Part shown: positions 1 to 55,491 of the stretch, piece by piece
How the letters are laid out: the number at the start of each line of letters is the position of its first letter
Position numbering within the stretch: the stretch's first letter is position 1
Assembly: GCA_030526515.1 (NCBI GenBank)
Contig: JAUNCQ010000008.1
Location: forward strand, 1 to 55,491
Direction: 5' to 3'
Origin: Coriobacteriia bacterium
Lineage (GTDB): Bacteria; Actinomycetota; Coriobacteriia; Coriobacteriales; Eggerthellaceae
Length of the DNA: 55,491 nucleotides
Position numbers and translations under genes: made by a program
Notes under the pieces: model-generated
What the model saw: the letters and a program-made list of their open reading frames with translations, nothing else
The model's database searches: none
Told to the model about the DNA's origin: nothing

Positions 1-53
1 TGGGTCAAAGCGATGAGAACTTTGGGGTCAGGCGTAAAATCGAACTGTTTCAT
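1..53 (-). CDS. 5' end of an unidentified gene running off the left edge
   Basis: An ATG at 53 (minus strand) is preceded by AAGGGACG as a ribosome site and opens a frame that stays open to the window edge. Only about 17 residues are visible, beginning MKQFDFTPDPKVLIALT. This is too short to assign a family. The gene diverges from the MazG-like gene at 324, so the roughly 270 bp between them should hold both promoters. Confidence 0.5.
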   Translation of the reverse strand, partial: MKQFDFTPDPKVLIALT

Positions 54-323
54 AGTCGTCCCTTGCATCGATGAATCTAACCAGCCGACAGAATTATGGT
101 CACTTTTATCATACAGCGTCGACCCACCTTCATCAGTCGAGCAGTCTTGATTGCCACCAGCTGCATCCACGTCATCAATAAGAGCGCGACCCGACTGCTG
201 AATCCGCTGATACAACCAACGACCCCTTTCCGAGGAAGAAAAATATAATGTATCCATAATGCCCTTGCTGCAGTAAGCATGCCATGCATGACGATACTCA
301 GTCACTTTACGCTCGGAGAAACA
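54..323. other. intergenic region between divergent genes
   Basis: This stretch lies between the cut-off minus-strand gene and the plus-strand MazG-like gene. It is less GC-rich than the rest of the window. A promoter for each side is expected, but I could not pick a convincing pair of -35 and -10 boxes. A 70-codon open frame on the minus strand (77-289) has no ribosome site or recognisable product and was not called. Confidence 0.4.
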
Positions 324-659
324 ATGCCATTCGAACAAGCAGCAAAAAAGGCTTTGGCCTTTCGTGACCAGCGCGACTGGTCCCAGTTCCACAATCCCAA
401 AGACCTAGCCATTTCCATCTCCATTGAGGCCGCTGAGCTCCTGGAAGCCTTCCAATGGTCCGGCACGCAGCTCGATCCCGGCGAAAAAAAGGACCAAGCC
501 GTCGAAGAGCTTGCCGACGTATCCATCTACTGCATCTACCTGGCTGACGCGCTCGGCGTAGACCTTCCCGACATCATCAACGTAAAGATTGACGCCAACG
601 AAAAGAAGTACCCCGTGGAAAAGTCTCGCGGAACCTCAAAGAAGTACACCGAACTATGA
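324..659 (+). CDS. MazG-like nucleotide pyrophosphohydrolase
   Basis: The 111-residue protein belongs to the all-alpha NTP pyrophosphohydrolase (MazG-like) superfamily, which hydrolyses (d)NTPs to NMP and pyrophosphate. The metal-binding pattern is visible as ISIEAAELLEAFQW in the first half and EELADVSIYCIYLAD in the second, the usual ExxE and ExxD arrangement. The ATG at 324 was chosen because CGGAG lies eight bases upstream; an in-frame start at 279 lacks such a site. The stop overlaps the next start (ATGA), so the two genes are translationally coupled. Single-domain enzymes of this type act in nucleotide-pool cleaning. Coupling to a GIY-YIG/helicase-like protein suggests a role against foreign DNA or RNA, but that is inference. 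Confidence 0.85.
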   Translation: MPFEQAAKKALAFRDQRDWSQFHNPKDLAISISIEAAELLEAFQWSGTQLDPGEKKDQAVEELADVSIYCIYLADALGVDLPDIINVKIDANEKKYPVEKSRGTSKKYTEL

Positions 660-2353
660 TTACCATCGAAACGACCGCTGCGGCCCAAGCTCCGAAGGGT
701 GCGCCTTTCATCATAGACCGCTGCCCCTTCACCCCTGGCGAGCAGCTGGACATAGCCATGCTCGACCTGGATGACGACAAAATCCTCAACTGGCCCATGG
801 TCTACATCTTGGCCAACAACGACGAAGCCTACATAGGCCAGACCACGAGCGTGGCCACCCGCATGAGCCAGCATGGAGCCAATCCGGAAAAGAGTGCTTT
901 CACCCAGGCAAACATCATCTTCAATGAAGAGTTCAACACCTCAGTCATCACCGACTACGAGCATCGCCTCATTGGTCTCATGCACGCCGATGGTCGCTAC
1001 CAGCTGACCAACAAGAATGACGGCATGACCGACACCAACTACTTCTCCAAAGACGCCTACTCCCATATGTTCAACGACCTCTGGGAGGAACTGCAGCGCC
1101 TCGAGCTAGCTGACCACACCATCGCCGAGCTGGAAGAATCCGAAGTCTTCAAGTACTCCCCCTACAAGGGCCTGACCACCGACCAGAAGGTAGCCTTGGG
1201 CAAGATCCTTGCCGCCATAGACAACGGCCTCGAGAACGCAAAGCCCATCGTCGTCGAAGGCATGCCCGGCACTGGCAAGACCATCCTTGCCATCTACCTG
1301 CTGAAGACCCTGAAGGACAACCCCAAGTATAAGGATATGAACATTCGCATAGTCGAACCGGTCACGTCCTTGCGCAACACGCTCCGCCAGTCCCTCAAGA
1401 ACGTCAGCGGTCTTTCGCCCAACGACGTCATTGCGCCCACCGATATAGCCAAACCAGATATGGGCTACTCCCCCGACGATGGGAAGTCCTTCGACATCGT
1501 CCTAGTAGACGAAGCCCATAAGCTGAAGCGACGCGTCAACCTGGGCACGCAGTACGGTAATTTCGACCGCGTCAGCGCACGACTCGGCCTACCCAAGGAA
1601 ACCAGCCAGATGGACTGGATCATCTCCCAAACAAAGCTCCCGATCTTCTTCTACGACCCGCTCCAGAGCATCGGCCCCTCCTGCCTAGGCATGGAGGTCA
1701 TGGAGTCCTCTCTTGGAAGCGCTCTGCATCACCCCATCCAGCTCGATACCCAAATGCGCGTAAAAGGCGGCAAAGCCTACCTGGACCGCATCAAGGGATT
1801 CCTTGCGGACGAAAACCCCAGCGACTCCTCGTTCGACAACTACGAGTTCGTTATCCACGATGATTTCTCCGAATTCGTGGAGAGCTTCGAGCGCTGCTAC
1901 GCCAAGCACAATCTGAGCAGAATGGTTGCCGGGTATGCGTGGAAGTGGGAATCGAACCCCAGCAAGTGCAAAGATCCATCTGTCAAGGACATCGTCATCG
2001 ACGGCATTGGCCTGAAATGGAACTGCACCTACGACAACTGGGTCGTCAAGGGGACTACAGACCCGGAGATCGCCCACGAGGTCGGCTGCATTCACTCAAT
2101 TCAAGGCTACGACCTCAGCTACGCGTACGTCATCATCGGCGACGACCTGACAGTCGACCAGAAGACTGGGAAGCTGGTTGCCAACAAGAACAGCTACTAC
2201 GACCGCAATGGCTACGCCACCGCAACCCAGGAACAGCTGGATCAGTACATCAAGAATATCTACTACGTCCTGCTGACCCGCGGAATCTACGGCACGCACG
2301 TCTACGCAGCAAACCCCAAGATGCGAGAGCACCTGAAGCGCTTTTTGAAGTAG
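656..2353 (+). CDS. GIY-YIG nuclease fused to a DUF2075 P-loop ATPase
   Basis: The 565-residue protein has an N-terminal GIY-YIG-type nuclease segment (VYI near residues 49-51, YIG near 59-61, Arg about 69, Glu about 102, Asn about 119). A DUF2075 helicase-like ATPase follows, with Walker A GMPGTGKT near 202-209 and Walker B IVLVDEAH near 281-288. Further on come a QMR motif (LDTQMRVKGGKAYLD), HSIQGYDLSYAYVIIG, and a C-terminal LLTRG motif VI. DUF2075 proteins are superfamily-1-like ATPases of unclear function, related to Schlafen-type helicase domains. The gene starts inside the stop of the MazG-like gene, so they form one unit. Cutting and ATP-driven activity in one chain next to a nucleotide hydrolase looks like a defence module. 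I know of no named system with this pair. Confidence 0.85.
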   Translation: MITIETTAAAQAPKGAPFIIDRCPFTPGEQLDIAMLDLDDDKILNWPMVYILANNDEAYIGQTTSVATRMSQHGANPEKSAFTQANIIFNEEFNTSVITDYEHRLIGLMHADGRYQLTNKNDGMTDTNYFSKDAYSHMFNDLWEELQRLELADHTIAELEESEVFKYSPYKGLTTDQKVALGKILAAIDNGLENAKPIVVEGMPGTGKTILAIYLLKTLKDNPKYKDMNIRIVEPVTSLRNTLRQSLKNVSGLSPNDVIAPTDIAKPDMGYSPDDGKSFDIVLVDEAHKLKRRVNLGTQYGNFDRVSARLGLPKETSQMDWIISQTKLPIFFYDPLQSIGPSCLGMEVMESSLGSALHHPIQLDTQMRVKGGKAYLDRIKGFLADENPSDSSFDNYEFVIHDDFSEFVESFERCYAKHNLSRMVAGYAWKWESNPSKCKDPSVKDIVIDGIGLKWNCTYDNWVVKGTTDPEIAHEVGCIHSIQGYDLSYAYVIIGDDLTVDQKTGKLVANKNSYYDRNGYATATQEQLDQYIKNIYYVLLTRGIYGTHVYAANPKMREHLKRFLK

Positions 2354-2366
2354 CCTTGCGAGCAGT

Positions 2367-2753
2367 CTATACGCCTTCGTCAAGCTCCCTCAAGCGTTTC
2401 AGCCATTCAAGCATCTTTCCGCTCTTGAAGTACTCAACCAGGATCCCATCCCAGAATCTCTCTTCGCGAACGATTGCGAAAATCATCGAGAAGAGACATC
2501 TAGCGTCGCAATTCTGAACATCCGCAGCCACAAGGTCTTCTCCATTGAATAGGCCGTAGCTCTCTAGGACAGACCTATAATCTGCGATACCCAGATCCTC
2601 GTTTTCGTCGAGGCATTCATGGGCCTTCTTCAACAGCTCATTAGAAGCAGGGGTGCTTTCCACAGGCCAGCGGTCAGAGGAGACCCACTCACCACACTCG
2701 CCTTCTGCCTCTATCATCGGAATCAGGTCTGTGATCTTGTCGAATCTACCCAT
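2367..2753 (-). CDS. small acidic protein, possibly DUF6508
   Basis: The 128-residue soluble protein is acidic and has no membrane segment. Its C-terminal half (CLFSMIFAIVREERFWDG, then a run ending EWLKRLREL) resembles the conserved core of DUF6508, a small family of unknown function; this is from memory of the pattern. The start at 2753 follows AGGACGAAAGCT, a good ribosome site that also contains the window's over-represented octamer. It is convergent with the GIY-YIG/DUF2075 gene, whose stop lies 13 bases away, and may follow the zinc-ribbon operon upstream on the same strand. Confidence 0.55.
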   Translation of the reverse strand: MGRFDKITDLIPMIEAEGECGEWVSSDRWPVESTPASNELLKKAHECLDENEDLGIADYRSVLESYGLFNGEDLVAADVQNCDARCLFSMIFAIVREERFWDGILVEYFKSGKMLEWLKRLRELDEGV

Positions 2754-2763
2754 AGCTTTCGTC

Positions 2764-4029
2764 CTAATTCTTGGATGCCTTGGAGTTGAAGACCTCGGAG
2801 TCCGCGGTGACGGACGAAAGGTCCAGTTGGGCGTTGGTGGTGAAGGCGTTCCTGATTACTGTGCTGCGGGCGATCTTAAGGACGTCTTTGCCACGGGAAT
2901 CAAATTGATCGGCGGGAATCAGGGCCAAAGCGTAGTGGATGCCGGACTCGTTGCCGCCGATCAGCATGTAGCCACGCCATCTCTCGCCGTCAAGGTCGGC
3001 GGAAATATACTCGAGCACGCGGCCGTCTTCGACCTTCTTCAGCTTGTAGGAGCAATTGTCCAAGCCGCTCGTCACCGCCTGGAAGAACAGGCCAAGGGCC
3101 TTTCCGCGCTTCTTGCCGACGTTCTTTTCGTCCGCATTCACTCCTCCCCAACCGGAGTCGGAGCCATCGGCCAGCACGACCATGGCGCCGTAATCGGGGA
3201 AGATATAGCGGTACGGAGCGCTGTCTTGAGTTCTCCAGCCTGCGTTGCCCTTGATTGAGATAGGGCCGTTTGACAGGTACACGGCCTTGCTGGAGCTGCT
3301 GGCTGCGCCGGCCACCGCCTCCTTCTGGGGGTTGGTAGCGGGGCCTTCGTCCCCTTGGCTACCCGAGCCGCCGAACAGGATGCCGCCTACCAGCAGGACC
3401 AGGAGCACGGCAACGACAATGCCGCCGATCTTGAGGAGCTTGCGCTTGCGGTCGTGATCCTGCAGCGCCAGCTGATCCTGCTCGGAGGCACTGGCCACCA
3501 GGCGGTCGATGGCGTCCTGCTGGTCGTCCACAGCCGTCTGGGCGGCATCGATGGCGGCGTAGTCGGACTCGGCCTCCATGCGCTGGACGCGCAGGATGCG
3601 GATCAGGGCCAGCTGCTCCGCGGTCCGGACCTCCGCGGTGGGAGCCGCGTTCAGGATGCTGGCGCCCAGCTCGCGGACGCGCTTTTCCAGGTCGGGGTCA
3701 CAGTTGGCCACGAAGGCGCCCTGGTCCGTGGACACGGTCAGGTAGAGGGAGCGGGTGTCGGAGGTATCGGTCTTGAGGCCGTTGGCCGCCACGTCAACCT
3801 CCACCGACGAGTCCAGCCGGTACGCCTTGCCGTCGTATTCGATTCGGTCCAGATACAGGGCCACGCCGCAGGACGCGGCCTCAGGCTTGACCAGGGGCTC
3901 CCGGGCCCGCTCGATCTTGGAGTCCAGTGACTTCAGCCGCGACTTGCGGTCGGACTTTGCCGATGCCAGGGCGCGCTCCCGCTCCTTGAGCTCCTTGCGG
4001 GCCGCCTTCACGTTTTCAACCAGGCTCAT
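2764..4029 (-). CDS. membrane-anchored coiled-coil protein, unknown function
   Basis: The 421-residue protein starts with a charged, probably helical region (MSLVENVKAARKELKERER). Near residues 205-228 there is one strong membrane segment (IGGIVVAVLLVLLVGGILFGG) preceded by basic residues (RKRKLLK). A Gly/Ser-rich linker and a globular domain of about 170 residues follow, probably outside the membrane. No enzymatic motif is recognisable. The start overlaps the stop of the upstream zinc-ribbon gene (TAATG), so the two are coupled. Confidence 0.75.
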   Translation of the reverse strand: MSLVENVKAARKELKERERALASAKSDRKSRLKSLDSKIERAREPLVKPEAASCGVALYLDRIEYDGKAYRLDSSVEVDVAANGLKTDTSDTRSLYLTVSTDQGAFVANCDPDLEKRVRELGASILNAAPTAEVRTAEQLALIRILRVQRMEAESDYAAIDAAQTAVDDQQDAIDRLVASASEQDQLALQDHDRKRKLLKIGGIVVAVLLVLLVGGILFGGSGSQGDEGPATNPQKEAVAGAASSSSKAVYLSNGPISIKGNAGWRTQDSAPYRYIFPDYGAMVVLADGSDSGWGGVNADEKNVGKKRGKALGLFFQAVTSGLDNCSYKLKKVEDGRVLEYISADLDGERWRGYMLIGGNESGIHYALALIPADQFDSRGKDVLKIARSTVIRNAFTTNAQLDLSSVTADSEVFNSKASKN

Positions 4030-4757
4030 TAGCGGCTCCCTTCGGTCGGCTTCACCAGCACGAGCTTCGGCAGGTCCGGGACGCGGCTAAGGCGGCGCTG
4101 GAGCTCGGCGATGTCCTTGTCCAGCCCAGACCGCTTCAGCGCGCCGGCCTCCCGGCGCTGGGCGTTCAGACGCTCCAGCCTGCGGTTGAGGCCGTCCGGG
4201 TCAAGGCCGGTGCCGGCCACGCGGGCGCGATACGCCTGGAACAGCGGCTCCCCGTGGAACCGGATGGTCCCGGATTCCAGCACGTGGAACAGGTCGATGC
4301 CCTCCCCCAGGTCCCCTTCGACCACGATGGTCTGCAGGCTCTTGCAGTCGTAGAAGGCCGCCAGGTCGAAGCCGCTGGCGCCGAAGCCGTCAGCCAGCCG
4401 GATGGTGGTCAGCGCTTCGCAGTGGGCGAAAGCGCAGGTCTTGAGGGTCTTCAACGACGCCGGCAGGTAGACCGAGCGCACCTGGGTATCCCGGAAGGCG
4501 TCCTGCTCGATGGTGGTCACGTTGTCCGGGATGACGACGTCGGCATCGTGCCCGGTGTAGCGCGTCAGGACGCCCGCCGTGATTTCGAACTGGGGTGCCT
4601 GGACGGTCACCGTGCCGGTGTGCTCGATGATGGTGCGGTTGAGCCAGGCTTCGCTGACCACGTGCGCACCGCAGTAGACGCAGTATCCGCCCTTGGCGTT
4701 GTCCGGGACCTCGATAGACGCCCCGCAGGCCGGGCAAGCTGTTGCCACGAGTCCCAT
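4029..4757 (-). CDS. zinc-ribbon protein with BspA-type leucine-rich repeats
   Basis: The 242-residue protein opens with a zinc ribbon (CPAC near residue 8 and CVYC near residue 26). A short run of BspA-like LRR_5 repeats follows (VVIPDNVTTIEQDAF, VRSVYLPASLKTLKTCAF, CEALTTIRLADGF), then a charged helical tail. LRR_5 repeats usually mediate protein contact, and the ribbon probably has a structural role. There is no signal peptide, so a cytoplasmic location is likely. It is translationally coupled to the downstream membrane protein and probably interacts with it. Confidence 0.75.
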   Translation of the reverse strand: MGLVATACPACGASIEVPDNAKGGYCVYCGAHVVSEAWLNRTIIEHTGTVTVQAPQFEITAGVLTRYTGHDADVVIPDNVTTIEQDAFRDTQVRSVYLPASLKTLKTCAFAHCEALTTIRLADGFGASGFDLAAFYDCKSLQTIVVEGDLGEGIDLFHVLESGTIRFHGEPLFQAYRARVAGTGLDPDGLNRRLERLNAQRREAGALKRSGLDKDIAELQRRLSRVPDLPKLVLVKPTEGSR

Positions 4758-4842
4758 GCGCGCTCCTTCTTGTTGTGTTTAGTTGCGATTCCCATTCTAC
4801 CTGGGCTTATGGGACTGGGCGCATTTTGATGCCGAAACGTAA

Positions 4843-4874
4843 GGAGGGCTGGCGACCGTGCGGTGCCAGCCCTC
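4843..4874 (-). terminator. hairpin downstream of the 32-residue gene
   Basis: There is a perfect 11-bp stem, GGAGGGCTGGC and GCCAGCCCTCC, around a 10-base loop. On the minus strand it is followed by TTACGTTT, a modest U-rich tail. It lies just past the stop of the small gene at 4914-5012 and ahead of the zinc-ribbon gene, so it probably ends the small transcript. Confidence 0.65.
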
Positions 4875-4913
4875 CGGGGGTTTGTCCTGCGGGGCTTTCG
4901 TCCTGAGACGCGC

Positions 4914-5012
4914 CTACACGGCGGCCAGGACGGAGCTGTTCACGTAGATGAATCCCGCGATTACCACAATGGCGCAGATGATGGCGCCCACGACGCCCAT
5001 GTCGATGTTCAT
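4914..5012 (-). CDS. 32-residue single-span membrane protein
   Basis: A short frame encodes a 32-residue peptide starting MNIDMGVVGAIICAIVVIAG and ending VNSSVLAAV. Almost all of it is one hydrophobic helix. The start is preceded by GGGGAGG six bases away, an excellent ribosome site, and the frame is followed by a strong hairpin. Both features argue that it is real despite its size. No family is recognised. Similar short proteins can be stress or toxin peptides or small regulators of membrane complexes; none of these can be chosen from sequence. Confidence 0.6.
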   Translation of the reverse strand: MNIDMGVVGAIICAIVVIAGFIYVNSSVLAAV

Positions 5013-5246
5013 TGCTAGCCTCCCCTTTCCAGCGGCCCTGCTTCCAGGCCGCAGCCGTTTAGCCCATTAAACCACGGGCAGAGACGCGGGCGCTTGGGAT
5101 TCGCGGGCTTTGCTTTCGTCCCCGCGCACCACATGGTTGCCATAAGTTCACAAACTGCCTTTTGCGCAATGCGTGACGCGGGCGTAGTGTTAACGTTTTC
5201 GAACAGCTGGCAAGCACCCCAGCAGCCGACAACAAAGGAGGACGCC

Positions 5247-6047
5247 ATGGACTTCCGTGGGAAAGATCAAGACGGGCAGCCGCAGAAGCCCGACCCCGCG
5301 GTCGAACAGCAAATTCGGCTTCAAGAGGCCGAGCGCAAGCGAGCAGAGGCCGAAACAAAGCGCATCAAAGCTGAAGCGAGAAAATCTCGCCAAGAAGATC
5401 GTCGTGAAAGGGCGGCAGAGAGGCGCACAACAAGCAAGAACACCTCTTTCAAAACGAAGCTAATTGGCGGGGCTATCGCCATCGTTGCTTTGATCCTCGT
5501 TTTTGGCGTCGCGGTTCCTATTTTGCTAGACAAATCGGAAAACGAATATTCCTCCACTTCCGCACTCAAAGAAGCCGTTAACATCAGCAGCCTGTCTACT
5601 GTCGAATACATGCACAACGGCATTGCGGAGCACCATACATCTTCCCTGTTTGGAGACGCAATCGACTACCGAGTAAAGTACAAAGCATTCGTTCGCGCCG
5701 AGTTCGACATGTCCACTATTGAGTTCGCTATCGACAACGAGTCCAAAACGATCACCGCATTTCTCCCGGAGCCCGTGATAACAGCTCCCACGCTTGACGA
5801 AACCGAGCTCGACTACATGCCCAGAGAGACAACCGTCCCCCTGAAGGACACCATCGCTCTCTGCAGAGAAGACATAATTTGCGAAATGAACACTGGGCTT
5901 ATCCAAGAAGAAGCCACCAACAACCTTCATAGTGTCATAGAAGCCCTAACCGCTCCCCTCGTCGAAAAAGATTGGACCATCAAGTACAAGAGCCTGAGCG
6001 AATACTCGGGCGAAAACGAAGAAGGAGGAAGCGGTGAAGCAAAATAG
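5247..6047 (+). CDS. DUF4230-family membrane protein
   Basis: The 266-residue protein has a highly charged N-terminal half rich in Arg, Lys, Glu and Ala (residues about 15-70), then one membrane segment (GGAIAIVALILVFGVAVPILL). The outer domain begins SSLSTVEYMHNGIAEHH and contains FDMSTIEFAIDNESKTITAFLPEPVI, the typical layout of DUF4230 (a tyrosine-containing strand, then an 'ITxxLPxP' strand). The ATG at 5247 follows AAGGAGG; a frame upstream of it is open but has no ribosome site. It overlaps the next gene, which encodes a second DUF4230 protein, by 14 bases. Function is unknown. Confidence 0.75.
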   Translation: MDFRGKDQDGQPQKPDPAVEQQIRLQEAERKRAEAETKRIKAEARKSRQEDRRERAAERRTTSKNTSFKTKLIGGAIAIVALILVFGVAVPILLDKSENEYSSTSALKEAVNISSLSTVEYMHNGIAEHHTSSLFGDAIDYRVKYKAFVRAEFDMSTIEFAIDNESKTITAFLPEPVITAPTLDETELDYMPRETTVPLKDTIALCREDIICEMNTGLIQEEATNNLHSVIEALTAPLVEKDWTIKYKSLSEYSGENEEGGSGEAK

Positions 6048-6609
6048 ACTGGCGGCTATCGCCCTCGCAACCGGAATAGCCTGCTTCAATCTTTGCGGCT
6101 GCTCGTCTTCGCAAGAAGAACCCAACTTCTCAGCGTTTACCCAAATTGCTGACCTTGCAACCCAGGAATGCACCTACCACAACGTGGCGACCGTCTACAA
6201 AAAGGGAACCGAGGTGCTATGGGTCTTCAAGACCGGGTACAAGCAAGTCTGGTTCGAATACGACGCAAAAGTCCGTATCGGAATCGATGCATCCAGGGTT
6301 TCTCTAAGCGGTCCGAACGAAAACAACGTCGTCACCATCAAGATGCCAAAAGCCCAAGTTCTAGGCCACCCCGAAGTCGATGAGGACTCCTTTTCTCAGC
6401 TCTACTCTGACGCCGGCAAAGCAACCACCAAGGAACAAGCCGAGGCATACGCGAAAGCTCAGGGCAAAATGAAAGAAGAAGCAGAAAGCAACGCGGGACT
6501 CATGGCGCGAGCCGAGAAACGAGCTCAAACCTTGCTTGAGGAATACGTGAAGAAAGCTGGCGAAGCAAAGGGCGTTGAATACAAGGTGAAATTCAAGATC
6601 ATCGAGTAG
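6034..6609 (+). CDS. DUF4230-family lipoprotein
   Basis: The 191-residue protein starts with GTG, supported by GAAGGAGG eight bases upstream. It has a lipoprotein signal ending in NLCGCSSS, so it is probably lipid-anchored through a Cys near residue 22. The rest matches DUF4230: YKKGTEVLWVFKTGYKQVW, FEYDAKVRIGIDASRV and VVTIKMPKAQVLGHPEVD, followed by a helical Lys/Glu/Ala-rich tail. It overlaps the preceding DUF4230 gene, so the pair may form a membrane complex. A strong terminator follows directly. Confidence 0.75.
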   Translation: MKQNRLAAIALATGIACFNLCGCSSSQEEPNFSAFTQIADLATQECTYHNVATVYKKGTEVLWVFKTGYKQVWFEYDAKVRIGIDASRVSLSGPNENNVVTIKMPKAQVLGHPEVDEDSFSQLYSDAGKATTKEQAEAYAKAQGKMKEEAESNAGLMARAEKRAQTLLEEYVKKAGEAKGVEYKVKFKIIE

Positions 6610-6617
6610 CCACTTCG

Positions 6618-6647
6618 AAGGGACCCGACCGGGTCCCTTTCTTTTTT
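6618..6647 (+). terminator. rho-independent terminator after the DUF4230 pair
   Basis: The stem AAGGGACCC and GGGTCCCTT closes on the tetraloop GACC and is followed by TTTCTTTTTT. It begins 9 bases after the stop of the DUF4230 lipoprotein gene. Confidence 0.9.
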
Positions 6648-6649
6648 GG

Positions 6650-6913
6650 TTGCGTCTCTTTCGCCCTAATGCGCTCGGTTATTTGCGCGAATGGGCGGGC
6701 GGCCCACATAAGGAGATGTAAGGTTCACGTAGGTCTGCTCATTGTCTCTTGTTTTTATTGCGTTTGCTTAATTCGATTGGTTATACGTCGTATTTTTTCT
6801 TATGAACGAAAATATGTTAAAAAACATACTAGCAATAGAACAAAAGTTCGCTATACTTATAGAACAGCTAGAGACGGGTATCTAGCTTGGGGCATCAAGA
6901 GAAAGGGCGAGCT
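6650..6913. promoter_or_regulatory. AT-rich region upstream of the Rpn nuclease gene
   Basis: This stretch is far richer in A and T than the rest of the window, especially 6760-6870. It contains TATGTT and AACATA as an inverted repeat around four A residues (6813-6828), a candidate operator, and TATACT at 6852-6857, a candidate -10 box. No good -35 box was found. The composition suggests that the following gene was acquired horizontally. Confidence 0.45.
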
Positions 6914-7756
6914 ATGGGAGACTATCAGGAGCAGATTCGAGAGCGACTTCGCTCGTACACCATGCTGGACGATGCGTTCATGTCCGCCGTCCTGACCGAC
7001 AACGTTCCAGGAACAGAGCTTGTGCTGCGGACAGTCCTAGGCAAGCCGGGGCTGAAGGTGATTGAGCAGCACACCCAGCATCAGCTGAAAAATCTGCGCG
7101 GCAGATCCTCCGTCCTCGACGTTCACGCGATTGACGACGAGGGGACGAGGTACGACATCGAAATCCAGAACGACGCCGCGGGAGCATCGCTTCGACGCGC
7201 ACGATACAACGCGAGCCTGATGGATGCGTCTGCGCTCGAGGAAGGGGCCTCCGTAAGCGAGCTGCCCGAATGCTACGTGATCTTCATCACGCGCACCGAC
7301 GTCATGGGACAGGGGCTCCCCCTCTATCACGTCGATCGCCAGATTCTTGAGACCGGCGAGGCAGCAAACGACGGAAGCCACCTGGTGTACGTGAATTGCT
7401 CCTGTACCAACGGCCCCGAACCGCTGCAGCTGCTGATCAACGACTTGCGATGCGCGGACCCTGATAAAATGACCCATGAGGAACTAGCCAGCAGGGCTCG
7501 CAGCCTGAAGGACGGAAACGAGGTGAATCTGATGGGTACGTACCTGGAAGGCATCTTCTACAAGGGAAAAGCCGAGGGCAAGGTCGAAGGAAAGGCCGAG
7601 GGTAAAATCGAAGCCTTGGCTGAAAGCGCCGTTTCCGTCACCAGGAAGTCTGGAGTCTCCATCGACGATGCATTGAGCATGATCTGCGTTCCCGATAATT
7701 TGCGCGATACCGTTCGAGAAGCCGCCGAGGAGCTGGATTCCCAAGCGGCAAAGTAG
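6914..7756 (+). CDS. Rpn-family PD-(D/E)XK nuclease (recombination-promoting nuclease/putative transposase)
   Basis: The 280-residue protein matches the Rpn/PD-(D/E)XK 'transposase' family. It has MLDDAFMSAVLTDN near the start, LDVHAIDDEGTRYDIEIQND as the nuclease core (D, then ExQ), RRARYNASLMD, and PECYVIFITRTDVMG. The C-terminal hinge is the typical KGKAEGKVEGKAEGK repeat. Rpn proteins are endonucleases studied for RecA-independent recombination and, in E. coli, for phage defence in which the C-terminal part is also made alone as an antitoxin. The ATG at 6914 follows AAGGGCGAGCT; an upstream TTG at 6887 is less likely. The upstream AT-rich DNA suggests transfer. See the internal start at 7532. 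Confidence 0.85.
   Translation: MGDYQEQIRERLRSYTMLDDAFMSAVLTDNVPGTELVLRTVLGKPGLKVIEQHTQHQLKNLRGRSSVLDVHAIDDEGTRYDIEIQNDAAGASLRRARYNASLMDASALEEGASVSELPECYVIFITRTDVMGQGLPLYHVDRQILETGEAANDGSHLVYVNCSCTNGPEPLQLLINDLRCADPDKMTHEELASRARSLKDGNEVNLMGTYLEGIFYKGKAEGKVEGKAEGKIEALAESAVSVTRKSGVSIDDALSMICVPDNLRDTVREAAEELDSQAAK
7532..7756 (+). CDS. candidate internally started RpnS-like C-terminal product
   Basis: An in-frame ATG inside the Rpn gene is preceded by GAGGTG exactly six bases away, as good a ribosome site as any in the window. Translation from it would give 74 residues, beginning MGTYLEGIFYKGKAEGK, comprising the hinge repeat and the C-terminal helical domain without the nuclease core. In E. coli Rpn loci an equivalent intragenic short product is known to block the nuclease. 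That parallel is inference here. Confidence 0.4.
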   Translation: MGTYLEGIFYKGKAEGKVEGKAEGKIEALAESAVSVTRKSGVSIDDALSMICVPDNLRDTVREAAEELDSQAAK

Positions 7757-7807
7757 CATCCGTCTCCAGCGCTGAGGCAAAGCTAACCCATCCCCCATCA
7801 AAACGCA

Positions 7808-7837
7808 GGAAGGACGGACCAGCGGGCCCGTCCTTCC
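7808..7837 (-). terminator. hairpin between convergent Rpn and TorD genes
   Basis: A perfect 10-bp stem, GGAAGGACGG and CCGTCCTTCC, encloses a 10-base loop. On the minus strand it is followed by TGCGTTTTGATGG. It lies just past the end of the TorD-like gene and between two converging genes, so it may work in both directions. Confidence 0.65.
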
Positions 7838-7864
7838 TGCAGACGAAAGAAGAAGAGTAAGGTT

Positions 7865-8494
7865 CTAGGATGCCTGGAGCTCCAGAAGGGCTCCGGCCAG
7901 GTTCAGGAGACGCTCGTAGTAACCGCCAGGAGCCGCTTGGGCGACCGCCTGGGAAAAGGCCCCGAGCCACGGCTGCGGGTACGCAGCCGCGAACTCCGCC
8001 GCTGTTGCCGCATCGGCCAAGGAACAGTCTTGGCCCAGGGACTCGCGACGGCACAGCTCCGACAACAGCAGGAGCTCAATGCCCATGTGATCCGCATACT
8101 GGTTGTTTTCATGGGACACCTGCAGGCCGGCTTCCGCCAAGGCCCGCTGCATGCGGAAGGTGGGCTCGCCGAACCCCACCGTGGGGCTGGCGGACGTGTA
8201 AGCCGTTTCCCATGGAGCCGCTGCGGGGCCCTTGGGTCCTACGAACAGATAGGTGAACTCCACGCTCACATCAGTGGCAACGTCCTGACCCTGGGCTATG
8301 CGCCCCTGGGCCTCAACGGCGAAGTCGGCACAGCAAGCCACCGCCTGAGCAACCCGATCGTTCTGGAAGCTGGGGAAACGCTCCCAGAACCCAGGTTCAA
8401 GGCCAGCGGTGCTGGTCGCATTCATGGTGCCCAGCAGGGAGTTTCCCAAGAAGGCGTACGCCTGGGCAAGCTGCTGGAGTTCGTTCGGTTTCAT
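7865..8494 (-). CDS. TorD/DmsD-family molybdoenzyme chaperone
   Basis: The 209-residue all-alpha protein has the hallmarks of the TorD family: EFTYLFVGPKGPAAAPWETA in the middle, then FRMQRALAEAGL and ENNQYADHMGIELLLLSEL. These chaperones bind the Tat signal and apoenzyme of DMSO-reductase-type catalytic subunits until the cofactor is inserted. It is the last gene of the operon whose first gene encodes a Tat-bearing MopB subunit, its likely client. The start follows AAGGAGGCCTCAT. Confidence 0.9.
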   Translation of the reverse strand: MKPNELQQLAQAYAFLGNSLLGTMNATSTAGLEPGFWERFPSFQNDRVAQAVACCADFAVEAQGRIAQGQDVATDVSVEFTYLFVGPKGPAAAPWETAYTSASPTVGFGEPTFRMQRALAEAGLQVSHENNQYADHMGIELLLLSELCRRESLGQDCSLADAATAAEFAAAYPQPWLGAFSQAVAQAAPGGYYERLLNLAGALLELQAS

Positions 8495-8523
8495 ATGAGG
8501 CCTCCTTGCAAGAGGTGGACCGT

Positions 8524-8543
8524 CCGTCCCTTGGAGGGGACGG
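8524..8543 (-). terminator. short hairpin between nrfD-like and torD-like genes
   Basis: A 7-bp GC stem, CCGTCCC and GGGACGG, with a six-base loop lies in the 123-bp gap between the NrfD gene and the TorD gene. With no U-run it is more likely an mRNA-processing or partial attenuation element that lowers chaperone expression than a full terminator. Confidence 0.35.
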
Positions 8544-8617
8544 GGGCGGACGATCCGAGGAAAGGTAATCAGGGCTCAACGGATGGGCCATGGCCCACGT
8601 GAGCAACCGGGGCCAGC

Positions 8618-9811
8618 TTAAGCTGCTGCCGGCTCCGCCTGGGCTGCAGCGGCAGGCTGCGAATCAGCCTTGCCCAGCAGCTTGTGGCACAGGGCCATGG
8701 CCGCAGCCACGCCCAGGCTCACCACGCCAACGGCAATGACGATCTCCGGAGCGGTGGGTGCGTAGGCGCCGTAGGCCGTCCACGTAGCGGTGGGGTCAGC
8801 CAGGGCCGCGGAGTTGCCGGTGGTGATGCCGGGGCCACCCAGCACGTTGGGGACCACGAAGCTGGTGAACAGCAGCCACACGCGCTTGCAGAACACACCA
8901 AGGATCACCAGGACGCTTGCCACCGTGACGAGCTTGCGGTTCTTGCGGTTCTTCGCAAACACCAGCACGCAGAAGGGAACCAGCAGACCCAGCAGGATTT
9001 CAACCCAGAAGAAGGGAGCGGTCACGCCGCCGACCATGATGCCCAGGGCCTGAGCCTCATGGGCGCCGGGATAGGCCATGGTCAGGCACTCGCAGCCAAT
9101 GAAGAACGCGTCCACGGCAATGAAGCAGGCCAGCAGGCCAGCCAGGGACTGCATGAGGCCGTCCTCCAGCTTGAACAGGCCCACCTTGTCCAGGATCATA
9201 AGGGACACCAGCAGCAGGGCCAGGCCGGAGTCGCAGGCGGACGCCACGAAGATGGGTGCCATGATGGCGGAGTACCAGGCCTTGGCGATCTGCAGGCCGA
9301 AGATCCACGCGGTGACGGAATGGACCAGGATGGCCACCGGCAGTGCCACGCGGGACAGCACCTCCACCTTGCGGTGGTCGCCCTTGACCAGCCACACCAG
9401 GTCAAGCACGTTGATCACAAGGTAGGTGGTGATCACCACGATGTCCCACAGCAGAGGACTGGCCAGGTTCGGACCGGTCACGATGCGCCAGACGCGGGCG
9501 ATGCCGCCCAGGTCCACCAGGACGAAGATGCCGGCGCAGCAGATGCACACCAGGGAAACGATGACCGCCGGCACGGCAACCTTCTTGAAGGGCTCAATGT
9601 GGAACACATGAGCCGAGGAAGCCACGATCAGGCCGCCGGCGGAAAGACCCACGAACAGCATGAACATGGTGATGTACAGACCCCAGGAGTTGGAGTTGTT
9701 CATTCCCGTCACGCCCAAGCCGTTCATGAGCTGATACACCCAGCAGCCCGCGCCCGCAATGGCAAGCAGGCAGAAGACGATGAAGGCGGGCTTCTTGAAA
9801 AGCGAAGTCAT
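8618..9811 (-). CDS. NrfD/PsrC-family quinol-interacting membrane subunit
   Basis: The 397-residue protein has about nine or ten hydrophobic helices and the NrfD/PsrC pattern (FLFVGLSAGGLIV-like segment MLFVGLSAGGLIVASSAH, later SPLLWDIVVI and APFFWVEILLGLLVPF). This subunit anchors the Fe-S and catalytic subunits and exchanges electrons with menaquinol. The Ala/Pro-rich C-terminus (QPAAAAQAEPAAA) is low complexity. It follows the Fe-S gene by 15 bases; the ribosome site is AAAAGGAGGGCACTATC. It is the C subunit of the DmsABC-type complex. Confidence 0.9.
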   Translation of the reverse strand: MTSLFKKPAFIVFCLLAIAGAGCWVYQLMNGLGVTGMNNSNSWGLYITMFMLFVGLSAGGLIVASSAHVFHIEPFKKVAVPAVIVSLVCICCAGIFVLVDLGGIARVWRIVTGPNLASPLLWDIVVITTYLVINVLDLVWLVKGDHRKVEVLSRVALPVAILVHSVTAWIFGLQIAKAWYSAIMAPIFVASACDSGLALLLVSLMILDKVGLFKLEDGLMQSLAGLLACFIAVDAFFIGCECLTMAYPGAHEAQALGIMVGGVTAPFFWVEILLGLLVPFCVLVFAKNRKNRKLVTVASVLVILGVFCKRVWLLFTSFVVPNVLGGPGITTGNSAALADPTATWTAYGAYAPTAPEIVIAVGVVSLGVAAAMALCHKLLGKADSQPAAAAQAEPAAA

Positions 9812-9826
9812 GATAGTGCCCTCCTT

Positions 9827-10444
9827 TTAGTTGAAGTAGTGGACCTGGGGCTTGGTGCCGTAGTCCTCCAGCAGTACGTAGCCGTTATGGGCCTTGATGG
9901 CCTGGGAGATCTGGCTCTGCGGATCGTCCAGGTCACCGAAGATGCGCGCACGGGTGGGGCAGCACACCACGCACATGGGAGCCTCCCCTTCGTCCGTACG
10001 CTCCTTGCACAGGGTGCACTTTTCCGCCACGCCCTTGGGGCGGACGGGCACGCGGGAGTCGCCGTAGTTGAAGTCGGGGTCGCGCGTGGGCTCGTTCCAG
10101 TTGAACACGCGGGCGTTGTACGGGCAGGCGGCCATGCACATGCGGCAGCCGATGCACTTGTCGTAGTCGATTTCCACGCGGCCCATTTCGTCCTTATAGG
10201 TAGCGCCGGTGGGGCACACGCGCTCGCAGGCGGCGTTTTCGCAATGCTGGCACGCCAGGGGCAGGTAGCTGCGGGTCAGGTTCGGGTAGGTGCCCACGGC
10301 ACCGTCCATGACCTCGCAGCCCTCCGTGATCACGCGGTTCCACGGCATGCCCATGGGCACGTTGTTCTGCATCTTGCAGGCGTTTGCGCAGGTATGGCAG
10401 CCAATGCAGCGCCTCTTGTCTATAGCCAAAGCCAACTTGGTCAT
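9827..10444 (-). CDS. DmsB-like four-cluster ferredoxin subunit
   Basis: The 205-residue protein carries four Cys clusters: CIGCHTCANAC near the N-terminus, CQHCENAACERVCP, CIGCRMCMAACP, and CTLCKERTDEGEAPMCVVCC. These are the four [4Fe-4S] sites of DmsB/NrfC/PsrB proteins that wire the membrane subunit to the catalytic subunit. The ATG at 10444 was chosen because AGGTG lies six bases upstream; a GTG at 10453 abuts the upstream stop and lacks a site. There is no signal, so it is probably exported together with the Tat-bearing catalytic subunit. Confidence 0.9.
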   Translation of the reverse strand: MTKLALAIDKRRCIGCHTCANACKMQNNVPMGMPWNRVITEGCEVMDGAVGTYPNLTRSYLPLACQHCENAACERVCPTGATYKDEMGRVEIDYDKCIGCRMCMAACPYNARVFNWNEPTRDPDFNYGDSRVPVRPKGVAEKCTLCKERTDEGEAPMCVVCCPTRARIFGDLDDPQSQISQAIKAHNGYVLLEDYGTKPQVHYFN

Positions 10445-10453
10445 GATCTGCAC

Positions 10454-12823
10454 CTACGCTTTCTTCACTTCGATGAGCGTGTCGTTGAAGGGAATGGGTG
10501 CGCCCGTCATCAGATAGGCGTCACGCGGATTGATGTGGTCGTTGGTAACGTTCTGGGTGTTGCCTTCGACCATGTGCTTGGACCAACCAGCCTCGAAGGT
10601 GCGGGCGCTGCCGGGACGAACAGCGGCGTTTGCATGCACGGGGCACTTGAAGGAGCCGCGGTCGTTGAATCCCTCGATCACATCGCCGTCCTTCAGGCCG
10701 CGCTTCTGCATGTCCTCCGGATTGAGCTCCAGGTAGGAGCCGTGCAGCTGCTGCAGCCAGGTGGCGGCCTTCATGTGGGAGTGGTTGGAGAAGCGGGTGC
10801 GGGTCTGGGTGAACTGCAGCGGATACTTCTCCAGCAGGGGGTTTTCGTCAAAGACCTCGTTGTTTTCCTCCCAAGTAGGCCAGCCCTGGCTCACGGGAAC
10901 CTGGGACTCGTAGTAGACCTCCAGCTTGCCGGTGGGAGTCGGGAACGCCTGGTCCTCGAAGCCCACGCGCGGCACCTCGATGCCGGCAACGGGCATGCTG
11001 CCATGGTTCTTGACCAGCTTGTCGAAGGTGATGCCCTGGGCACGCAGGTCCTCGGACTGGTCCACCATGTAGCGGGTCAGCTCCTCGGCATCCTTGGGCA
11101 GGTAGCCGTCCAGGCCCACGGACTTCAGGATGAGCTGCATGACGTCGAAGTCCGGCTTGCTTTCGAACAGCGGGTCGATGCACTTCTGCTGCAGGATCAC
11201 GTGGTTGTAGCCGCTGCGAACGATGGAATGCTCCACCGTGTCCTCGAACTTGGAACACACCGGCAGGACCACGTCGGCGAACGCCACGGTGTCTTCGTAG
11301 TACATGCCCACATGCAGGATGAAGTCCAGGGACTTGATCCATTCGCGGGTCTGGTTGTAGTTGGCGAAGTACTGCTGGAAGGTGTTGCCCAGGGAGATGA
11401 TGACGTGGACGTCGTTTTCCTGGACGGGGAAGCGGTCCGCGCGAACAGGCAGGGTGGGCGAAACGAACTCCTCCGGCAGGGGCCAGGAAGCCAGAGCTGC
11501 GCCGCGGCCCATGCCGCCGTTGTAGTTGCCGAAGCCGGCGCCGGGCTTGCCCACGTTGCCGGTCAGGGCCGCCAGGGTCACGATGGCATGGCCCTGGATG
11601 TCCGGGTTGGAGAACTTGTCGCTGCCGCCCATGCCGAAGCCGATACAGCCGGGGCCTTCGGCGTACTTGCGGGCGATCTCCTCGATCTTTTCCTGGGCAA
11701 TGCTGGTCTTTTCAGCCGCCCACTTGGTGGTGTAGGGGCGCTGGTTCTTCTTCAGCAGCTCGAAGGTGGTGGTGTAGCGCTTGCCGTCCACGGTGAACTC
11801 GCCCTCCAGGGCGGTGTTCCTGCCCGCCTGGTCATGCGGCACGGCGGCACCCTTCTTCTGGTCCCAGACCATATACGGGGCATCGCCCTTGCCGGAGCGC
11901 AGCAGCTTGCCGGTCTTGGCGTCGACCAGCAGCGGCAGGGTGGTGTGCTCGCGCATGTAGGCCTTGTCGTAGAGCTTGTTGTCGATCACATAGCTCAGCA
12001 TGCCCAGGAAGAAAGCGCCGTCGGTGCCCGGCTTGATGGGCAGCCACTGGTCGGCCTTGCCGGCCGTGGTGGAGAAGTGCGGGTCGATGTAGACGATCTC
12101 GCAACCGGCATCCTGGGCGTCGAAGAATGCTCCCGCCTGCATCATGGACGCCTCCAGGGCGTTGTTGCCGGCGATGATGACGATCTTGGAATTGACCCAG
12201 TCGCGGGTTTCGTTGGTGCCGTCAGCGAAACCGGAGCCGCCCTTCGCGGCGTCAATGCCCTGGCCCACGCCGCGGTCGATGCCCGGCTCACAGCCGGTAC
12301 CGGCCTTCAGCAGCGGCGCCATCATGCCGAAGCGCGGCTCATTGGAAGCGGAAACGTACACGGACTCGTGGCCGTACTTCTTCCAGGCGGCCTTCAGCTC
12401 ATCGCCCACGATCTGCAGGGCTTCATCCCAGCTGATGGCCTCGAACTTGTTTTCGCCCCGCTCGCCTACCCTCTTCATGGGGGTCTGCAGACGGTCGTTG
12501 CTGTAAACGTGCTGAATCTCGGAAATACCCTTCAGGCACACGTGCTGGTAGTAGCCGTCAACGGTGTCGTTGGGCTGGATCATGCACAGGCGGCCGTCAC
12601 GAACGGTGCACTTGAGTGAGCAATTGCCCTGGCACATGAACTGGTGCAGGGTGTACACCTGCTTTTCCGACGGCTCGGCCACGGCGGAAGCCGGAGCCAG
12701 CCAGTCGTTGGCGCTTGCCATGCTGCCCAGGCCCGAAAGACCCAGCGCGGCACCGGTAGCGCATGCTGCCTTGACAAAGCCCCTGCGGCTGATAGCGCCC
12801 TTGGAGCCCATCGTCTCTGACAT
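10454..12823 (-). CDS. Tat-exported molybdopterin oxidoreductase catalytic subunit (DmsA-like)
   Basis: The 789-residue protein begins with a Tat signal (ISRRGFVKAACATGAALGL). It carries an N-terminal [4Fe-4S] motif (CQGNCSLKC, with the fourth Cys in YQHVCLKG). It then has the bis-MGD fold of the DMSO reductase superfamily: MKRVGERGENKFEAISWDEA, IVYIDPHFSTTAGKADQWLP, KPGTDGAFFLGM, ALTGNVGKPGAG and the C-terminal cap (LELNPEDMQKRGLKDGD). Its substrate cannot be assigned. It is the first gene of the operon with the Fe-S, NrfD and TorD genes. The start follows AAGGAGGAGAG. Its promoter is covered by two copies of a GntR-type operator. Confidence 0.9.
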   Translation of the reverse strand: MSETMGSKGAISRRGFVKAACATGAALGLSGLGSMASANDWLAPASAVAEPSEKQVYTLHQFMCQGNCSLKCTVRDGRLCMIQPNDTVDGYYQHVCLKGISEIQHVYSNDRLQTPMKRVGERGENKFEAISWDEALQIVGDELKAAWKKYGHESVYVSASNEPRFGMMAPLLKAGTGCEPGIDRGVGQGIDAAKGGSGFADGTNETRDWVNSKIVIIAGNNALEASMMQAGAFFDAQDAGCEIVYIDPHFSTTAGKADQWLPIKPGTDGAFFLGMLSYVIDNKLYDKAYMREHTTLPLLVDAKTGKLLRSGKGDAPYMVWDQKKGAAVPHDQAGRNTALEGEFTVDGKRYTTTFELLKKNQRPYTTKWAAEKTSIAQEKIEEIARKYAEGPGCIGFGMGGSDKFSNPDIQGHAIVTLAALTGNVGKPGAGFGNYNGGMGRGAALASWPLPEEFVSPTLPVRADRFPVQENDVHVIISLGNTFQQYFANYNQTREWIKSLDFILHVGMYYEDTVAFADVVLPVCSKFEDTVEHSIVRSGYNHVILQQKCIDPLFESKPDFDVMQLILKSVGLDGYLPKDAEELTRYMVDQSEDLRAQGITFDKLVKNHGSMPVAGIEVPRVGFEDQAFPTPTGKLEVYYESQVPVSQGWPTWEENNEVFDENPLLEKYPLQFTQTRTRFSNHSHMKAATWLQQLHGSYLELNPEDMQKRGLKDGDVIEGFNDRGSFKCPVHANAAVRPGSARTFEAGWSKHMVEGNTQNVTNDHINPRDAYLMTGAPIPFNDTLIEVKKA

Positions 12824-12930
12824 CTCTCCTCCTTAGTCCTTCGCCCCCATCCTCGCGGGGCGCCATGGGGAGGAGGTTACCCGTCCTCCCGGGATCTTCA
12901 TGCAGAGCGGCCACTCTTTATGGCTGTCAC

Positions 12931-12985
12931 ATTATCACAAGCTATTGCGACAATACAATACAATTGTCACAAATAATTGCGACAA
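12931..12985 (-). promoter_or_regulatory. promoter of the DmsABC-type operon with two tandem operators
   Basis: On the minus strand a -35-like TTGTAT (12958-12953) and a -10 GATAAT (12936-12931) are separated by 16 bases. Operator 1 (12932-12953) is TTATCACAA, four bases, TTGCGACAA. Operator 2 (12964-12985) is TTGTCACAA, four bases, TTGCGACAA. Their centres are 32 bp apart, about three helical turns. Operator 1 covers the space between the promoter boxes, so binding should repress. Both match the perfect palindrome at 15430-15451 ahead of the operon that encodes the GntR regulator. Confidence 0.75.
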
Positions 12986-13043
12986 TTAGCCAATCAGTGT
13001 GACAATGGGCTCATCTTGGGCTCATCGGTCCTTGGGCAGCGGG

Positions 13044-13469
13044 CTAGTGACCGAATTTACGGAAGTCCAGGCGCTGCTCCACCAGGGCCACGATGTCGTC
13101 GTCAGCCATGCCGGCAGCCGAGCAAGCCTTGATCATGTCGTCCACCAGAAGGTCTATGGCGCCGCTGTCCGCACGGGCGCATCCGATGCTGTTGCGCGCC
13201 AGGACGAAGGTTCCCCTTCCCTTTCGCGTGGAAATGTACCCTTCCCGCTCCAGGTCCATATAGGCTCGGTTCACCGTGTTGTAGCTGATGCCCAGGTCAA
13301 CCGCCAGACGACGGACTGTGGGCAGCTGGTCGCCGTCTTGGTAGGAGCCGCAGCCGATCAGATACGCAATGCGGTTCTTCACCTGGATCCATACGGGGAT
13401 GCCGCTGTTGCCGTCCAGGGCAAAGCCCTCCATGGGGTCCTTCTGATCCATTTCTTCGCTACCTGCCAT
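13044..13469 (-). CDS. GntR-family (YtrA-like) transcriptional regulator
   Basis: The protein of about 141 residues has an N-terminal winged helix of GntR type (PVWIQVKNRIAYLIGCG, LPTVRRLAVDLGISYNTVNR, LEREGYISTRKGRGTFVLA). It has only a short C-terminal helical tail, the size and layout of the YtrA subgroup. It is the last gene of an operon with SPFH and NrfD genes and overlaps the SPFH gene. Three in-frame starts are possible (13499, 13469, 13451). I chose 13469, preceded by GGAAAG, but none has a strong site. It probably binds the TTATCGCAA/TTGCGATAA sites at its own promoter and at the DmsABC-type promoter; that assignment is inference from position. Confidence 0.85.
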   Translation of the reverse strand: MAGSEEMDQKDPMEGFALDGNSGIPVWIQVKNRIAYLIGCGSYQDGDQLPTVRRLAVDLGISYNTVNRAYMDLEREGYISTRKGRGTFVLARNSIGCARADSGAIDLLVDDMIKACSAAGMADDDIVALVEQRLDFRKFGH

Positions 13470-14439
13470 TCTTTCCGTCAACTCCCTCTGTGAATCCATC
13501 GCTCACGGCGGTGGGCACGGTGACCACGGTTCCGCCGGATTTCTTTACCGTTTCATACTGCATGAGCATGGTCCGAAGCTTCAGGGCCGCCTCGGGGTCC
13601 CCGTAGACCCGGCCCGCCTCGGTCAGGACCTCGGCCAGGTCCACCTCCACGTCTGCCACCGCAAGGCGTCCGGCACGTTCGCGCTCAGCCTGGGCCTCTA
13701 TGGACATGGCATCCTGCAGGGCATCGGGGATGATGATGTCCCGCACCTTCACGTCAATGACGTCCACGCCCCAGTTGGCGGCAATGCGCTCCACCTCCGC
13801 CTTGATTTCGGCATCAAGCTCGTCCCGACTGGTGGCAACCTCGGCCACGGTCTTTCGTCCCACGGCCTCACGCAACGCCGTCTGGGCAAGGAAGCTCACG
13901 GAGCCGAAGTAGTCCTCCACCTCGGTGCAGGCCTTTTCCACGTCCCAGACCATCCAGAACAGCACCGCGTCCACGGTTATGGGAACCAGGTCGGCGGTCA
14001 GGGTCTGCTCGGCGTAGAACGGGGTGGCCACGGTTCGCTGGTCAATGCAGATGGTGCCGTGCTCCACCACGGGAATGGTCAGGTACAGGCCCGGACCCAC
14101 GACGCGGGACACCTTGCCGAACCGCAGCACCACGACCTTTTCCCAGTTCAGGGCAATGTGGATGGAAGATGCCGCCAATCCGCCCACCACCAGGGCAACG
14201 GCCAGCGCAACAGGGGTGACCGCCCCCTGCAGCAGGGCGAATGCCGCCGTCACCGCGCAGAAGAACACCAGGAACACCGCCGCGCCGAAGAAGACCACGC
14301 CGTTGCGGGACGTCTTGGCAGGAACATAGGTCGTAACCGCGTCCATCTGAGCCTGACGGACTCGGGTTTCCATGACCGGATCCGATGAGGCGCCGCCCTT
14401 CAGGGAAGCGTGAGGTCGGCCGCTTTGCTGTTTTCTCAT
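13459..14439 (-). CDS. SPFH/band-7 (stomatin-like) membrane protein
   Basis: The 326-residue protein has two hydrophobic segments (residues about 46-95) followed by a band-7 domain: EKVVVLRFGKVSRVVGPGLY, IPVVEHGTICIDQRT and AQTALREAVGRKTVAEV. A helical region rich in Ala and Glu (IEAQAERERAGRLAVADVE) follows. Such proteins form oligomeric scaffolds in the membrane and often recruit proteases or organise complexes. It lies between an orphan NrfD subunit and the GntR regulator, so it may organise the respiratory membrane complex; that is inference. Confidence 0.85.
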   Translation of the reverse strand: MRKQQSGRPHASLKGGASSDPVMETRVRQAQMDAVTTYVPAKTSRNGVVFFGAAVFLVFFCAVTAAFALLQGAVTPVALAVALVVGGLAASSIHIALNWEKVVVLRFGKVSRVVGPGLYLTIPVVEHGTICIDQRTVATPFYAEQTLTADLVPITVDAVLFWMVWDVEKACTEVEDYFGSVSFLAQTALREAVGRKTVAEVATSRDELDAEIKAEVERIAANWGVDVIDVKVRDIIIPDALQDAMSIEAQAERERAGRLAVADVEVDLAEVLTEAGRVYGDPEAALKLRTMLMQYETVKKSGGTVVTVPTAVSDGFTEGVDGKNGR

Positions 14440-14454
14440 GGCATTGCTCCAAAT

Positions 14455-15372
14455 CTACTGGGGAATTACGGCGGTCAGGTCATATTGCGAAACCGCATAG
14501 ATTGCCGAAGGGTCGTACTGGGCCAAGCTGACCAGGCACCATCTGAGGGCCGCTGCGCCGATCAGCACGCAGAGCGCAATGGCCAGGAGCCAGGCGGGAT
14601 CGGTTCGACCCGCACGCTCAAGCACCAGGGGCGCCACCAGGCCCACGGCAACCGTCAACGCCCAGAACGGCACTCCCAGGTCGCCGGCAAGCAGGGCCCA
14701 GGCGCCCTGGGTGCAGTACGGGCTGCCTTGCAGCATGATCACAAGAACGAACAGGACCACGCCCTCTGCAAGCACGACCACGGTGTCCCGTCCTTGCAGG
14801 ACCCGGGCAAAGCGCTCGACGAAGGGGGCGGGCTGGCACAGCGCCGCCGCCGCAAGGAGCAGCGCATGGCCCCCGGAAAGGGACGACAGGACGAATACCG
14901 CTATGAGCAGCGGATTCTGCCAGGCCGCCACCGCGGAGCAGCTGCCCAGCAGAAAGCCGGTGTAGGCCACCGTCACCAGGCCGGACAGCACGCCCGCACC
15001 ACACAGCACCTGCCGCGCCAGCACGGGAACATGCAGGTTGTCCAGCAGGTGCATGCAGGAAAGGGCGACGGCGCACAGCAGCGCCACTGCCAGAAACAGC
15101 GCTCCAACGGTCATGGGCATGATCTGCGGAGACGCGAGCAGGGCTCCTATGTTTCCGGAGCGGCCCAGGTCAAACCACAGGCATGTCACTCCCGCGGCAA
15201 GAAAGAGCAGGCATATGACGCTCGCACGGCCACACAGGTCCCTGCAAGCCCGACGCTGCTGCGGAAGATCGTAATCGGTCGAGCCCAGCAGCTCGAAGAG
15301 AGACAGCAGGAACAGCCCGCCACCACCAGCGCCGCCCAGGAACAGATAGCATATGGCCAAGTGGCTTATCAT
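14455..15372 (-). CDS. orphan NrfD/DmsC-like membrane subunit
   Basis: The 305-residue polytopic protein starts MISHLAICYLFLGGAGGGGL, the glycine-rich first helix typical of NrfD/PsrC/DmsC-type quinol subunits, and continues through eight or nine membrane helices. No catalytic or Fe-S gene lies in this operon; instead SPFH and GntR genes follow it. It may replace or modulate the NrfD of the neighbouring DmsABC-type complex, or act as a redox or quinone sensor. Both are inference. Confidence 0.8.
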   Translation of the reverse strand: MISHLAICYLFLGGAGGGGLFLLSLFELLGSTDYDLPQQRRACRDLCGRASVICLLFLAAGVTCLWFDLGRSGNIGALLASPQIMPMTVGALFLAVALLCAVALSCMHLLDNLHVPVLARQVLCGAGVLSGLVTVAYTGFLLGSCSAVAAWQNPLLIAVFVLSSLSGGHALLLAAAALCQPAPFVERFARVLQGRDTVVVLAEGVVLFVLVIMLQGSPYCTQGAWALLAGDLGVPFWALTVAVGLVAPLVLERAGRTDPAWLLAIALCVLIGAAALRWCLVSLAQYDPSAIYAVSQYDLTAVIPQ

Positions 15373-15429
15373 GCCGCTCCCTCCCCGATCATCAGCTGCA
15401 TGGCGAGAACCCGCTCGTTGAGCGACATA

Positions 15430-15451
15430 TTATCGCAATGACTTGCGATAA
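15430..15451. promoter_or_regulatory. perfect palindromic GntR-type operator
   Basis: TTATCGCAA and TTGCGATAA form a perfect 9-bp inverted repeat around TGAC. It overlaps a minus-strand GATAAT -10 box (15434-15429), about 58 bp upstream of the NrfD start at 15372. The same operator with two changes occurs twice at 12932-12985, and the distance and placement over the -10 are alike. The GntR protein of this operon is the natural candidate ligand. Confidence 0.75.
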
Positions 15452-15473
15452 GGAAGGATGCTTTCGTCCTAAG

Positions 15474-16526
15474 CTATTTGTTCTTCTGGCTCGGGTCGTA
15501 CTTGCCGTCCCAGCTGGTGCCGGCGGGATCCGTGATGAAGCCCTGCTGGATGTAGGACTGGTAGCGAGACAGGCCGTAGTTCCAGGTAGAGGCGTAGACC
15601 TTGTCTTCGGACTGGGGGTAATCGGGACCCTGAGGCAGGTCCTTGGTGATGCCGGTCGTCCAGCCCTTCCAGAGAGACTCATCGTCCTGAGCGCGATAGA
15701 TCAGTTCCAGGCTGGCAGCATGGCAGGCGCCCACCGCAAGGGCATTGGGGCCAACGCCTCGCTGGAATTCGTAGGGCACGGGCTCGCTCACCGAGCGGGC
15801 CTGCCACTCGTAGCTGCGGACCGAATCGTAAGAGGGACGAGCCACATAAAGCATGGCCTTGTTGACCAGGATGGCGCCATCTTCATAGGTGGCCGCCAGG
15901 GACATGGGCAGCGCCGCAGCATAGATGGGAGAACCCTCCGTCATGCTCAGATGGGACTCCTCCTGACGAATCACCGACACGATCCAAGCCTTGGTGGTGC
16001 CAGCATCCCAGCCCAGCCACTCGGACTGGGTGATCTGCCGGGGGCTGAAAGCGTCTTCGGGCAGACGCTCCATGCGGGAATGGGTCGATGCCATGAACAT
16101 GAAGGTGACCAGGCAGCCGGCGAGCACGCCCGCGATTGCTGCGACGATGGGCTCGGGGCCAAGCTCTTTTTCGCCCAGAACGAAGGCTGCTGCGCCAAAG
16201 GCAGCAGCCAGGACCGCGGATTGGATGATGGGGATGCCTACGTATCCGCTGATGGTCAGGCCGGCCAGGCCCAGGCAGATGAACAGCGCCATAGCGGCGG
16301 ACAAGAGCACGCGGCCGCGGCCCAGGGTCACCGGATACACGACGCAGAGCACCAGGGCAATGCACATGGTAAGGGACTGCGTGAAGCCGGTGAAGCCGAT
16401 GCTGGAGGCGCTCATTCCCAGCGGGAAGAAGCTGTAGCCCGCCAGGAAGCGGAACACAATCACCAGGGTTGCGATTGCCACCACGACGGAGGCGCCGAGC
16501 GCTGCGGGTATGGAACGCATATTCAT
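15474..16526 (-). CDS. multi-span membrane protein with a soluble C-terminal domain, unknown
   Basis: The 350-residue protein has about five or six hydrophobic helices in its first 150 residues (LGASVVVAIATLVIVFRFLA, TMCIALVLCVVYPVTLG, LAGLTISGYVGIPIIQSAVL). A hydrophilic domain of about 190 residues rich in Trp, Tyr and Ser follows (SEWLGWDAGTTKAWIVSVIR, STWNYGLSRYQSYIQQ). No family is recognised. The start is well supported by AAGGAGGCCCAG. It lies just upstream of, and in the same direction as, the NrfD-SPFH-GntR operon, but that operon has its own promoter and operator. Confidence 0.7.
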   Translation of the reverse strand: MNMRSIPAALGASVVVAIATLVIVFRFLAGYSFFPLGMSASSIGFTGFTQSLTMCIALVLCVVYPVTLGRGRVLLSAAMALFICLGLAGLTISGYVGIPIIQSAVLAAAFGAAAFVLGEKELGPEPIVAAIAGVLAGCLVTFMFMASTHSRMERLPEDAFSPRQITQSEWLGWDAGTTKAWIVSVIRQEESHLSMTEGSPIYAAALPMSLAATYEDGAILVNKAMLYVARPSYDSVRSYEWQARSVSEPVPYEFQRGVGPNALAVGACHAASLELIYRAQDDESLWKGWTTGITKDLPQGPDYPQSEDKVYASTWNYGLSRYQSYIQQGFITDPAGTSWDGKYDPSQKNK

Positions 16527-16667
16527 CTGGGCCTCCTTCTGCCTGGGCGAACACGTAGCTTTTCATTATAGAGCCAGCGAGCGGTGCGAGGCTTGCGGGC
16601 GCGGATTTGCACGACTTCCCCACTTGCGGCAGGCAGGCGCTGGAACGCGCGGGCGCGGGGCAGGCAT

Positions 16668-16886
16668 GCGTCAGGGACTCGCTTGGGGATTTTTTGCGGA
16701 AACGTGTATGTGCTCGATTGAGGATAATCTAGCGCTCTGCAGAGACATCGCTCTGACCTGGGGGTTTACGAGCGCATATTTCGCCCAGAAGCTGAAGGGC
16801 GACTTCCGTGCGGGAAATGTGCGGAAACGTGTACACGTTTCCGTCGATTTCCGTCAGGAGAGCCGAGGAGGCCTACACGTTTCCGT
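16668..16886. repeat. MITE-like 219-bp intergenic repeat, copy 1
   Basis: This stretch aligns without gaps to 24093-24311 with about 23 differences by eye (about 89% identity). It carries GCGGAAACGTGTA at 16696, a perfect 20-bp palindrome GGAAACGTGTACACGTTTCC at 16823-16842, and an inverted end TACACGTTTCCGT at 16874-16886. The spacing of these three blocks (125 and 53 bp) is identical in both copies. It encodes no convincing protein. It lies between a membrane-protein operon and an ABC-transporter operon, which fits a non-autonomous mobile or structured repeat. Confidence 0.75.
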
Positions 16887-16951
16887 CAATTTCCTATACG
16901 CTGGACCCAAAAGCCCAGGATGCGAAGGGCGGAGAACGGAGTCATCGCATG

Positions 16952-16980
16952 AAAAAGGGCCGCCGCGGGAGCGGCGACCC
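16952..16980 (-). terminator. rho-independent terminator of the ABC transporter operon
   Basis: On the minus strand, GGGTCGCCGC and GCGGCGGCCC (one mismatch) pair around TCCC and are followed by TTTTTC. It lies 45 bases past the stop of the permease gene, the last gene of the operon that begins near 23521. Confidence 0.85.
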
Positions 16981-17024
16981 TGGGGACGACTAGACGGGCC
17001 CTAGTCGGACTATGCTCGGCGGAC

Positions 17025-17786
17025 CTAGTCGATGGTCCACTTGAGCAGGTGGTTCTTCACCTTCTCGAAGATCTGCATGACTATGACCAGCACGATGATC
17101 ATGAACAGGAAGCCTGCCCAAGTATTGTCGTACAGGCCGAAGTCGCTGTTCTTCTTGACGAAGAAGCCCATGCCCCACTGAGCGCTGTACATTTCCGCGA
17201 ACACCAGGACCAGGAAGGAGCTGCGCAGCGACGTGACGAAGCCGGACAGGATGGACGGCATGGCCGCCGGAAGCATGACCTTGGTCAGGCGCTTCCAGCC
17301 GGTCAGGCACAAGGTGTCGGCATTGTCCAGGTAGCGCTTGTCAATGGTCATGATGCCGGTGATGGTGGCGAACAGCGTTGCCCAGATGGTGTTGTACACG
17401 ATCAGGAACACCGACGCCGAAGCGAACGTGGGTGCCAGGTACAGGGCGAAGGGAGAGAGCAGGATGGCGGGAATGACGCTGATGGCGTACACGATGGGGT
17501 ACAGCGTGTCACGCAGGCGCTTATGGGTGCCCAGCACAATGCCGAAGGCAAGCGCAATGGCCGTGCCGATGATCAGCGACGGCACCAGCAGCGTCATGGA
17601 CGAGATGAAGTTCATGGGGAACTCCGGTGCGTGGAGCATGAACGCATCCCAAATGCGATCCACCGTGGGGAACAGAACCTTGTCCACCAGCTCGTTGTCG
17701 GTCACGAACTTGTATCCCAAGAACATGACCAGCAGGACCACCACCGTGCCCCAGTACTTCTTTGCGAATGCCTTTACCGAATCCAT
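17025..17786 (-). CDS. ABC transporter permease, nitrate/sulfonate/taurine type
   Basis: The 253-residue protein has six membrane helices and the BPD_transp_1 signature (YAISVIPAILLSPFALYL; the EAA-like loop is LTGWKRLTKVMLPAAMPSIL). It belongs to the SsuC/TauC/ThiX group that works with TauA-like binding proteins. It is the last gene of the operon and follows the substrate-binding protein gene by 46 bases. The substrate cannot be fixed from sequence; the neighbouring methionine gamma-lyase-like enzyme hints at a sulfur compound or an amino acid. Confidence 0.9.
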   Translation of the reverse strand: MDSVKAFAKKYWGTVVVLLVMFLGYKFVTDNELVDKVLFPTVDRIWDAFMLHAPEFPMNFISSMTLLVPSLIIGTAIALAFGIVLGTHKRLRDTLYPIVYAISVIPAILLSPFALYLAPTFASASVFLIVYNTIWATLFATITGIMTIDKRYLDNADTLCLTGWKRLTKVMLPAAMPSILSGFVTSLRSSFLVLVFAEMYSAQWGMGFFVKKNSDFGLYDNTWAGFLFMIIVLVIVMQIFEKVKNHLLKWTID

Positions 17787-17832
17787 ACTCTTCCCTCTTG
17801 CCCGTAGTCTTTCCTGTTTGGAGCGACGCGAA

Positions 17833-18921
17833 TTAAGCCTTGTTGTTCTCTGCGAAGAACTGGTTCATCTTGTCGTAGAACTCCTTGTTCTCGGCGCCGT
17901 AGGCGGCGGTGCAGGCGTCCAGGGCCTCCTTGTACATGGAGGTGTCGATGTGGTCGTTCACGTCGATCTTGTCGGCGTCCTTCGGGAACAGGCCCATGTC
18001 CATCATCCAGTCCCAAGCGCGGACCACGGAGTTCTCGACCGGGTCCAGGTTCAGGCGATAGTGCTCGTTATCCATGTAGGCATGCACGAAGTCCTCGGTG
18101 GAGCCGGTCTGCTTCACGACCATCTTGGCGACCTCGTCCTTGTTGGACTCGTACCAGCACTGAGCGCGCAGGTAGGCCTTCAGCAGGCGAACCATGCCGT
18201 CGCGGTTTTCGTCCAGGAACTTCTGCGGGGAGTCCATACGGCAGCAGGAGTAGTTCGGGGTGATGTCAGAGCAGTAGCACATGACCTCGACTTCCTTGGT
18301 CTGGCCGATGTTGTAGTTCTGGGAGGTACCGCAGATGGCGTAGTCAGCCTTGCCGCCGCGGACAGCCTCGACGCGGTCAGCGTGGTTGGACAGGACGATG
18401 CACTCGAACTCGTCCATCTTGTGGCCCAGGTCGAACAGCGGACCGAAGACGGCGAACTCGTTGCCGGAGCAGGCGATCTTCTTGCCCACCAGGTCCTCGA
18501 CGCCGTTCCACTTGGTGCCGGCCTTGGCAATGATCGGCATGCAGCCGGTCAGCATGTAGCCAGCGTAGATGGTCAGGTCCTGGCCGGAGGCGATGTGGGT
18601 CAGCGGCAGGTTGGTGCCGTTGTTGGACAGGATGTCGACCTTGTTGGAGAACAGTGCGGAGAAGGCTTCGTCAGAGCTGGAGAAGACGCTGACCTCGACG
18701 GTCACGTTCTCTTCGTCCAGGTAGCCCTGCTCCTGAGCGATGGCGTTCAGGATGTGGCCGTCATTGGTCGTGCCCAGGCGGGCGGTAAAGGGCTCGGCGG
18801 TCTTTTCGTTGCCAGCCGGAGCAGCAGCGTTGTTGTTGGAACCGGAGCAGCCAGCCAGAGCAGCGCCAGCGGCGGTGACGGCGGCAGCGGCGACGAAGCC
18901 GCGACGAGAAATGTTCTTCAT
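17833..18921 (-). CDS. ABC transporter substrate-binding protein (SsuA/TauA/NMT1-like)
   Basis: The 362-residue protein has a Tat-type lipoprotein signal: ISRRGFVAAAAVTAAG, followed by ALAGCSGS with the lipobox Cys near residue 25. The mature part has the NMT1/THI5-like fold (LGTTNDGHILNAIAQEQGYL, VSVFSSSDEAFSALFSNKVD, ILSNNGTNLPLTHIASGQDL). The ATG at 18921 was chosen over an upstream start at 18957 because GAGGAAAGT precedes it and the twin-arginine signal then starts near residue 5. It is the binding component for the adjacent ATPase and permease. Confidence 0.9.
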   Translation of the reverse strand: MKNISRRGFVAAAAVTAAGAALAGCSGSNNNAAAPAGNEKTAEPFTARLGTTNDGHILNAIAQEQGYLDEENVTVEVSVFSSSDEAFSALFSNKVDILSNNGTNLPLTHIASGQDLTIYAGYMLTGCMPIIAKAGTKWNGVEDLVGKKIACSGNEFAVFGPLFDLGHKMDEFECIVLSNHADRVEAVRGGKADYAICGTSQNYNIGQTKEVEVMCYCSDITPNYSCCRMDSPQKFLDENRDGMVRLLKAYLRAQCWYESNKDEVAKMVVKQTGSTEDFVHAYMDNEHYRLNLDPVENSVVRAWDWMMDMGLFPKDADKIDVNDHIDTSMYKEALDACTAAYGAENKEFYDKMNQFFAENNKA

Positions 18922-19074
18922 ACTTTCCTCTTTCCTGTTAGTTTCGTCTACTTGCAATCTATGATGAAGGCCTGGTCAGGCCGTCATTCCTTTGGGGGTC
19001 AGGGGCTGGCTTGGCCGATGGGCCGAAGGCCAGCGACCTGGTGCCTGGCGGAGCCAGGGCCGGGGCACGAGGGG

Positions 19075-19866
19075 TTACTCCTTGGTATGGAGCTGCACGT
19101 CGCGGTTGATGTACTCCACCAGCTCGGTGCGCAGCTGGATGATCTCCTCACTGCGGTACATGTGGTCGCGGTCGTGCTTGACCGTGGGCGGGATCACCTT
19201 GTTGAAGATGATGTGGCTGGGCGACTGGCCGAAGACCACGATGCGCGTGGCCAGCAGCAGCGCCTCCTCCACGTCGTGGGTGACGAAGAACACGGTCTTC
19301 TTGGTTTCCTCGTGGCTCCACAGGTCCAGCACCATGTCCTGCAGACGGGCGCGGGTCACGGCGTCAAGGGCGCCGAAGGGCTCGTCCATGAGCAGGATGG
19401 GCGGGTTGATGGCGAAGGAGCGGGCGATGGCGCAGCGCTGCTTCATGCCGCCGGACAGCTCCTTGGGCAGCTTGTTGAACACCGCCGGGTCCAGGCCCAC
19501 CTCGGTGAGCATGTGCAGGGCGCGCTCCCGCAGGGCCGCCCTGGGCTCCTTGGGGTACTTCTGCTCCATGGCCAGGAGGATGTTTTCGCCCGCGGTCATC
19601 CAGGGGAACATGCCGTAGTCCTGGAAGACCACGGAGCGCTCCAGGCTGGTGCCCTCGATGGGCTTTTCGTCCACCAGCAGCTGGCCCTGGGTGGGCTTGC
19701 CCAGACCTGCCAGCAGGCGCAGGAACGTGGACTTGCCGCAGCCGGACTGGCCCAGCAGGCACACGAACTCGCCTTCGCCCACCTGCAGGTTCACGTCCTC
19801 CAGCACGTTGCGGTCCGGTTCGTCCGGATACGCGAAGGACAGGTCTTTGGCTTCAACTTTGAACAT
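19075..19866 (-). CDS. ABC transporter ATP-binding protein (SsuB/TauB-like)
   Basis: The 263-residue protein has Walker A GQSGCGKST, Q-loop VVFQDYGMFPW, signature LSGGMKQR, Walker B ILLMDEPFGALD and switch His in FFVTHDVEEAL. These are typical of the nitrate/sulfonate/bicarbonate importers. The start MFKVEAKDL at 19866 follows AAAGGAACCCC; the in-frame start at 19911 adds an unlikely basic extension. The 153-bp gap to the binding-protein gene contains small GC hairpins (for example GGCCT and AGGCC near 18968), which may adjust the amounts of ATPase and binding protein. Confidence 0.9.
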   Translation of the reverse strand: MFKVEAKDLSFAYPDEPDRNVLEDVNLQVGEGEFVCLLGQSGCGKSTFLRLLAGLGKPTQGQLLVDEKPIEGTSLERSVVFQDYGMFPWMTAGENILLAMEQKYPKEPRAALRERALHMLTEVGLDPAVFNKLPKELSGGMKQRCAIARSFAINPPILLMDEPFGALDAVTRARLQDMVLDLWSHEETKKTVFFVTHDVEEALLLATRIVVFGQSPSHIIFNKVIPPTVKHDRDHMYRSEEIIQLRTELVEYINRDVQLHTKE

Positions 19867-19949
19867 GGGGTTCCTTTTCTTGGGGCCGGGCAGGCGCCCG
19901 ACGACCGCCAAGGGCTCGGCAGCCGTCGGGCGGGTGCCCGGCGAGGCTT

Positions 19950-21167
19950 CTACGCGGTCAGCTGGGCGAAGGCCTGCTGGAAGTCGGCGATCAGGTCCTG
20001 GGTGTTCTCCAGGCCGCAGGACAGGCGGATGGTGCCGTCGGTGATGCCCATGGCAATGCGGTCTTCCTTGTCCACGTTGTGGTGGGTCATGGAGGCCGGA
20101 TGCTGGATCAGGGTCTCGGGGTCGCCCAGGGACACGGCGATCTTGGCGATCTGCAGGGCGTTCACCAGCTTGCGGGCGGCTTCGTAGCTGCTCATGCCGG
20201 CAATGCCGTCCTTCAGCTCGAAGCTCAGGATGCCGCCGAAGCCCTCATGCTCCAGCTGGCAGGCCAGCTCGTGCTGGGGATGGGACGGCAGGCCCGGGTA
20301 GTACACCACGTCCACGCAGTCGTTGGACTCCAGGTACTCGGCCACGGCCTGGGCGTTCTGGCAGTGGCGCTGCATGCGCAGCTCCATGGTCATGAGGCCG
20401 CGGGACACCAGGAAGCAGTCGAAGGGGCTGGGAGTGGTACCGCAGAGCTTGGAGGTGGCGTTGGTGCCGATGTTGGCGATGTCGTCCGCGCTGCCCACGA
20501 TGGCGCCGCCGATGACGTCGCCATGGCCGTTGATGTACTTGGTGGTGCTGTGGACCACGATGTCGGCGCCGTCCAGCAGCGGATACTGGATGGGCGGCGG
20601 GCAGAAGGTGTTGTCCACGACCACCTTGGCGCCGTGCTCACGGGCGATCGCGGCGATGGCGCGAGTGTCGGTCAGGGTCATCATGGGGTTGGTGGCGGAC
20701 TCGAAGTACACCATGGCAGTGTTCGGGCGCATGGCACGACGGACGTTCTCCGGATCGGTCATGTCCACGTACTCGACCTCCACGCCGAACTTGGCCAGGG
20801 TCTTGTGCATGACCAGGTCGGTGCAGCCGTAGACGCAGTCGCCGCAGACCACGTGGTCGCCCGCCTTCAGCAGGCCCACCAGCACGCCGCCGATGGCGCC
20901 CATGCCGGAGCTGGTCACGACGGCGCTTTCGCCCTTTTCCAAGGCAGCGATCTTCTGCGCCAGGGAGTTCGTGGTCGGGTTGCCGCCGCGGGTGTAGCAG
21001 TAGCCGGCCTCCTGGCCCATGAAGCGGGCGGTACCCTGCTCCACGGTGTCGAAGCAGAAGGTGGACGTCTGGTAGATGGGGAAGCTCAGGGCACCTTCGG
21101 CCGCGTCGGTGCTGCCGGAGTGGATGCTCAGGGTGCCGAAGCCCACGTTGTTCAGGTCAATGCTCAC
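19950..21167 (-). CDS. methionine gamma-lyase-like Cys/Met metabolism PLP enzyme
   Basis: The 405-residue protein belongs to the trans-sulfuration PLP family. It has YTRGGNPTTNSLAQKIAALE, SSGMGAIGGVLVGLLKAGDH, the CVYGCTDL segment holding the Cys typical of methionine gamma-lyases, VVVDNTFCPPP, and VVHSTTKYINGHGDVIGG with the PLP Lys. A methionine gamma-lyase would cleave methionine to methanethiol, 2-oxobutyrate and ammonia. A cystathionine gamma-lyase or synthase activity cannot be excluded. It sits 10 bases after the aminotransferase gene and before the transporter genes, fitting uptake and breakdown of a sulfur amino acid or its derivative. Confidence 0.85.
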   Translation of the reverse strand: MSIDLNNVGFGTLSIHSGSTDAAEGALSFPIYQTSTFCFDTVEQGTARFMGQEAGYCYTRGGNPTTNSLAQKIAALEKGESAVVTSSGMGAIGGVLVGLLKAGDHVVCGDCVYGCTDLVMHKTLAKFGVEVEYVDMTDPENVRRAMRPNTAMVYFESATNPMMTLTDTRAIAAIAREHGAKVVVDNTFCPPPIQYPLLDGADIVVHSTTKYINGHGDVIGGAIVGSADDIANIGTNATSKLCGTTPSPFDCFLVSRGLMTMELRMQRHCQNAQAVAEYLESNDCVDVVYYPGLPSHPQHELACQLEHEGFGGILSFELKDGIAGMSSYEAARKLVNALQIAKIAVSLGDPETLIQHPASMTHHNVDKEDRIAMGITDGTIRLSCGLENTQDLIADFQQAFAQLTA

Positions 21168-21176
21168 AGGTCCTCC

Positions 21177-22376
21177 TTAGTTGATGAGCGCGTTTGCGAT
21201 TGCGGTAAAAGCGGGAAGCGAGCGCCGGACCTTGTCCGGGCTCACACAGAAGCTGATTCGGGCGTAGCCGGGGCAGCCGAAGGCGCTGCCGCCGACCAGC
21301 AGCACGTTGTTGGCGCGGGCCGCCTCCAGCAGGGCGTCTTCGTTGGCCTGGGGCGATGCCGCTCCCGGGGCCTTCACGAACAGGTAGAAGGCGCCCTGGG
21401 GCTCCTGCACCTGGAAGCCCAGCTGCTGCAGGTGGGTCAGGAGCGTGCTGCGGTTCTGCCGGTACGGCTCCAGGTCCACGGTGCAGTCCAGGCAGCGGGC
21501 CACCACGTGCTGGTAGGTACTGGGCGCGTTCACGAACCCCAGCATGCCCTGGGCGGTGCGCACGGCGTGGAGCACGTCGGCGCTCTGTTCCATGGCGTCC
21601 GGGACCACCAGGTAGCCGATGCGCTCCCCCGGCAAGCTCAGGGACTTGCTGAAGGAGTACGCCAGGAACGTGTTGGGGTGACAGTCGGTCCAGCTGGGCA
21701 GATCGGCGTCCACGTAGAGCAGGTCGCGGTAGGGCTCGTCGCTGATCAGGTAGATGGCGTGACCGTATTGGCGCTCTTTTTCGCCCAGAATCTTGCCGAT
21801 TGCGGCCGCAGTCTGCTTGGAGTAGATGGCGCCGCTGGGATTGTTGGGGCTGTTCACGATCACGACCTTGGTGCGGGGCGTGATCTTGCGCTCCAGGTCC
21901 GCCAGGTCCGGCTGGAAGGTGGCCGGGTCGGGGTCGACCGCCACCAGGGTGCCGTTCCAGTTGGTCACGAAGCTGGTGTATCCGGGGTAGTACGGGGCCA
22001 TGACCAGGACTTCATCGCCGGGATCCATGAGGGCGTACATGGCGATGTTCATGGCACCGGCCGCGCCCACGGTCATGACCACGTTGCGGGCGGCGAACGC
22101 GGTGCCGTAGCGGCGGTTCAGGTCGGCGGCCACGGCGGCGCGGACGTGGTCGTAGCCGGCGTCGGCCATGTAGCCGTGGATGGACAGCGGGTCCTGGGCC
22201 AGCACATCGGCCGCAGCCTGGGCCACGGCGGGCGGCGCGGGCATTTCCGGGTTGCCGATGCTGAAGTCGAAGACGTTTTCCGCGCCGTGGATGGCCGCAA
22301 GGCGCTGGCCTTCCTCGAAGGCGGCGCGGATGGGCGACACCAGGCCGGCGATGTTCTGCATGCGCTGGCTTAGCAT
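21177..22376 (-). CDS. class I/II PLP aminotransferase (aspartate aminotransferase family)
   Basis: The 399-residue protein has the fold-type I aminotransferase motifs: FDFSIGNPEMPAPPAV, VVMTVGAAGAMNIAMYALMD, VVIVNSPNNPSG, ISDEPYRDLLY, and the PLP Lys in YSFSKSLSLPGERIGY. The start MLSQRMQN overlaps the end of the dehydrogenase gene (ATGCTAA), so the two are coupled. Longer versions of this frame run antisense to nothing and into the dehydrogenase gene, and are not real. The amino donor is unknown. In this operon it may hand an oxo acid to the dehydrogenase-like enzyme. Confidence 0.9.
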   Translation of the reverse strand: MLSQRMQNIAGLVSPIRAAFEEGQRLAAIHGAENVFDFSIGNPEMPAPPAVAQAAADVLAQDPLSIHGYMADAGYDHVRAAVAADLNRRYGTAFAARNVVMTVGAAGAMNIAMYALMDPGDEVLVMAPYYPGYTSFVTNWNGTLVAVDPDPATFQPDLADLERKITPRTKVVIVNSPNNPSGAIYSKQTAAAIGKILGEKERQYGHAIYLISDEPYRDLLYVDADLPSWTDCHPNTFLAYSFSKSLSLPGERIGYLVVPDAMEQSADVLHAVRTAQGMLGFVNAPSTYQHVVARCLDCTVDLEPYRQNRSTLLTHLQQLGFQVQEPQGAFYLFVKAPGAASPQANEDALLEAARANNVLLVGGSAFGCPGYARISFCVSPDKVRRSLPAFTAIANALIN

Positions 22377-23521
22377 CGGATGGCCTCCAGGGCTGTGCGC
22401 AGGGCGGCGCGGGCGGCGGGTTCGTCGGGGACGGACTCGGTGCCGCAGATGGTGCTGGTCAGGTGCTCCATGACGTCGTCGGTGGGGTCCAGGCCCAGGT
22501 CCGCCAAGGTCAGGGGCATGCCGGCCGCGCGCATGAAGCGGGCCAGGGGCTCGATGGCCTGGGGGTTGCGGTTGTATTCCAGCTGGGCAAAGAGGCCGGT
22601 GGCGACGATTTCGCCATGGAGGTAGTCGATGGTCTGGCGGAAGTAGTGGGTGCGCAGGGACTCGTACAGGCGGTGGGCCACCGCGGTCTGGCCCTTGGCG
22701 CGCATGATGGCGCTGACGATGCCGGTCAGCGCGATGCACGCGAAAGTGACGTCGTGCAGGGTGCGGGTGGGGCGCTTGTGCTCCAGGTCCGCGCAGGCCT
22801 GCATGCCGTGGGCCTCCAGGACCTGGTAGACGTCCTGGGCCATGCGGTAAGCGCTGTAGGTGGCGATGCCGTCTTCCTCCAGCGTGATGGCGGGCTTGCC
22901 GTTGGCGATTTCGATGCACTTGGCCATGGCGTCCATGATGCCCGCGGCCAGCAGGCGCGGGGGCTGGGCGGCCATGACGGCATCGTCGACCAGGACGGCA
23001 TTGAGCTCGTAGTCGTAGTGGCGGTACTCCACGCACTTGCCTTCGTCGGTGTACATGACCGACAGCGGGCTGAAGCAGGCGCAAGTCGCGGCCGACGTGG
23101 GGATTGCCACGATGGGCAGGCCCGCGGCAAAGGCGACGGCCTTGCACAGGTCCATGATCTTGCCGCCGCCCACGGCCACGACGACCGGGCGGTCGGCGGC
23201 GGGGGCGGGGGTGGCTGCGGGGGTTGCGGCCCGGGCGTCGATTTCGTCCCGGGCTTCGCGTTCGCCCTGATTCAACGCGGCCAGGAGCTCGTCCACCTTG
23301 CGCTGGCTGGGGAAGCCGGCGTACAGGTCCAGCTGGTACGGGATGCCGGCGGCGTCCAGGCTCGCGGCCACGCGGCCGTTCGTGGCGGACCAGGCTGTGG
23401 GGCCGGCCACCACCAGGGCGCGGGTGCCGTATCGGGCGACCTCGGAGCCGGTGAGCTCGAGGATGTGCTGGTCGTGGAGGTATCGGCCGGTTCCGAAGCG
23501 ATAGCTGGTGGGGGTGGGCAT
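22370..23521 (-). CDS. glycerol-dehydrogenase-like iron-containing alcohol dehydrogenase family protein
   Basis: The 383-residue protein resembles GldA: VVAVGGGKIMDLCKAVAFA (NAD-binding glycine turn), IVAIPTSAATCACFSPLSVM followed by YTDEGK, a metal-site Asp in GIMDAMAKCIE and a His in YLHGEIVATGL. The start follows AGAAGGAGACGC. Residues about 85-110 are an Ala/Pro-rich insertion (TPAATPAPAADRP) not usual for the family. It is the first gene of the operon, behind a long leader. Reduction of an oxo acid or aldehyde made by the next two enzymes is a reasonable guess. Confidence 0.85.
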   Translation of the reverse strand: MPTPTSYRFGTGRYLHDQHILELTGSEVARYGTRALVVAGPTAWSATNGRVAASLDAAGIPYQLDLYAGFPSQRKVDELLAALNQGEREARDEIDARAATPAATPAPAADRPVVVAVGGGKIMDLCKAVAFAAGLPIVAIPTSAATCACFSPLSVMYTDEGKCVEYRHYDYELNAVLVDDAVMAAQPPRLLAAGIMDAMAKCIEIANGKPAITLEEDGIATYSAYRMAQDVYQVLEAHGMQACADLEHKRPTRTLHDVTFACIALTGIVSAIMRAKGQTAVAHRLYESLRTHYFRQTIDYLHGEIVATGLFAQLEYNRNPQAIEPLARFMRAAGMPLTLADLGLDPTDDVMEHLTSTICGTESVPDEPAARAALRTALEAIRC

Positions 23522-23888
23522 GCGTCTCCTTCTGTCGTCGTGCGTCGTGCGGAAGGCTGCTGCGGGCGCGCGGGCGCGGGGTGCGGCGGGCGCGTGCCGT
23601 GCCAGAATCGCGGGCGGCGTTCGGGCGGGGATCGCGGGCGTTCGGGTCGGCAACCTGGCGCGAGGCGCACGACGGTTGGCGCCGGCGCGGGCGCGGGTTG
23701 CCAGGCGGTGGCAGGCACGGCGCGCGAGCGCACGCGGCCAGGCCCCGGTCCGGGCGGCAGTCTTCTTTTTTGCTTTGGTTGACGCTGACGGCAGAATGAC
23801 AGCGTGGAGATGCGCAGTTGCAGAATGCGCATGGGTTCGGCGCGGCGCGAAGTGCAGAGGAGGGGGTGCGCAGCGCAAAACCGTGGCT
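23522..23888 (-). other. long GC-rich leader of the dehydrogenase-MGL-transporter operon
   Basis: About 360 bases separate the predicted promoter from the first start codon. The stretch is extremely GC-rich and can fold heavily. It contains a small frame starting MRILQLRISTLSFCRQRQ at 23832 with no ribosome site. No known riboswitch could be recognised by eye. A leader this long suggests post-initiation control. Confidence 0.4.
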
Positions 23889-23917
23889 ATTTTAGGCGAT
23901 GGGCGGGCGAGTTGCAA
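23889..23917 (-). promoter_or_regulatory. sigma-70-type promoter of the dehydrogenase-MGL-transporter operon
   Basis: On the minus strand TTGCAA (23917-23912) and TAAAAT (23894-23889) are separated by exactly 17 bases. It faces the dehydrogenase gene at 23521. Confidence 0.6.
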
Positions 23918-24092
23918 ATAGAGTATTGAAGTTTTGCCTGATGAGGGGCGCTCCCAGGTCGGCGAACGCGATTTCCGGAGCGAACGCGCGGGGGCGTTCA
24001 GAGGTGAGTATCCCCTGCTAACGGCGAGGTTTCGGGTGCGGATGGCGGGTCGGGTGCCGGCCTGGGGATCGCGGATGCCGCGGGACGGGCAC

Positions 24093-24311
24093 GCGTCAGG
24101 GACTCGCGTGCGGGTTTTTGGCGGAAACGTGTATGTGCTCGGTTGAGGATAATCCTGCGCTCTGCAGAGACATCGCTCTGACCTGGGGGTTTGCGAGCGC
24201 ATGTTTCGCCCAGAAGCTGAAGGGCGACTTCCGCGCGGGAAAAATGCGGAAACGTGTACACGTTTCAAGCATTTTCCGCCATGAGGACCGAGAGGGCCTA
24301 CACGTTTCCGT
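24093..24311. repeat. MITE-like 219-bp intergenic repeat, copy 2
   Basis: This is the partner of 16668-16886. GCGGAAACGTGTA is at 24121, the palindrome GAAACGTGTACACGTTTC at 24249-24266 (two bases shorter than in copy 1), and TACACGTTTCCGT at 24299-24311. The central 100 bp is the best conserved part (for example CTCTGCAGAGACATCGCTCT). It lies between the operon promoter at 23.9 kb and the EamA gene. Confidence 0.75.
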
Positions 24312-24378
24312 CATTTTCCCGCAGGCCGGCCTGGGAGGCACGGGGGCGGGGCGGGCGCAAGCCGACGGCGGTGGCGCG

Positions 24379-25242
24379 TTAGGATGCGGGGCGAGTGCGC
24401 ATGACCTCGGCGAACACGGCGCCGCCCAGGATCAGGGCCGCGCCGGCTATCTGGAGGCCGGACATTGTTTCGCCCAGAAAGATGGCACCGAACACGACCG
24501 CCGACAACGCCTCTAGGTAGCCCAAGACCGCGACGCTTTGGGCGGGCAGCCGGTTCACGCCGATGAAGTACAGGCACACGCCCACGCCGGTGTTGACCAC
24601 GCCCAACCACAGCACCGGGAGCAGGTCCGCAGAGGTCAAGCTCAGCGTGGGACCCTGACGCAGCAGCACGAAGATCGCCACCACGACCAGGGCGCTGGCG
24701 GTTTGCCAGAAGGAATTCTCGACGCCGGCGATATGGGTCACGCGCTTGCTGAACCCCACCATGACCAGGTAGAACAGCGCCGAGCAGAAGCCCAGCGCCA
24801 GACCCAGCGGGTCAAGGGCGCCATCGGCCGAACAGCCGCTGACCATGACCACGCCCGCGAACACCACGGCGAACCCGGCCACGCACGCGCCGCGCAGGCG
24901 CTCGCGGAACAGCACGGGCGACGCCGCCATGACCAGCACCGGGCCCAGATACGTCAGCAGCGTGGTCACGCCCACACCCACGCGCACGTAGCCTTCGTAC
25001 ATGCACAGCCAGTTGCCCGCCAGCGCCGCGCCGGACGCCCACAGGAACAGCAGCTCGCGTCGGTGCTCCCCCGCCACGGGCCGATGACGCATGACCGCCA
25101 GCATCAACAGCATGGTCAGGGCGCCCAGCAGGCAGCGGGTCAACACGATCTCGTGGCTGCTCATGCTGATGAGGCTGGCCACGCAGCCGTTGCTGCCCAG
25201 CATGAGCAGGGCCGCTATGTAGGGGACGTAGGCTTTCTGCAC
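24379..25242 (-). CDS. EamA/DMT-family transporter
   Basis: The 287-residue protein has ten predicted helices in two EamA repeats (MLGSNGCVASLISMSSHEIV and GLALGFCSALFYLVMVGFSK begin them). Such proteins export amino acids or metabolites, and some are sugar-nucleotide carriers. It stands alone on the minus strand. The end reads FLGETMSGLQIAGAALILGG, the usual last helix. The substrate is unknown. Confidence 0.85.
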   Translation of the reverse strand: MQKAYVPYIAALLMLGSNGCVASLISMSSHEIVLTRCLLGALTMLLMLAVMRHRPVAGEHRRELLFLWASGAALAGNWLCMYEGYVRVGVGVTTLLTYLGPVLVMAASPVLFRERLRGACVAGFAVVFAGVVMVSGCSADGALDPLGLALGFCSALFYLVMVGFSKRVTHIAGVENSFWQTASALVVVAIFVLLRQGPTLSLTSADLLPVLWLGVVNTGVGVCLYFIGVNRLPAQSVAVLGYLEALSAVVFGAIFLGETMSGLQIAGAALILGGAVFAEVMRTRPAS

Positions 25243-25321
25243 GGGGTGCCTTTCGGGTGGTCGGGGGCGGGGTCGGCGCGCGGGCCAGGCCGGACCGGCG
25301 GGGTCTGCGCGGGACGAGGGC

Positions 25322-25353
25322 GAAAAACGGCCCGGGGATTTCGCCCCGGGCCG
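25322..25353 (-). terminator. rho-independent terminator after the TPM-domain gene
   Basis: CGGCCCGGGG and CCCCGGGCCG form a perfect 10-bp stem around six bases. On the minus strand the stem is followed by TTTTTCGCCC. It lies 24 bases past the stop of the TPM gene, and both the loop and the tail contain the over-represented octamer. Confidence 0.85.
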
Positions 25354-25376
25354 AAGGAGGATGCGATCAACGCGGG

Positions 25377-26831
25377 CTAGAAGCCGCGGCCGCCTCCGCT
25401 GAAGGAGTGGCTGCCTCCGCCGCCGCTGCCGCCGGAGCCGCTGAAGAAGCTGGAGCCTCCCCCGCCGCCGCTGCCCTTGTCCGGGTCGACGTAGGGCACG
25501 CGGGTGTAGGTGGTGCCAGCGTTCACATCGGTGCTGACGGTGAACTCAACGCCGCCGTTGGCGTACTGGCGCGCATGAGCGGCCTTGGCAACGGTCTTCA
25601 TCTTGTGGCGCTTTCGTCCCAGGTTAGTGAATCCCATGAAGCAGCCGAACACCAGGCCGCCGAAGCAGCCCAGGCCCAGGCCGCCCCAGTTGAAGGGCAG
25701 GTGGCCGTCGGTATACAGGGAGTCCAGGTCGGTGAAGCGCTTCGATATGCCCTCCGCGTACCGGCCTTCCTTGAACAGGTCGATGACCCGGTCGTCGAGC
25801 TTGTTCAGGTTGCTTTCCGTCATGAGGCCCTCGGCGTTGCCGCAGGCAGCGGTCACGAAGCCGCGGTTGCCGTCCTCCATGCAGACGAAGAAGATGACGC
25901 CGTCGTACTTTTCGCCCACACCGTAGCCGTTGAACTTGTAGTAGTCCTGGGCGAAGAGCTCGCGGCTCAAGCCGTAGCTGGAAACATCGCTGACGAAGAC
26001 GAAGTCCATGTTCAGGCGCTGGCGCATGTCCTTCAGGCGGGCCTTGAGGTCGGCTTCCTCCTGGTCGGTGAGCAGGTCGGCGTTGTCCACCACGCGAGGG
26101 GCCTTTTCGTCATGGAAGGGCTTGAAGGCGTACGCGTCGGCCGGGTACCAGTCCAGGTCCTTGGTAGTCTTGACGCCGTGGACCTCGTTGTAGATTTCCG
26201 TGCCGGTCTTGGGCGCGTCCGGGTCCTTGCTGCCCGGATTGGTGGCGCTGGCCGTGCCGCCGGGCTCCGTGCCCTCGGGAGCCGTCAGCGCAGGCCAGCG
26301 GTCGTCCACGTTCTGGCCCTGGGCCTTGGCCACCTTGCGGATGGAGTAGCGCAGGAAGTTGTAGATGGCGTCCTGGGGGTTGGCCTTCACGTCGCGCAGG
26401 AAGGCCTTTTCCAGCTTGGCGCGATATTCGTCCGTGAAGAGCTTCTTGGCCGAGCCGCAGGCGTACACCGCGCACTTGCCGGTGGTGGGGTTGTAGCCCA
26501 GCATGACGCCGTCGTTGCCGGGGCCGTAGCCGCAGTTGTTCTTTTCGTAGAAGCCGCGGGTCCAGTCCAGGATCGGGTCGGCCTTGGACGACACGTACAC
26601 GCCGAAGTCCATCTTCAGCAGGCGCACCTCGGCCTTGACCTGGGTGGACAGGGCGTCAGCGTCGGAGTCCGGGATGAGCTCGCAGAAGTCATTGACCCTG
26701 TAGTATTCGTCGGTGCCGTCGTTGTTGGCCCAGGCCGCCGCGGGGGCGGAGGCCAGCAAGCCGGCGGCCAGGAGCAGCATGGCCATGAGCTGGGCGAAGC
26801 GGTTGCGGGAGTTGGTGATGTTGGTCAGCAT
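25377..26831 (-). CDS. secreted/membrane protein with two TPM domains (YgcG-like)
   Basis: The 484-residue protein has an N-terminal signal (FAQLMAMLLLAAGLLASAPA, cut near AWA). It then has two TPM-type domains, one from about residue 45 (FCELIPDSDADALSTQ, GVMLGYNPTTGKCAVYACG) and one from about 245 (VVDNADLLTDQEEADLKARL, GVIFFVCMEDGNRGFVTAAC). A membrane helix (GLGLGCFGGLVFGCFMGF) and a Gly/Ser-rich tail ending GGGSHSFSGGGRGF follow. One TPM domain is usual in YgcG proteins, so this is a tandem duplication. It is 18 bases downstream of the zinc-ribbon gene and probably works with it. The role is unknown. Confidence 0.85.
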   Translation of the reverse strand: MLTNITNSRNRFAQLMAMLLLAAGLLASAPAAAWANNDGTDEYYRVNDFCELIPDSDADALSTQVKAEVRLLKMDFGVYVSSKADPILDWTRGFYEKNNCGYGPGNDGVMLGYNPTTGKCAVYACGSAKKLFTDEYRAKLEKAFLRDVKANPQDAIYNFLRYSIRKVAKAQGQNVDDRWPALTAPEGTEPGGTASATNPGSKDPDAPKTGTEIYNEVHGVKTTKDLDWYPADAYAFKPFHDEKAPRVVDNADLLTDQEEADLKARLKDMRQRLNMDFVFVSDVSSYGLSRELFAQDYYKFNGYGVGEKYDGVIFFVCMEDGNRGFVTAACGNAEGLMTESNLNKLDDRVIDLFKEGRYAEGISKRFTDLDSLYTDGHLPFNWGGLGLGCFGGLVFGCFMGFTNLGRKRHKMKTVAKAAHARQYANGGVEFTVSTDVNAGTTYTRVPYVDPDKGSGGGGGSSFFSGSGGSGGGGSHSFSGGGRGF

Positions 26832-26849
26832 GGCTTTCGTCCCCCTTTC

Positions 26850-28049
26850 CTACAGGAAGTCCATCAGGAACATGAGGGAGAGCGCGACCGCGCCCACCGC
26901 CGTCCACAGGAGCGCCGGCTTGAGGAAGGCCATCAGGCTTTCGCGTTTGCCGATGGGGACCTCGCCCACGATCTTGCCGGTTTGGCCGTTGACCGCGTAG
27001 CGATACATCTTGCCCATGTACTTGCAGTTGAACAGGTAGACCGGCAGCAGCACGTAGCTTGCGGCCATGCCGCCGGAGCCGAAGGAGCCCTGGTTGCGGG
27101 TGCCGCCGGGGACCGAGCGGTCGAAGAGCTCGGCGGTGGTCTTTTCCATGCGGCCCTTGGCCCGCTCCAGGACCTGGCGCGGGCTCTGGTCGAAGCGCTC
27201 CGCCACGAAGCCGGTCAGGTAGCCGGGGGCGAAAGGCTTCATGTCCTTGTAGTGGAAGGGCTCGATGGAGTCCATGAGGTCGTCGTCCATGCGCTCGGAG
27301 GCGTCCACCGGCACGTGACTGAAGGTCACGTGGCCCACGCGCTCGTGCTTGTAGTGGGTGGTTTCGGTGACCAGGTCGTTGCCGGAACGCCAGCTGCGGC
27401 TGGTAGAGCTGGAGTAGCTGGCCGCGCCGTTGACCTTGCCGTCGTAGAGCCAGAACGGGACGTACATGCCTTGGACTTCGCCCACCTGGTTTTCATAAAA
27501 GAAGTTCTTGGGGAGCAGCGGCTTGTCCTTGTAGAAGTTGGTCAGACGGTCGGGCAGCTCCTTGGCGTGGACCTTGAACGGGATCACGAAGCCCGGCTTC
27601 AGGCCGCCGGTCAAGCGCTGGTCAACCACCACCGAGCTGCCGCAGTACTGGCAGCTGGCGGCCACGGTCACCTGGTCGGTGACGACCTCGGCGCCGCAGT
27701 TGGGGCAGGTGTAGCCGACCACGTCCTGGAACTGCTCGGCCTGGCCGGAGGCGATGAGCTCCTCCCAGTCGTCAACCGTGCGGCTGACCATGGCCTGCAG
27801 GACCTCTTCGGGCAGCATGAGGTTTTCCTGCTCCTGCTGCTTCTTGGTCTTCTTGGCCTTGCGCTTGGCTTCGTTCTTGGCGACTTCGGCCTGGGCGCGA
27901 GCGCGCTCGGCGCTGCGATCGACCCGGGCCTCGATCTCCTCCACGGTGAACGAGCTGCCGCAGTACTCGCAGCCGAGCATGCCCGTTGCCGGGTCCAGCT
28001 TCAGCGTTGCTTGGCAATGCGGACACGAATAGGCGGTTGTTTCGGCCAT
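26850..28049 (-). CDS. double zinc-ribbon membrane protein paired with the TPM protein
   Basis: The 399-residue protein has two zinc ribbons (CPHC near residue 9 with CEYC, then CPNC with CQYC near residues 115-137) separated by a charged helix (ERARAQAEVAKNEAKRKAKK). A middle beta-rich domain (FYENQVGEVQGMYVPFWLYD) and a single C-terminal membrane helix (FLKPALLWTAVGAVALSLMF) follow. Similar zinc-ribbon proteins often sit beside YgcG/TPM genes. It is the first gene of the pair. Function is unknown; tethering to the inner membrane with ribbons in the cytoplasm is likely. Confidence 0.8.
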   Translation of the reverse strand: MAETTAYSCPHCQATLKLDPATGMLGCEYCGSSFTVEEIEARVDRSAERARAQAEVAKNEAKRKAKKTKKQQEQENLMLPEEVLQAMVSRTVDDWEELIASGQAEQFQDVVGYTCPNCGAEVVTDQVTVAASCQYCGSSVVVDQRLTGGLKPGFVIPFKVHAKELPDRLTNFYKDKPLLPKNFFYENQVGEVQGMYVPFWLYDGKVNGAASYSSSTSRSWRSGNDLVTETTHYKHERVGHVTFSHVPVDASERMDDDLMDSIEPFHYKDMKPFAPGYLTGFVAERFDQSPRQVLERAKGRMEKTTAELFDRSVPGGTRNQGSFGSGGMAASYVLLPVYLFNCKYMGKMYRYAVNGQTGKIVGEVPIGKRESLMAFLKPALLWTAVGAVALSLMFLMDFL

Positions 28050-28375
28050 GATGTCCCCCCTTCCAACGGTCGATTGGGGCTATGTCCTGCGGGGTCGGGC
28101 GGATTTGCCAGGTCGGCCGGAGCCGCGCCGGGCCTGTGTGGGTCCGGACAGGCAAAACCCACGGTCACGACTGGGTTGCGACTGGGTTGCTCCCGTGGTC
28201 GCGCCGCGCTCGAGCCCGCGAAGCCGTCTATGTAAATTGTACTGGATATGCGCGCGTCGCGGGGCCTGACGGGCGGCGCGGCGGCGGGGCTTCGGCGAAT
28301 CTCCACGGGTGGCGGGCACGTCGGGCGGACGGCGGATGGGCGGCGGGTGGGCGGCGGCGGAACCCTCCCAGAGTG
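28050..28375. other. intergenic region upstream of the zinc-ribbon/TPM pair
   Basis: This GC-rich non-coding DNA should hold the promoter for the minus-strand zinc-ribbon gene at 28049. I see no convincing -35/-10 pair. It runs directly into the palindromic repeat array. Confidence 0.35.
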
Positions 28376-28720
28376 CACGGCTGTTTTACAACAGGCGTGC
28401 ACTTTTGCGCGGGGCGCGATTGCGAACGATCGGGCTTTCGGAAAAACGCACGGTCCTTGCAGAACGGGCGACAACTTTCGTCGCGAGCGGCTGCCCAAGG
28501 CGCGCGGGCCGTCCCAAACTGCACGGCCATTGCAGCAGGAACGTCAATCTTTGCGTCGGGCGCCCTGCCGCCGACGGTTTTGTTCGGCTGTTGTAGAACA
28601 GACGTGTAGGAAATCGTGAAATCGGGAATTTAGGCACGGCTCTTGTAGAACAGCCGAACAAAACTGCAGGCGAGCCACGGGGCGCGCGAAAGTATTTCGC
28701 CCCTTGTACAACAGACGTGT
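28376..28720. repeat. array of six degenerate palindromic repeats
   Basis: Units of about 25 bp start at 28376, 28449, 28522, 28583, 28635 and 28696 (steps 73, 73, 61, 52, 61). The consensus runs CACGG, then CTGTT-N4-AACAG (often CTTGTAGAACAG), then ACGTGT. Unit 1 is a full hairpin (GTGCAC arms outside CTGTT and AACAG). Units 4 and 5 are also joined by a perfect 15-bp inverted repeat, TTTTGTTCGGCTGTT at 28578 and its complement at 28649. There is no protein-coding signal. The degenerate, palindromic repeats and the absence of cas genes exclude CRISPR. Confidence 0.65.
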
Positions 28721-28765
28721 GAAACGTCCGGGCTTCCGCGCGCTCCCCCGCCCCGAGCGCAAGAA

Positions 28766-28794
28766 GGCCGGCCCGGGTGAGGTCCGGGCCGGCC
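28766..28794 (-). terminator. hairpin after the ABC permease gene
   Basis: GGCCGGCCCGG and CCGGGCCGGCC form a perfect 11-bp stem around seven bases. The minus-strand tail is TTCTT and the plus-strand tail is GTCGTTTTAG. It lies about 125 bases past the stop of the permease gene and is probably the end of the GntR-ABC operon. Confidence 0.65.
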
Positions 28795-28917
28795 GTCGTT
28801 TTAGTCCAGCGATGCGGGCGCCGCGGCGAGCGGTATTTCCGCCGTAGCCGGAGGCGATGCGGGCAGCGAGGCCGCCGGCTGAGAGCGCTGCAGCGGTCGC
28901 AACCGCCGCGTCGAGCG

Positions 28918-30684
28918 CTACTTCAGCTTGGTGCCGAAGTGAGACTCCAGGCAGCTGATGGCGTTGGGCGTGGTCTTGGGGTTCAGGCAGACCGTGGAGC
29001 TCTTGTCGCCGTCGAACAGGTTCAGCTCCACCAGGGTGGTCAGGCTGTCGCTGTCGGGGGTCACGCACTGCTCCTGCCAGTAGCTGCCGCCCAGGTAGGC
29101 GCCGTGCTCGCGCACGTCCTTGGCCAGCGCCTGCACGAAGGTGTCGGAGGTCTTGGAGTCCAGCAGGCCGCCCTCGATGCCGTTGCTGCTCACGTACACG
29201 GTCACGGTGCCGCGCTCGGCGTTCAGGAACGGGGCCATCTTGCTTTCGCGGGCCTCCTGGCTGCAAGCCAGCTTGGCGTAGGTCTTGCGCAGGGACTCGA
29301 TCTCGGCCGCCACCGGATCATTCGCCGGCAGCACCGCGTTGTAGCCGTAGCAGCGAGACACCGTGGAGCCGTCCTTCATCTTGTAGGTGATGGTCATGTC
29401 GCATGGCGCGGAGTACAGGTCCTCGTCGGCAATGCCCTGCACCTGCTGCTCCACCGGGCCCAGCATCAGGATGCGCTCGTGCAGCTCGGTCACCTGCTGC
29501 ACGGCATCGGGGCTGGTCAGGGCGGCGTCGCCGTCCAGTACCACGGACTCGATCTGGTCGGCCTTGGGCACGTAGCCCTGCACGCCCATCACGTCGAAGG
29601 CGCAGCCGGCCACGAACGCCACGCACAGCGCGCTCATGACCGCAGCGTACTTCCAGCCGCCGCGCAGCGAACGGGTGGAGCGGGTAACAACACCCTGGGC
29701 GAAGAAGCCGCCCACCACGGAGCCGATCACCATGATCACCGTGAGCACGACCACGTTGGCGGTGCCCATCTGGCCCTGGGCGGAGATGACGCTGCTCATG
29801 AGCGCCACCACGCCGAAGATGGCCACAACGAACGCTGCCAGCAGCAACTTCAGCACCGGCGCTGCCTTGGGCACCGCCAGCTGGCTGCCGGCAACTTCCA
29901 GGTTGCGGACATCGTGGAGCTTCAGGCAGCCGAAGGCCACCAGCAGCGCCACGACCGCGTAGCCCGCCAGCGCCAGGTGGCAGCCGGACGCCATGGGCAT
30001 TTGCGTGGGCAGCACGTACGCGGCCAGGCCGGCCACGGGGCTGAGCCAGGCAAAGGCGGTGTCCAGCGGCAGGGTCGCACCCCAGAACAGGGTGTTGGCG
30101 ATGGACACCAGCACGGCGACCAGCGTCGGACCCAGGCCCATGGCCAGGGCATACAGGATCACGGCCATGGCGCGGGTGCCGGAAAGGCTCACGCACAGCA
30201 CCGCGGTGGCGTAGGTCACCAGGGTGAAGCCCACGGTCAGCTCAAGCCAGGTGGCGATTTCGCCCAGGGTAATCACCGGATACGCCAGGCTGAGCAGTCC
30301 CAGCAGGACGAAGACCAGCAGCTCAACGCCCACCATGGCGCCCAGGCCCGCAGCGAAGGGAGTCAGGAACAGGGAGGTGCGGGAAACCGGCGCCGCGCCG
30401 TAGAAGATGGCCGCGCGCTTGTTGAACAGGTGCTCGAACACCAGCAGCGCTGCCACCAGGCTCACCACGGTCACGCCCGCCAGGGCCGCGCCGTACTCGA
30501 ACATCCAGCCGATGGACATGGTCTGGGCCACGTTGGCACCGGCTATGTAGCTGGCCTGGGGCGCCAGCAGCATGAGGGGCATGAGCAGGCCCAATGCCCA
30601 GGCGGCGAAGAACGCCGTCCACAGGGGCCAGTATCGCTTCATGGTGTGGGCCATGAGCTTGCCGTTGATCAGCTTAGCGGGCAT
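28918..30684 (-). CDS. ABC-type permease of a YtrA-type operon
   Basis: The 588-residue protein has about twelve hydrophobic helices in its first 380 residues (IGWMFEYGAALAGVTVVSL, MVGVELLVFVLLGLLSLAYP). A soluble domain of about 200 residues follows (DQIESVVLDGDAAL, ITYKMKDGSTVSRCYGYN), reminiscent of the C-terminal domain of Bacillus YtrC/D-like permeases. The ATG at 30684 follows GGAGGTG six bases away and overlaps the end of the ATPase gene by 11 bp. YtrA-type operons respond to cell-wall antibiotics in Bacillota; such a role here is inference. Confidence 0.8.
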   Translation of the reverse strand: MPAKLINGKLMAHTMKRYWPLWTAFFAAWALGLLMPLMLLAPQASYIAGANVAQTMSIGWMFEYGAALAGVTVVSLVAALLVFEHLFNKRAAIFYGAAPVSRTSLFLTPFAAGLGAMVGVELLVFVLLGLLSLAYPVITLGEIATWLELTVGFTLVTYATAVLCVSLSGTRAMAVILYALAMGLGPTLVAVLVSIANTLFWGATLPLDTAFAWLSPVAGLAAYVLPTQMPMASGCHLALAGYAVVALLVAFGCLKLHDVRNLEVAGSQLAVPKAAPVLKLLLAAFVVAIFGVVALMSSVISAQGQMGTANVVVLTVIMVIGSVVGGFFAQGVVTRSTRSLRGGWKYAAVMSALCVAFVAGCAFDVMGVQGYVPKADQIESVVLDGDAALTSPDAVQQVTELHERILMLGPVEQQVQGIADEDLYSAPCDMTITYKMKDGSTVSRCYGYNAVLPANDPVAAEIESLRKTYAKLACSQEARESKMAPFLNAERGTVTVYVSSNGIEGGLLDSKTSDTFVQALAKDVREHGAYLGGSYWQEQCVTPDSDSLTTLVELNLFDGDKSSTVCLNPKTTPNAISCLESHFGTKLK

Positions 30685-31561
30685 TGCGGTCACCTCCCAT
30701 TTCGTAGATGAAGATTTCCTCCAGGGTCAGGGGCAGGATGTTCACGAAGGTCGGGGCAGGGGTCAGCTGGCCGAACGCCGCCTCCGCCTGCTCGGCGGAT
30801 CCGCGCACCACCAGGGTGAACAGACGGCCGGCCTGGTCCGTATGGAGCACGTTCAGGTCCTGCGGGAGGATGAGCTGGTCGTCGGCAAAGGCCACCTGGA
30901 CCTTGACGAAGCCCTCCTGCAGCTCCGCCAGCGGATGCTCAAGCAGCATGCGGCCGTGCTCCATCATGCCCACGTGGTCGCACACGTCGGTGAGCTCGCG
31001 CAGGTTGTGGGAGCTGGTCAGCACGGTCATGCCGCGCTCGGCCACATCGTCCATGACGGCGCCCCACACCTTGCGGCGGGTGGCCGGGTCCAGGCCGTCC
31101 AGGGGCTCGTCCAGCAGCAGCAGGTCCGGGCTCTGCGCCAGGGCCAGCCAAAACGCCACTTGCTTGGTCATGCCCTTGGACAGGGAGCGCATGGGCAGGT
31201 TTTCGTCCAGGTCGAACAGATGGCTCAGCGCCGCGAAGCGCGCCTGGTCGAAGGTCGGGTACACGATGGCGTGGAGGTCGCGCATGTCGCGGATCCGCGC
31301 CTGCCCCAGGTAGAACAGGTCGCTGGGAACGAAGGCGATCTTGGCCTTGGTGTCCAGGTTTTCATACACCGGGGCGCCGTCCACCAGCACCTGGCCGCCG
31401 TCGGGCCGCTGCATGCCGGCGATGTGCTCCAGCAGCGTGGTCTTGCCTGCGCCGTTGGGCCCCACCAGGCCGTACACCGCGCCGCGGGGAACGGTCATGG
31501 TCACCCCGTCCAGCGCGCGGGTGGACCCGAAGGTCTTCACCACGTCTTTAACTTCAATCAT
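30674..31561 (-). CDS. ABC transporter ATP-binding protein (YtrB-like)
   Basis: The 295-residue protein has Walker A GPNGAGKTT, a signature variant LSKGMTKQ near residue 128, Walker B LLLLDEPLDGLD and switch His in TVLTSSHNL. The degenerate signature (LSKG rather than LSGG) is common in ABC-2-type exporters and drug-resistance ATPases. It overlaps the GntR gene upstream (ATGA) and the permease gene downstream. Confidence 0.9.
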   Translation of the reverse strand: MIEVKDVVKTFGSTRALDGVTMTVPRGAVYGLVGPNGAGKTTLLEHIAGMQRPDGGQVLVDGAPVYENLDTKAKIAFVPSDLFYLGQARIRDMRDLHAIVYPTFDQARFAALSHLFDLDENLPMRSLSKGMTKQVAFWLALAQSPDLLLLDEPLDGLDPATRRKVWGAVMDDVAERGMTVLTSSHNLRELTDVCDHVGMMEHGRMLLEHPLAELQEGFVKVQVAFADDQLILPQDLNVLHTDQAGRLFTLVVRGSAEQAEAAFGQLTPAPTFVNILPLTLEEIFIYEMGGDRNAR

Positions 31562-31920
31562 GAGGATGTCCCCTCCTTAAGTCGCAAGGCAAGCTGGTCA
31601 GCGGTCACGCCCAAGTCCTGCAGCTCCGCGGCCGTGCGGTCGAACTGCTCCAGCAGCTCGGCTTTGCGCTGGTCGCGAGCCGGTTCCGCGGCGGTGACGA
31701 AGCTGCCCTTGCCCGCCGCGGAGTACGTGAGCCCCTGGGCCTCCAGTTCGCGATACGCGCGCTGGATGGTGTTGGGGTTGATGGCCAGCTGGGTGGCCAG
31801 GCTGCGCACCGACGGGAGCTTGTCGTCCGCCTGGAGCACGCCGGCCAGGATCAGCCCGCGGAAGCCTTCGACCACCTGCTCGTACAGGGGCCGCGGGTCG
31901 CGGGGATCGATACTGATCAT
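31558..31920 (-). CDS. YtrA-type GntR regulator
   Basis: The 120-residue protein has the winged helix (RPLYEQVVEGFRGLILAG, LPSVRSLATQLAINPNTIQR, LEAQGLTYSAAGKGSFV) and a short helical tail, typical of YtrA. The ATG at 31920 follows AAAGGAGGTGGGCGC; upstream in-frame starts are unsupported. It is the first gene of the regulator-ATPase-permease operon and probably represses it through the inverted repeat near 32074-32101. Confidence 0.9.
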   Translation of the reverse strand: MISIDPRDPRPLYEQVVEGFRGLILAGVLQADDKLPSVRSLATQLAINPNTIQRAYRELEAQGLTYSAAGKGSFVTAAEPARDQRKAELLEQFDRTAAELQDLGVTADQLALRLKEGTSS

Positions 31921-32051
31921 GCGCCCACCTCCTTTCGTCCGGTTCGTGGGTCGGCGATTGCAGGGCTGGCTGCCTGGTCGACTGGCGACCGGCCACCTAG
32001 CCACGCGGGCTACGGCTCAGCCCACCCGCAATCGCATACTGTCGTAGCTAC

Positions 32052-32101
32052 TATGCCAACTATACTAAGGCACTTAGTACAGTTAGGCAATACTGTATTA
32101 G
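32052..32101 (-). promoter_or_regulatory. operator/promoter region of the YtrA-type operon
   Basis: TTAGTACAGT and ACTGTATTAG form an imperfect inverted repeat (8 of 10 pairs) around TAGGCAAT at 32074-32101. Further TTAGTA and GTACTAA half-sites lie nearby, and TATAGT on the minus strand (near 32061-32066) is a likely -10 box. The YtrA-like protein encoded downstream is the natural ligand. Confidence 0.55.
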
Positions 32102-32173
32102 TACGATTCATACAGTTTCTTCACACAGTACGCTTTCGCCCGCGGGTCCCGTGTCCAAGCTCCATCCGCAGGA

Positions 32174-32717
32174 CGTTCACCGGGCGTTTGCCGTCTGCAG
32201 GTGAACGCCGTCAGATTCGACAGTTCGTTCACCTGCTGGCCGCCCCTCGTCGGTGAACGATATCTGGGCCCCTGCTCTCAGCCGCGGCCCGCCAGGTCGT
32301 TCCCACAACGCGCACCCTCGTTGTGCGCTCGAAAAAAGGCCCCGAAATCCATTCCCACTCTGAGGCGGCGCGTTGTCTGAACGCCCACCTCGTTCGCACA
32401 ACGGGGGTTCCGGGGCCAAACCGGCCCATACCCCCCGTTGTGCGAACGGATTTCCCCTCCCGGTCCGTTCGCACTCCGAGGACGCGCGCTGTGGGAACGC
32501 TTTTTCGACCCGAAATCCGTTCCCACAATCGCCGCGCTCGTTGTGCGCACGGACAATCGTGCGCACAACGGCGCCTCCCCATGTGCGAACGCCCTGAAAG
32601 CGTTCGCACTTCTGCCCCGCTCATCATGGGAACGAAAATCCGTTCCCACATCGCAGGGGCCCAAAGTGAGAACGCCGCCGAATCGTTCACGCTTTGGGGG
32701 ACATCATCGTGCGAACG
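32174..32717. repeat. array of eleven inverted-repeat units, ten of them exactly 34 bp
   Basis: Each unit is a 9-base arm, a variable centre, and the inverted arm: CGTTCNCAC, 16 bases, GTGNGAACG. Spans are 32174-32207, 32226-32259, 32298-32331, 32350-32383, 32391-32448, 32466-32499, 32518-32551, 32558-32591, 32601-32634, 32641-32674 and 32684-32717. All are 34 bp except the fifth, 58 bp, whose arms extend to 16 perfectly paired bases (GTTCGCACAACGGGGG). The first two units use the arm CGTTCACC. Linkers are 6-18 bp except one of 38 bp; some share GAAATC before the left arm. The centres differ and no frame is conserved. Confidence 0.85.
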
Positions 32718-32823
32718 CTCACCGCCGCCCACACTGAGCGCTCACCGCTTCCCGCTGCCCTGTCACTCCCCCGCCGAGCGCTCGCCATCCTCCCCGCCTC
32801 TTCCCCATCCCCCGCAAACGCAA

Positions 32824-32856
32824 GGAGGGGGCGGAAGCAACGCTTTCGCCCCCTCC
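32824..32856 (-). terminator. terminator after the radical SAM gene
   Basis: A 15-bp stem (one G-T pair) is formed by 32824-32838 and 32842-32856 around AAC. On the minus strand it is followed by TTGCGTTTGC. It lies 70 bases past the stop of the radical SAM gene and ends the second respiratory locus. Confidence 0.75.
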
Positions 32857-32925
32857 CGGGAAACATATGTAGTCGCGAGCTCAACGCTCGCTCACGCGGC
32901 GCGCCCGGCGCCGCGGCCGGCACTC

Positions 32926-34266
32926 TTAGCGCAGGGACTCCTTCAGCCACGGCGGATACACGCGGCGGCCGCAGTCGTCAGTCAGGTGATACGAGCAGAA
33001 CGGGATGGCCTCGCCGGACGGCACGGTCACCATCATGGAGCATTCGCGCATGCGCTCCATGTCCATGCTGACGGCGTCCATGTAGTTCATGATGATCACG
33101 CTCAGGCCGGTCTTGACCTCCACGCCCTTCTTGCACAGGATGTCCAGGAACACGGAGCCCTGGGGGCTGTCGGGGCTGTAGCCCTCGGCGTACTCCTCGA
33201 AGGTCATGCGCTTGGTGGCCGGGTAGAAGCCGGACTTATGCTCGGCGCTTTCGTCCTTCACCAGGAAGACGCCCTGGTCGCACAGGGGGTGGCTGCAACC
33301 CAGCGGCCAGATGTCGTAGGGATCCAGCAGGCCGTCGGACTGCTTGGCCAGCTCGAAGATGACGTCGCCGGAGCTCATGGGGATGGCGCGCTCGGCGTCG
33401 AAGCGGCCGGACGTGAACGCCGGCTGCAGAGCCAGGCCCGCCACCACGTCGGAGTTCTCCAGGGCAAAGCGGAGCAGGTCGCCCAGCTGGCCGTCGTTCA
33501 GGCCGGCCACAACCGCCACGGAAAGCACCACCTGGATGCCCACCTCGCGACAGCGCTCGATGGCCTTCAGCTTGGTCTTCAGGATGTCGCGGCCGCAGGT
33601 GGTCTCGTACACGTTGCCGGTCAGGCCGTCGAAGGACAGGTAGACGCCGGTCAGGCCGTGGCCCACCAGGTCCTCCAGGTAGCCTTCGTTGTTGGCGATC
33701 ACCAGGCCGTTGGTGTTGACCTCGATGCCCCAGAAGCCCTTTTCGCGACCCAGCAGGATGATGTCCTTCAGGTCCTTGCGGGTGGTGGGCTCGCCGCCGG
33801 TCAGCTGCACGGCGCCGTCGGTGCCCACAGCGTTGGCGATGGTGTCGTACATGGCGCCGATCTCGTCCATGGTGGGGTCGTCTTCCCCGCCCACGGCGCT
33901 GGCGAAGCACACCGGGCAGCGCAGGTTGCAGTTGCGGGTGACCTCGATCTCCAGCAGGGTGCCGCGGCGCTTATGGCGATGGCACGTGCCGCAGCCCTTC
34001 GGGCACGGGCCCGTGGGGTCGCAGGTGTTCTGCGGAGCCGTGCGCGGGAACGCCTCGGAGCGCAGCCACTGGTAGTGCTCGGCGTCAGGCCACATGCGGG
34101 TGACCAGGCGGCCGTGCTCCGGGCAGGTGCGGTCCATCCAGACGATGCCGTCGGCGTCAGCGTAGACCTCGGCCTCGTATTCGTTCAGGCACGTGGGGCA
34201 CAGGGCGCCGGTCACGTGCAGGTGCTTGCAGCCCTCGGGGGTGCTCAGCTTCTTTTCGTCCGCCAT
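32926..34266 (-). CDS. radical SAM enzyme, COG1964 type
   Basis: The 446-residue protein has the radical SAM cluster motif CNLRCPVC near residue 113, LTGGEPTTRKDL, and the conserved N-terminal zinc or Fe site (CPTCLNEYEAEV, then DRTCPEHG) typical of the COG1964/MJ0619-like group. Known members of that group include methylase-like and lipid-coupling (Tes-type) enzymes, but many are uncharacterised. A Cys-rich stretch (CDPTGPCPKGCGTC) may bind a further cluster. It is the last gene of the operon and follows the DUF2064 gene by 3 bases. A maturation or product-modifying role for the MopB enzymes upstream is possible. Confidence 0.85.
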   Translation of the reverse strand: MADEKKLSTPEGCKHLHVTGALCPTCLNEYEAEVYADADGIVWMDRTCPEHGRLVTRMWPDAEHYQWLRSEAFPRTAPQNTCDPTGPCPKGCGTCHRHKRRGTLLEIEVTRNCNLRCPVCFASAVGGEDDPTMDEIGAMYDTIANAVGTDGAVQLTGGEPTTRKDLKDIILLGREKGFWGIEVNTNGLVIANNEGYLEDLVGHGLTGVYLSFDGLTGNVYETTCGRDILKTKLKAIERCREVGIQVVLSVAVVAGLNDGQLGDLLRFALENSDVVAGLALQPAFTSGRFDAERAIPMSSGDVIFELAKQSDGLLDPYDIWPLGCSHPLCDQGVFLVKDESAEHKSGFYPATKRMTFEEYAEGYSPDSPQGSVFLDILCKKGVEVKTGLSVIIMNYMDAVSMDMERMRECSMMVTVPSGEAIPFCSYHLTDDCGRRVYPPWLKESLR

Positions 34267-34269
34267 GGC

Positions 34270-35139
34270 TTATTCCACTTCGTCGATGTACTGACGGGGG
34301 TCGTGCTCGTCATTGGGCGGGGTGGTCACGCGCAGGCCCATGAGCTCGCACCACTTCAGGACGCGGCGCGGAGCGTACAGGTCAGGCTGGAACTTGGCAG
34401 CCTCGGCAATGGCCTTCATGCAGCTCATGGCGTGGGCCAGGTCGGTTGCCTCGTCGATGTCCGCCACGGGGCTGAAGTAGGCGCTGGGGATGTTTTCGGC
34501 CTGGATCTTCTCAATGTAGCCGTCCAGTGCGGGGCGGCCGTCCATGTTGTAGTAGATGCCGGTGTGGTCGATGGGCGTGTTGTAGCTGAAGCCCACCAGA
34601 GAGGTGCCGCACTCCTGGCACGGTGCCTGGACGAAGCCCGGGGTGCCCTGGGACTGGAAGTAGTCCAGCCAGGCGAAGGACTGGGTGATGTGGCTCTTCG
34701 GCATGGTGGGGATGTCGCCGCCCACGGAAACGATGGACTCGTAGCCCATGTCGAAGATCTGCTGGAAGGCGTTGTTGAAGTGCTCGTCGAACGTGGCGCC
34801 CTTGTCCACCAGGTAGTGGATCTCCATGGGCCACTGGCCCAGGTCCTCGAAGGTCTTGCGCATGAGCTCTGCGTTTTCCGCCGGGGTGGTGGAGATGAAG
34901 AAGTCGTACGTGATCTTGTCAGCGGTCGGGTCCTCGGCCACCAGAGCGTCGTTTTCGGCCTGCAGCTGCATCAGGGCGTGCATGGAGCCCTCGCACACGT
35001 CGAACAGGCACATCTTGAAGAACTCGGCTGCCTGCTCGTCGCTCAGGAAACCGCCGAACTTGCGGGTCAGGCGGGTCTTGACCTTGCCGGGCTGCGGGGC
35101 CTTGCTGAAGATCAACAGGGCATGCTTCTTTTCTGCCAT
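34270..35139 (-). CDS. DUF2064 (TIGR04282-type) glycosyl/nucleotidyltransferase-like protein
   Basis: The 289-residue protein starts LLIFSKAPQPGKVKTRLTRK, the diagnostic nucleotide-binding loop of DUF2064/TIGR04282 proteins, and has the SVGGDIPTMPKSH metal-site segment. The family has the GT-A fold shared by glycosyltransferases and MobA/CofC-type nucleotidyltransferases and is often found with radical SAM genes. It sits between a MopB gene and the radical SAM gene. Its substrate, and whether it acts on the molybdopterin cofactor or on a separate small molecule, is unknown. Confidence 0.85.
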   Translation of the reverse strand: MAEKKHALLIFSKAPQPGKVKTRLTRKFGGFLSDEQAAEFFKMCLFDVCEGSMHALMQLQAENDALVAEDPTADKITYDFFISTTPAENAELMRKTFEDLGQWPMEIHYLVDKGATFDEHFNNAFQQIFDMGYESIVSVGGDIPTMPKSHITQSFAWLDYFQSQGTPGFVQAPCQECGTSLVGFSYNTPIDHTGIYYNMDGRPALDGYIEKIQAENIPSAYFSPVADIDEATDLAHAMSCMKAIAEAAKFQPDLYAPRRVLKWCELMGLRVTTPPNDEHDPRQYIDEVE

Positions 35140-35173
35140 TGTCTATCCTTTCAGATTGAGAATCCTCAATATT

Positions 35174-37543
35174 TTACTCGTTTACGACCGTCCACAGAGC
35201 CTTGCGCTCGACAACGTTGTGCTTGCCGTAGCTCAGCGGCTCGTCGGACTTCCATACCACGCAATCGATAGCATTGTAGTACCAAGTGCCGATCATAGGC
35301 TCGCCGTTGGAGGTGTTGCAGCTGGTCAGGCAGTTGATGTTGCTTTCCCAGATGCCGCCGAACTCCGGCGCGCCGGGGGTCATCTCCGGATGCCACCAGC
35401 CGTAGTCCGCGCTCACCACGCCGTCGCGCATCTTGCGGGTCTTCAGGACGAAACGTGCCTGGCCCTTGTCGGTTGCCAGCACCACCACGTCGCCGTCCGC
35501 AAAGCCGTGCTCCGCAGCGGTGGCCGGGCTCATCTCGGCCTCCGGCACCGCGCACTTCTGACGGAAGTCGTCGAAGTTCATGTACATGGACGCGTTGTAC
35601 GGCTGCTTGCGGGCTCCGGTGATCAGCTCAAGGTGGGCGCCCTTTTCCCGCAGCTCCTCCGAGCACAGGGAAATGGTCTCCCGCTGGACGGGCACGCGCT
35701 CGCCACCCAGATGGGCAATGGCCTCGCTGGCCAGCTCGATCTTGCCGGTGGTGGTGGCGAAACCCTGGGGCTTGCCGTCCGGGCCGGGGATCAGGTGCTT
35801 CTCATACGGCGGCGTCTCGTGGTACAGGCCGAACACGCAGAAGTCCTCCCAGTCCATGCCGGTGGGCTCCAGCGTTGCGGCGCAGGCCTCGGTGAAGGTC
35901 TCCCACGGCCAATGCTCCTCCTGACCCAGGCGCAGGCCCAGCTCACGGAACACGTCGTAGTCGGCGCGACGCTCGTAGTACGGATTCACCGCCATGGGGC
36001 CGCCGTAGACCATGTTTGCCACGCCGCCGTGGCACTGGAACACCGGACGCTCGATGGCGCCGGCGGAGGGCAGCACGTAGTCGGCGATGCTGGCCGTGGG
36101 CGTCATGTAGTAGTCCAGCACCACGATGAGCTCCAGGCCCATGAGCGCCTTGAACATACGATGCGTGTCCGCATAGGTCAACAGCGGGTTGGTGGCCTCC
36201 ACGATCAGGGCCGTGACCTTGTACGGACCCCCGGTCTCCATGGCCTTCAGCACCAGGTCAGGCAAAGCGGACGAAAGATAGCGTCCCGGAATCCGCCGTC
36301 CCAGCTTGGTGGTCAGGGTGTCGGCATACTCGTAGCCCTGGTAGCACTGCAGCGGCGCCACGTCGGTGTTCAGGCACAGCGCGCGGTTTTCCGGGGTCAT
36401 GTGGTCGGTATACTCCAGCACCACCTCGGGGATGAAGCGGCTTTCCTCGTTCAGCGTGCAGGAACCGGGACGGTCCACGTTGCCGGTGATGGCGCGCAGG
36501 CTGCAGATGGCGCGGTGGGTGGGCAGCACGTTGCGGCCGGTCTGATCGATGCCGCGGCCGGACACCAGCGCCGACGGGCCCTCTGCGAACAGACGGGCCA
36601 CCTCGCGGATCTGATCGGCGTCAATGCCGCAGATGCGCGCCACGGTGTCCGGGTCGTAGCCGCGCACGTTTTCGACCATTTCGTCATAGCCGTGGCACCA
36701 CTGCTCCACGAACTCGTGGTCGATCAGGTCCTCCTCCACGATCACGTGCAGCAGGCCCAGGAAGAAGGCGCAGTCGGTGCCGGAGCGCAGCGGCACCCAG
36801 ATGTCCGCCACGGAAGCGGTCTGGGAGTAGATGGGGTCCACCACCACGACCTTGGTGTCCGGCGACTTGCCGAACTCGCGGATGGACTGCCAGAACAGCG
36901 AGTTGTCGGACGCGGCCGGGTTGGTACCCACGATCATGAAGCACTTGGTCAGGCCCGGCTGGGCGTCATGCTCGATGGTCCAGCCCAGGGTCAGCATGTC
37001 CGTCCACACGCGGGGGTTCCAGCAGATGGGACCGATGCCCATGTTGTTGGGCGAACCGTACAGGTTCATGAAGCGGTGCAGCGGCCAGAAGGACGTGTGC
37101 GGACCGCCGATCATGGAGCACAGGGTGCCCGGACCGTGCTGATCGCGCAGGGCGTCCAGGCGCTGGGCAATATCGTCCAGGGCCTCGTCCCACGTCACGC
37201 GCTCCCACTGGTTGGAACCGCGCTCCCCCACCCGCTTCAGCGGATGGTTCACACGGTCGGGGCTGTCCAGCACGTCCAGGTTCTTCTTCCAGCGACGGCA
37301 GCCCGCCAGCACCTTGGGGTCATAGGGGAAGCGGGTCGGGTCCGGCTGCAGGTCGACCACCTTGCCGTGGTCCACCGTGGCGCGGAAGGCGCACAGGTAA
37401 CCGCAGAAATGGCAGTTGGTGCTCTTGATCTGGCGGCCCTGCTCGTCGACCTCCACCACGAACTCGCCCGGAGCCGGGCAGTCGTGGTAGGCCTCGTCGG
37501 CCCAATCAGGGCCCATGGGCGGGTTCTTCAGATTCTCGTACAT
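35174..37543 (-). CDS. molybdopterin oxidoreductase catalytic subunit without Tat signal (second MopB)
   Basis: The 789-residue protein has an N-terminal [4Fe-4S] motif (CHFCGYLC, fourth Cys in LAGCRRWK). It then has the bis-MGD core: WERVTWDEALDDIAQRLDAL, RFMNLYGSPNN followed by PICWNPRV, whose Cys lines up with the Mo/W-ligating Cys of acetylene hydratase by my alignment from memory, VVVDPIYSQTASVADIWVPL, and RAITGNVDRPG. No signal peptide is present, so the enzyme should stay in the cytoplasm. It has no Fe-S partner of its own and follows the CCG-domain gene by 18 bases. The substrate is unknown. Confidence 0.88.
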   Translation of the reverse strand: MYENLKNPPMGPDWADEAYHDCPAPGEFVVEVDEQGRQIKSTNCHFCGYLCAFRATVDHGKVVDLQPDPTRFPYDPKVLAGCRRWKKNLDVLDSPDRVNHPLKRVGERGSNQWERVTWDEALDDIAQRLDALRDQHGPGTLCSMIGGPHTSFWPLHRFMNLYGSPNNMGIGPICWNPRVWTDMLTLGWTIEHDAQPGLTKCFMIVGTNPAASDNSLFWQSIREFGKSPDTKVVVVDPIYSQTASVADIWVPLRSGTDCAFFLGLLHVIVEEDLIDHEFVEQWCHGYDEMVENVRGYDPDTVARICGIDADQIREVARLFAEGPSALVSGRGIDQTGRNVLPTHRAICSLRAITGNVDRPGSCTLNEESRFIPEVVLEYTDHMTPENRALCLNTDVAPLQCYQGYEYADTLTTKLGRRIPGRYLSSALPDLVLKAMETGGPYKVTALIVEATNPLLTYADTHRMFKALMGLELIVVLDYYMTPTASIADYVLPSAGAIERPVFQCHGGVANMVYGGPMAVNPYYERRADYDVFRELGLRLGQEEHWPWETFTEACAATLEPTGMDWEDFCVFGLYHETPPYEKHLIPGPDGKPQGFATTTGKIELASEAIAHLGGERVPVQRETISLCSEELREKGAHLELITGARKQPYNASMYMNFDDFRQKCAVPEAEMSPATAAEHGFADGDVVVLATDKGQARFVLKTRKMRDGVVSADYGWWHPEMTPGAPEFGGIWESNINCLTSCNTSNGEPMIGTWYYNAIDCVVWKSDEPLSYGKHNVVERKALWTVVNE

Positions 37544-37561
37544 GGCGAAATTTTTCTCCCT

Positions 37562-38551
37562 CTACTTCTGGGCCAGGCCCACGAACTTGCGGCTGGACCG
37601 CTGGTCGTCGGCACCCAGGTTTTCGTCAAACAGGAAACGCAGCTTCATCAGGCCGCCGGTGGCCCGCCAGTCAATGGCCCAGCCGTACAGCAGCTCCAGG
37701 TAGTGATACGGACGCACCGCAATGTCGGTCATCTGCAGCTGGAAGCAGCAGCTGATGCACGGGGCCACCAGCGCATTGGCGCCAGCCTCCACCGCCTCGG
37801 CGCCGTTGAGCTTGGCGGCCTTGTCCGCCGCGGCGAACTTGCCGGCCGCTCGGGGCAGGGACCCGCAGCACACGGACTTCTTGCGGCAATGGGCCGGGTC
37901 CACGCACATGCCCTCCGGCATGAGGGCGCGCAGGCCGTCGGCGAACTCCCCCACCTCGCGGTCGGGACAGGAGTCGTGCACCGCAAAGACCGGGTCCAGG
38001 GCATTTTCGATGGCCGCGAAGAACTCCTCCTCGCTGGCGAACTCGTTGGCGTACCAACGGGCCTCGGCTTCGCGTCGGGCGAAAACCTCCTTGGCGGTCC
38101 GGGGCTGAACCGTGAAGCCCAGCTCGCCCAGCAGCTGGGGCAGGGCAACGATCTCCACCTCCGCCACGCGCTCGTCGCCGGCAAAGGCGTCACGCAGGGC
38201 CTTCACGCAGTTGGGGCAGGCGCACACCAGGCGCTTCACGCCCATCTGGGCAATGCGGATGCGCAGCTGCTCTTCGAAGTCGGCGCGCAGCTGATCGCCG
38301 TTGGGCTCGTAGGAAAGGATCTTGCCGCAGCACAGCAGGCTGATCCCCTCTACCGCCTGCCCTTGAAGCAATGTTTCGTAGACCGATTGCACCAAGGGCA
38401 AGCCGTAGTTCAGGAAAGAGCAACCGGGGAAGAACAGGGATTCGCAGGTCTGGGGCGCATTCGGGTTGTCCGCAACGGTGGTATCCAGCCCCGGAAACGC
38501 GCAGGTGACCTTCGTGCCAGCCAGCACGTCATCGAATTCGTAGGTTTCCAT
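37562..38551 (-). CDS. HdrB/HdrD-like CCG-domain protein
   Basis: The 329-residue protein has two cysteine-rich CCG-type modules. The first has FFPGCSFLNYG, LLCCGKIL and CACPNC. The second has DSCPDR, SVCCGSLPR and APCISCCFQL. In heterodisulfide reductase and in glycolate/lactate oxidase subunits these modules bind non-cubane or [4Fe-4S] clusters that reduce disulfides or hand electrons to quinone. The start at 38551 follows GGGGGAAGA. It lies between the NrfD gene and the second MopB gene and may link the cytoplasmic MopB to the membrane chain. It lacks the ferredoxin-type CxxCxxC domain seen in HdrD/GlpC. Confidence 0.85.
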   Translation of the reverse strand: METYEFDDVLAGTKVTCAFPGLDTTVADNPNAPQTCESLFFPGCSFLNYGLPLVQSVYETLLQGQAVEGISLLCCGKILSYEPNGDQLRADFEEQLRIRIAQMGVKRLVCACPNCVKALRDAFAGDERVAEVEIVALPQLLGELGFTVQPRTAKEVFARREAEARWYANEFASEEEFFAAIENALDPVFAVHDSCPDREVGEFADGLRALMPEGMCVDPAHCRKKSVCCGSLPRAAGKFAAADKAAKLNGAEAVEAGANALVAPCISCCFQLQMTDIAVRPYHYLELLYGWAIDWRATGGLMKLRFLFDENLGADDQRSSRKFVGLAQK

Positions 38552-38571
38552 TCTTCCCCCTTTATACATAA

Positions 38572-38619
38572 GGACGCGAACCCGGCCCCCGAAGGGGCCG
38601 AGTCCGCGTCTAGTTACGC
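38572..38619 (-). terminator. strong hairpin between nrfD-like and CCG-protein genes
   Basis: CGGCCCC and GGGGCCG close on CGAA (38583-38600), inside outer arms GGACGCG (38572-38578) and CGCGTC (near 38615). There is no U-run on the minus strand. It probably limits read-through or sets mRNA ends between the first three genes and the last four of the locus. Confidence 0.55.
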
Positions 38620-38650
38620 GTTATCGACTAGAAGTCGCACGTACGAGCTC

Positions 38651-39637
38651 TTAGTACTCGTTCTCGCCAGCGTAATCCCAGCGGGTCAGGAACTCTGCTT
38701 CGCCCTTCTTCTTCAGACGGTTGAAGTAGATGTTCTCGCCAGGAATCTCGGCACGGTCATCAGAGAAGATGCACAGTGCACGAAGCAGCAGGCCGCCGCA
38801 CAGAACCAGCACGGGAGCAACGATGTGGGTTGCAACGCCGGAACCGAAGATGTTCAGGATCTCGGGGATCACCAGACCACAGCAGATCATGCCGCCCCAG
38901 AAAGCGGGAGCATAGGAGCCATGGACCCAGCGATGAGCGACCTTGTTCTGGGTCTTGTTGCCTGCGCCCAGGAAGGACAGGATCATGACCAGCAGAATGG
39001 TGAGCTCAGCGATGACCAGAACGATGTCGGCCATGTGGACGATCTCCTTGATGGCCTCAGCAGCCAGCAGGTTCTGCATCAGACCACCGTTGGGATGAAT
39101 ACCGGCAGCCAGCATGATGCCAGCGCAAGCGGTAGACAGAGCGGAAACGGTGAACAGAGCCGGCAGTGCCGGGGTAGCCCAGAAGGAGTGAGCCTTCAGG
39201 GTGGACAGCATGACGCCGGTGTAAACCATGATGGCGAAGCCGCAGCAGCCAGCCAGGACCATCCACAGGGTAGCGGACGGACGAATGGCCTCAGCCAGGC
39301 CAGCCAGCATGTCCAGCGGAATGTAGCAGACCAGCCACAGGATTGCGGAGATCATAGCCACGGTCAGGAAGCGAGCGCCCCAGCAAATGATGGAAGTGCT
39401 CTTCAGGAACACGCCCAGGAAGGCGAAGGGCTGACCCAGCTCGAAGACCAGGAAGAAGCAGCCCAGGCCCAGACAGCCAACGGCAACCAGCATGGGCAGC
39501 CACAGGGTCTCAACCACGGCGGTGACGCCGGGGAACATGAACAGGCTGAAGATCATGGACAGGAACATGATGCCGCCGCCCAGACCACCCAGGAACAGGT
39601 AGACGTAAATCGGCAATTCCCAATAATGATGACGCAT
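38651..39637 (-). CDS. NrfD-family membrane subunit
   Basis: The 328-residue polytopic protein starts WELPIYVYLFLGGLGGGIMF, the classic NrfD opening, and has about eight or nine helices (FFLVFELGQPFAFLG, SFWATPALPALFTVS). It overlaps the Fe-S gene by one base (TAATG). It should exchange electrons with menaquinol and pass them through the Fe-S subunit to one or both MopB proteins of this locus. Confidence 0.9.
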   Translation of the reverse strand: MRHHYWELPIYVYLFLGGLGGGIMFLSMIFSLFMFPGVTAVVETLWLPMLVAVGCLGLGCFFLVFELGQPFAFLGVFLKSTSIICWGARFLTVAMISAILWLVCYIPLDMLAGLAEAIRPSATLWMVLAGCCGFAIMVYTGVMLSTLKAHSFWATPALPALFTVSALSTACAGIMLAAGIHPNGGLMQNLLAAEAIKEIVHMADIVLVIAELTILLVMILSFLGAGNKTQNKVAHRWVHGSYAPAFWGGMICCGLVIPEILNIFGSGVATHIVAPVLVLCGGLLLRALCIFSDDRAEIPGENIYFNRLKKKGEAEFLTRWDYAGENEY

Positions 39638-40221
39638 TACAGAGCACCTCCCATATCATCGATGTAGTAGATCTGGGGCTCGGTGTTCAGGTTCTCGAAG
39701 ATACGGGTCGTCTTGACGCGATTCACGAGCTTATGAACCTCAGAGTTCGGATCGTCCAGGTCGCCGAAGACACGAGCCTTCTGATGGCAGGTGTCAACGC
39801 AGTAGGTGCTCTTCGCGTAATCGCCCTCGTACTCACGGCGGTCACGGCAGAAGGTGCACTTACGGATGAACTGATGCAGGCGAGGCTCGAACTTGGACTG
39901 GTCACGCATGCCGTAGGGGCAAGCATTCACGCAGACCTTGCAGGCCATGCACTTCTTGTACTCAATCCAAACGGTGCCGTCAGCGTCCTGCTTGGAAGCG
40001 CCGGTCGGGCAAGCGGGAACGCAAGCCGGCTTGGCGCAGTGCTGGCACAGCATGGGGGTCCAGGTGCGATGCACGTTGGGGAACTTACCCTGGGTGCCCT
40101 CGGACAGGACCGGGTTGTAAACGATATCGATAGGCAGCTGATTCCACGTACGGCAAGCAACCGTGCAGGAGTGACAGCCGATGCAGCGACGCTTATCGAT
40201 GACCATACACATACGGGCCAT
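39637..40221 (-). CDS. DmsB-like Fe-S electron-transfer subunit
   Basis: The 194-residue protein has four ferredoxin-type Cys groups: CIGCHSCTVACR, CQHCAKPACVPACP, CMACKVCVNACP and CTFCRDRREYE with CVDTC. It wires the NrfD subunit to a MopB catalytic subunit. The start follows AAGGAGGATTGAATT. It lies 13 bases after the third MopB gene and is the only Fe-S subunit in the locus, so it may serve both catalytic subunits. Confidence 0.9.
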   Translation of the reverse strand: MARMCMVIDKRRCIGCHSCTVACRTWNQLPIDIVYNPVLSEGTQGKFPNVHRTWTPMLCQHCAKPACVPACPTGASKQDADGTVWIEYKKCMACKVCVNACPYGMRDQSKFEPRLHQFIRKCTFCRDRREYEGDYAKSTYCVDTCHQKARVFGDLDDPNSEVHKLVNRVKTTRIFENLNTEPQIYYIDDMGGAL

Positions 40222-40234
40222 AATTCAATCCTCC

Positions 40235-43060
40235 TTACGCGGTAATCTCGTTGTACTCGAAGTCGTATGCCTTGCCGGTGGCGTCGTCGATCAGGTGACC
40301 CGTGGCAGCGTCATAACGATAAGCGAAGTTAGCGTCATGGTATGCGCCGTTCGGGGCGATCAGCCAGCCGGAGTTGGCATCGTACTTGTAGCCGGTAGCC
40401 TCATGGTATGCGAAGCCCTCGTCCTCGTTCCAAGCCAGGTTGGCCGGGATGGTCTCGGGACGCTCGAACACCTTCGGGGTGTAGTCCATGTTGTACTTCT
40501 TGCCGGTGGCGTCGTCGACCAGGCACTGCAGGGTTGCGTCATAGCGCCATGCATAGGTGGCGTCATGGTAGCCCTTGGTGATCGGGTTGATCAGCCAGCC
40601 AGACTCGTCCAGACGGTAGTTCGTGGCCTTGTGGTACAGGGTGTTGTTCTGCCACTGCCACTCGTAGCCCTCGGGAACCTCGATCTCAGGCTGCGGAGCC
40701 TCGAAGGGCACCTTCTCGCGAGCCAGCGGAGCCTCGCTGGGCAGACGATGCAGGAACTCTTCCTTGGTCTTGCCCTTGCGCGGGTCGGAACCCGGGATGG
40801 AGAATGCGGTGTCCTGAACGGTGTACTCGGAGTCGCCCTCGGTCATCTTGTAGACCTTGCACAGCAGGCCACGGTTGGCCCAGGAGCCGCCCATGGGGTC
40901 GCAGTGCTCTTCGTCAACGGAAGTCAGAACGTTGACGTTGGACTCCAGGCAGCCGAACGGGTTGTCCAGGTCGGCGGAGCCGTCGCGCTCCGGATACCAC
41001 CAGCCGCGCGGGGTGAAGATTACCTTCGGATGGACTTCCTGGTCCACATGAGCGCGCATCTTGATGCGGCCGCGGCGGGTCTCGATCCAGCACCAGTCGC
41101 CATGCTCGATGCCCAGCTCCTCAGCCTTCTCCTCGTTGATCATGAAGTACGGATCCGGCCAGATGTAGCGGGTGTACGGCATGTTGAAGTGCTCGGAGTG
41201 ATGGTACGGCATCAGGGAGCCGCCGGTGGTCAGAGTCAGCGGGTACTCCTCGGCCAGCTCGGGATGGTCGATCTCGTTCTCGGAGCAACCGATGTAGGTC
41301 GGCATGCCAGCGTAGCCCAGCTCGCGCAGGATGGAGGAGTTGCACTCGATCTTGCCAGACGGAGTCCAGAAGCCACCGTTGTGCTCGAACTTCTTCTGGT
41401 GCAGCGGCGGGTAGTACATGCGCATGTTGTCGACGAACTCGTCCCAAGTGGAGAAGGGCAGGTTCAGACCAGCGATGATCTCGGTGTAGACCTCTTCCTC
41501 AGTCTCCCACTTCCAGTTCTCAGGATCCTGGCCGCAAGCCAGACCCAGAGCACGCCAGAAGTACATGTCGGTGTGACGGTCGTACTTCGGCTGGATGGCG
41601 CGACGGCCGCCCATGACGGAGTCGGTTGCGCCGTAGTGGGTGATGATGGTCGGACGCTCCAGAGCGCCAGCTGCCGGGAACACGTAGTCCGCGAACAGGG
41701 CGATCGGGGTCATCCAGTAGTCAACGCAGACCAGGAACTCAACGGCCTTGATGGCAGCCAGGGTCATCTTGGAGTCGCCGTAGGAGTTGATCGGGTTGGA
41801 AGCGTTAACGATCAGAGCATGGATCTGATACGGGTCGCCGGTCAGGATCGCCTTGAAGACGGACGGACCGTGAGCCTCGCAGAACCACTCTGCCGGCAGG
41901 GTCTTGCCCCAGGTACGCTTGTTGATGGTGGAGATCTTGGTGTAGCCCGGCCAAGAGGTCAGCTTGAACTTGTCAGAGCCGATCTGCTTTGCCTTCATCT
42001 CCTCGGGCATCAGGTGGTTGAGCTCCAGTTCCTCGTCGGTCATGAAGTTCAGAGCCGGACCAGGCATGCCGTCGCCACCGGGGACGTCCAGGTTGCCGGT
42101 CAGGGCACGCATCAGAGCGATTGCGTGAGATGCGGTCGTGGAGGAACGGCCCAGCTGGTCCCAGGTGCAGCCCCACTGGATGCAGCCGGGGGTGTTCTGG
42201 CCGTACATGCGGGCAGCCTGACGGATCAGATCCGGCTCCAGCCAGGTGATCTCAGAAGCCCACTCCGGGCTGTAGTCAGCCACGTGGTCGGTCAGCTCGT
42301 CCAGACCGTCGACGTACTCGCCGGCGAAGTCCCAGTCAACCATGCCCTCATAGATCAGGACATGCAGCATGGACAGTGCCAGGGCAGCGTCGGAGCCGGG
42401 ACGCAGCGGCAGCCACAGGTCGGCCTTGGATGCGGTCTCGGAGTAACGCGGGTCCACGACGATGCACTTCATGCCAGCGTTCATCAGATCCCAGTAGCCA
42501 TGCATGCCAGGCAGCGTGGAAGCGCCCGGGTTCATGCCCCACAGGATCAGGCACTTTGCACCGCCCAGGTCGGTCTCAAACGGAGACCAGCCTGCGACGC
42601 AGGTCTCGGCCATGAAGGTCGGGATCCAGCACAGCAGTGCGTTGTGGAAACCGTTCGGAGTACCGAACTGGTTCAGGAAGCGACGACGTGCCCAGTCGTC
42701 GGTACGGGTGGTGCCACCGCAGGATGCGATAGTCTCTGCGCCATACTCAGCCTTGATCTGGTTGAGCTTGTCAGCGACTTCCTGGATAGCCTGATCGTAG
42801 TCGATCTGCTCCCACTTGCCCTCACCCTTCTCACCAGCACGCTTCAGAGCGTGGTTGATGCGACCGGGGTGATTGACATGCAGAAGAGCAGAGGTACCAC
42901 GACAGCACAGACCGCCCTGGTTGGAATAGTTGGGATCGCCCTCAATCTTGATGACGTCACCGTCCTTGACGTAGGCAAGAACGCCGCAGTTTGCATGGCA
43001 GAAGTAACACTGAGTCTTGATGCACTCAACGCCTTCAGCATGGATATCAATTTCCGGCAT
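40235..43060 (-). CDS. molybdopterin oxidoreductase without Tat signal and with C-terminal aromatic repeats
   Basis: The 941-residue protein has the N-terminal Fe-S motif (CYFCHANC, later GGLCCRG) and the bis-MGD core (ALKRAGEKGEGKWEQIDYDQ, RRRFLNQFGTPNGF and NALLCWIPTF with a candidate Mo-ligand Cys, VDPRYSETASKADLWLPLRP). The core is followed by an extension absent from most relatives. From about residue 808 there is a duplicated block of about 53 residues made of four shorter motifs (for example RYDAATGHLIDDATGKAYDF and YHEATGYKYDANSGWLIAP). There is no signal peptide. It is the first gene of the operon; the ribosome site is GGGGAAGGTAA. The substrate is unknown. Confidence 0.88.
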   Translation of the reverse strand: MPEIDIHAEGVECIKTQCYFCHANCGVLAYVKDGDVIKIEGDPNYSNQGGLCCRGTSALLHVNHPGRINHALKRAGEKGEGKWEQIDYDQAIQEVADKLNQIKAEYGAETIASCGGTTRTDDWARRRFLNQFGTPNGFHNALLCWIPTFMAETCVAGWSPFETDLGGAKCLILWGMNPGASTLPGMHGYWDLMNAGMKCIVVDPRYSETASKADLWLPLRPGSDAALALSMLHVLIYEGMVDWDFAGEYVDGLDELTDHVADYSPEWASEITWLEPDLIRQAARMYGQNTPGCIQWGCTWDQLGRSSTTASHAIALMRALTGNLDVPGGDGMPGPALNFMTDEELELNHLMPEEMKAKQIGSDKFKLTSWPGYTKISTINKRTWGKTLPAEWFCEAHGPSVFKAILTGDPYQIHALIVNASNPINSYGDSKMTLAAIKAVEFLVCVDYWMTPIALFADYVFPAAGALERPTIITHYGATDSVMGGRRAIQPKYDRHTDMYFWRALGLACGQDPENWKWETEEEVYTEIIAGLNLPFSTWDEFVDNMRMYYPPLHQKKFEHNGGFWTPSGKIECNSSILRELGYAGMPTYIGCSENEIDHPELAEEYPLTLTTGGSLMPYHHSEHFNMPYTRYIWPDPYFMINEEKAEELGIEHGDWCWIETRRGRIKMRAHVDQEVHPKVIFTPRGWWYPERDGSADLDNPFGCLESNVNVLTSVDEEHCDPMGGSWANRGLLCKVYKMTEGDSEYTVQDTAFSIPGSDPRKGKTKEEFLHRLPSEAPLAREKVPFEAPQPEIEVPEGYEWQWQNNTLYHKATNYRLDESGWLINPITKGYHDATYAWRYDATLQCLVDDATGKKYNMDYTPKVFERPETIPANLAWNEDEGFAYHEATGYKYDANSGWLIAPNGAYHDANFAYRYDAATGHLIDDATGKAYDFEYNEITA
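40238..40639 (-). repeat. in-frame tandem duplication in the 3' end of the third MopB gene
   Basis: Two coding copies of about 160 bp (residues about 808-860 and 883-935) are separated by a 22-residue linker. The DNA itself is still similar: the sequence CTTGCCGGTGGCGTCGTCGA occurs at 40272 and again near 40500. Each copy splits into two sub-motifs of about 26 residues built on YH..T.Y.YD and a following LI or LV. Confidence 0.8.
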
Positions 43061-43486
43061 TTACCTTCCCCTCTTCTTCTCGTCCTTACACTTACCTTAC
43101 TTCATGTGCCCTTGAGCGGGGGAAACGCGCTTCGCAACGCTAAGCCGCAAACCCGCACGGGGCTCGTGGCGCGCAGCCTGAGCTGTAGAGAAACGTGGCT
43201 TGCGCCCCGCAACCCCAGTGCTAGCAGAAGGAGACTCTCTACGTACCTTCTTCAAGTAGCACCGTGGCCCGTCCCTCACAGGCTTGTGGCCTTCCCTTTT
43301 TCAAAACGCACATACCTAGACCATGGTAAATGGTATAAGCGTATTGATTATAGCCATTGATGCCCCCCGTTGCCACACCGTATAGAAAGTACGTGCGCTC
43401 GTTCCTCCCTGAACGGCAGTTTCGTCCCAATGGCATGAGGGTGTACCATCAGGACGAAACATAATTCCGAACCGATGGGAGGACCC
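43061..43486. promoter_or_regulatory. divergent intergenic region of the second respiratory locus and MBL gene
   Basis: The 426 bases separate the minus-strand MopB gene from the plus-strand MBL gene. TATAAT on the minus strand (43352-43347) is a likely -10 box for the MopB operon, giving a leader of about 290 bases; its -35 is poor. A direct repeat ATGGTA lies next to ACCATGG (43320-43336). Two copies of the over-represented octamer in opposite orientations lie at 43420 and 43452. Confidence 0.45.
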
Positions 43487-44290
43487 GTGGCAAAGACCCA
43501 CACCTTCACCTTCATGGGCACCGGCGCCGGCTGCGGCGTTCCGACCTTCTTCTGCACCTGCCCCGCCTGCGAAGAGGCACGCGCCAACCCCCGGGCCCGT
43601 CGCGGCGACTGCGGCGTGATGGTCCGCGGCAGCCAGCCCGGCACCACCCTGCTCATAGACACCCCGCCCGACACCCGCCACCAGCTCATCCGCGAAGGCG
43701 TGCATGAGATCGACCAGCTGCTGCTGACCCACTGCCACTCCGACCACATCACCGGCCTGTGCGAGCTCGAGTACATGATCCAGCTGCGCACCAGGAAGAA
43801 CCTGCCGGTCTATGCCAGCGACGTGACCGTCATGGAGGTGGCCCACGAGTTCCACTACATGACCTACGGCCTGGACTTCTTCGGCCTGGAGCCCTTCGAA
43901 ACCCACGAGTTCGACGGCGTGCGCTACACCGCCCTGCCAGTGACCCACGCGCCGGGCACCTACGGCTACCTGATCGAAACGGACGAAACCCGCCTGTTCT
44001 ACGCCAGCGACACCGGCCGCCTGCCCGAGGAAACCCGCCAGCGCATCCGCGACGTGGACGTGCTGGCCATGGACGCCACCTACTGGAAGGAATGCCCCTG
44101 CCCCCAGTCCCATCTGAGCGTGCAGGAGTGCATAGCCGAGGGCCTGGAGCTGGGCGCCAAGAAGATCTACCTGACGCACCTGTGCATGCACTACGCCGAG
44201 CCCATCACCCTGGTGGAGCTGGAGGAGTTCTGCGCGCAGTACGACGGTCGCGTGGCCCCCGCCGCCGACGGCCTGTCCTTCCCCATCTAG
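43487..44290 (+). CDS. MBL-fold metallohydrolase, PhnP-like
   Basis: The 267-residue protein has the metallo-beta-lactamase metal motif THCHSDH, later histidines (LPVTHAPGTYGYL, FYASDTGRLPEE, LTHLCMHY), and the PhnP-like opening FMGTGAGCGVPTFFCTCPAC with a Cys pair. PhnP proteins are cyclic phosphodiesterases. The GTG at 43487 was preferred because GGGAGG lies five bases upstream; the ATG at 43475 has no site. A strong terminator follows. It stands alone and its physiological substrate is unknown. Confidence 0.85.
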   Translation: MAKTHTFTFMGTGAGCGVPTFFCTCPACEEARANPRARRGDCGVMVRGSQPGTTLLIDTPPDTRHQLIREGVHEIDQLLLTHCHSDHITGLCELEYMIQLRTRKNLPVYASDVTVMEVAHEFHYMTYGLDFFGLEPFETHEFDGVRYTALPVTHAPGTYGYLIETDETRLFYASDTGRLPEETRQRIRDVDVLAMDATYWKECPCPQSHLSVQECIAEGLELGAKKIYLTHLCMHYAEPITLVELEEFCAQYDGRVAPAADGLSFPI

Positions 44291-44390
44291 CCCGCCCTTC
44301 GCCTCCCGACCCTGCCCTCCCCCAACGGGACAAGCATCAGGACCCGAAGCAGGCCCAGCAATAGGACGAAATCTTCGCCCCCAAACGCAA

Positions 44391-44427
44391 ACGTCCCCGA
44401 CGAGCACTGCCCGTCGGGGACGTTTTT
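44391..44427 (+). terminator. bidirectional rho-independent terminator
   Basis: ACGTCCCCGACG and CGTCGGGGACGT form a perfect 12-bp stem around nine bases. A TTTTT tail follows on the plus strand, and TTTGCGTTTG on the minus strand. It ends both the MBL gene and the minus-strand membrane-protein gene at 44451. Confidence 0.9.
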
Positions 44428-44450
44428 CATGTTTGGATGCCGGGAGCTCT

Positions 44451-45077
44451 TTAGGAACGGCCCTTCCTGAGCTGGAAGCGCACGCGGGCGATCACGTAGA
44501 TAGCTCCCACCGCCCCGTAGACCCAGGCGTTGCCCACCATGGCCGCATGGATGCACAGCACCACGAAGAACGGGTAGGAGCACTTCTGGACGGCAGCCAG
44601 CACCGTGGCCTTCATGTGGTCCTGCACCACCACCAGGGAGGTGACGCCCAGGACGGCCAGCAACACCAGCAGCACGCCGCAGGTGGCCAGGAACAGGGCG
44701 CCGCCCTCATGGGCGCCCTGGGTGATGCCCGCGTAGGCAAGATGTCCCAGGCACAGGATGACCGACGCAAGGGCCAGGGGCTGCCGCACCTGCTTCAGGC
44801 GGATGCGGGAGTTCGAACCCAGCTCGAAGCAGCCGGTGAACATGACCACGGTCAGCAGGAAGAACGCCAGGATGCCCTGGCCCACCAGGGCGGCGTACAG
44901 GTCCCACGCCGGCCCCGACCAGCCCAGCACGGCCCCGGCTACGCACAGGGCGTCAAGGACGAAGGCGCCCGCGTAGAACAAAGCGGGCTTGTTCTTCAGG
45001 GGCTTGGCAAGGTCCCATCCTATGAACAGGGCAGCCAGCAGGCCAATAACGTACGTCACCAAAACATCTACTCCCAA
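44451..45077 (-). CDS. six-span membrane protein next to the hydrogenase
   Basis: The 208-residue protein has about six helices, with His residues in several (LCLGHLAYAG, GAHEGGALF, VVVQDHMKATVL, LCIHAAMVGN). A heme-binding or quinone-interacting role is possible. No family is certain. The TTG start at 45077 is weakly supported; a TTG at 45062 lies eight bases after GGGAG and may be the true one. It follows the hydrogenase genes on the same strand, but a strong hairpin intervenes. Confidence 0.65.
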   Translation of the reverse strand: MGVDVLVTYVIGLLAALFIGWDLAKPLKNKPALFYAGAFVLDALCVAGAVLGWSGPAWDLYAALVGQGILAFFLLTVVMFTGCFELGSNSRIRLKQVRQPLALASVILCLGHLAYAGITQGAHEGGALFLATCGVLLVLLAVLGVTSLVVVQDHMKATVLAAVQKCSYPFFVVLCIHAAMVGNAWVYGAVGAIYVIARVRFQLRKGRS

Positions 45078-45086
45078 CTACAGAAC

Positions 45087-45112
45087 GCGAGCCGGCCGCG
45101 GGGCCGGCTCGC
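45087..45112 (-). terminator. hairpin after the hydrogenase cytochrome b gene
   Basis: GCGAGCCGGCC and GGCCGGCTCGC form a perfect 11-bp stem around GCGG. No long U-run follows. It lies between the cytochrome b gene and the six-span membrane-protein gene, so it ends or attenuates the hydrogenase transcript. Confidence 0.6.
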
Positions 45113-45191
45113 GCCGAAGATTAGCATATGCAGGGCGAAACACGGGGCCGGAACGACCGACCGTATGTTTCGTCCTTAGACAAGAGCAGGG

Positions 45192-45974
45192 CTACTTGTC
45201 AGCGGGCTCTTCCAGCTCCTTCTTCTCAGCAGGGGCGTCGAGCTCCTTTTCCTCCATGACCTCCAGGGTCTGGAGCCACTTGCCGTGCTTCTTCTTGGTG
45301 TACTTGTAGTCAGCAATGCCGTTGCCGAACATGGTGCCGAACTCGACGTTGGTGACCGGGTAGATAGCACCCAGGAAGAAGTGGACGGCGAAGACGCACA
45401 GGGTCACGACGCAGACCAGCAGGTGGGCACGCCACAGCAGCCAGGTGGTGCCGGGAGCCAGGGAGATCTTGATGATGCCGAAGATGCCGCTGGAGGTGTT
45501 GGCCCACATCAGGAAGCCGGTGATGGCCAGGATCAGGGTGCCCACGAACAGGACCACGCCTGCGCCCTTCTGACCGGTGTTGTACTTGTCCTGGGGCGGA
45601 ACGTAGTGAGGCGGCTGGTTGCGGAACAGGTACGGATCCAGGTAGCCGCCCATGGGAGCGGTGATCCAGCCCAGGTCGTCCTTGTCATAGTGCAGGCAGG
45701 TAGCCACGAAGCGGCTGAAGAACTTGAAGTTGGTCAGGGAGTAGACCAGCGCAGCCACGGTCAGCAGCAGGCCGCCCAGGGCATGGACCAGGGCCATGGC
45801 GCCACGGGACATGTCGACGCCCAGGAACAGCAGCACGCCGGTGATGGCTGCAGCGCAGAAGCCAAGGGCAACGCAGCCATGGGCAATGCGGGAAGACAGG
45901 TGGTGCTTGAAGATCTTCACCTTGACGTCATCGGTTTCGATGGCGGCAGGGTTGGTGATATGCATTTCGCTCAT
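45192..45974 (-). CDS. cytochrome b subunit of the [FeFe] hydrogenase (FdnI/cytochrome b561-like)
   Basis: The 260-residue protein has four or five helices with heme-ligand type His residues (SSRIAHGCVALGFC, MALVHALGGLLLTVA, WRAHLLVCVVTLCVFAVHFF) and a charged C-terminal tail (EVMEEKELDAPAEKKELEEP). This layout matches the formate-dehydrogenase gamma/prokaryotic cytochrome b561 family, which passes electrons from a periplasmic enzyme to menaquinone. It lies 13 bases after the hydrogenase small-subunit gene. Confidence 0.9.
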   Translation of the reverse strand: MSEMHITNPAAIETDDVKVKIFKHHLSSRIAHGCVALGFCAAAITGVLLFLGVDMSRGAMALVHALGGLLLTVAALVYSLTNFKFFSRFVATCLHYDKDDLGWITAPMGGYLDPYLFRNQPPHYVPPQDKYNTGQKGAGVVLFVGTLILAITGFLMWANTSSGIFGIIKISLAPGTTWLLWRAHLLVCVVTLCVFAVHFFLGAIYPVTNVEFGTMFGNGIADYKYTKKKHGKWLQTLEVMEEKELDAPAEKKELEEPADK

Positions 45975-45987
45975 TGTTGCCCCCTTT

Positions 45988-46398
45988 CTACAGCAGGGTC
46001 TTCATCTGAGCCTCAGTCTCCTCGACTGCATGCTCAACGGAAACGGACTGAAGGTGCTCGATCTGCTTCTTCACGTTCTTGCCATAGGTGGTATGGCAGA
46101 GGCGATGAGACAGCTCGGTCTTGGCCGGCATCATGGTACCCGGGGAAAGGTAGGTGTGATACAGCTCGATGCACTCTGCGTTCTCATGGGAGCGACGCTT
46201 TGCGCGGTTGCGGTCGTTTGCGTACAGGACCTCGATACGCTTGCTGATGTAGCTCATCACCTTTTCATACGTGCCAATGGCGAAACCGCCGATAGCCGTA
46301 GCGCAGAAGGCGGAGAAGATCAGGGCGCCGGCGCCCATGACGGCCTCACGACGGGTAATGTTCTTCGGATCGCCGATAGTGCGTTCAATACGTGCCAT
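45988..46398 (-). CDS. [FeFe] hydrogenase small subunit with Tat-like signal
   Basis: The 136-residue protein begins ITRREAVMGAGALIFSAFCA, a Tat-type signal. It continues with the iron-hydrogenase small-subunit domain: KRIEVLYANDRNRAKRRSHE, then LYHTYL, and ELSHRLCHTTYGK. In Desulfovibrio-type periplasmic hydrogenases this subunit wraps around the large subunit and carries it out of the cell. The gap to the large-subunit gene is 12 bases. Confidence 0.92.
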   Translation of the reverse strand: MARIERTIGDPKNITRREAVMGAGALIFSAFCATAIGGFAIGTYEKVMSYISKRIEVLYANDRNRAKRRSHENAECIELYHTYLSPGTMMPAKTELSHRLCHTTYGKNVKKQIEHLQSVSVEHAVEETEAQMKTLL

Positions 46399-46410
46399 GT
46401 CTTTCCTCCT

Positions 46411-47610
46411 TTACAGAATGTCGTGGTTGATGATCTGGCCGCCGCCGTTGACGCAGCCGCCCGGGCAGGTCATGACCTCGACGAAGTGGTACGGGCTGTT
46501 GCCAGCTGCCACGTCGGCCATGACGCTCTTCACGTTGGCGGCACCGCTGACGATGGCCACCTTCACTTCCAGGGAGTCCAGGCCGGTGGCCTTCTTGAAC
46601 TCCTTCTTCAGGGGGATGGTGACGGAAGCGTCACGCACGCCCTGCTCGCCGCGGACGTCGGCGATTTCGATGCCCTCCAGCTCCTTGCCGGACAGAACGG
46701 CGTAAGCGGTACGCAGGGCAGCCTCCATAACACCGCCGGTGTTACCGAAGATGACGCCTGCGCCGGTGCCTTCGCCCATCAGGTCGTCGCAGGGCTGCTC
46801 CTCCAGGGAGTTGAAGTCAATGCCGGCGTCCTTGATCATCTGAGCCAGCTCACGGGTGGTGATGACGGCATCGACGTCGTTGTAGCCGGAAGAGATGAAC
46901 TCGGGGCGGGAGCACTCGAACTTCTTAGCCGTGCAGGGCATGACGGCAACGCTGTACACCTTGGACGGTGCAACGCCCAGGCGCTCTGCGCCGTAGGTCT
47001 TGATCACGGCGCCGTGCATCTGCATGGGGCTCTTGGCGGTGGACAGGTGCTCCAGCTGATCGGGGAAGTTGAGCTCGGCGAAGCGAACCCAGCCGGGGCA
47101 GCAGGAGGTGAACTGGGGCAGAGCGGACTCGGCGTCCTCGTAGCCCGGAACGTTCAGGCTCTTCATGACGCGGGCGATGAGCTCGTGGCCCTCCTCCAGG
47201 ATGGTCAGGTCGGCGCTGAAGGTGGTGTCGTAGACCTTGTCGAAGCCCAGCTCCTTCATGGCGGCGAACATCTTGCCCTCGGCGTCAACGCCTTCTTCCT
47301 GGCCGAAAGCAACAGCCAGGGAGGCACGGACTGCCGGAGCAACCTGAACCATGACGAACTTGCTGGGGTCGCCGATAGCGGACTTGACCTCGTTGACCAT
47401 GCTCACATCTTCGATGCGTCCGAAGGGACAGGTGATGAGGCACTGACCGCAGTTAACGCACTTGTTGAAGTCAATGGAGTGCTTGGTGCCCAGTTCCTTT
47501 ACGGTAATCGCGTCGTTCGGGCAGACAGCGACGCAGTCGTCACAACCCTTGCACGTCGGCTGAATGGAGATAACGCCTTTGCTCTGGATCGTTTCGCGAG
47601 TGATGCTCAA
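46411..47610 (-). CDS. hydA: [FeFe] hydrogenase large (catalytic) subunit
   Basis: The protein of about 399 residues has two ferredoxin-type clusters (CKGCDDCVAVCP and CVNCGQCLITCP) and the three H-cluster signatures: TSCCPGWVRF, MPCTAKKFE and EVMTCPGGCVNGGGQ. It oxidises H2 or reduces protons. I chose the TTG at 47610 as start because GGAGGTG lies just upstream (47621-47615); the ATG at 47631 has no site and adds MRRRRCI. Size and the separate Tat-bearing small subunit fit the exported Desulfovibrio-type enzyme. Its maturation genes are divergent next to it. Confidence 0.93.
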   Translation of the reverse strand: MSITRETIQSKGVISIQPTCKGCDDCVAVCPNDAITVKELGTKHSIDFNKCVNCGQCLITCPFGRIEDVSMVNEVKSAIGDPSKFVMVQVAPAVRASLAVAFGQEEGVDAEGKMFAAMKELGFDKVYDTTFSADLTILEEGHELIARVMKSLNVPGYEDAESALPQFTSCCPGWVRFAELNFPDQLEHLSTAKSPMQMHGAVIKTYGAERLGVAPSKVYSVAVMPCTAKKFECSRPEFISSGYNDVDAVITTRELAQMIKDAGIDFNSLEEQPCDDLMGEGTGAGVIFGNTGGVMEAALRTAYAVLSGKELEGIEIADVRGEQGVRDASVTIPLKKEFKKATGLDSLEVKVAIVSGAANVKSVMADVAAGNSPYHFVEVMTCPGGCVNGGGQIINHDIL

Positions 47611-47844
47611 AATACACCTCCGTCTTCTCATATATCATGAGCCCTCAAAACATAAAAACATCCCTACGGGACAGGTCTTCGCTGTGCTGCGGAGCCTTGG
47701 GCCGCACGGAGGTGGCCGGCTATTTTGCCAGCAGTAGCGAATAATAATAAAAAGTCCACAAACGCGCTACCTATGAGGGAATATTTCGTTATATTTTCTT
47801 TGCTCTTTTTTGATATTGCGGAAATTACATCGAAGGGAGTCGCA
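47611..47844. promoter_or_regulatory. divergent control region between hydrogenase and maturase operons
   Basis: The 234 bases separate hydA (minus) from the regulator-hydE-hydG-hydF operon (plus). The middle part (47640-47725) is GC-rich and can form three small hairpins in the hydA leader (for example GCTGGC with GCCGGC, and TCCC with GGGA ahead of TTTTT). The part next to the plus-strand gene is AT-rich and contains an inverted repeat AATAT/ATATT around TTCGTT (47781-47796), a candidate operator. Confidence 0.45.
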
Positions 47845-48093
47845 GTGGACGAATACAGAGTGGCATTGATCGGAATCATAGTTCACAACCCAGAGGCGGT
47901 TGACGAGCTGAACTCCCTCTTGCACGAATACAGCCAATACATCATCGGGCGCATGGGCGTCCCCTACCGTGAGCGCGGACTTTCCATCATCAGCGTGGCC
48001 CTGGACGCGCCTAACGACACCATCAGCGCCCTGGCGGGAAAGCTGGGCATGATCGAAGGCGTCTCCAGCAAGACCACCTTCCCCAAGGCATAG
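47845..48093 (+). CDS. TM1266-family iron-only hydrogenase system regulator (ACT-like)
   Basis: The 82-residue protein matches the short ACT-like proteins found with [FeFe] hydrogenase maturases: RVALIGIIVHNPEAVDELNS, YIIGRMGVPYRERGLSIIS, ALAGKLGMIEGVSSKT. The GTG at 47845 follows AAGGGAG; an open frame upstream is not supported. It begins the maturase operon, with hydE three bases after it. The ligand and mode of action are unknown. Confidence 0.85.
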   Translation: MDEYRVALIGIIVHNPEAVDELNSLLHEYSQYIIGRMGVPYRERGLSIISVALDAPNDTISALAGKLGMIEGVSSKTTFPKA

Positions 48094-48096
48094 CCC

Positions 48097-49140
48097 ATGG
48101 ACGAACTGACTTCGCTGGTTGATCGACTGGCCGCGGAGCATAGCCTCTCAATAGAAGAATACGAGCGCCTGGTGCGCGACCACGATGAGGACGTTGCCGC
48201 CTACGCTGCCGACCTGGCGGTCAAGGTGCGCAAGGACGTGTACGGGAACAAGGTCTTCGTCCGCGGACTCATTGAGTTCAGCAGCTTCTGCAAGAGGGAC
48301 TGCGACTACTGCGGCCTGCGCCGGTCCATCCGCCGCGACGACCGCTACCGGCTCACCACCGAGCAGATTCTAGAATGCACGGACGAAGGCTACGCCAATG
48401 GCCTGCGCACCTTCGTGCTGCAGTCGGGCGAAGACCCCTACTGGACCGACGAGCGCTTGTGCGACCTGATCCGCGCCATCAAGGAGCGCCATCCCGACTG
48501 CGCCGTGACGATTTCCGTTGGCGAGCGCAGCCGCGAAAGCTACCAGCGCCTGTTGGACGCCGGAGCCGACCGCTACCTGCTGCGACACGAGGCCGCCAAC
48601 CCCGCGTACTACCGGAAAATCCACCCTGCGGACATGTCCCACGACGAGCGCATGTCCTGCATCCGGGACCTGAAGGACGTTGGGTTCACCGTCGGCGTGG
48701 GCTTCATGGTGGGCAGCCCCCACCAGACCCCCTACGACCTGGCCTGCGACCTGAAGTTCATCGAAGAGTTCAAGCCCCACATGTGCGGCATAGGCCCCTT
48801 CGTGTCCCACCACGCCACGCCCTACGCCAACGAGCCCAACGGCTCCGTGGACCTGACGTGCTTCCTGCTGTCCCTGATGAGGCTCATCCAGCCGAACCTG
48901 CTGATCCCCGCCACCACGTCCCTGGGAACCCTGGACCCGAAGGGCCGGGAGAAGGGAATGCTTTCCGGGGCGAACGTGGTCATGCCGAATCTTTCGCCCA
49001 AGAGCGTAAGAGAAAGCTACGACCTGTACGACAACAAGGTCAGCAACGGACAGGAGGCAGCCGAGGGCACGGCCCTGCTGCGCGCCAGCATGGAGGCCAT
49101 CGGATACGAAGTCGTGGTCGACCGAGGCGACCCCGCATAG
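48097..49140 (+). CDS. hydE: [FeFe] hydrogenase maturase HydE
   Basis: The 347-residue radical SAM protein has CKRDCDYCGL as its SAM-cluster motif, VLQSGEDPYW, and RYLLRHEAANPAYYRKIHPA, typical of HydE. HydE works with HydG and HydF to build the 2Fe subcluster of the H-cluster and is thought to help form the azadithiolate bridge. The gene follows the regulator by three bases and precedes hydG by 62 bases. Confidence 0.95.
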   Translation: MDELTSLVDRLAAEHSLSIEEYERLVRDHDEDVAAYAADLAVKVRKDVYGNKVFVRGLIEFSSFCKRDCDYCGLRRSIRRDDRYRLTTEQILECTDEGYANGLRTFVLQSGEDPYWTDERLCDLIRAIKERHPDCAVTISVGERSRESYQRLLDAGADRYLLRHEAANPAYYRKIHPADMSHDERMSCIRDLKDVGFTVGVGFMVGSPHQTPYDLACDLKFIEEFKPHMCGIGPFVSHHATPYANEPNGSVDLTCFLLSLMRLIQPNLLIPATTSLGTLDPKGREKGMLSGANVVMPNLSPKSVRESYDLYDNKVSNGQEAAEGTALLRASMEAIGYEVVVDRGDPA

Positions 49141-49202
49141 CAGCCAACCGCTTATCTTTCTGAAGAAGAAGGTTACCTGACTCGTAAGGAGATACCGAAA
49201 CC

Positions 49203-50654
49203 ATGGGTTATACCTACGACCCCAAGTCCCACGTTGCGGACGAATTCATCAACGACCAGGAGATCCTGGACACCCTTGCCTACGCCGAAGCCCACAAGGA
49301 CGACCTGGACCTGTGCCACGCCATCCTGGACAAGGCCGAAGGTAACCTGACCCCCTCTGCGGACCACGGCGCGGTGATCACCCATCGCGATGCATCGGTG
49401 CTGCTGGCCTGCCAGGACGAAGGCGTCAACCGCCGCATCAAGGAGCTCGCCCACAAGATCAAGCAGGCCTACTACGGCAACCGCATCGTGCTCTTCGCCC
49501 CGCTGTACCTTTCCAACTACTGCATCAACGGCTGCCTGTACTGCCCGTACCACGTGAAGAACAAGGACATCCCCCGCCGCAAGCTGACCCAGGACGAGGT
49601 CCGGGCGGAGGTCATTGCCCTGCAGGACATGGGCCACAAGCGCCTTGCCATCGAAGCGGGCGAAGACCCCAAGAACAACCCCATCGAGTACATCCTGGAG
49701 TGCATGAAGACCATCTACTCCATCCAGCACAAGAACGGCGCCATCCGTCGCGTCAACGTCAACATTGCCGCCACCACGGTCGAGGAGTACCGGATGCTGA
49801 AGGAGGCCGAGATCGGCACCTACATCCTGTTCCAGGAAACCTACCACAAGAAGGGCTACCAGGAGCTGCACCCCACCGGACCGAAGAGCGACTACAACTG
49901 GCACACCGAGGCCATGGACCGCGCCATGGAGGGCGGCATTGACGACGTGGGCCTGGGCGTGCTGTTCGGCCTGCAGGGATACCGCTACGAGTTCGCCGGC
50001 CTGATCATGCACGCCGAGCACCTGGAGGCCGCCTTCGGCGTCGGTCCCCACACCATCAGCGTGCCCCGCGTGAAGCCGGCGCTGAACATTGACCCCACGG
50101 CCTTCGACAACGGCATCTCCGACGAGCTCTTCGAAAAGATCATCGCGCTGATCCGCATCACCGTCCCCTACACGGGCATCATCATCTCCACCCGCGAAAG
50201 CCGCGACGTCCGCGCCCGTGCACTGGAGTACGGCGTCAGCCAGGTTTCCGGCGGCAGCCGCACCAGCGTGGGCGGCTACGTGGAGGAGGAGCGCCCGCAC
50301 GACACGGAGCAGTTCGACGTGTCCGACCAGCGCACCCTGGACGAGGTGATCAGCTGGCTCATGGACAACGACCACATCCCCAGCTTCTGCACCGCATGCT
50401 ACCGCGAAGGCCGCACCGGCGACCGCTTCATGAGCTTCTGCAAGAGCGGCCAGATCCTGAACTTCTGCCATCCCAACGCCCTGACGACCCTGGCGGAGTA
50501 CCTGGTGGACTACGCCACGCCGGAAACCCGGGAAAAGGGCATGGCCATCATCGAGCGCGAGCTCACCAAGATCCCCAATGAAAAGATTGCCGCCAAGGCG
50601 CGCGAGGGAATTGACAACATCCTTGCGGGAACCGGCAACGACTACCGCTTCTAG
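49203..50654 (+). CDS. hydG: [FeFe] hydrogenase maturase HydG (tyrosine lyase)
   Basis: The 483-residue radical SAM protein has CINGCLYCPYH near residue 105, LAIEAGEDPKNNP, and the C-terminal auxiliary cluster region CTACYREGRTGDRFMSFCKS followed by ILNFC. HydG splits tyrosine and supplies the CO and cyanide ligands of the H-cluster. The start follows AAGGAGATACCGAAACC. It is ThiH-like in the core but has the HydG-specific C-terminus. Confidence 0.95.
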   Translation: MGYTYDPKSHVADEFINDQEILDTLAYAEAHKDDLDLCHAILDKAEGNLTPSADHGAVITHRDASVLLACQDEGVNRRIKELAHKIKQAYYGNRIVLFAPLYLSNYCINGCLYCPYHVKNKDIPRRKLTQDEVRAEVIALQDMGHKRLAIEAGEDPKNNPIEYILECMKTIYSIQHKNGAIRRVNVNIAATTVEEYRMLKEAEIGTYILFQETYHKKGYQELHPTGPKSDYNWHTEAMDRAMEGGIDDVGLGVLFGLQGYRYEFAGLIMHAEHLEAAFGVGPHTISVPRVKPALNIDPTAFDNGISDELFEKIIALIRITVPYTGIIISTRESRDVRARALEYGVSQVSGGSRTSVGGYVEEERPHDTEQFDVSDQRTLDEVISWLMDNDHIPSFCTACYREGRTGDRFMSFCKSGQILNFCHPNALTTLAEYLVDYATPETREKGMAIIERELTKIPNEKIAAKAREGIDNILAGTGNDYRF

Positions 50655-50663
50655 GAGCCACCT

Positions 50664-51884
50664 ATGAGCCTGAACCAGACCCCCTCCGCCGAGCGCGTGC
50701 ACATCGGATTCTTCGGCATGCGCAACGCCGGCAAATCCAGCCTGGTCAACGCCGTGACGAACCAGGACATGTCAATAGTGTCCCCCGTTGCCGGCACCAC
50801 CACCGACCCGGTGCGCAAGACCATGGAGCTGCTGCCCCTGGGACCCGTGGTGATCATAGACACCCCCGGCCTTGACGACGAAGGCGACCTGGGCGCCCAG
50901 CGCGTGGAGAAGACCCTCAGGACCCTGGAGACCATTGACGCCGCGGTGCTGGTAATTGACGGGACGAAAGGAATGTCCGAACAGGACCGTCGGATCCTGC
51001 AGGCCCTGCGCAACGGCAAGATCCCCCATGTGGTGGCCTGCAGCAAGGCCGACCTGGAGGGCTTCGCCCTGATCGACGGCAGCGCCAGCACCGCCGACGC
51101 CGCTGCCGCCGCCCATCGCAACGTGGTGGCGGTCAGCTCCGCCACCGGGCAGGGCGTGGAGGAGCTGAAGAACCTGATCGCCGCCGTGGCGGCAAAAGAC
51201 CAGGAGGACGAAAGGTACGTCATCGGCGACCTGGTCAAGCCCGGCGACGTGGTGGTCCTGGTGACCCCCATTGACGGCTCCGCCCCCAAGAAGCGCATGA
51301 TCATGCCCCAGCAGATGTGCATCCGCGAGGTCCTTGATGCCCACGGCCTGGTCTGCGTTTCCCAGGAAACCGAGCTGGCCGCGCTGCTGGACACCCTCAA
51401 GGCCGACCCCGCCCTGGTGGTCACCGACTCCCAGGTCTTCGGCACCGTGTCCCAGATAGTCCCGGACCGCATCCCGCTGACCTCGTTTTCCATCCTGATG
51501 GCCCGCTACAAGGGCAACCTGGACGCGCAGCTGCGCGCCGTGGCCGCGCTGGACGACCTCCAGGACGGCGACCGCGTGCTGATCTCCGAGGCCTGCACCC
51601 ATCATCGGCAGTGCGAGGACATTGGCACCGTCAAGATCCCCAAGTGGATCACCGCGCACACCGGCAAGGACGTGACCTTCGACTTCACCTCCGGCGGCCA
51701 CTTCCCCGACGACCTGAGCCCGTACCGGCTCGTGGTCCACTGCGGCGGCTGCATGGTCACCGAAAAGGAGATGCGCAGCCGCATGAAGCGCGCGTCCCTG
51801 CAGGGCATCCCCTTCACCAACTACGGCATGCTCATCGCCCAGGTGAACGGCATCCTGGAGCGCGCCACCCGTCACCTTCCCTAG
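50664..51884 (+). CDS. hydF: [FeFe] hydrogenase maturase HydF (GTPase scaffold)
   Basis: The 406-residue protein has a GTPase domain (GMRNAGKSSLVNA, VIIDTPGLDDEGD, ACSKADLEG) and a C-terminal cluster site (ACTHHRQCEDIG and VVHCGGCMVTEKE) giving the CxH and CxxC ligands. HydF is the scaffold that receives the 2Fe subcluster and delivers it to HydA. It is the last gene of the maturase operon; a strong terminator follows directly. Confidence 0.95.
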   Translation: MSLNQTPSAERVHIGFFGMRNAGKSSLVNAVTNQDMSIVSPVAGTTTDPVRKTMELLPLGPVVIIDTPGLDDEGDLGAQRVEKTLRTLETIDAAVLVIDGTKGMSEQDRRILQALRNGKIPHVVACSKADLEGFALIDGSASTADAAAAAHRNVVAVSSATGQGVEELKNLIAAVAAKDQEDERYVIGDLVKPGDVVVLVTPIDGSAPKKRMIMPQQMCIREVLDAHGLVCVSQETELAALLDTLKADPALVVTDSQVFGTVSQIVPDRIPLTSFSILMARYKGNLDAQLRAVAALDDLQDGDRVLISEACTHHRQCEDIGTVKIPKWITAHTGKDVTFDFTSGGHFPDDLSPYRLVVHCGGCMVTEKEMRSRMKRASLQGIPFTNYGMLIAQVNGILERATRHLP

Positions 51885-51896
51885 GACGAAAGAAAG

Positions 51897-51930
51897 GGCG
51901 GGGTCCCGAAGGACCCCGCCTTTTTATTTT
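51897..51930 (+). terminator. bidirectional terminator after hydF
   Basis: GGCGGGGTCC and GGACCCCGCC form a perfect 10-bp stem around CGAA. On the plus strand TTTTTATTTT follows, and on the minus strand CCTTTCTTTCG. It serves hydF and the convergent EF-G-like gene. Confidence 0.95.
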
Positions 51931-51946
51931 GCCTGCTCAGCTAGGA

Positions 51947-54001
51947 CTACTTTTCTGCCTCATGCTCGGCAATGAGCTTCTTCTGCACGTCGAAGGGTGC
52001 CTGCTCGTAGCCGTCCATCCACAGGTCGTAGGTGCCGGAGCCGCGGGTGATGGAGCGCAGGTCCTTGGTGTAGGACAGCACCTCTGCGTAGGGGACGCGA
52101 ACCTTGATGACGGTTTCGCCCGCCTCAGCGGAGTCGGTGCCCACGATGCGGCCGCGACGGGTGGAGATGTCGCCCATGACGGGGCCGGCATACTCTTCGC
52201 CCACCGTGATGTCCATGCGGCACATGGGCTCCATGATCACCGGGTCGGCCTTCTCACATGCGGCGCGGAAGCCGATGCGGGCTGCGGTGCGGAATGCCAT
52301 TTCGTTGGAGTCGACGGAGTGGTAGCTGCCATCGAACACGGCGCACTTGATGTCCTCCATGGGATAGCCGGCCAGGAAGCCTTCCAGCATGGTCTCCTGG
52401 ACGCCCTTGTCCACTGCGGGGATCAGGCCGTTGGGGATGGCGCCGCCCTTGATTTCGTCCACGAACTCGTAGCCGTTGCCCGGGTTCGGGGAAAGGCGCA
52501 GCCAGCAGTCGCCGAACTGACCGGCACCGCCGGTCTGCTTCTTGTGGCGGCCCTGGGCCTCGGCGGTCTTGCGGATGGTCTCACGATACGGGACGCGGAC
52601 GGGCAGGAGCTTGATCTCCACGCCAGCCTGCTCCTTGGCACGGTTGACCAGCAGCTCGACCTGGGTTTCGCCCATGCAGGTAAGCACGGTCTGGTGGGTT
52701 TCCTCGTTGCGGGTCAGCTTGATGGTGGGATCGACTTCCACGGAACGGGCCAGGAAGGTGCCCAGCTTGTCTTCGGCCTTCTTGTCGGCGGCCTCGACGG
52801 CGACCGGGTACTGCGGCTTCGGCAGCGGGAACGGATCCACGGCGATTTCGCCCGAAATGCTCAGGGTGTCACCGGTGCGGGTCTCGTTCAGCTTCGGCAC
52901 AACGATGATGTCGCCGGCCTGGGCGCTCTTCACGTCGGTGGATTCCTTGCCCATCATGATCTTGATGGAGCCAAGGCGCTCCTTCTTCTGAGTGCGGGAG
53001 TTGATGAGCTCGGTGCCGGGCTCGACCACGCCGGCCAGCAGCTTGATGAAGCTCAGACGGCCCACGAAGGGGTCGGCCACGGTCTTGAAGACGAAGCCGG
53101 CTGCGCGCTTCTCATGGGAGATGCGGATGTCGGAGCCGTCGGCCATGGCGAAGCGGCCATGGGATTCCGGCGTCGGGAAGTAGGTGATGATGTCGTCCAT
53201 GACGCCGCGGACGCCCTGCTTGATGATGGTGGAGCCCACGAACACGGGGATTGCCAGCTCCTGGGTGATGGCCTCGGACAGCAGGCCCTCGACCTCTTCC
53301 TGGGTGAGCTCTTCGCCCTCCAGGTACTTCATCATGAGCTCGTCGTCAGCTTCGGCGATCAGGTCGCAGAGCTTGTCACGGGCGGACTCGGCGCGCTCGC
53401 GGTACTCCTCGGGGATGTCCTCGACGATCTCATGGTCCTCACCGTCGTTGATGCGGGCCTTCATGCGGATGATGTCGATGACGCCCTTGAAGTCCTCGGC
53501 GCTGCCCATGGGGATGTTCACAGGAACCACGCGGGAGCCGAAGCGGGCGTGCAGCAGAGCCATGGAGGTGGCGAAGTCTGCGTTTTCGCGGTCGATGTGG
53601 TTGATGAAGACAGCGCGGGAAAGGCGCATGTCCTCAGCGTAGCGCCACAGCCTGGTGGTCATGACCTGCGGGCCTGCGACCGCGTCGACCACGAAAAGAC
53701 CCATCTCGGCGGCCTGCATGGTGGCGATGGTGTCGCCGATGAAGTCAGGATGGCCGGAGGTGTCCAGAAGGTTGATCTTGAAGTCCTTGTACGGGAAAGA
53801 CGCCATGGAGGTGGAAATAGTGAAGCGACGCTTGATTTCCTCTTCGTCGTAGTCCAGGTAGGACTTGCCGTCATGGGTGGTGCCCATGCGGGGCGTACGA
53901 CCGGAAACATAGAGCATCGCTTCGCCAAGGGAAGTTTTGCCTGCGCCGTCTTGGCCGACCAAGACGACATTACGCACCTGTTCAGTAGCTGGAGCTGCCA
54001 T
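51947..54001 (-). CDS. elongation factor G-like GTPase (EF-G2 type)
   Basis: The 684-residue protein has the EF-G domain layout but with changed GTPase motifs: GQDGAGKTSL instead of AHIDAGKTT, DTSGHPDFIGD instead of DTPGHVDF, and NHIDREN instead of NKMDR. Domain IV is present (GGAGQFGDCWLRLSP, YPMEDIKCAVFDGSYHSVDS), as is the C-terminal domain V. This fits the EF-G-like paralogues that accompany the canonical factor in many bacteria and whose role is not settled. The ATG at 54001 is uncertain; a GTG three codons upstream is better spaced from AAGGA. Confidence 0.88.
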   Translation of the reverse strand: MAAPATEQVRNVVLVGQDGAGKTSLGEAMLYVSGRTPRMGTTHDGKSYLDYDEEEIKRRFTISTSMASFPYKDFKINLLDTSGHPDFIGDTIATMQAAEMGLFVVDAVAGPQVMTTRLWRYAEDMRLSRAVFINHIDRENADFATSMALLHARFGSRVVPVNIPMGSAEDFKGVIDIIRMKARINDGEDHEIVEDIPEEYRERAESARDKLCDLIAEADDELMMKYLEGEELTQEEVEGLLSEAITQELAIPVFVGSTIIKQGVRGVMDDIITYFPTPESHGRFAMADGSDIRISHEKRAAGFVFKTVADPFVGRLSFIKLLAGVVEPGTELINSRTQKKERLGSIKIMMGKESTDVKSAQAGDIIVVPKLNETRTGDTLSISGEIAVDPFPLPKPQYPVAVEAADKKAEDKLGTFLARSVEVDPTIKLTRNEETHQTVLTCMGETQVELLVNRAKEQAGVEIKLLPVRVPYRETIRKTAEAQGRHKKQTGGAGQFGDCWLRLSPNPGNGYEFVDEIKGGAIPNGLIPAVDKGVQETMLEGFLAGYPMEDIKCAVFDGSYHSVDSNEMAFRTAARIGFRAACEKADPVIMEPMCRMDITVGEEYAGPVMGDISTRRGRIVGTDSAEAGETVIKVRVPYAEVLSYTKDLRSITRGSGTYDLWMDGYEQAPFDVQKKLIAEHEAEK

Positions 54002-54286
54002 TGTGACCACCAACTTTCCTTGCGGCTGCACAGAACCTTTCCAGTGCAAGCCGCTCGAGTCTTGCACGAACATTGGTAAGCGCCTGATGCGGAGTGGTTT
54101 CCCACGCCGAATCAGGGAAACGCTCGAGTTCAGTGTAGCACCTGTTAACGCTATTTCTTGCAACAGCACCGAAACATTTTGGGGTCTTTCGCCCTGAACT
54201 GCACTTATAATGCGATTCAGGATAACTGCGCCCAAAGGGGGCCGGTTGCCGCTTCCAGACCACCTTTGCTCTACGAAGGGAACCGC
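54002..54286. promoter_or_regulatory. divergent promoter region, EF-G-like gene and stress protein gene
   Basis: TATAAT at 54206-54211 is a clear -10 box for the plus-strand universal stress gene, 75 bases before its start. The -35 is not obvious (TTGGGG at 54179 is 21 bases away). One copy of the over-represented octamer lies at 54187 between them. The minus-strand promoter was not identified. Confidence 0.55.
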
Positions 54287-54730
54287 ATGTACAAGAAGAT
54301 CCTGGTTGCCTACGACCGCTCCTCGCAGTCGCGCGCAGCTCTGACCACTGCTATTGAGATGCTTGACTGCAAGATGGCGGAGAACGTGATTATCCTGTCC
54401 GTCATTGACAACCACGAGGACGACCCCACGTTCGAGATTGCCGCCCGCATTGCCGGCCTGATCGACGACCCCACGCCGCTGGAGGACAAGACCCCGCTGG
54501 TGGAGCTGGAGACGTCCCTGGTCGAGCTCATCAAGGATCACGATGCCCAGTGCGAGACCCTGGTCATGCGCGGCAAGGCTGCCGACGTGATCGTGAACGC
54601 AGCTCGCGACTACGGCTGCGACCTGATCATGATGGGTCGTCGCGGCGTGGGTGCGCTGCAGTCCGTCATGGGCAGCGTCAGCACCGCCGTGCTGCGCAAC
54701 TCCGAGCTGCCGGTGCTGGTCACCAGGTAG
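54287..54730 (+). CDS. universal stress protein (UspA family)
   Basis: The 147-residue protein starts MYKKILVAYDRSSQSRAAL and ends with the ATP-binding type loop MMGRRGVGALQSVMGSVSTA, then VLRNSELPVLVTR. This G-x2-G-x9-G(S/T) pattern marks the ATP-binding subgroup. The middle contains an acidic insertion (IDDPTPLEDKTPLVELE). The start follows GAAGGGAACCGC. It is probably monocistronic, with its own -10 box and terminator. Confidence 0.92.
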   Translation: MYKKILVAYDRSSQSRAALTTAIEMLDCKMAENVIILSVIDNHEDDPTFEIAARIAGLIDDPTPLEDKTPLVELETSLVELIKDHDAQCETLVMRGKAADVIVNAARDYGCDLIMMGRRGVGALQSVMGSVSTAVLRNSELPVLVTR

Positions 54731-54755
54731 CGCCTGCTTGGCATACGTTGACTCC

Positions 54756-54795
54756 GGGGGCGGGGGCGCTGCGGCGCTTTCGCCCCCGATTTGTT
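54756..54795 (+). terminator. terminator after the universal stress protein gene
   Basis: GGGGGCG and CGCCCCC are outer arms around an inner GCGC/GCGC hairpin, followed by GATTTGTTTG. It begins 25 bases after the stop. Confidence 0.75.
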
Positions 54796-54882
54796 TGCGG
54801 GGCGGGCCCGGTGGCTCGCGGCGCCAGTGACTCACGGCGCTTTCGCCCGCCCTGCTCCGCCCCTCGACCTGGAAGGACTTTC

Positions 54883-55341
54883 ATGAACGACTGCGCTACG
54901 CCCGCCCGCCTGCTGGCCGACGTGCGCCCCGACCAGCCGGCGCTGCTCGAGGCGCGGGAGGTATCCGACCGCGTGGTGGCCGTGGGGTTCGAATGGGATT
55001 CGCTGGACGGCGTGTGGGAGCAGCTGGCCGACGAGGTCCGCGAGCTGCAGGAGGCCTACGCGACCGCCGGCAAGGATGCAGCGGGGCGCGTGGCGGCCGA
55101 CGACGCCCACGAGGTGCTGCTGGAGCTAGGCGACGTGCTGTTTTCCGTGGTGAACGTGGGGCGCAAGATGGGGCTTTCGGCCGAGGACGCGCTGCACGCC
55201 ACGTGCGCGAAGTTCCGACGTCGCTGGGAACTCATGGAGGAGCTGGCCGCCGAAGCCGGCAACGACGTGCGGACCATGGGGACCGAGCGGCTCGAGGAGC
55301 TGTGGCAGGAGGCCAAGCGCCAGCTCCGCGCCAGCGAGTAG
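54883..55341 (+). CDS. mazG: MazG nucleotide pyrophosphohydrolase
   Basis: The 152-residue protein has a single MazG domain: LADEVRELQEAYATA (first ExxE pair), then LLELGDVLFSVVNVGRKMGL with the second acidic pair, and ATCAKFRRRWELMEEL. Full-length E. coli MazG has two such domains; single-domain forms are common in Gram-positives. The ATG at 54883 follows GGAAGGACTTTC; the longer open frame upstream overlaps the stress gene in another phase. It cleans (d)NTP pools, including damaged nucleotides. Confidence 0.88.
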   Translation: MNDCATPARLLADVRPDQPALLEAREVSDRVVAVGFEWDSLDGVWEQLADEVRELQEAYATAGKDAAGRVAADDAHEVLLELGDVLFSVVNVGRKMGLSAEDALHATCAKFRRRWELMEELAAEAGNDVRTMGTERLEELWQEAKRQLRASE

Positions 55342-55491
55342 GTTGCGAGAGCGCTTTCACCTGGCACGCGGCGACCGTGCGCTGATCGTGCGCTGATCGC
55401 GCGTCCGCCGAGCCGGGTCGCCGACCGAGCCGGTCGGGGTTATAGGCAAAAAAGTGTGTCCGCCAGGGGCTACCAGTGCAGGTCCGTCCAG
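55342..55491. other. non-coding right edge
   Basis: No gene start is seen. A short direct repeat, CGTGCGCTGATCGTGCGCTG (55376-55395), and a run of A residues (55449-55454) are present. The stretch may hold the promoter of a gene beyond the edge. Confidence 0.4.

Follow-up and report, generated by a model that had tools for sequence, protein, structure and literature searches.

The array between the YtrA-like and radical SAM genes

The window, meaning the whole stretch of 55,491 nucleotides that was analysed, is contig C46 of the genome studied here (G000), a 2.4-Mb draft in 93 contigs. Between the genes for a YtrA-like regulator and a radical SAM protein, we located all eleven of the inverted-repeat units which an earlier note on this DNA had placed at 32174-32717 (Table 1). 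As had been described, two motifs alternate along the array, ten of the units are 34 bp long and one is 58 bp long (32391-32448). The strict pattern CGTTCNCAC-N16-GTGNGAACG was matched exactly by only two of these units, compared with no exact match in 100 shuffled sequences; the remaining units carry 1-4 differences in their arms, and the first two represent a divergent subtype. The 58-bp unit had also been said to contain 16 paired bases on each side: this is the case in the window copy, but most other copies of the array do not retain the inner pairs. A/T content is high in four of the eight spacers (about 55-86% AT vs 37% in the window), with fixed A/T tracts beside the arms, which would favour bending of the DNA. 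No promoter or terminator pattern was found in the window array.

Two features were observed in the DNA on either side. The stretch at 32040-32120, just upstream of the YtrA-like gene, is A/T-rich with AGTAC/ACTGTAT-like repeats and is possibly the operator or promoter region of that gene. At 32824-32856, in the interval separating the array from the radical SAM gene, there is a strong GC inverted repeat with no T run (GGAGGGGGCGGAAGC...GCTTTCGCCCCCTCC), which is perhaps a hairpin at the gene end.

Table 1. Features of the window array and its neighbouring genes (window coordinates; numbered units U1 to U9 form the conserved nine-unit layout).
Feature	Position	Strand	Description
GntR-family (YtrA-like) regulator	31558..32004	-	Neighbour outside the element; 5' side toward the array
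Outer unit 1	32174..32207	.	34 bp, divergent arms CGTTCACC...GGTGAACG; also beside the C14 copy
Outer unit 2	32226..32259	.	34 bp, divergent arms
U1	32298..32331	.	34 bp, first of the conserved nine-unit layout
U1/U2 spacer	32332..32349	.	18 bp (AAAAAAGGCCCCGAAATC); length fixed in 7/8 copies; both ends carry short A/T tracts
U2	32350..32383	.	34 bp, 18-bp spacer ahead
U3 (long unit)	32391..32448	.	58 bp; GGGGG / CCCCC extend the arms
U4	32466..32499	.	34 bp, matches the strict pattern exactly
Second 18-bp spacer	32500..32517	.	Consensus GATTTTCGGCCCGAAATT; same design as the 32332..32349 spacer
U5	32518..32551	.	34 bp
U6	32558..32591	.	34 bp, 6-bp spacer ahead
U7	32601..32634	.	34 bp, 9-bp spacer ahead
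U8	32641..32674	.	34 bp, matches the strict pattern exactly
U9	32684..32717	.	34 bp; C46/C14/C33 homology ends in or near U9
Radical SAM protein	32926..34266	-	Neighbour outside the element; 3' end toward the array

Array copies in the genome and the spacing of their units

A search of the whole genome found matches to the 34-bp pattern far beyond the window: 9 exact sites, 33 sites at ≤ 1 mismatch (0 for a control pattern) and 70 sites at ≤ 3 mismatches (18 for the control). About ten copies of the array are present, dispersed in both orientations on C46 (the window), C14, C31, C33, C34, C45, C63, C77, C80 and C81, a number which should be read as a lower bound. The arrays on C14, C31, C34, C45 and C63 sit close to contig ends, indicating that the draft assembly probably breaks at arrays and that the true number may be higher; the C34 and C45 copies are partial and lie at contig ends. 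We were able to confirm that the observation made in the earlier note is real, and it had been understated. Neither outcome which the note had said would refute it was obtained: the pattern did not occur in shuffled sequence, and the arrays in other intergenic regions of the genome keep the 34-bp unit length.

Eight near-complete copies have the same layout of nine units, which, given as alternating unit and spacer lengths in bp, is 34-18-34-7-58-17-34-18-34-6-34-9-34-6-34-9-34. The exceptions are C31, in which the first spacer is shortened, and C80, which ends after U7 and is without the last two units; minor variants include a 17-bp centre in a few units and a long unit of 57 bp in some copies. 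When the complete copies were compared, all eight spacer lengths were found to be kept (seven of eight in C31). Identity between copies was 83-94% in the arms and 27-80% in the centres. Neutral decay would not erase the centres while keeping the lengths and the arms, which argues for selection on the arms and on the distances between them. The copies most closely related to each other are C46, C14 and C33 (80-85% identity over 419-541 bp), and the two outer units are common to C46 and C14.

We also compared the two sides of the units. Across the 67 units of G000 the arms vary independently, with paired letters occurring at the chance rate apart from one weak exception at position 8. In an alignment of eight arrays, changes on both sides of paired positions were observed 9 times, compared with 11.2 in shuffles, i.e. 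there was no excess covariation. As the two sides vary independently and without compensatory changes, the units in G000 do not appear to be RNA or cruciform hairpins.

The centre-to-centre steps in the nine-unit layout are 52, 53, 63, 52, 40, 43, 40 and 43 bp. These are in register with a 10.5-bp period (P = 0.0014 vs uniform steps), with the period itself being poorly resolved by only eight steps (R = 0.79 at 10.5 bp and 0.81 at 11 bp).

A second, unrelated family was found in G000, consisting of a 20-bp palindrome (about CGNCYSTTSTASAARSGNCG) in about ten arrays on C7, C14, C22, C30, C65, C77 and C82, one of which is at the end of C77 (L162:14354-14680). The steps in this family (52, 61-63, 72-73, 113 and 124 bp; n = 36) gave a best R of 0.93 at 10.3 bp, and the two halves of the palindrome vary independently, with no covariation. 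The palindrome was absent at ≤ 1 mismatch from G001, a species of the same genus, and from 19 other relatives. As this second family follows the same rule, what recurs is a geometry and not one sequence.

Related arrays in other actinobacteria

No species of the genus was seen apart from G000 and G001, and the latter contains at least 8 arrays. The majority of these are simpler, consisting of a 34/35-bp unit, a 17-bp spacer, a long unit of the U3 kind (57-58 bp), a 17-bp spacer and a 34/35-bp unit, some with extra units. The arrays of both species lie outside genes, their neighbours being tandem, convergent or divergent, and no recurring gene was seen beside them. It should be noted that GC skew is confounded by gene strand as a guide to the direction of replication. 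Array sites differed between the two species at the two loci compared: G000 has an array in the prfB-tkt interval, which measures 692 bp there vs 138 bp in the array-free G001 counterpart, and a second interval, in which G001 has an array, measures 706 bp in that species vs 123 bp in G000. Whole arrays have thus been gained or lost between the species, and at the array-free counterpart loci the intergenic DNA is too diverged for an insertion joint to be read. The presence of arrays at non-shared sites would also fit a mobile or selfish repeat.

Several other repeats were observed beside the G001 arrays. An apparent third repeat family (GTGGYAAYAACG... / ...CGTTRTTGCCAC) adjoins two of them (L167:2430-2930 and L027:5490-5580), a repeat of roughly 130-157 bp flanks arrays on contigs C169, C182 and C183, and other dispersed repeats, e.g. 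CAAATTGCCACGGGCC, are also found in the flanks.

Among 138 genomes of the family, clusters of 34-bp units were found in G000 and G001 only; single near matches in two further family genomes look like chance. In the genome collection beyond this genus and Arthrobacter, nearly all exact matches were isolated and not in arrays. The phages and plasmids searched gave no match, the viral contigs examined contained no array, and seven viral contigs outside this set have an everted 6-bp pattern; a phage or plasmid element was rejected as a candidate.

Some Micrococcaceae also carry the 34-bp unit, either as pairs or in arrays. Exact cores numbered 8-49 in 7 of the 197 sampled genomes from the family of Arthrobacter echini (control 0-3). 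Arrays in A. echini and two of its relatives were found through their match to the same 34-bp pattern, and in the four of the seven that were examined outside the A. echini group (G632, G649, G680 and G693) the sites are unit pairs separated by 6 or 7 bp. A protein family common to the Eggerthellales and Micrococcaceae sites is conjectural, as the Micrococcaceae set was found by searching with the Eggerthellales pattern, although identical arms, a 16-bp centre and a 6-bp spacer would be hard to get jointly by chance. The A. echini arrays are at the same loci as those in the two other Arthrobacter genomes (six loci, with flanking proteins about 50-98% identical), and at these orthologous loci the sequences and numbers of units differ and the spacer classes are the same.

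The distance within Arthrobacter units is kept almost without variation, being 16 bp in 142 pairings, with any other distance occurring ≤ 7 times, and the spacers between units are of 6, 15-18, 26-29, 37-38, 66-69, 77-81 and 89-90 bp. The steps (n = 108) gave a best R of 0.84 near 10.35 bp; these are partly dependent through tandem duplications, and the 28 distinct values alone gave an R of 0.72. Arthrobacter is independent evidence for phasing and is much stronger than the window layout. Spacing in whole helical turns, a trait of phased arrays of multiple dimer sites, is therefore present, with the window layout alone contributing eight steps.

Covariation between the two sides of the unit was absent in 128 distinct Arthrobacter units pooled and in G693/G680. 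G632 and G649 differ in this respect, as their outer unit positions covary (z = +5.1), and hairpins or terminators may play a part there. The covarying outer bases give long stems in these two genomes, unlike in the other lineages, and their pairs are mostly near gene ends. In G693 and G680, strong conservation is seen in the middle of each pair, between its two units, where the sequence is TTG-TCTAGA-CAG (or TTG-TCTGGA-CTA); this middle resembles an 11-6-11 core layout.

Interpretation of the arrays

We consider it reasonably probable that the array consists of about nine to eleven double-stranded DNA sites for one putative dimeric, sequence-specific protein, stacked on one helical face and probably folding or wrapping the intergenic DNA. 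This reading is preferred because the layout is fixed, the halves are independent, the steps are helical, the Arthrobacter loci are orthologous, the orientation of neighbouring genes is mixed with no promoter or terminator pattern, and the spacers are A/T-rich. Of the possibilities offered in the earlier note, it corresponds to a dimeric protein measuring distance, which our tests favoured through the fixed inner distance, the independent half-sites and the spacers varying by whole helical turns. One dimer would occupy each 34-bp unit, on two inverted half-sites which span about 13 bp each (CGTTCNCACWNYG) and have their centres separated by about 21 bp (two turns), and the long unit may be a stretched variant of the dimer site. 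The distance between adjacent dimers would be close to a whole number of helical turns, so that they would share roughly one face and could touch, with the A/T tracts in the spacers helping to bend the DNA. The product would be a compact nucleoprotein patch which folds or wraps the intergenic stretch and has an architectural (nucleoid or domain-marking) role. We infer the binding of a protein, the contact between dimers and the architectural role, the last from the geometry alone.

The strongest alternative is a selfish repeat, with a transposase that depends on this same geometry. The arrays would then be a non-autonomous mobile element, in which numerous binding sites for a transposase or recombinase are moved in trans and the host gains nothing. 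This is consistent with the ten dispersed copies in both orientations, the close relationship between C46, C14 and C33, the presence or absence of arrays at the two loci compared, the flanks common to copies within the genus and the position of several copies close to contig ends. However, every copy has retained its arms and spacing even though the centres diverge towards background, which would ask for selection after insertion; moreover, the copies have no neighbouring gene in common, the Arthrobacter arrays remain at orthologous loci and the phage, plasmid and viral sequences examined gave no array, and we regard a selfish repeat as rather unlikely. Less likely again, and in our opinion improbable, are hairpins of RNA or single-stranded DNA, which would act at the ends of genes either as REP-like terminators or to stabilise mRNA. 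Hairpins would agree with the complementary consensus arms, with the avoidance of genes by arrays and pairs (17 of the 34 placed Micrococcaceae sites are between convergent genes and 4 between divergent genes) and with the outer positions which covary in G632/G649. Against them is the lack of covariation in G000, Arthrobacter, G693/G680 and the second family, and helical steps would be meaningless for RNA. The window array has no terminator-like pattern and no match in Rfam, and the Y1 (IS200/IS605-type) transposase (PF01797) was found in 0 of the 9 array genomes, which are incomplete drafts, with control genomes being positive. Small hairpin elements inserting side by side, as the earlier note had also suggested, are not supported, as it is whole arrays and not single units that are dispersed in G000. 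A structured non-coding RNA was likewise rejected, there being no covariation and no known family.

Sites of the loxP/FRT kind are 34 bp long with inverted arms (13-8-13 bp), and the half-sites of tyrosine recombinases are spaced two turns apart. The array units have the same length, inverted arms and two-turn spacing, and half-sites of about 13 bp would leave an 8-bp centre. Recombination or inversion sites are nevertheless very improbable: the 67 units have 62 distinct central 8-mers and not an identical crossover region, so that exchange partners are nearly absent, the order of units is kept among copies, and packed loxP/FRT-like arrays would self-delete. The reported lack of a recombinase in the window also held, as none of the 40 ORFs scanned matched a recombinase family. 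Just as doubtful is a transcription-factor regulon, in which clustered operators would control the neighbouring genes. Cooperative operators typically have inverted half-sites with phased spacing, and the window array is upstream of a ytrA-like operon; however, the genes on either side of an array may be convergent, tandem or divergent, and no gene was seen to recur there. LexA-type boxes were dropped, as GAAC and GTTC are too far apart, and CRISPR was dropped, as the units contain no identical repeat.

Phased operator and centromere-type arrays are known, including ParR/parC iterons and cooperative operators. Our arrays are similar to these in that many putative sites for a single protein are exactly spaced and face roughly the same side of the helix, but differ in that about ten chromosomal copies of one layout are dispersed, no adjacent binding-protein gene was recognised and the sites are 34-bp inverted pairs and not short direct iterons. 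Bacterial MITEs (listed in PMC3733652) are also dispersed in intergenic copies with presence or absence between species; unlike these, the arrays do not have a terminal pair with internal filler, as their whole length is repeated units under a spacing constraint, and no target duplication was seen at the compared loci, where the intergenic DNA is too diverged for the joint to be read.

REPs are RAYT-linked stem-loops in which the stem is 6-13 bp long, the loop is mostly short and one end has a GTAG or CGTC tag (PMC3733652, PMC2817692). REPs and BIMEs are short inverted repeats in regularly spaced intergenic clusters, with several families per genome, often species-specific and often at gene 3' ends (PMC3733652, PMC2817692), and the arrays are likewise clustered, intergenic and multicopy. 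They differ in their 16-bp centre, helical phasing and fixed nine-unit layout, and in the absence of a RAYT-type transposase from the nine array genomes. A stem-loop with compensatory pairing was not found in G000, with some coupling only in G632/G649, and in place of a one-sided GTAG/CGTC tag (PMC3733652) the unit ends alike on both sides (CGTTC/GAACG). Membership of REP/RAYT was therefore rejected, as the arrays are BIME-like in genomic distribution yet lack the defining features of REPs. We found no published description of such arrays or motifs in the open-access literature, in which only the REP papers were relevant.

We tentatively suggest that these arrays may belong to an undescribed class, in which dimer sites form helically phased arrays between the genes of some actinobacteria, as several unrelated families of sites per genome, each with its own dedicated protein building local chromatin-like patches. 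The questions of which protein reads the sites, and whether shifting a site by half a turn breaks an array, would then become testable. Even if the arrays are selfish, they represent a class of repeat defined by DNA geometry and not by hairpin folding, which searches for stem-loops would misread or miss. If the dimer-site reading is true, there are actinobacteria which assemble patches of protein, sequence-specific and helically ordered, at set intergenic places, and these patches would be nearer to an insulator or a centromere than to the usual loosely specific nucleoid proteins.
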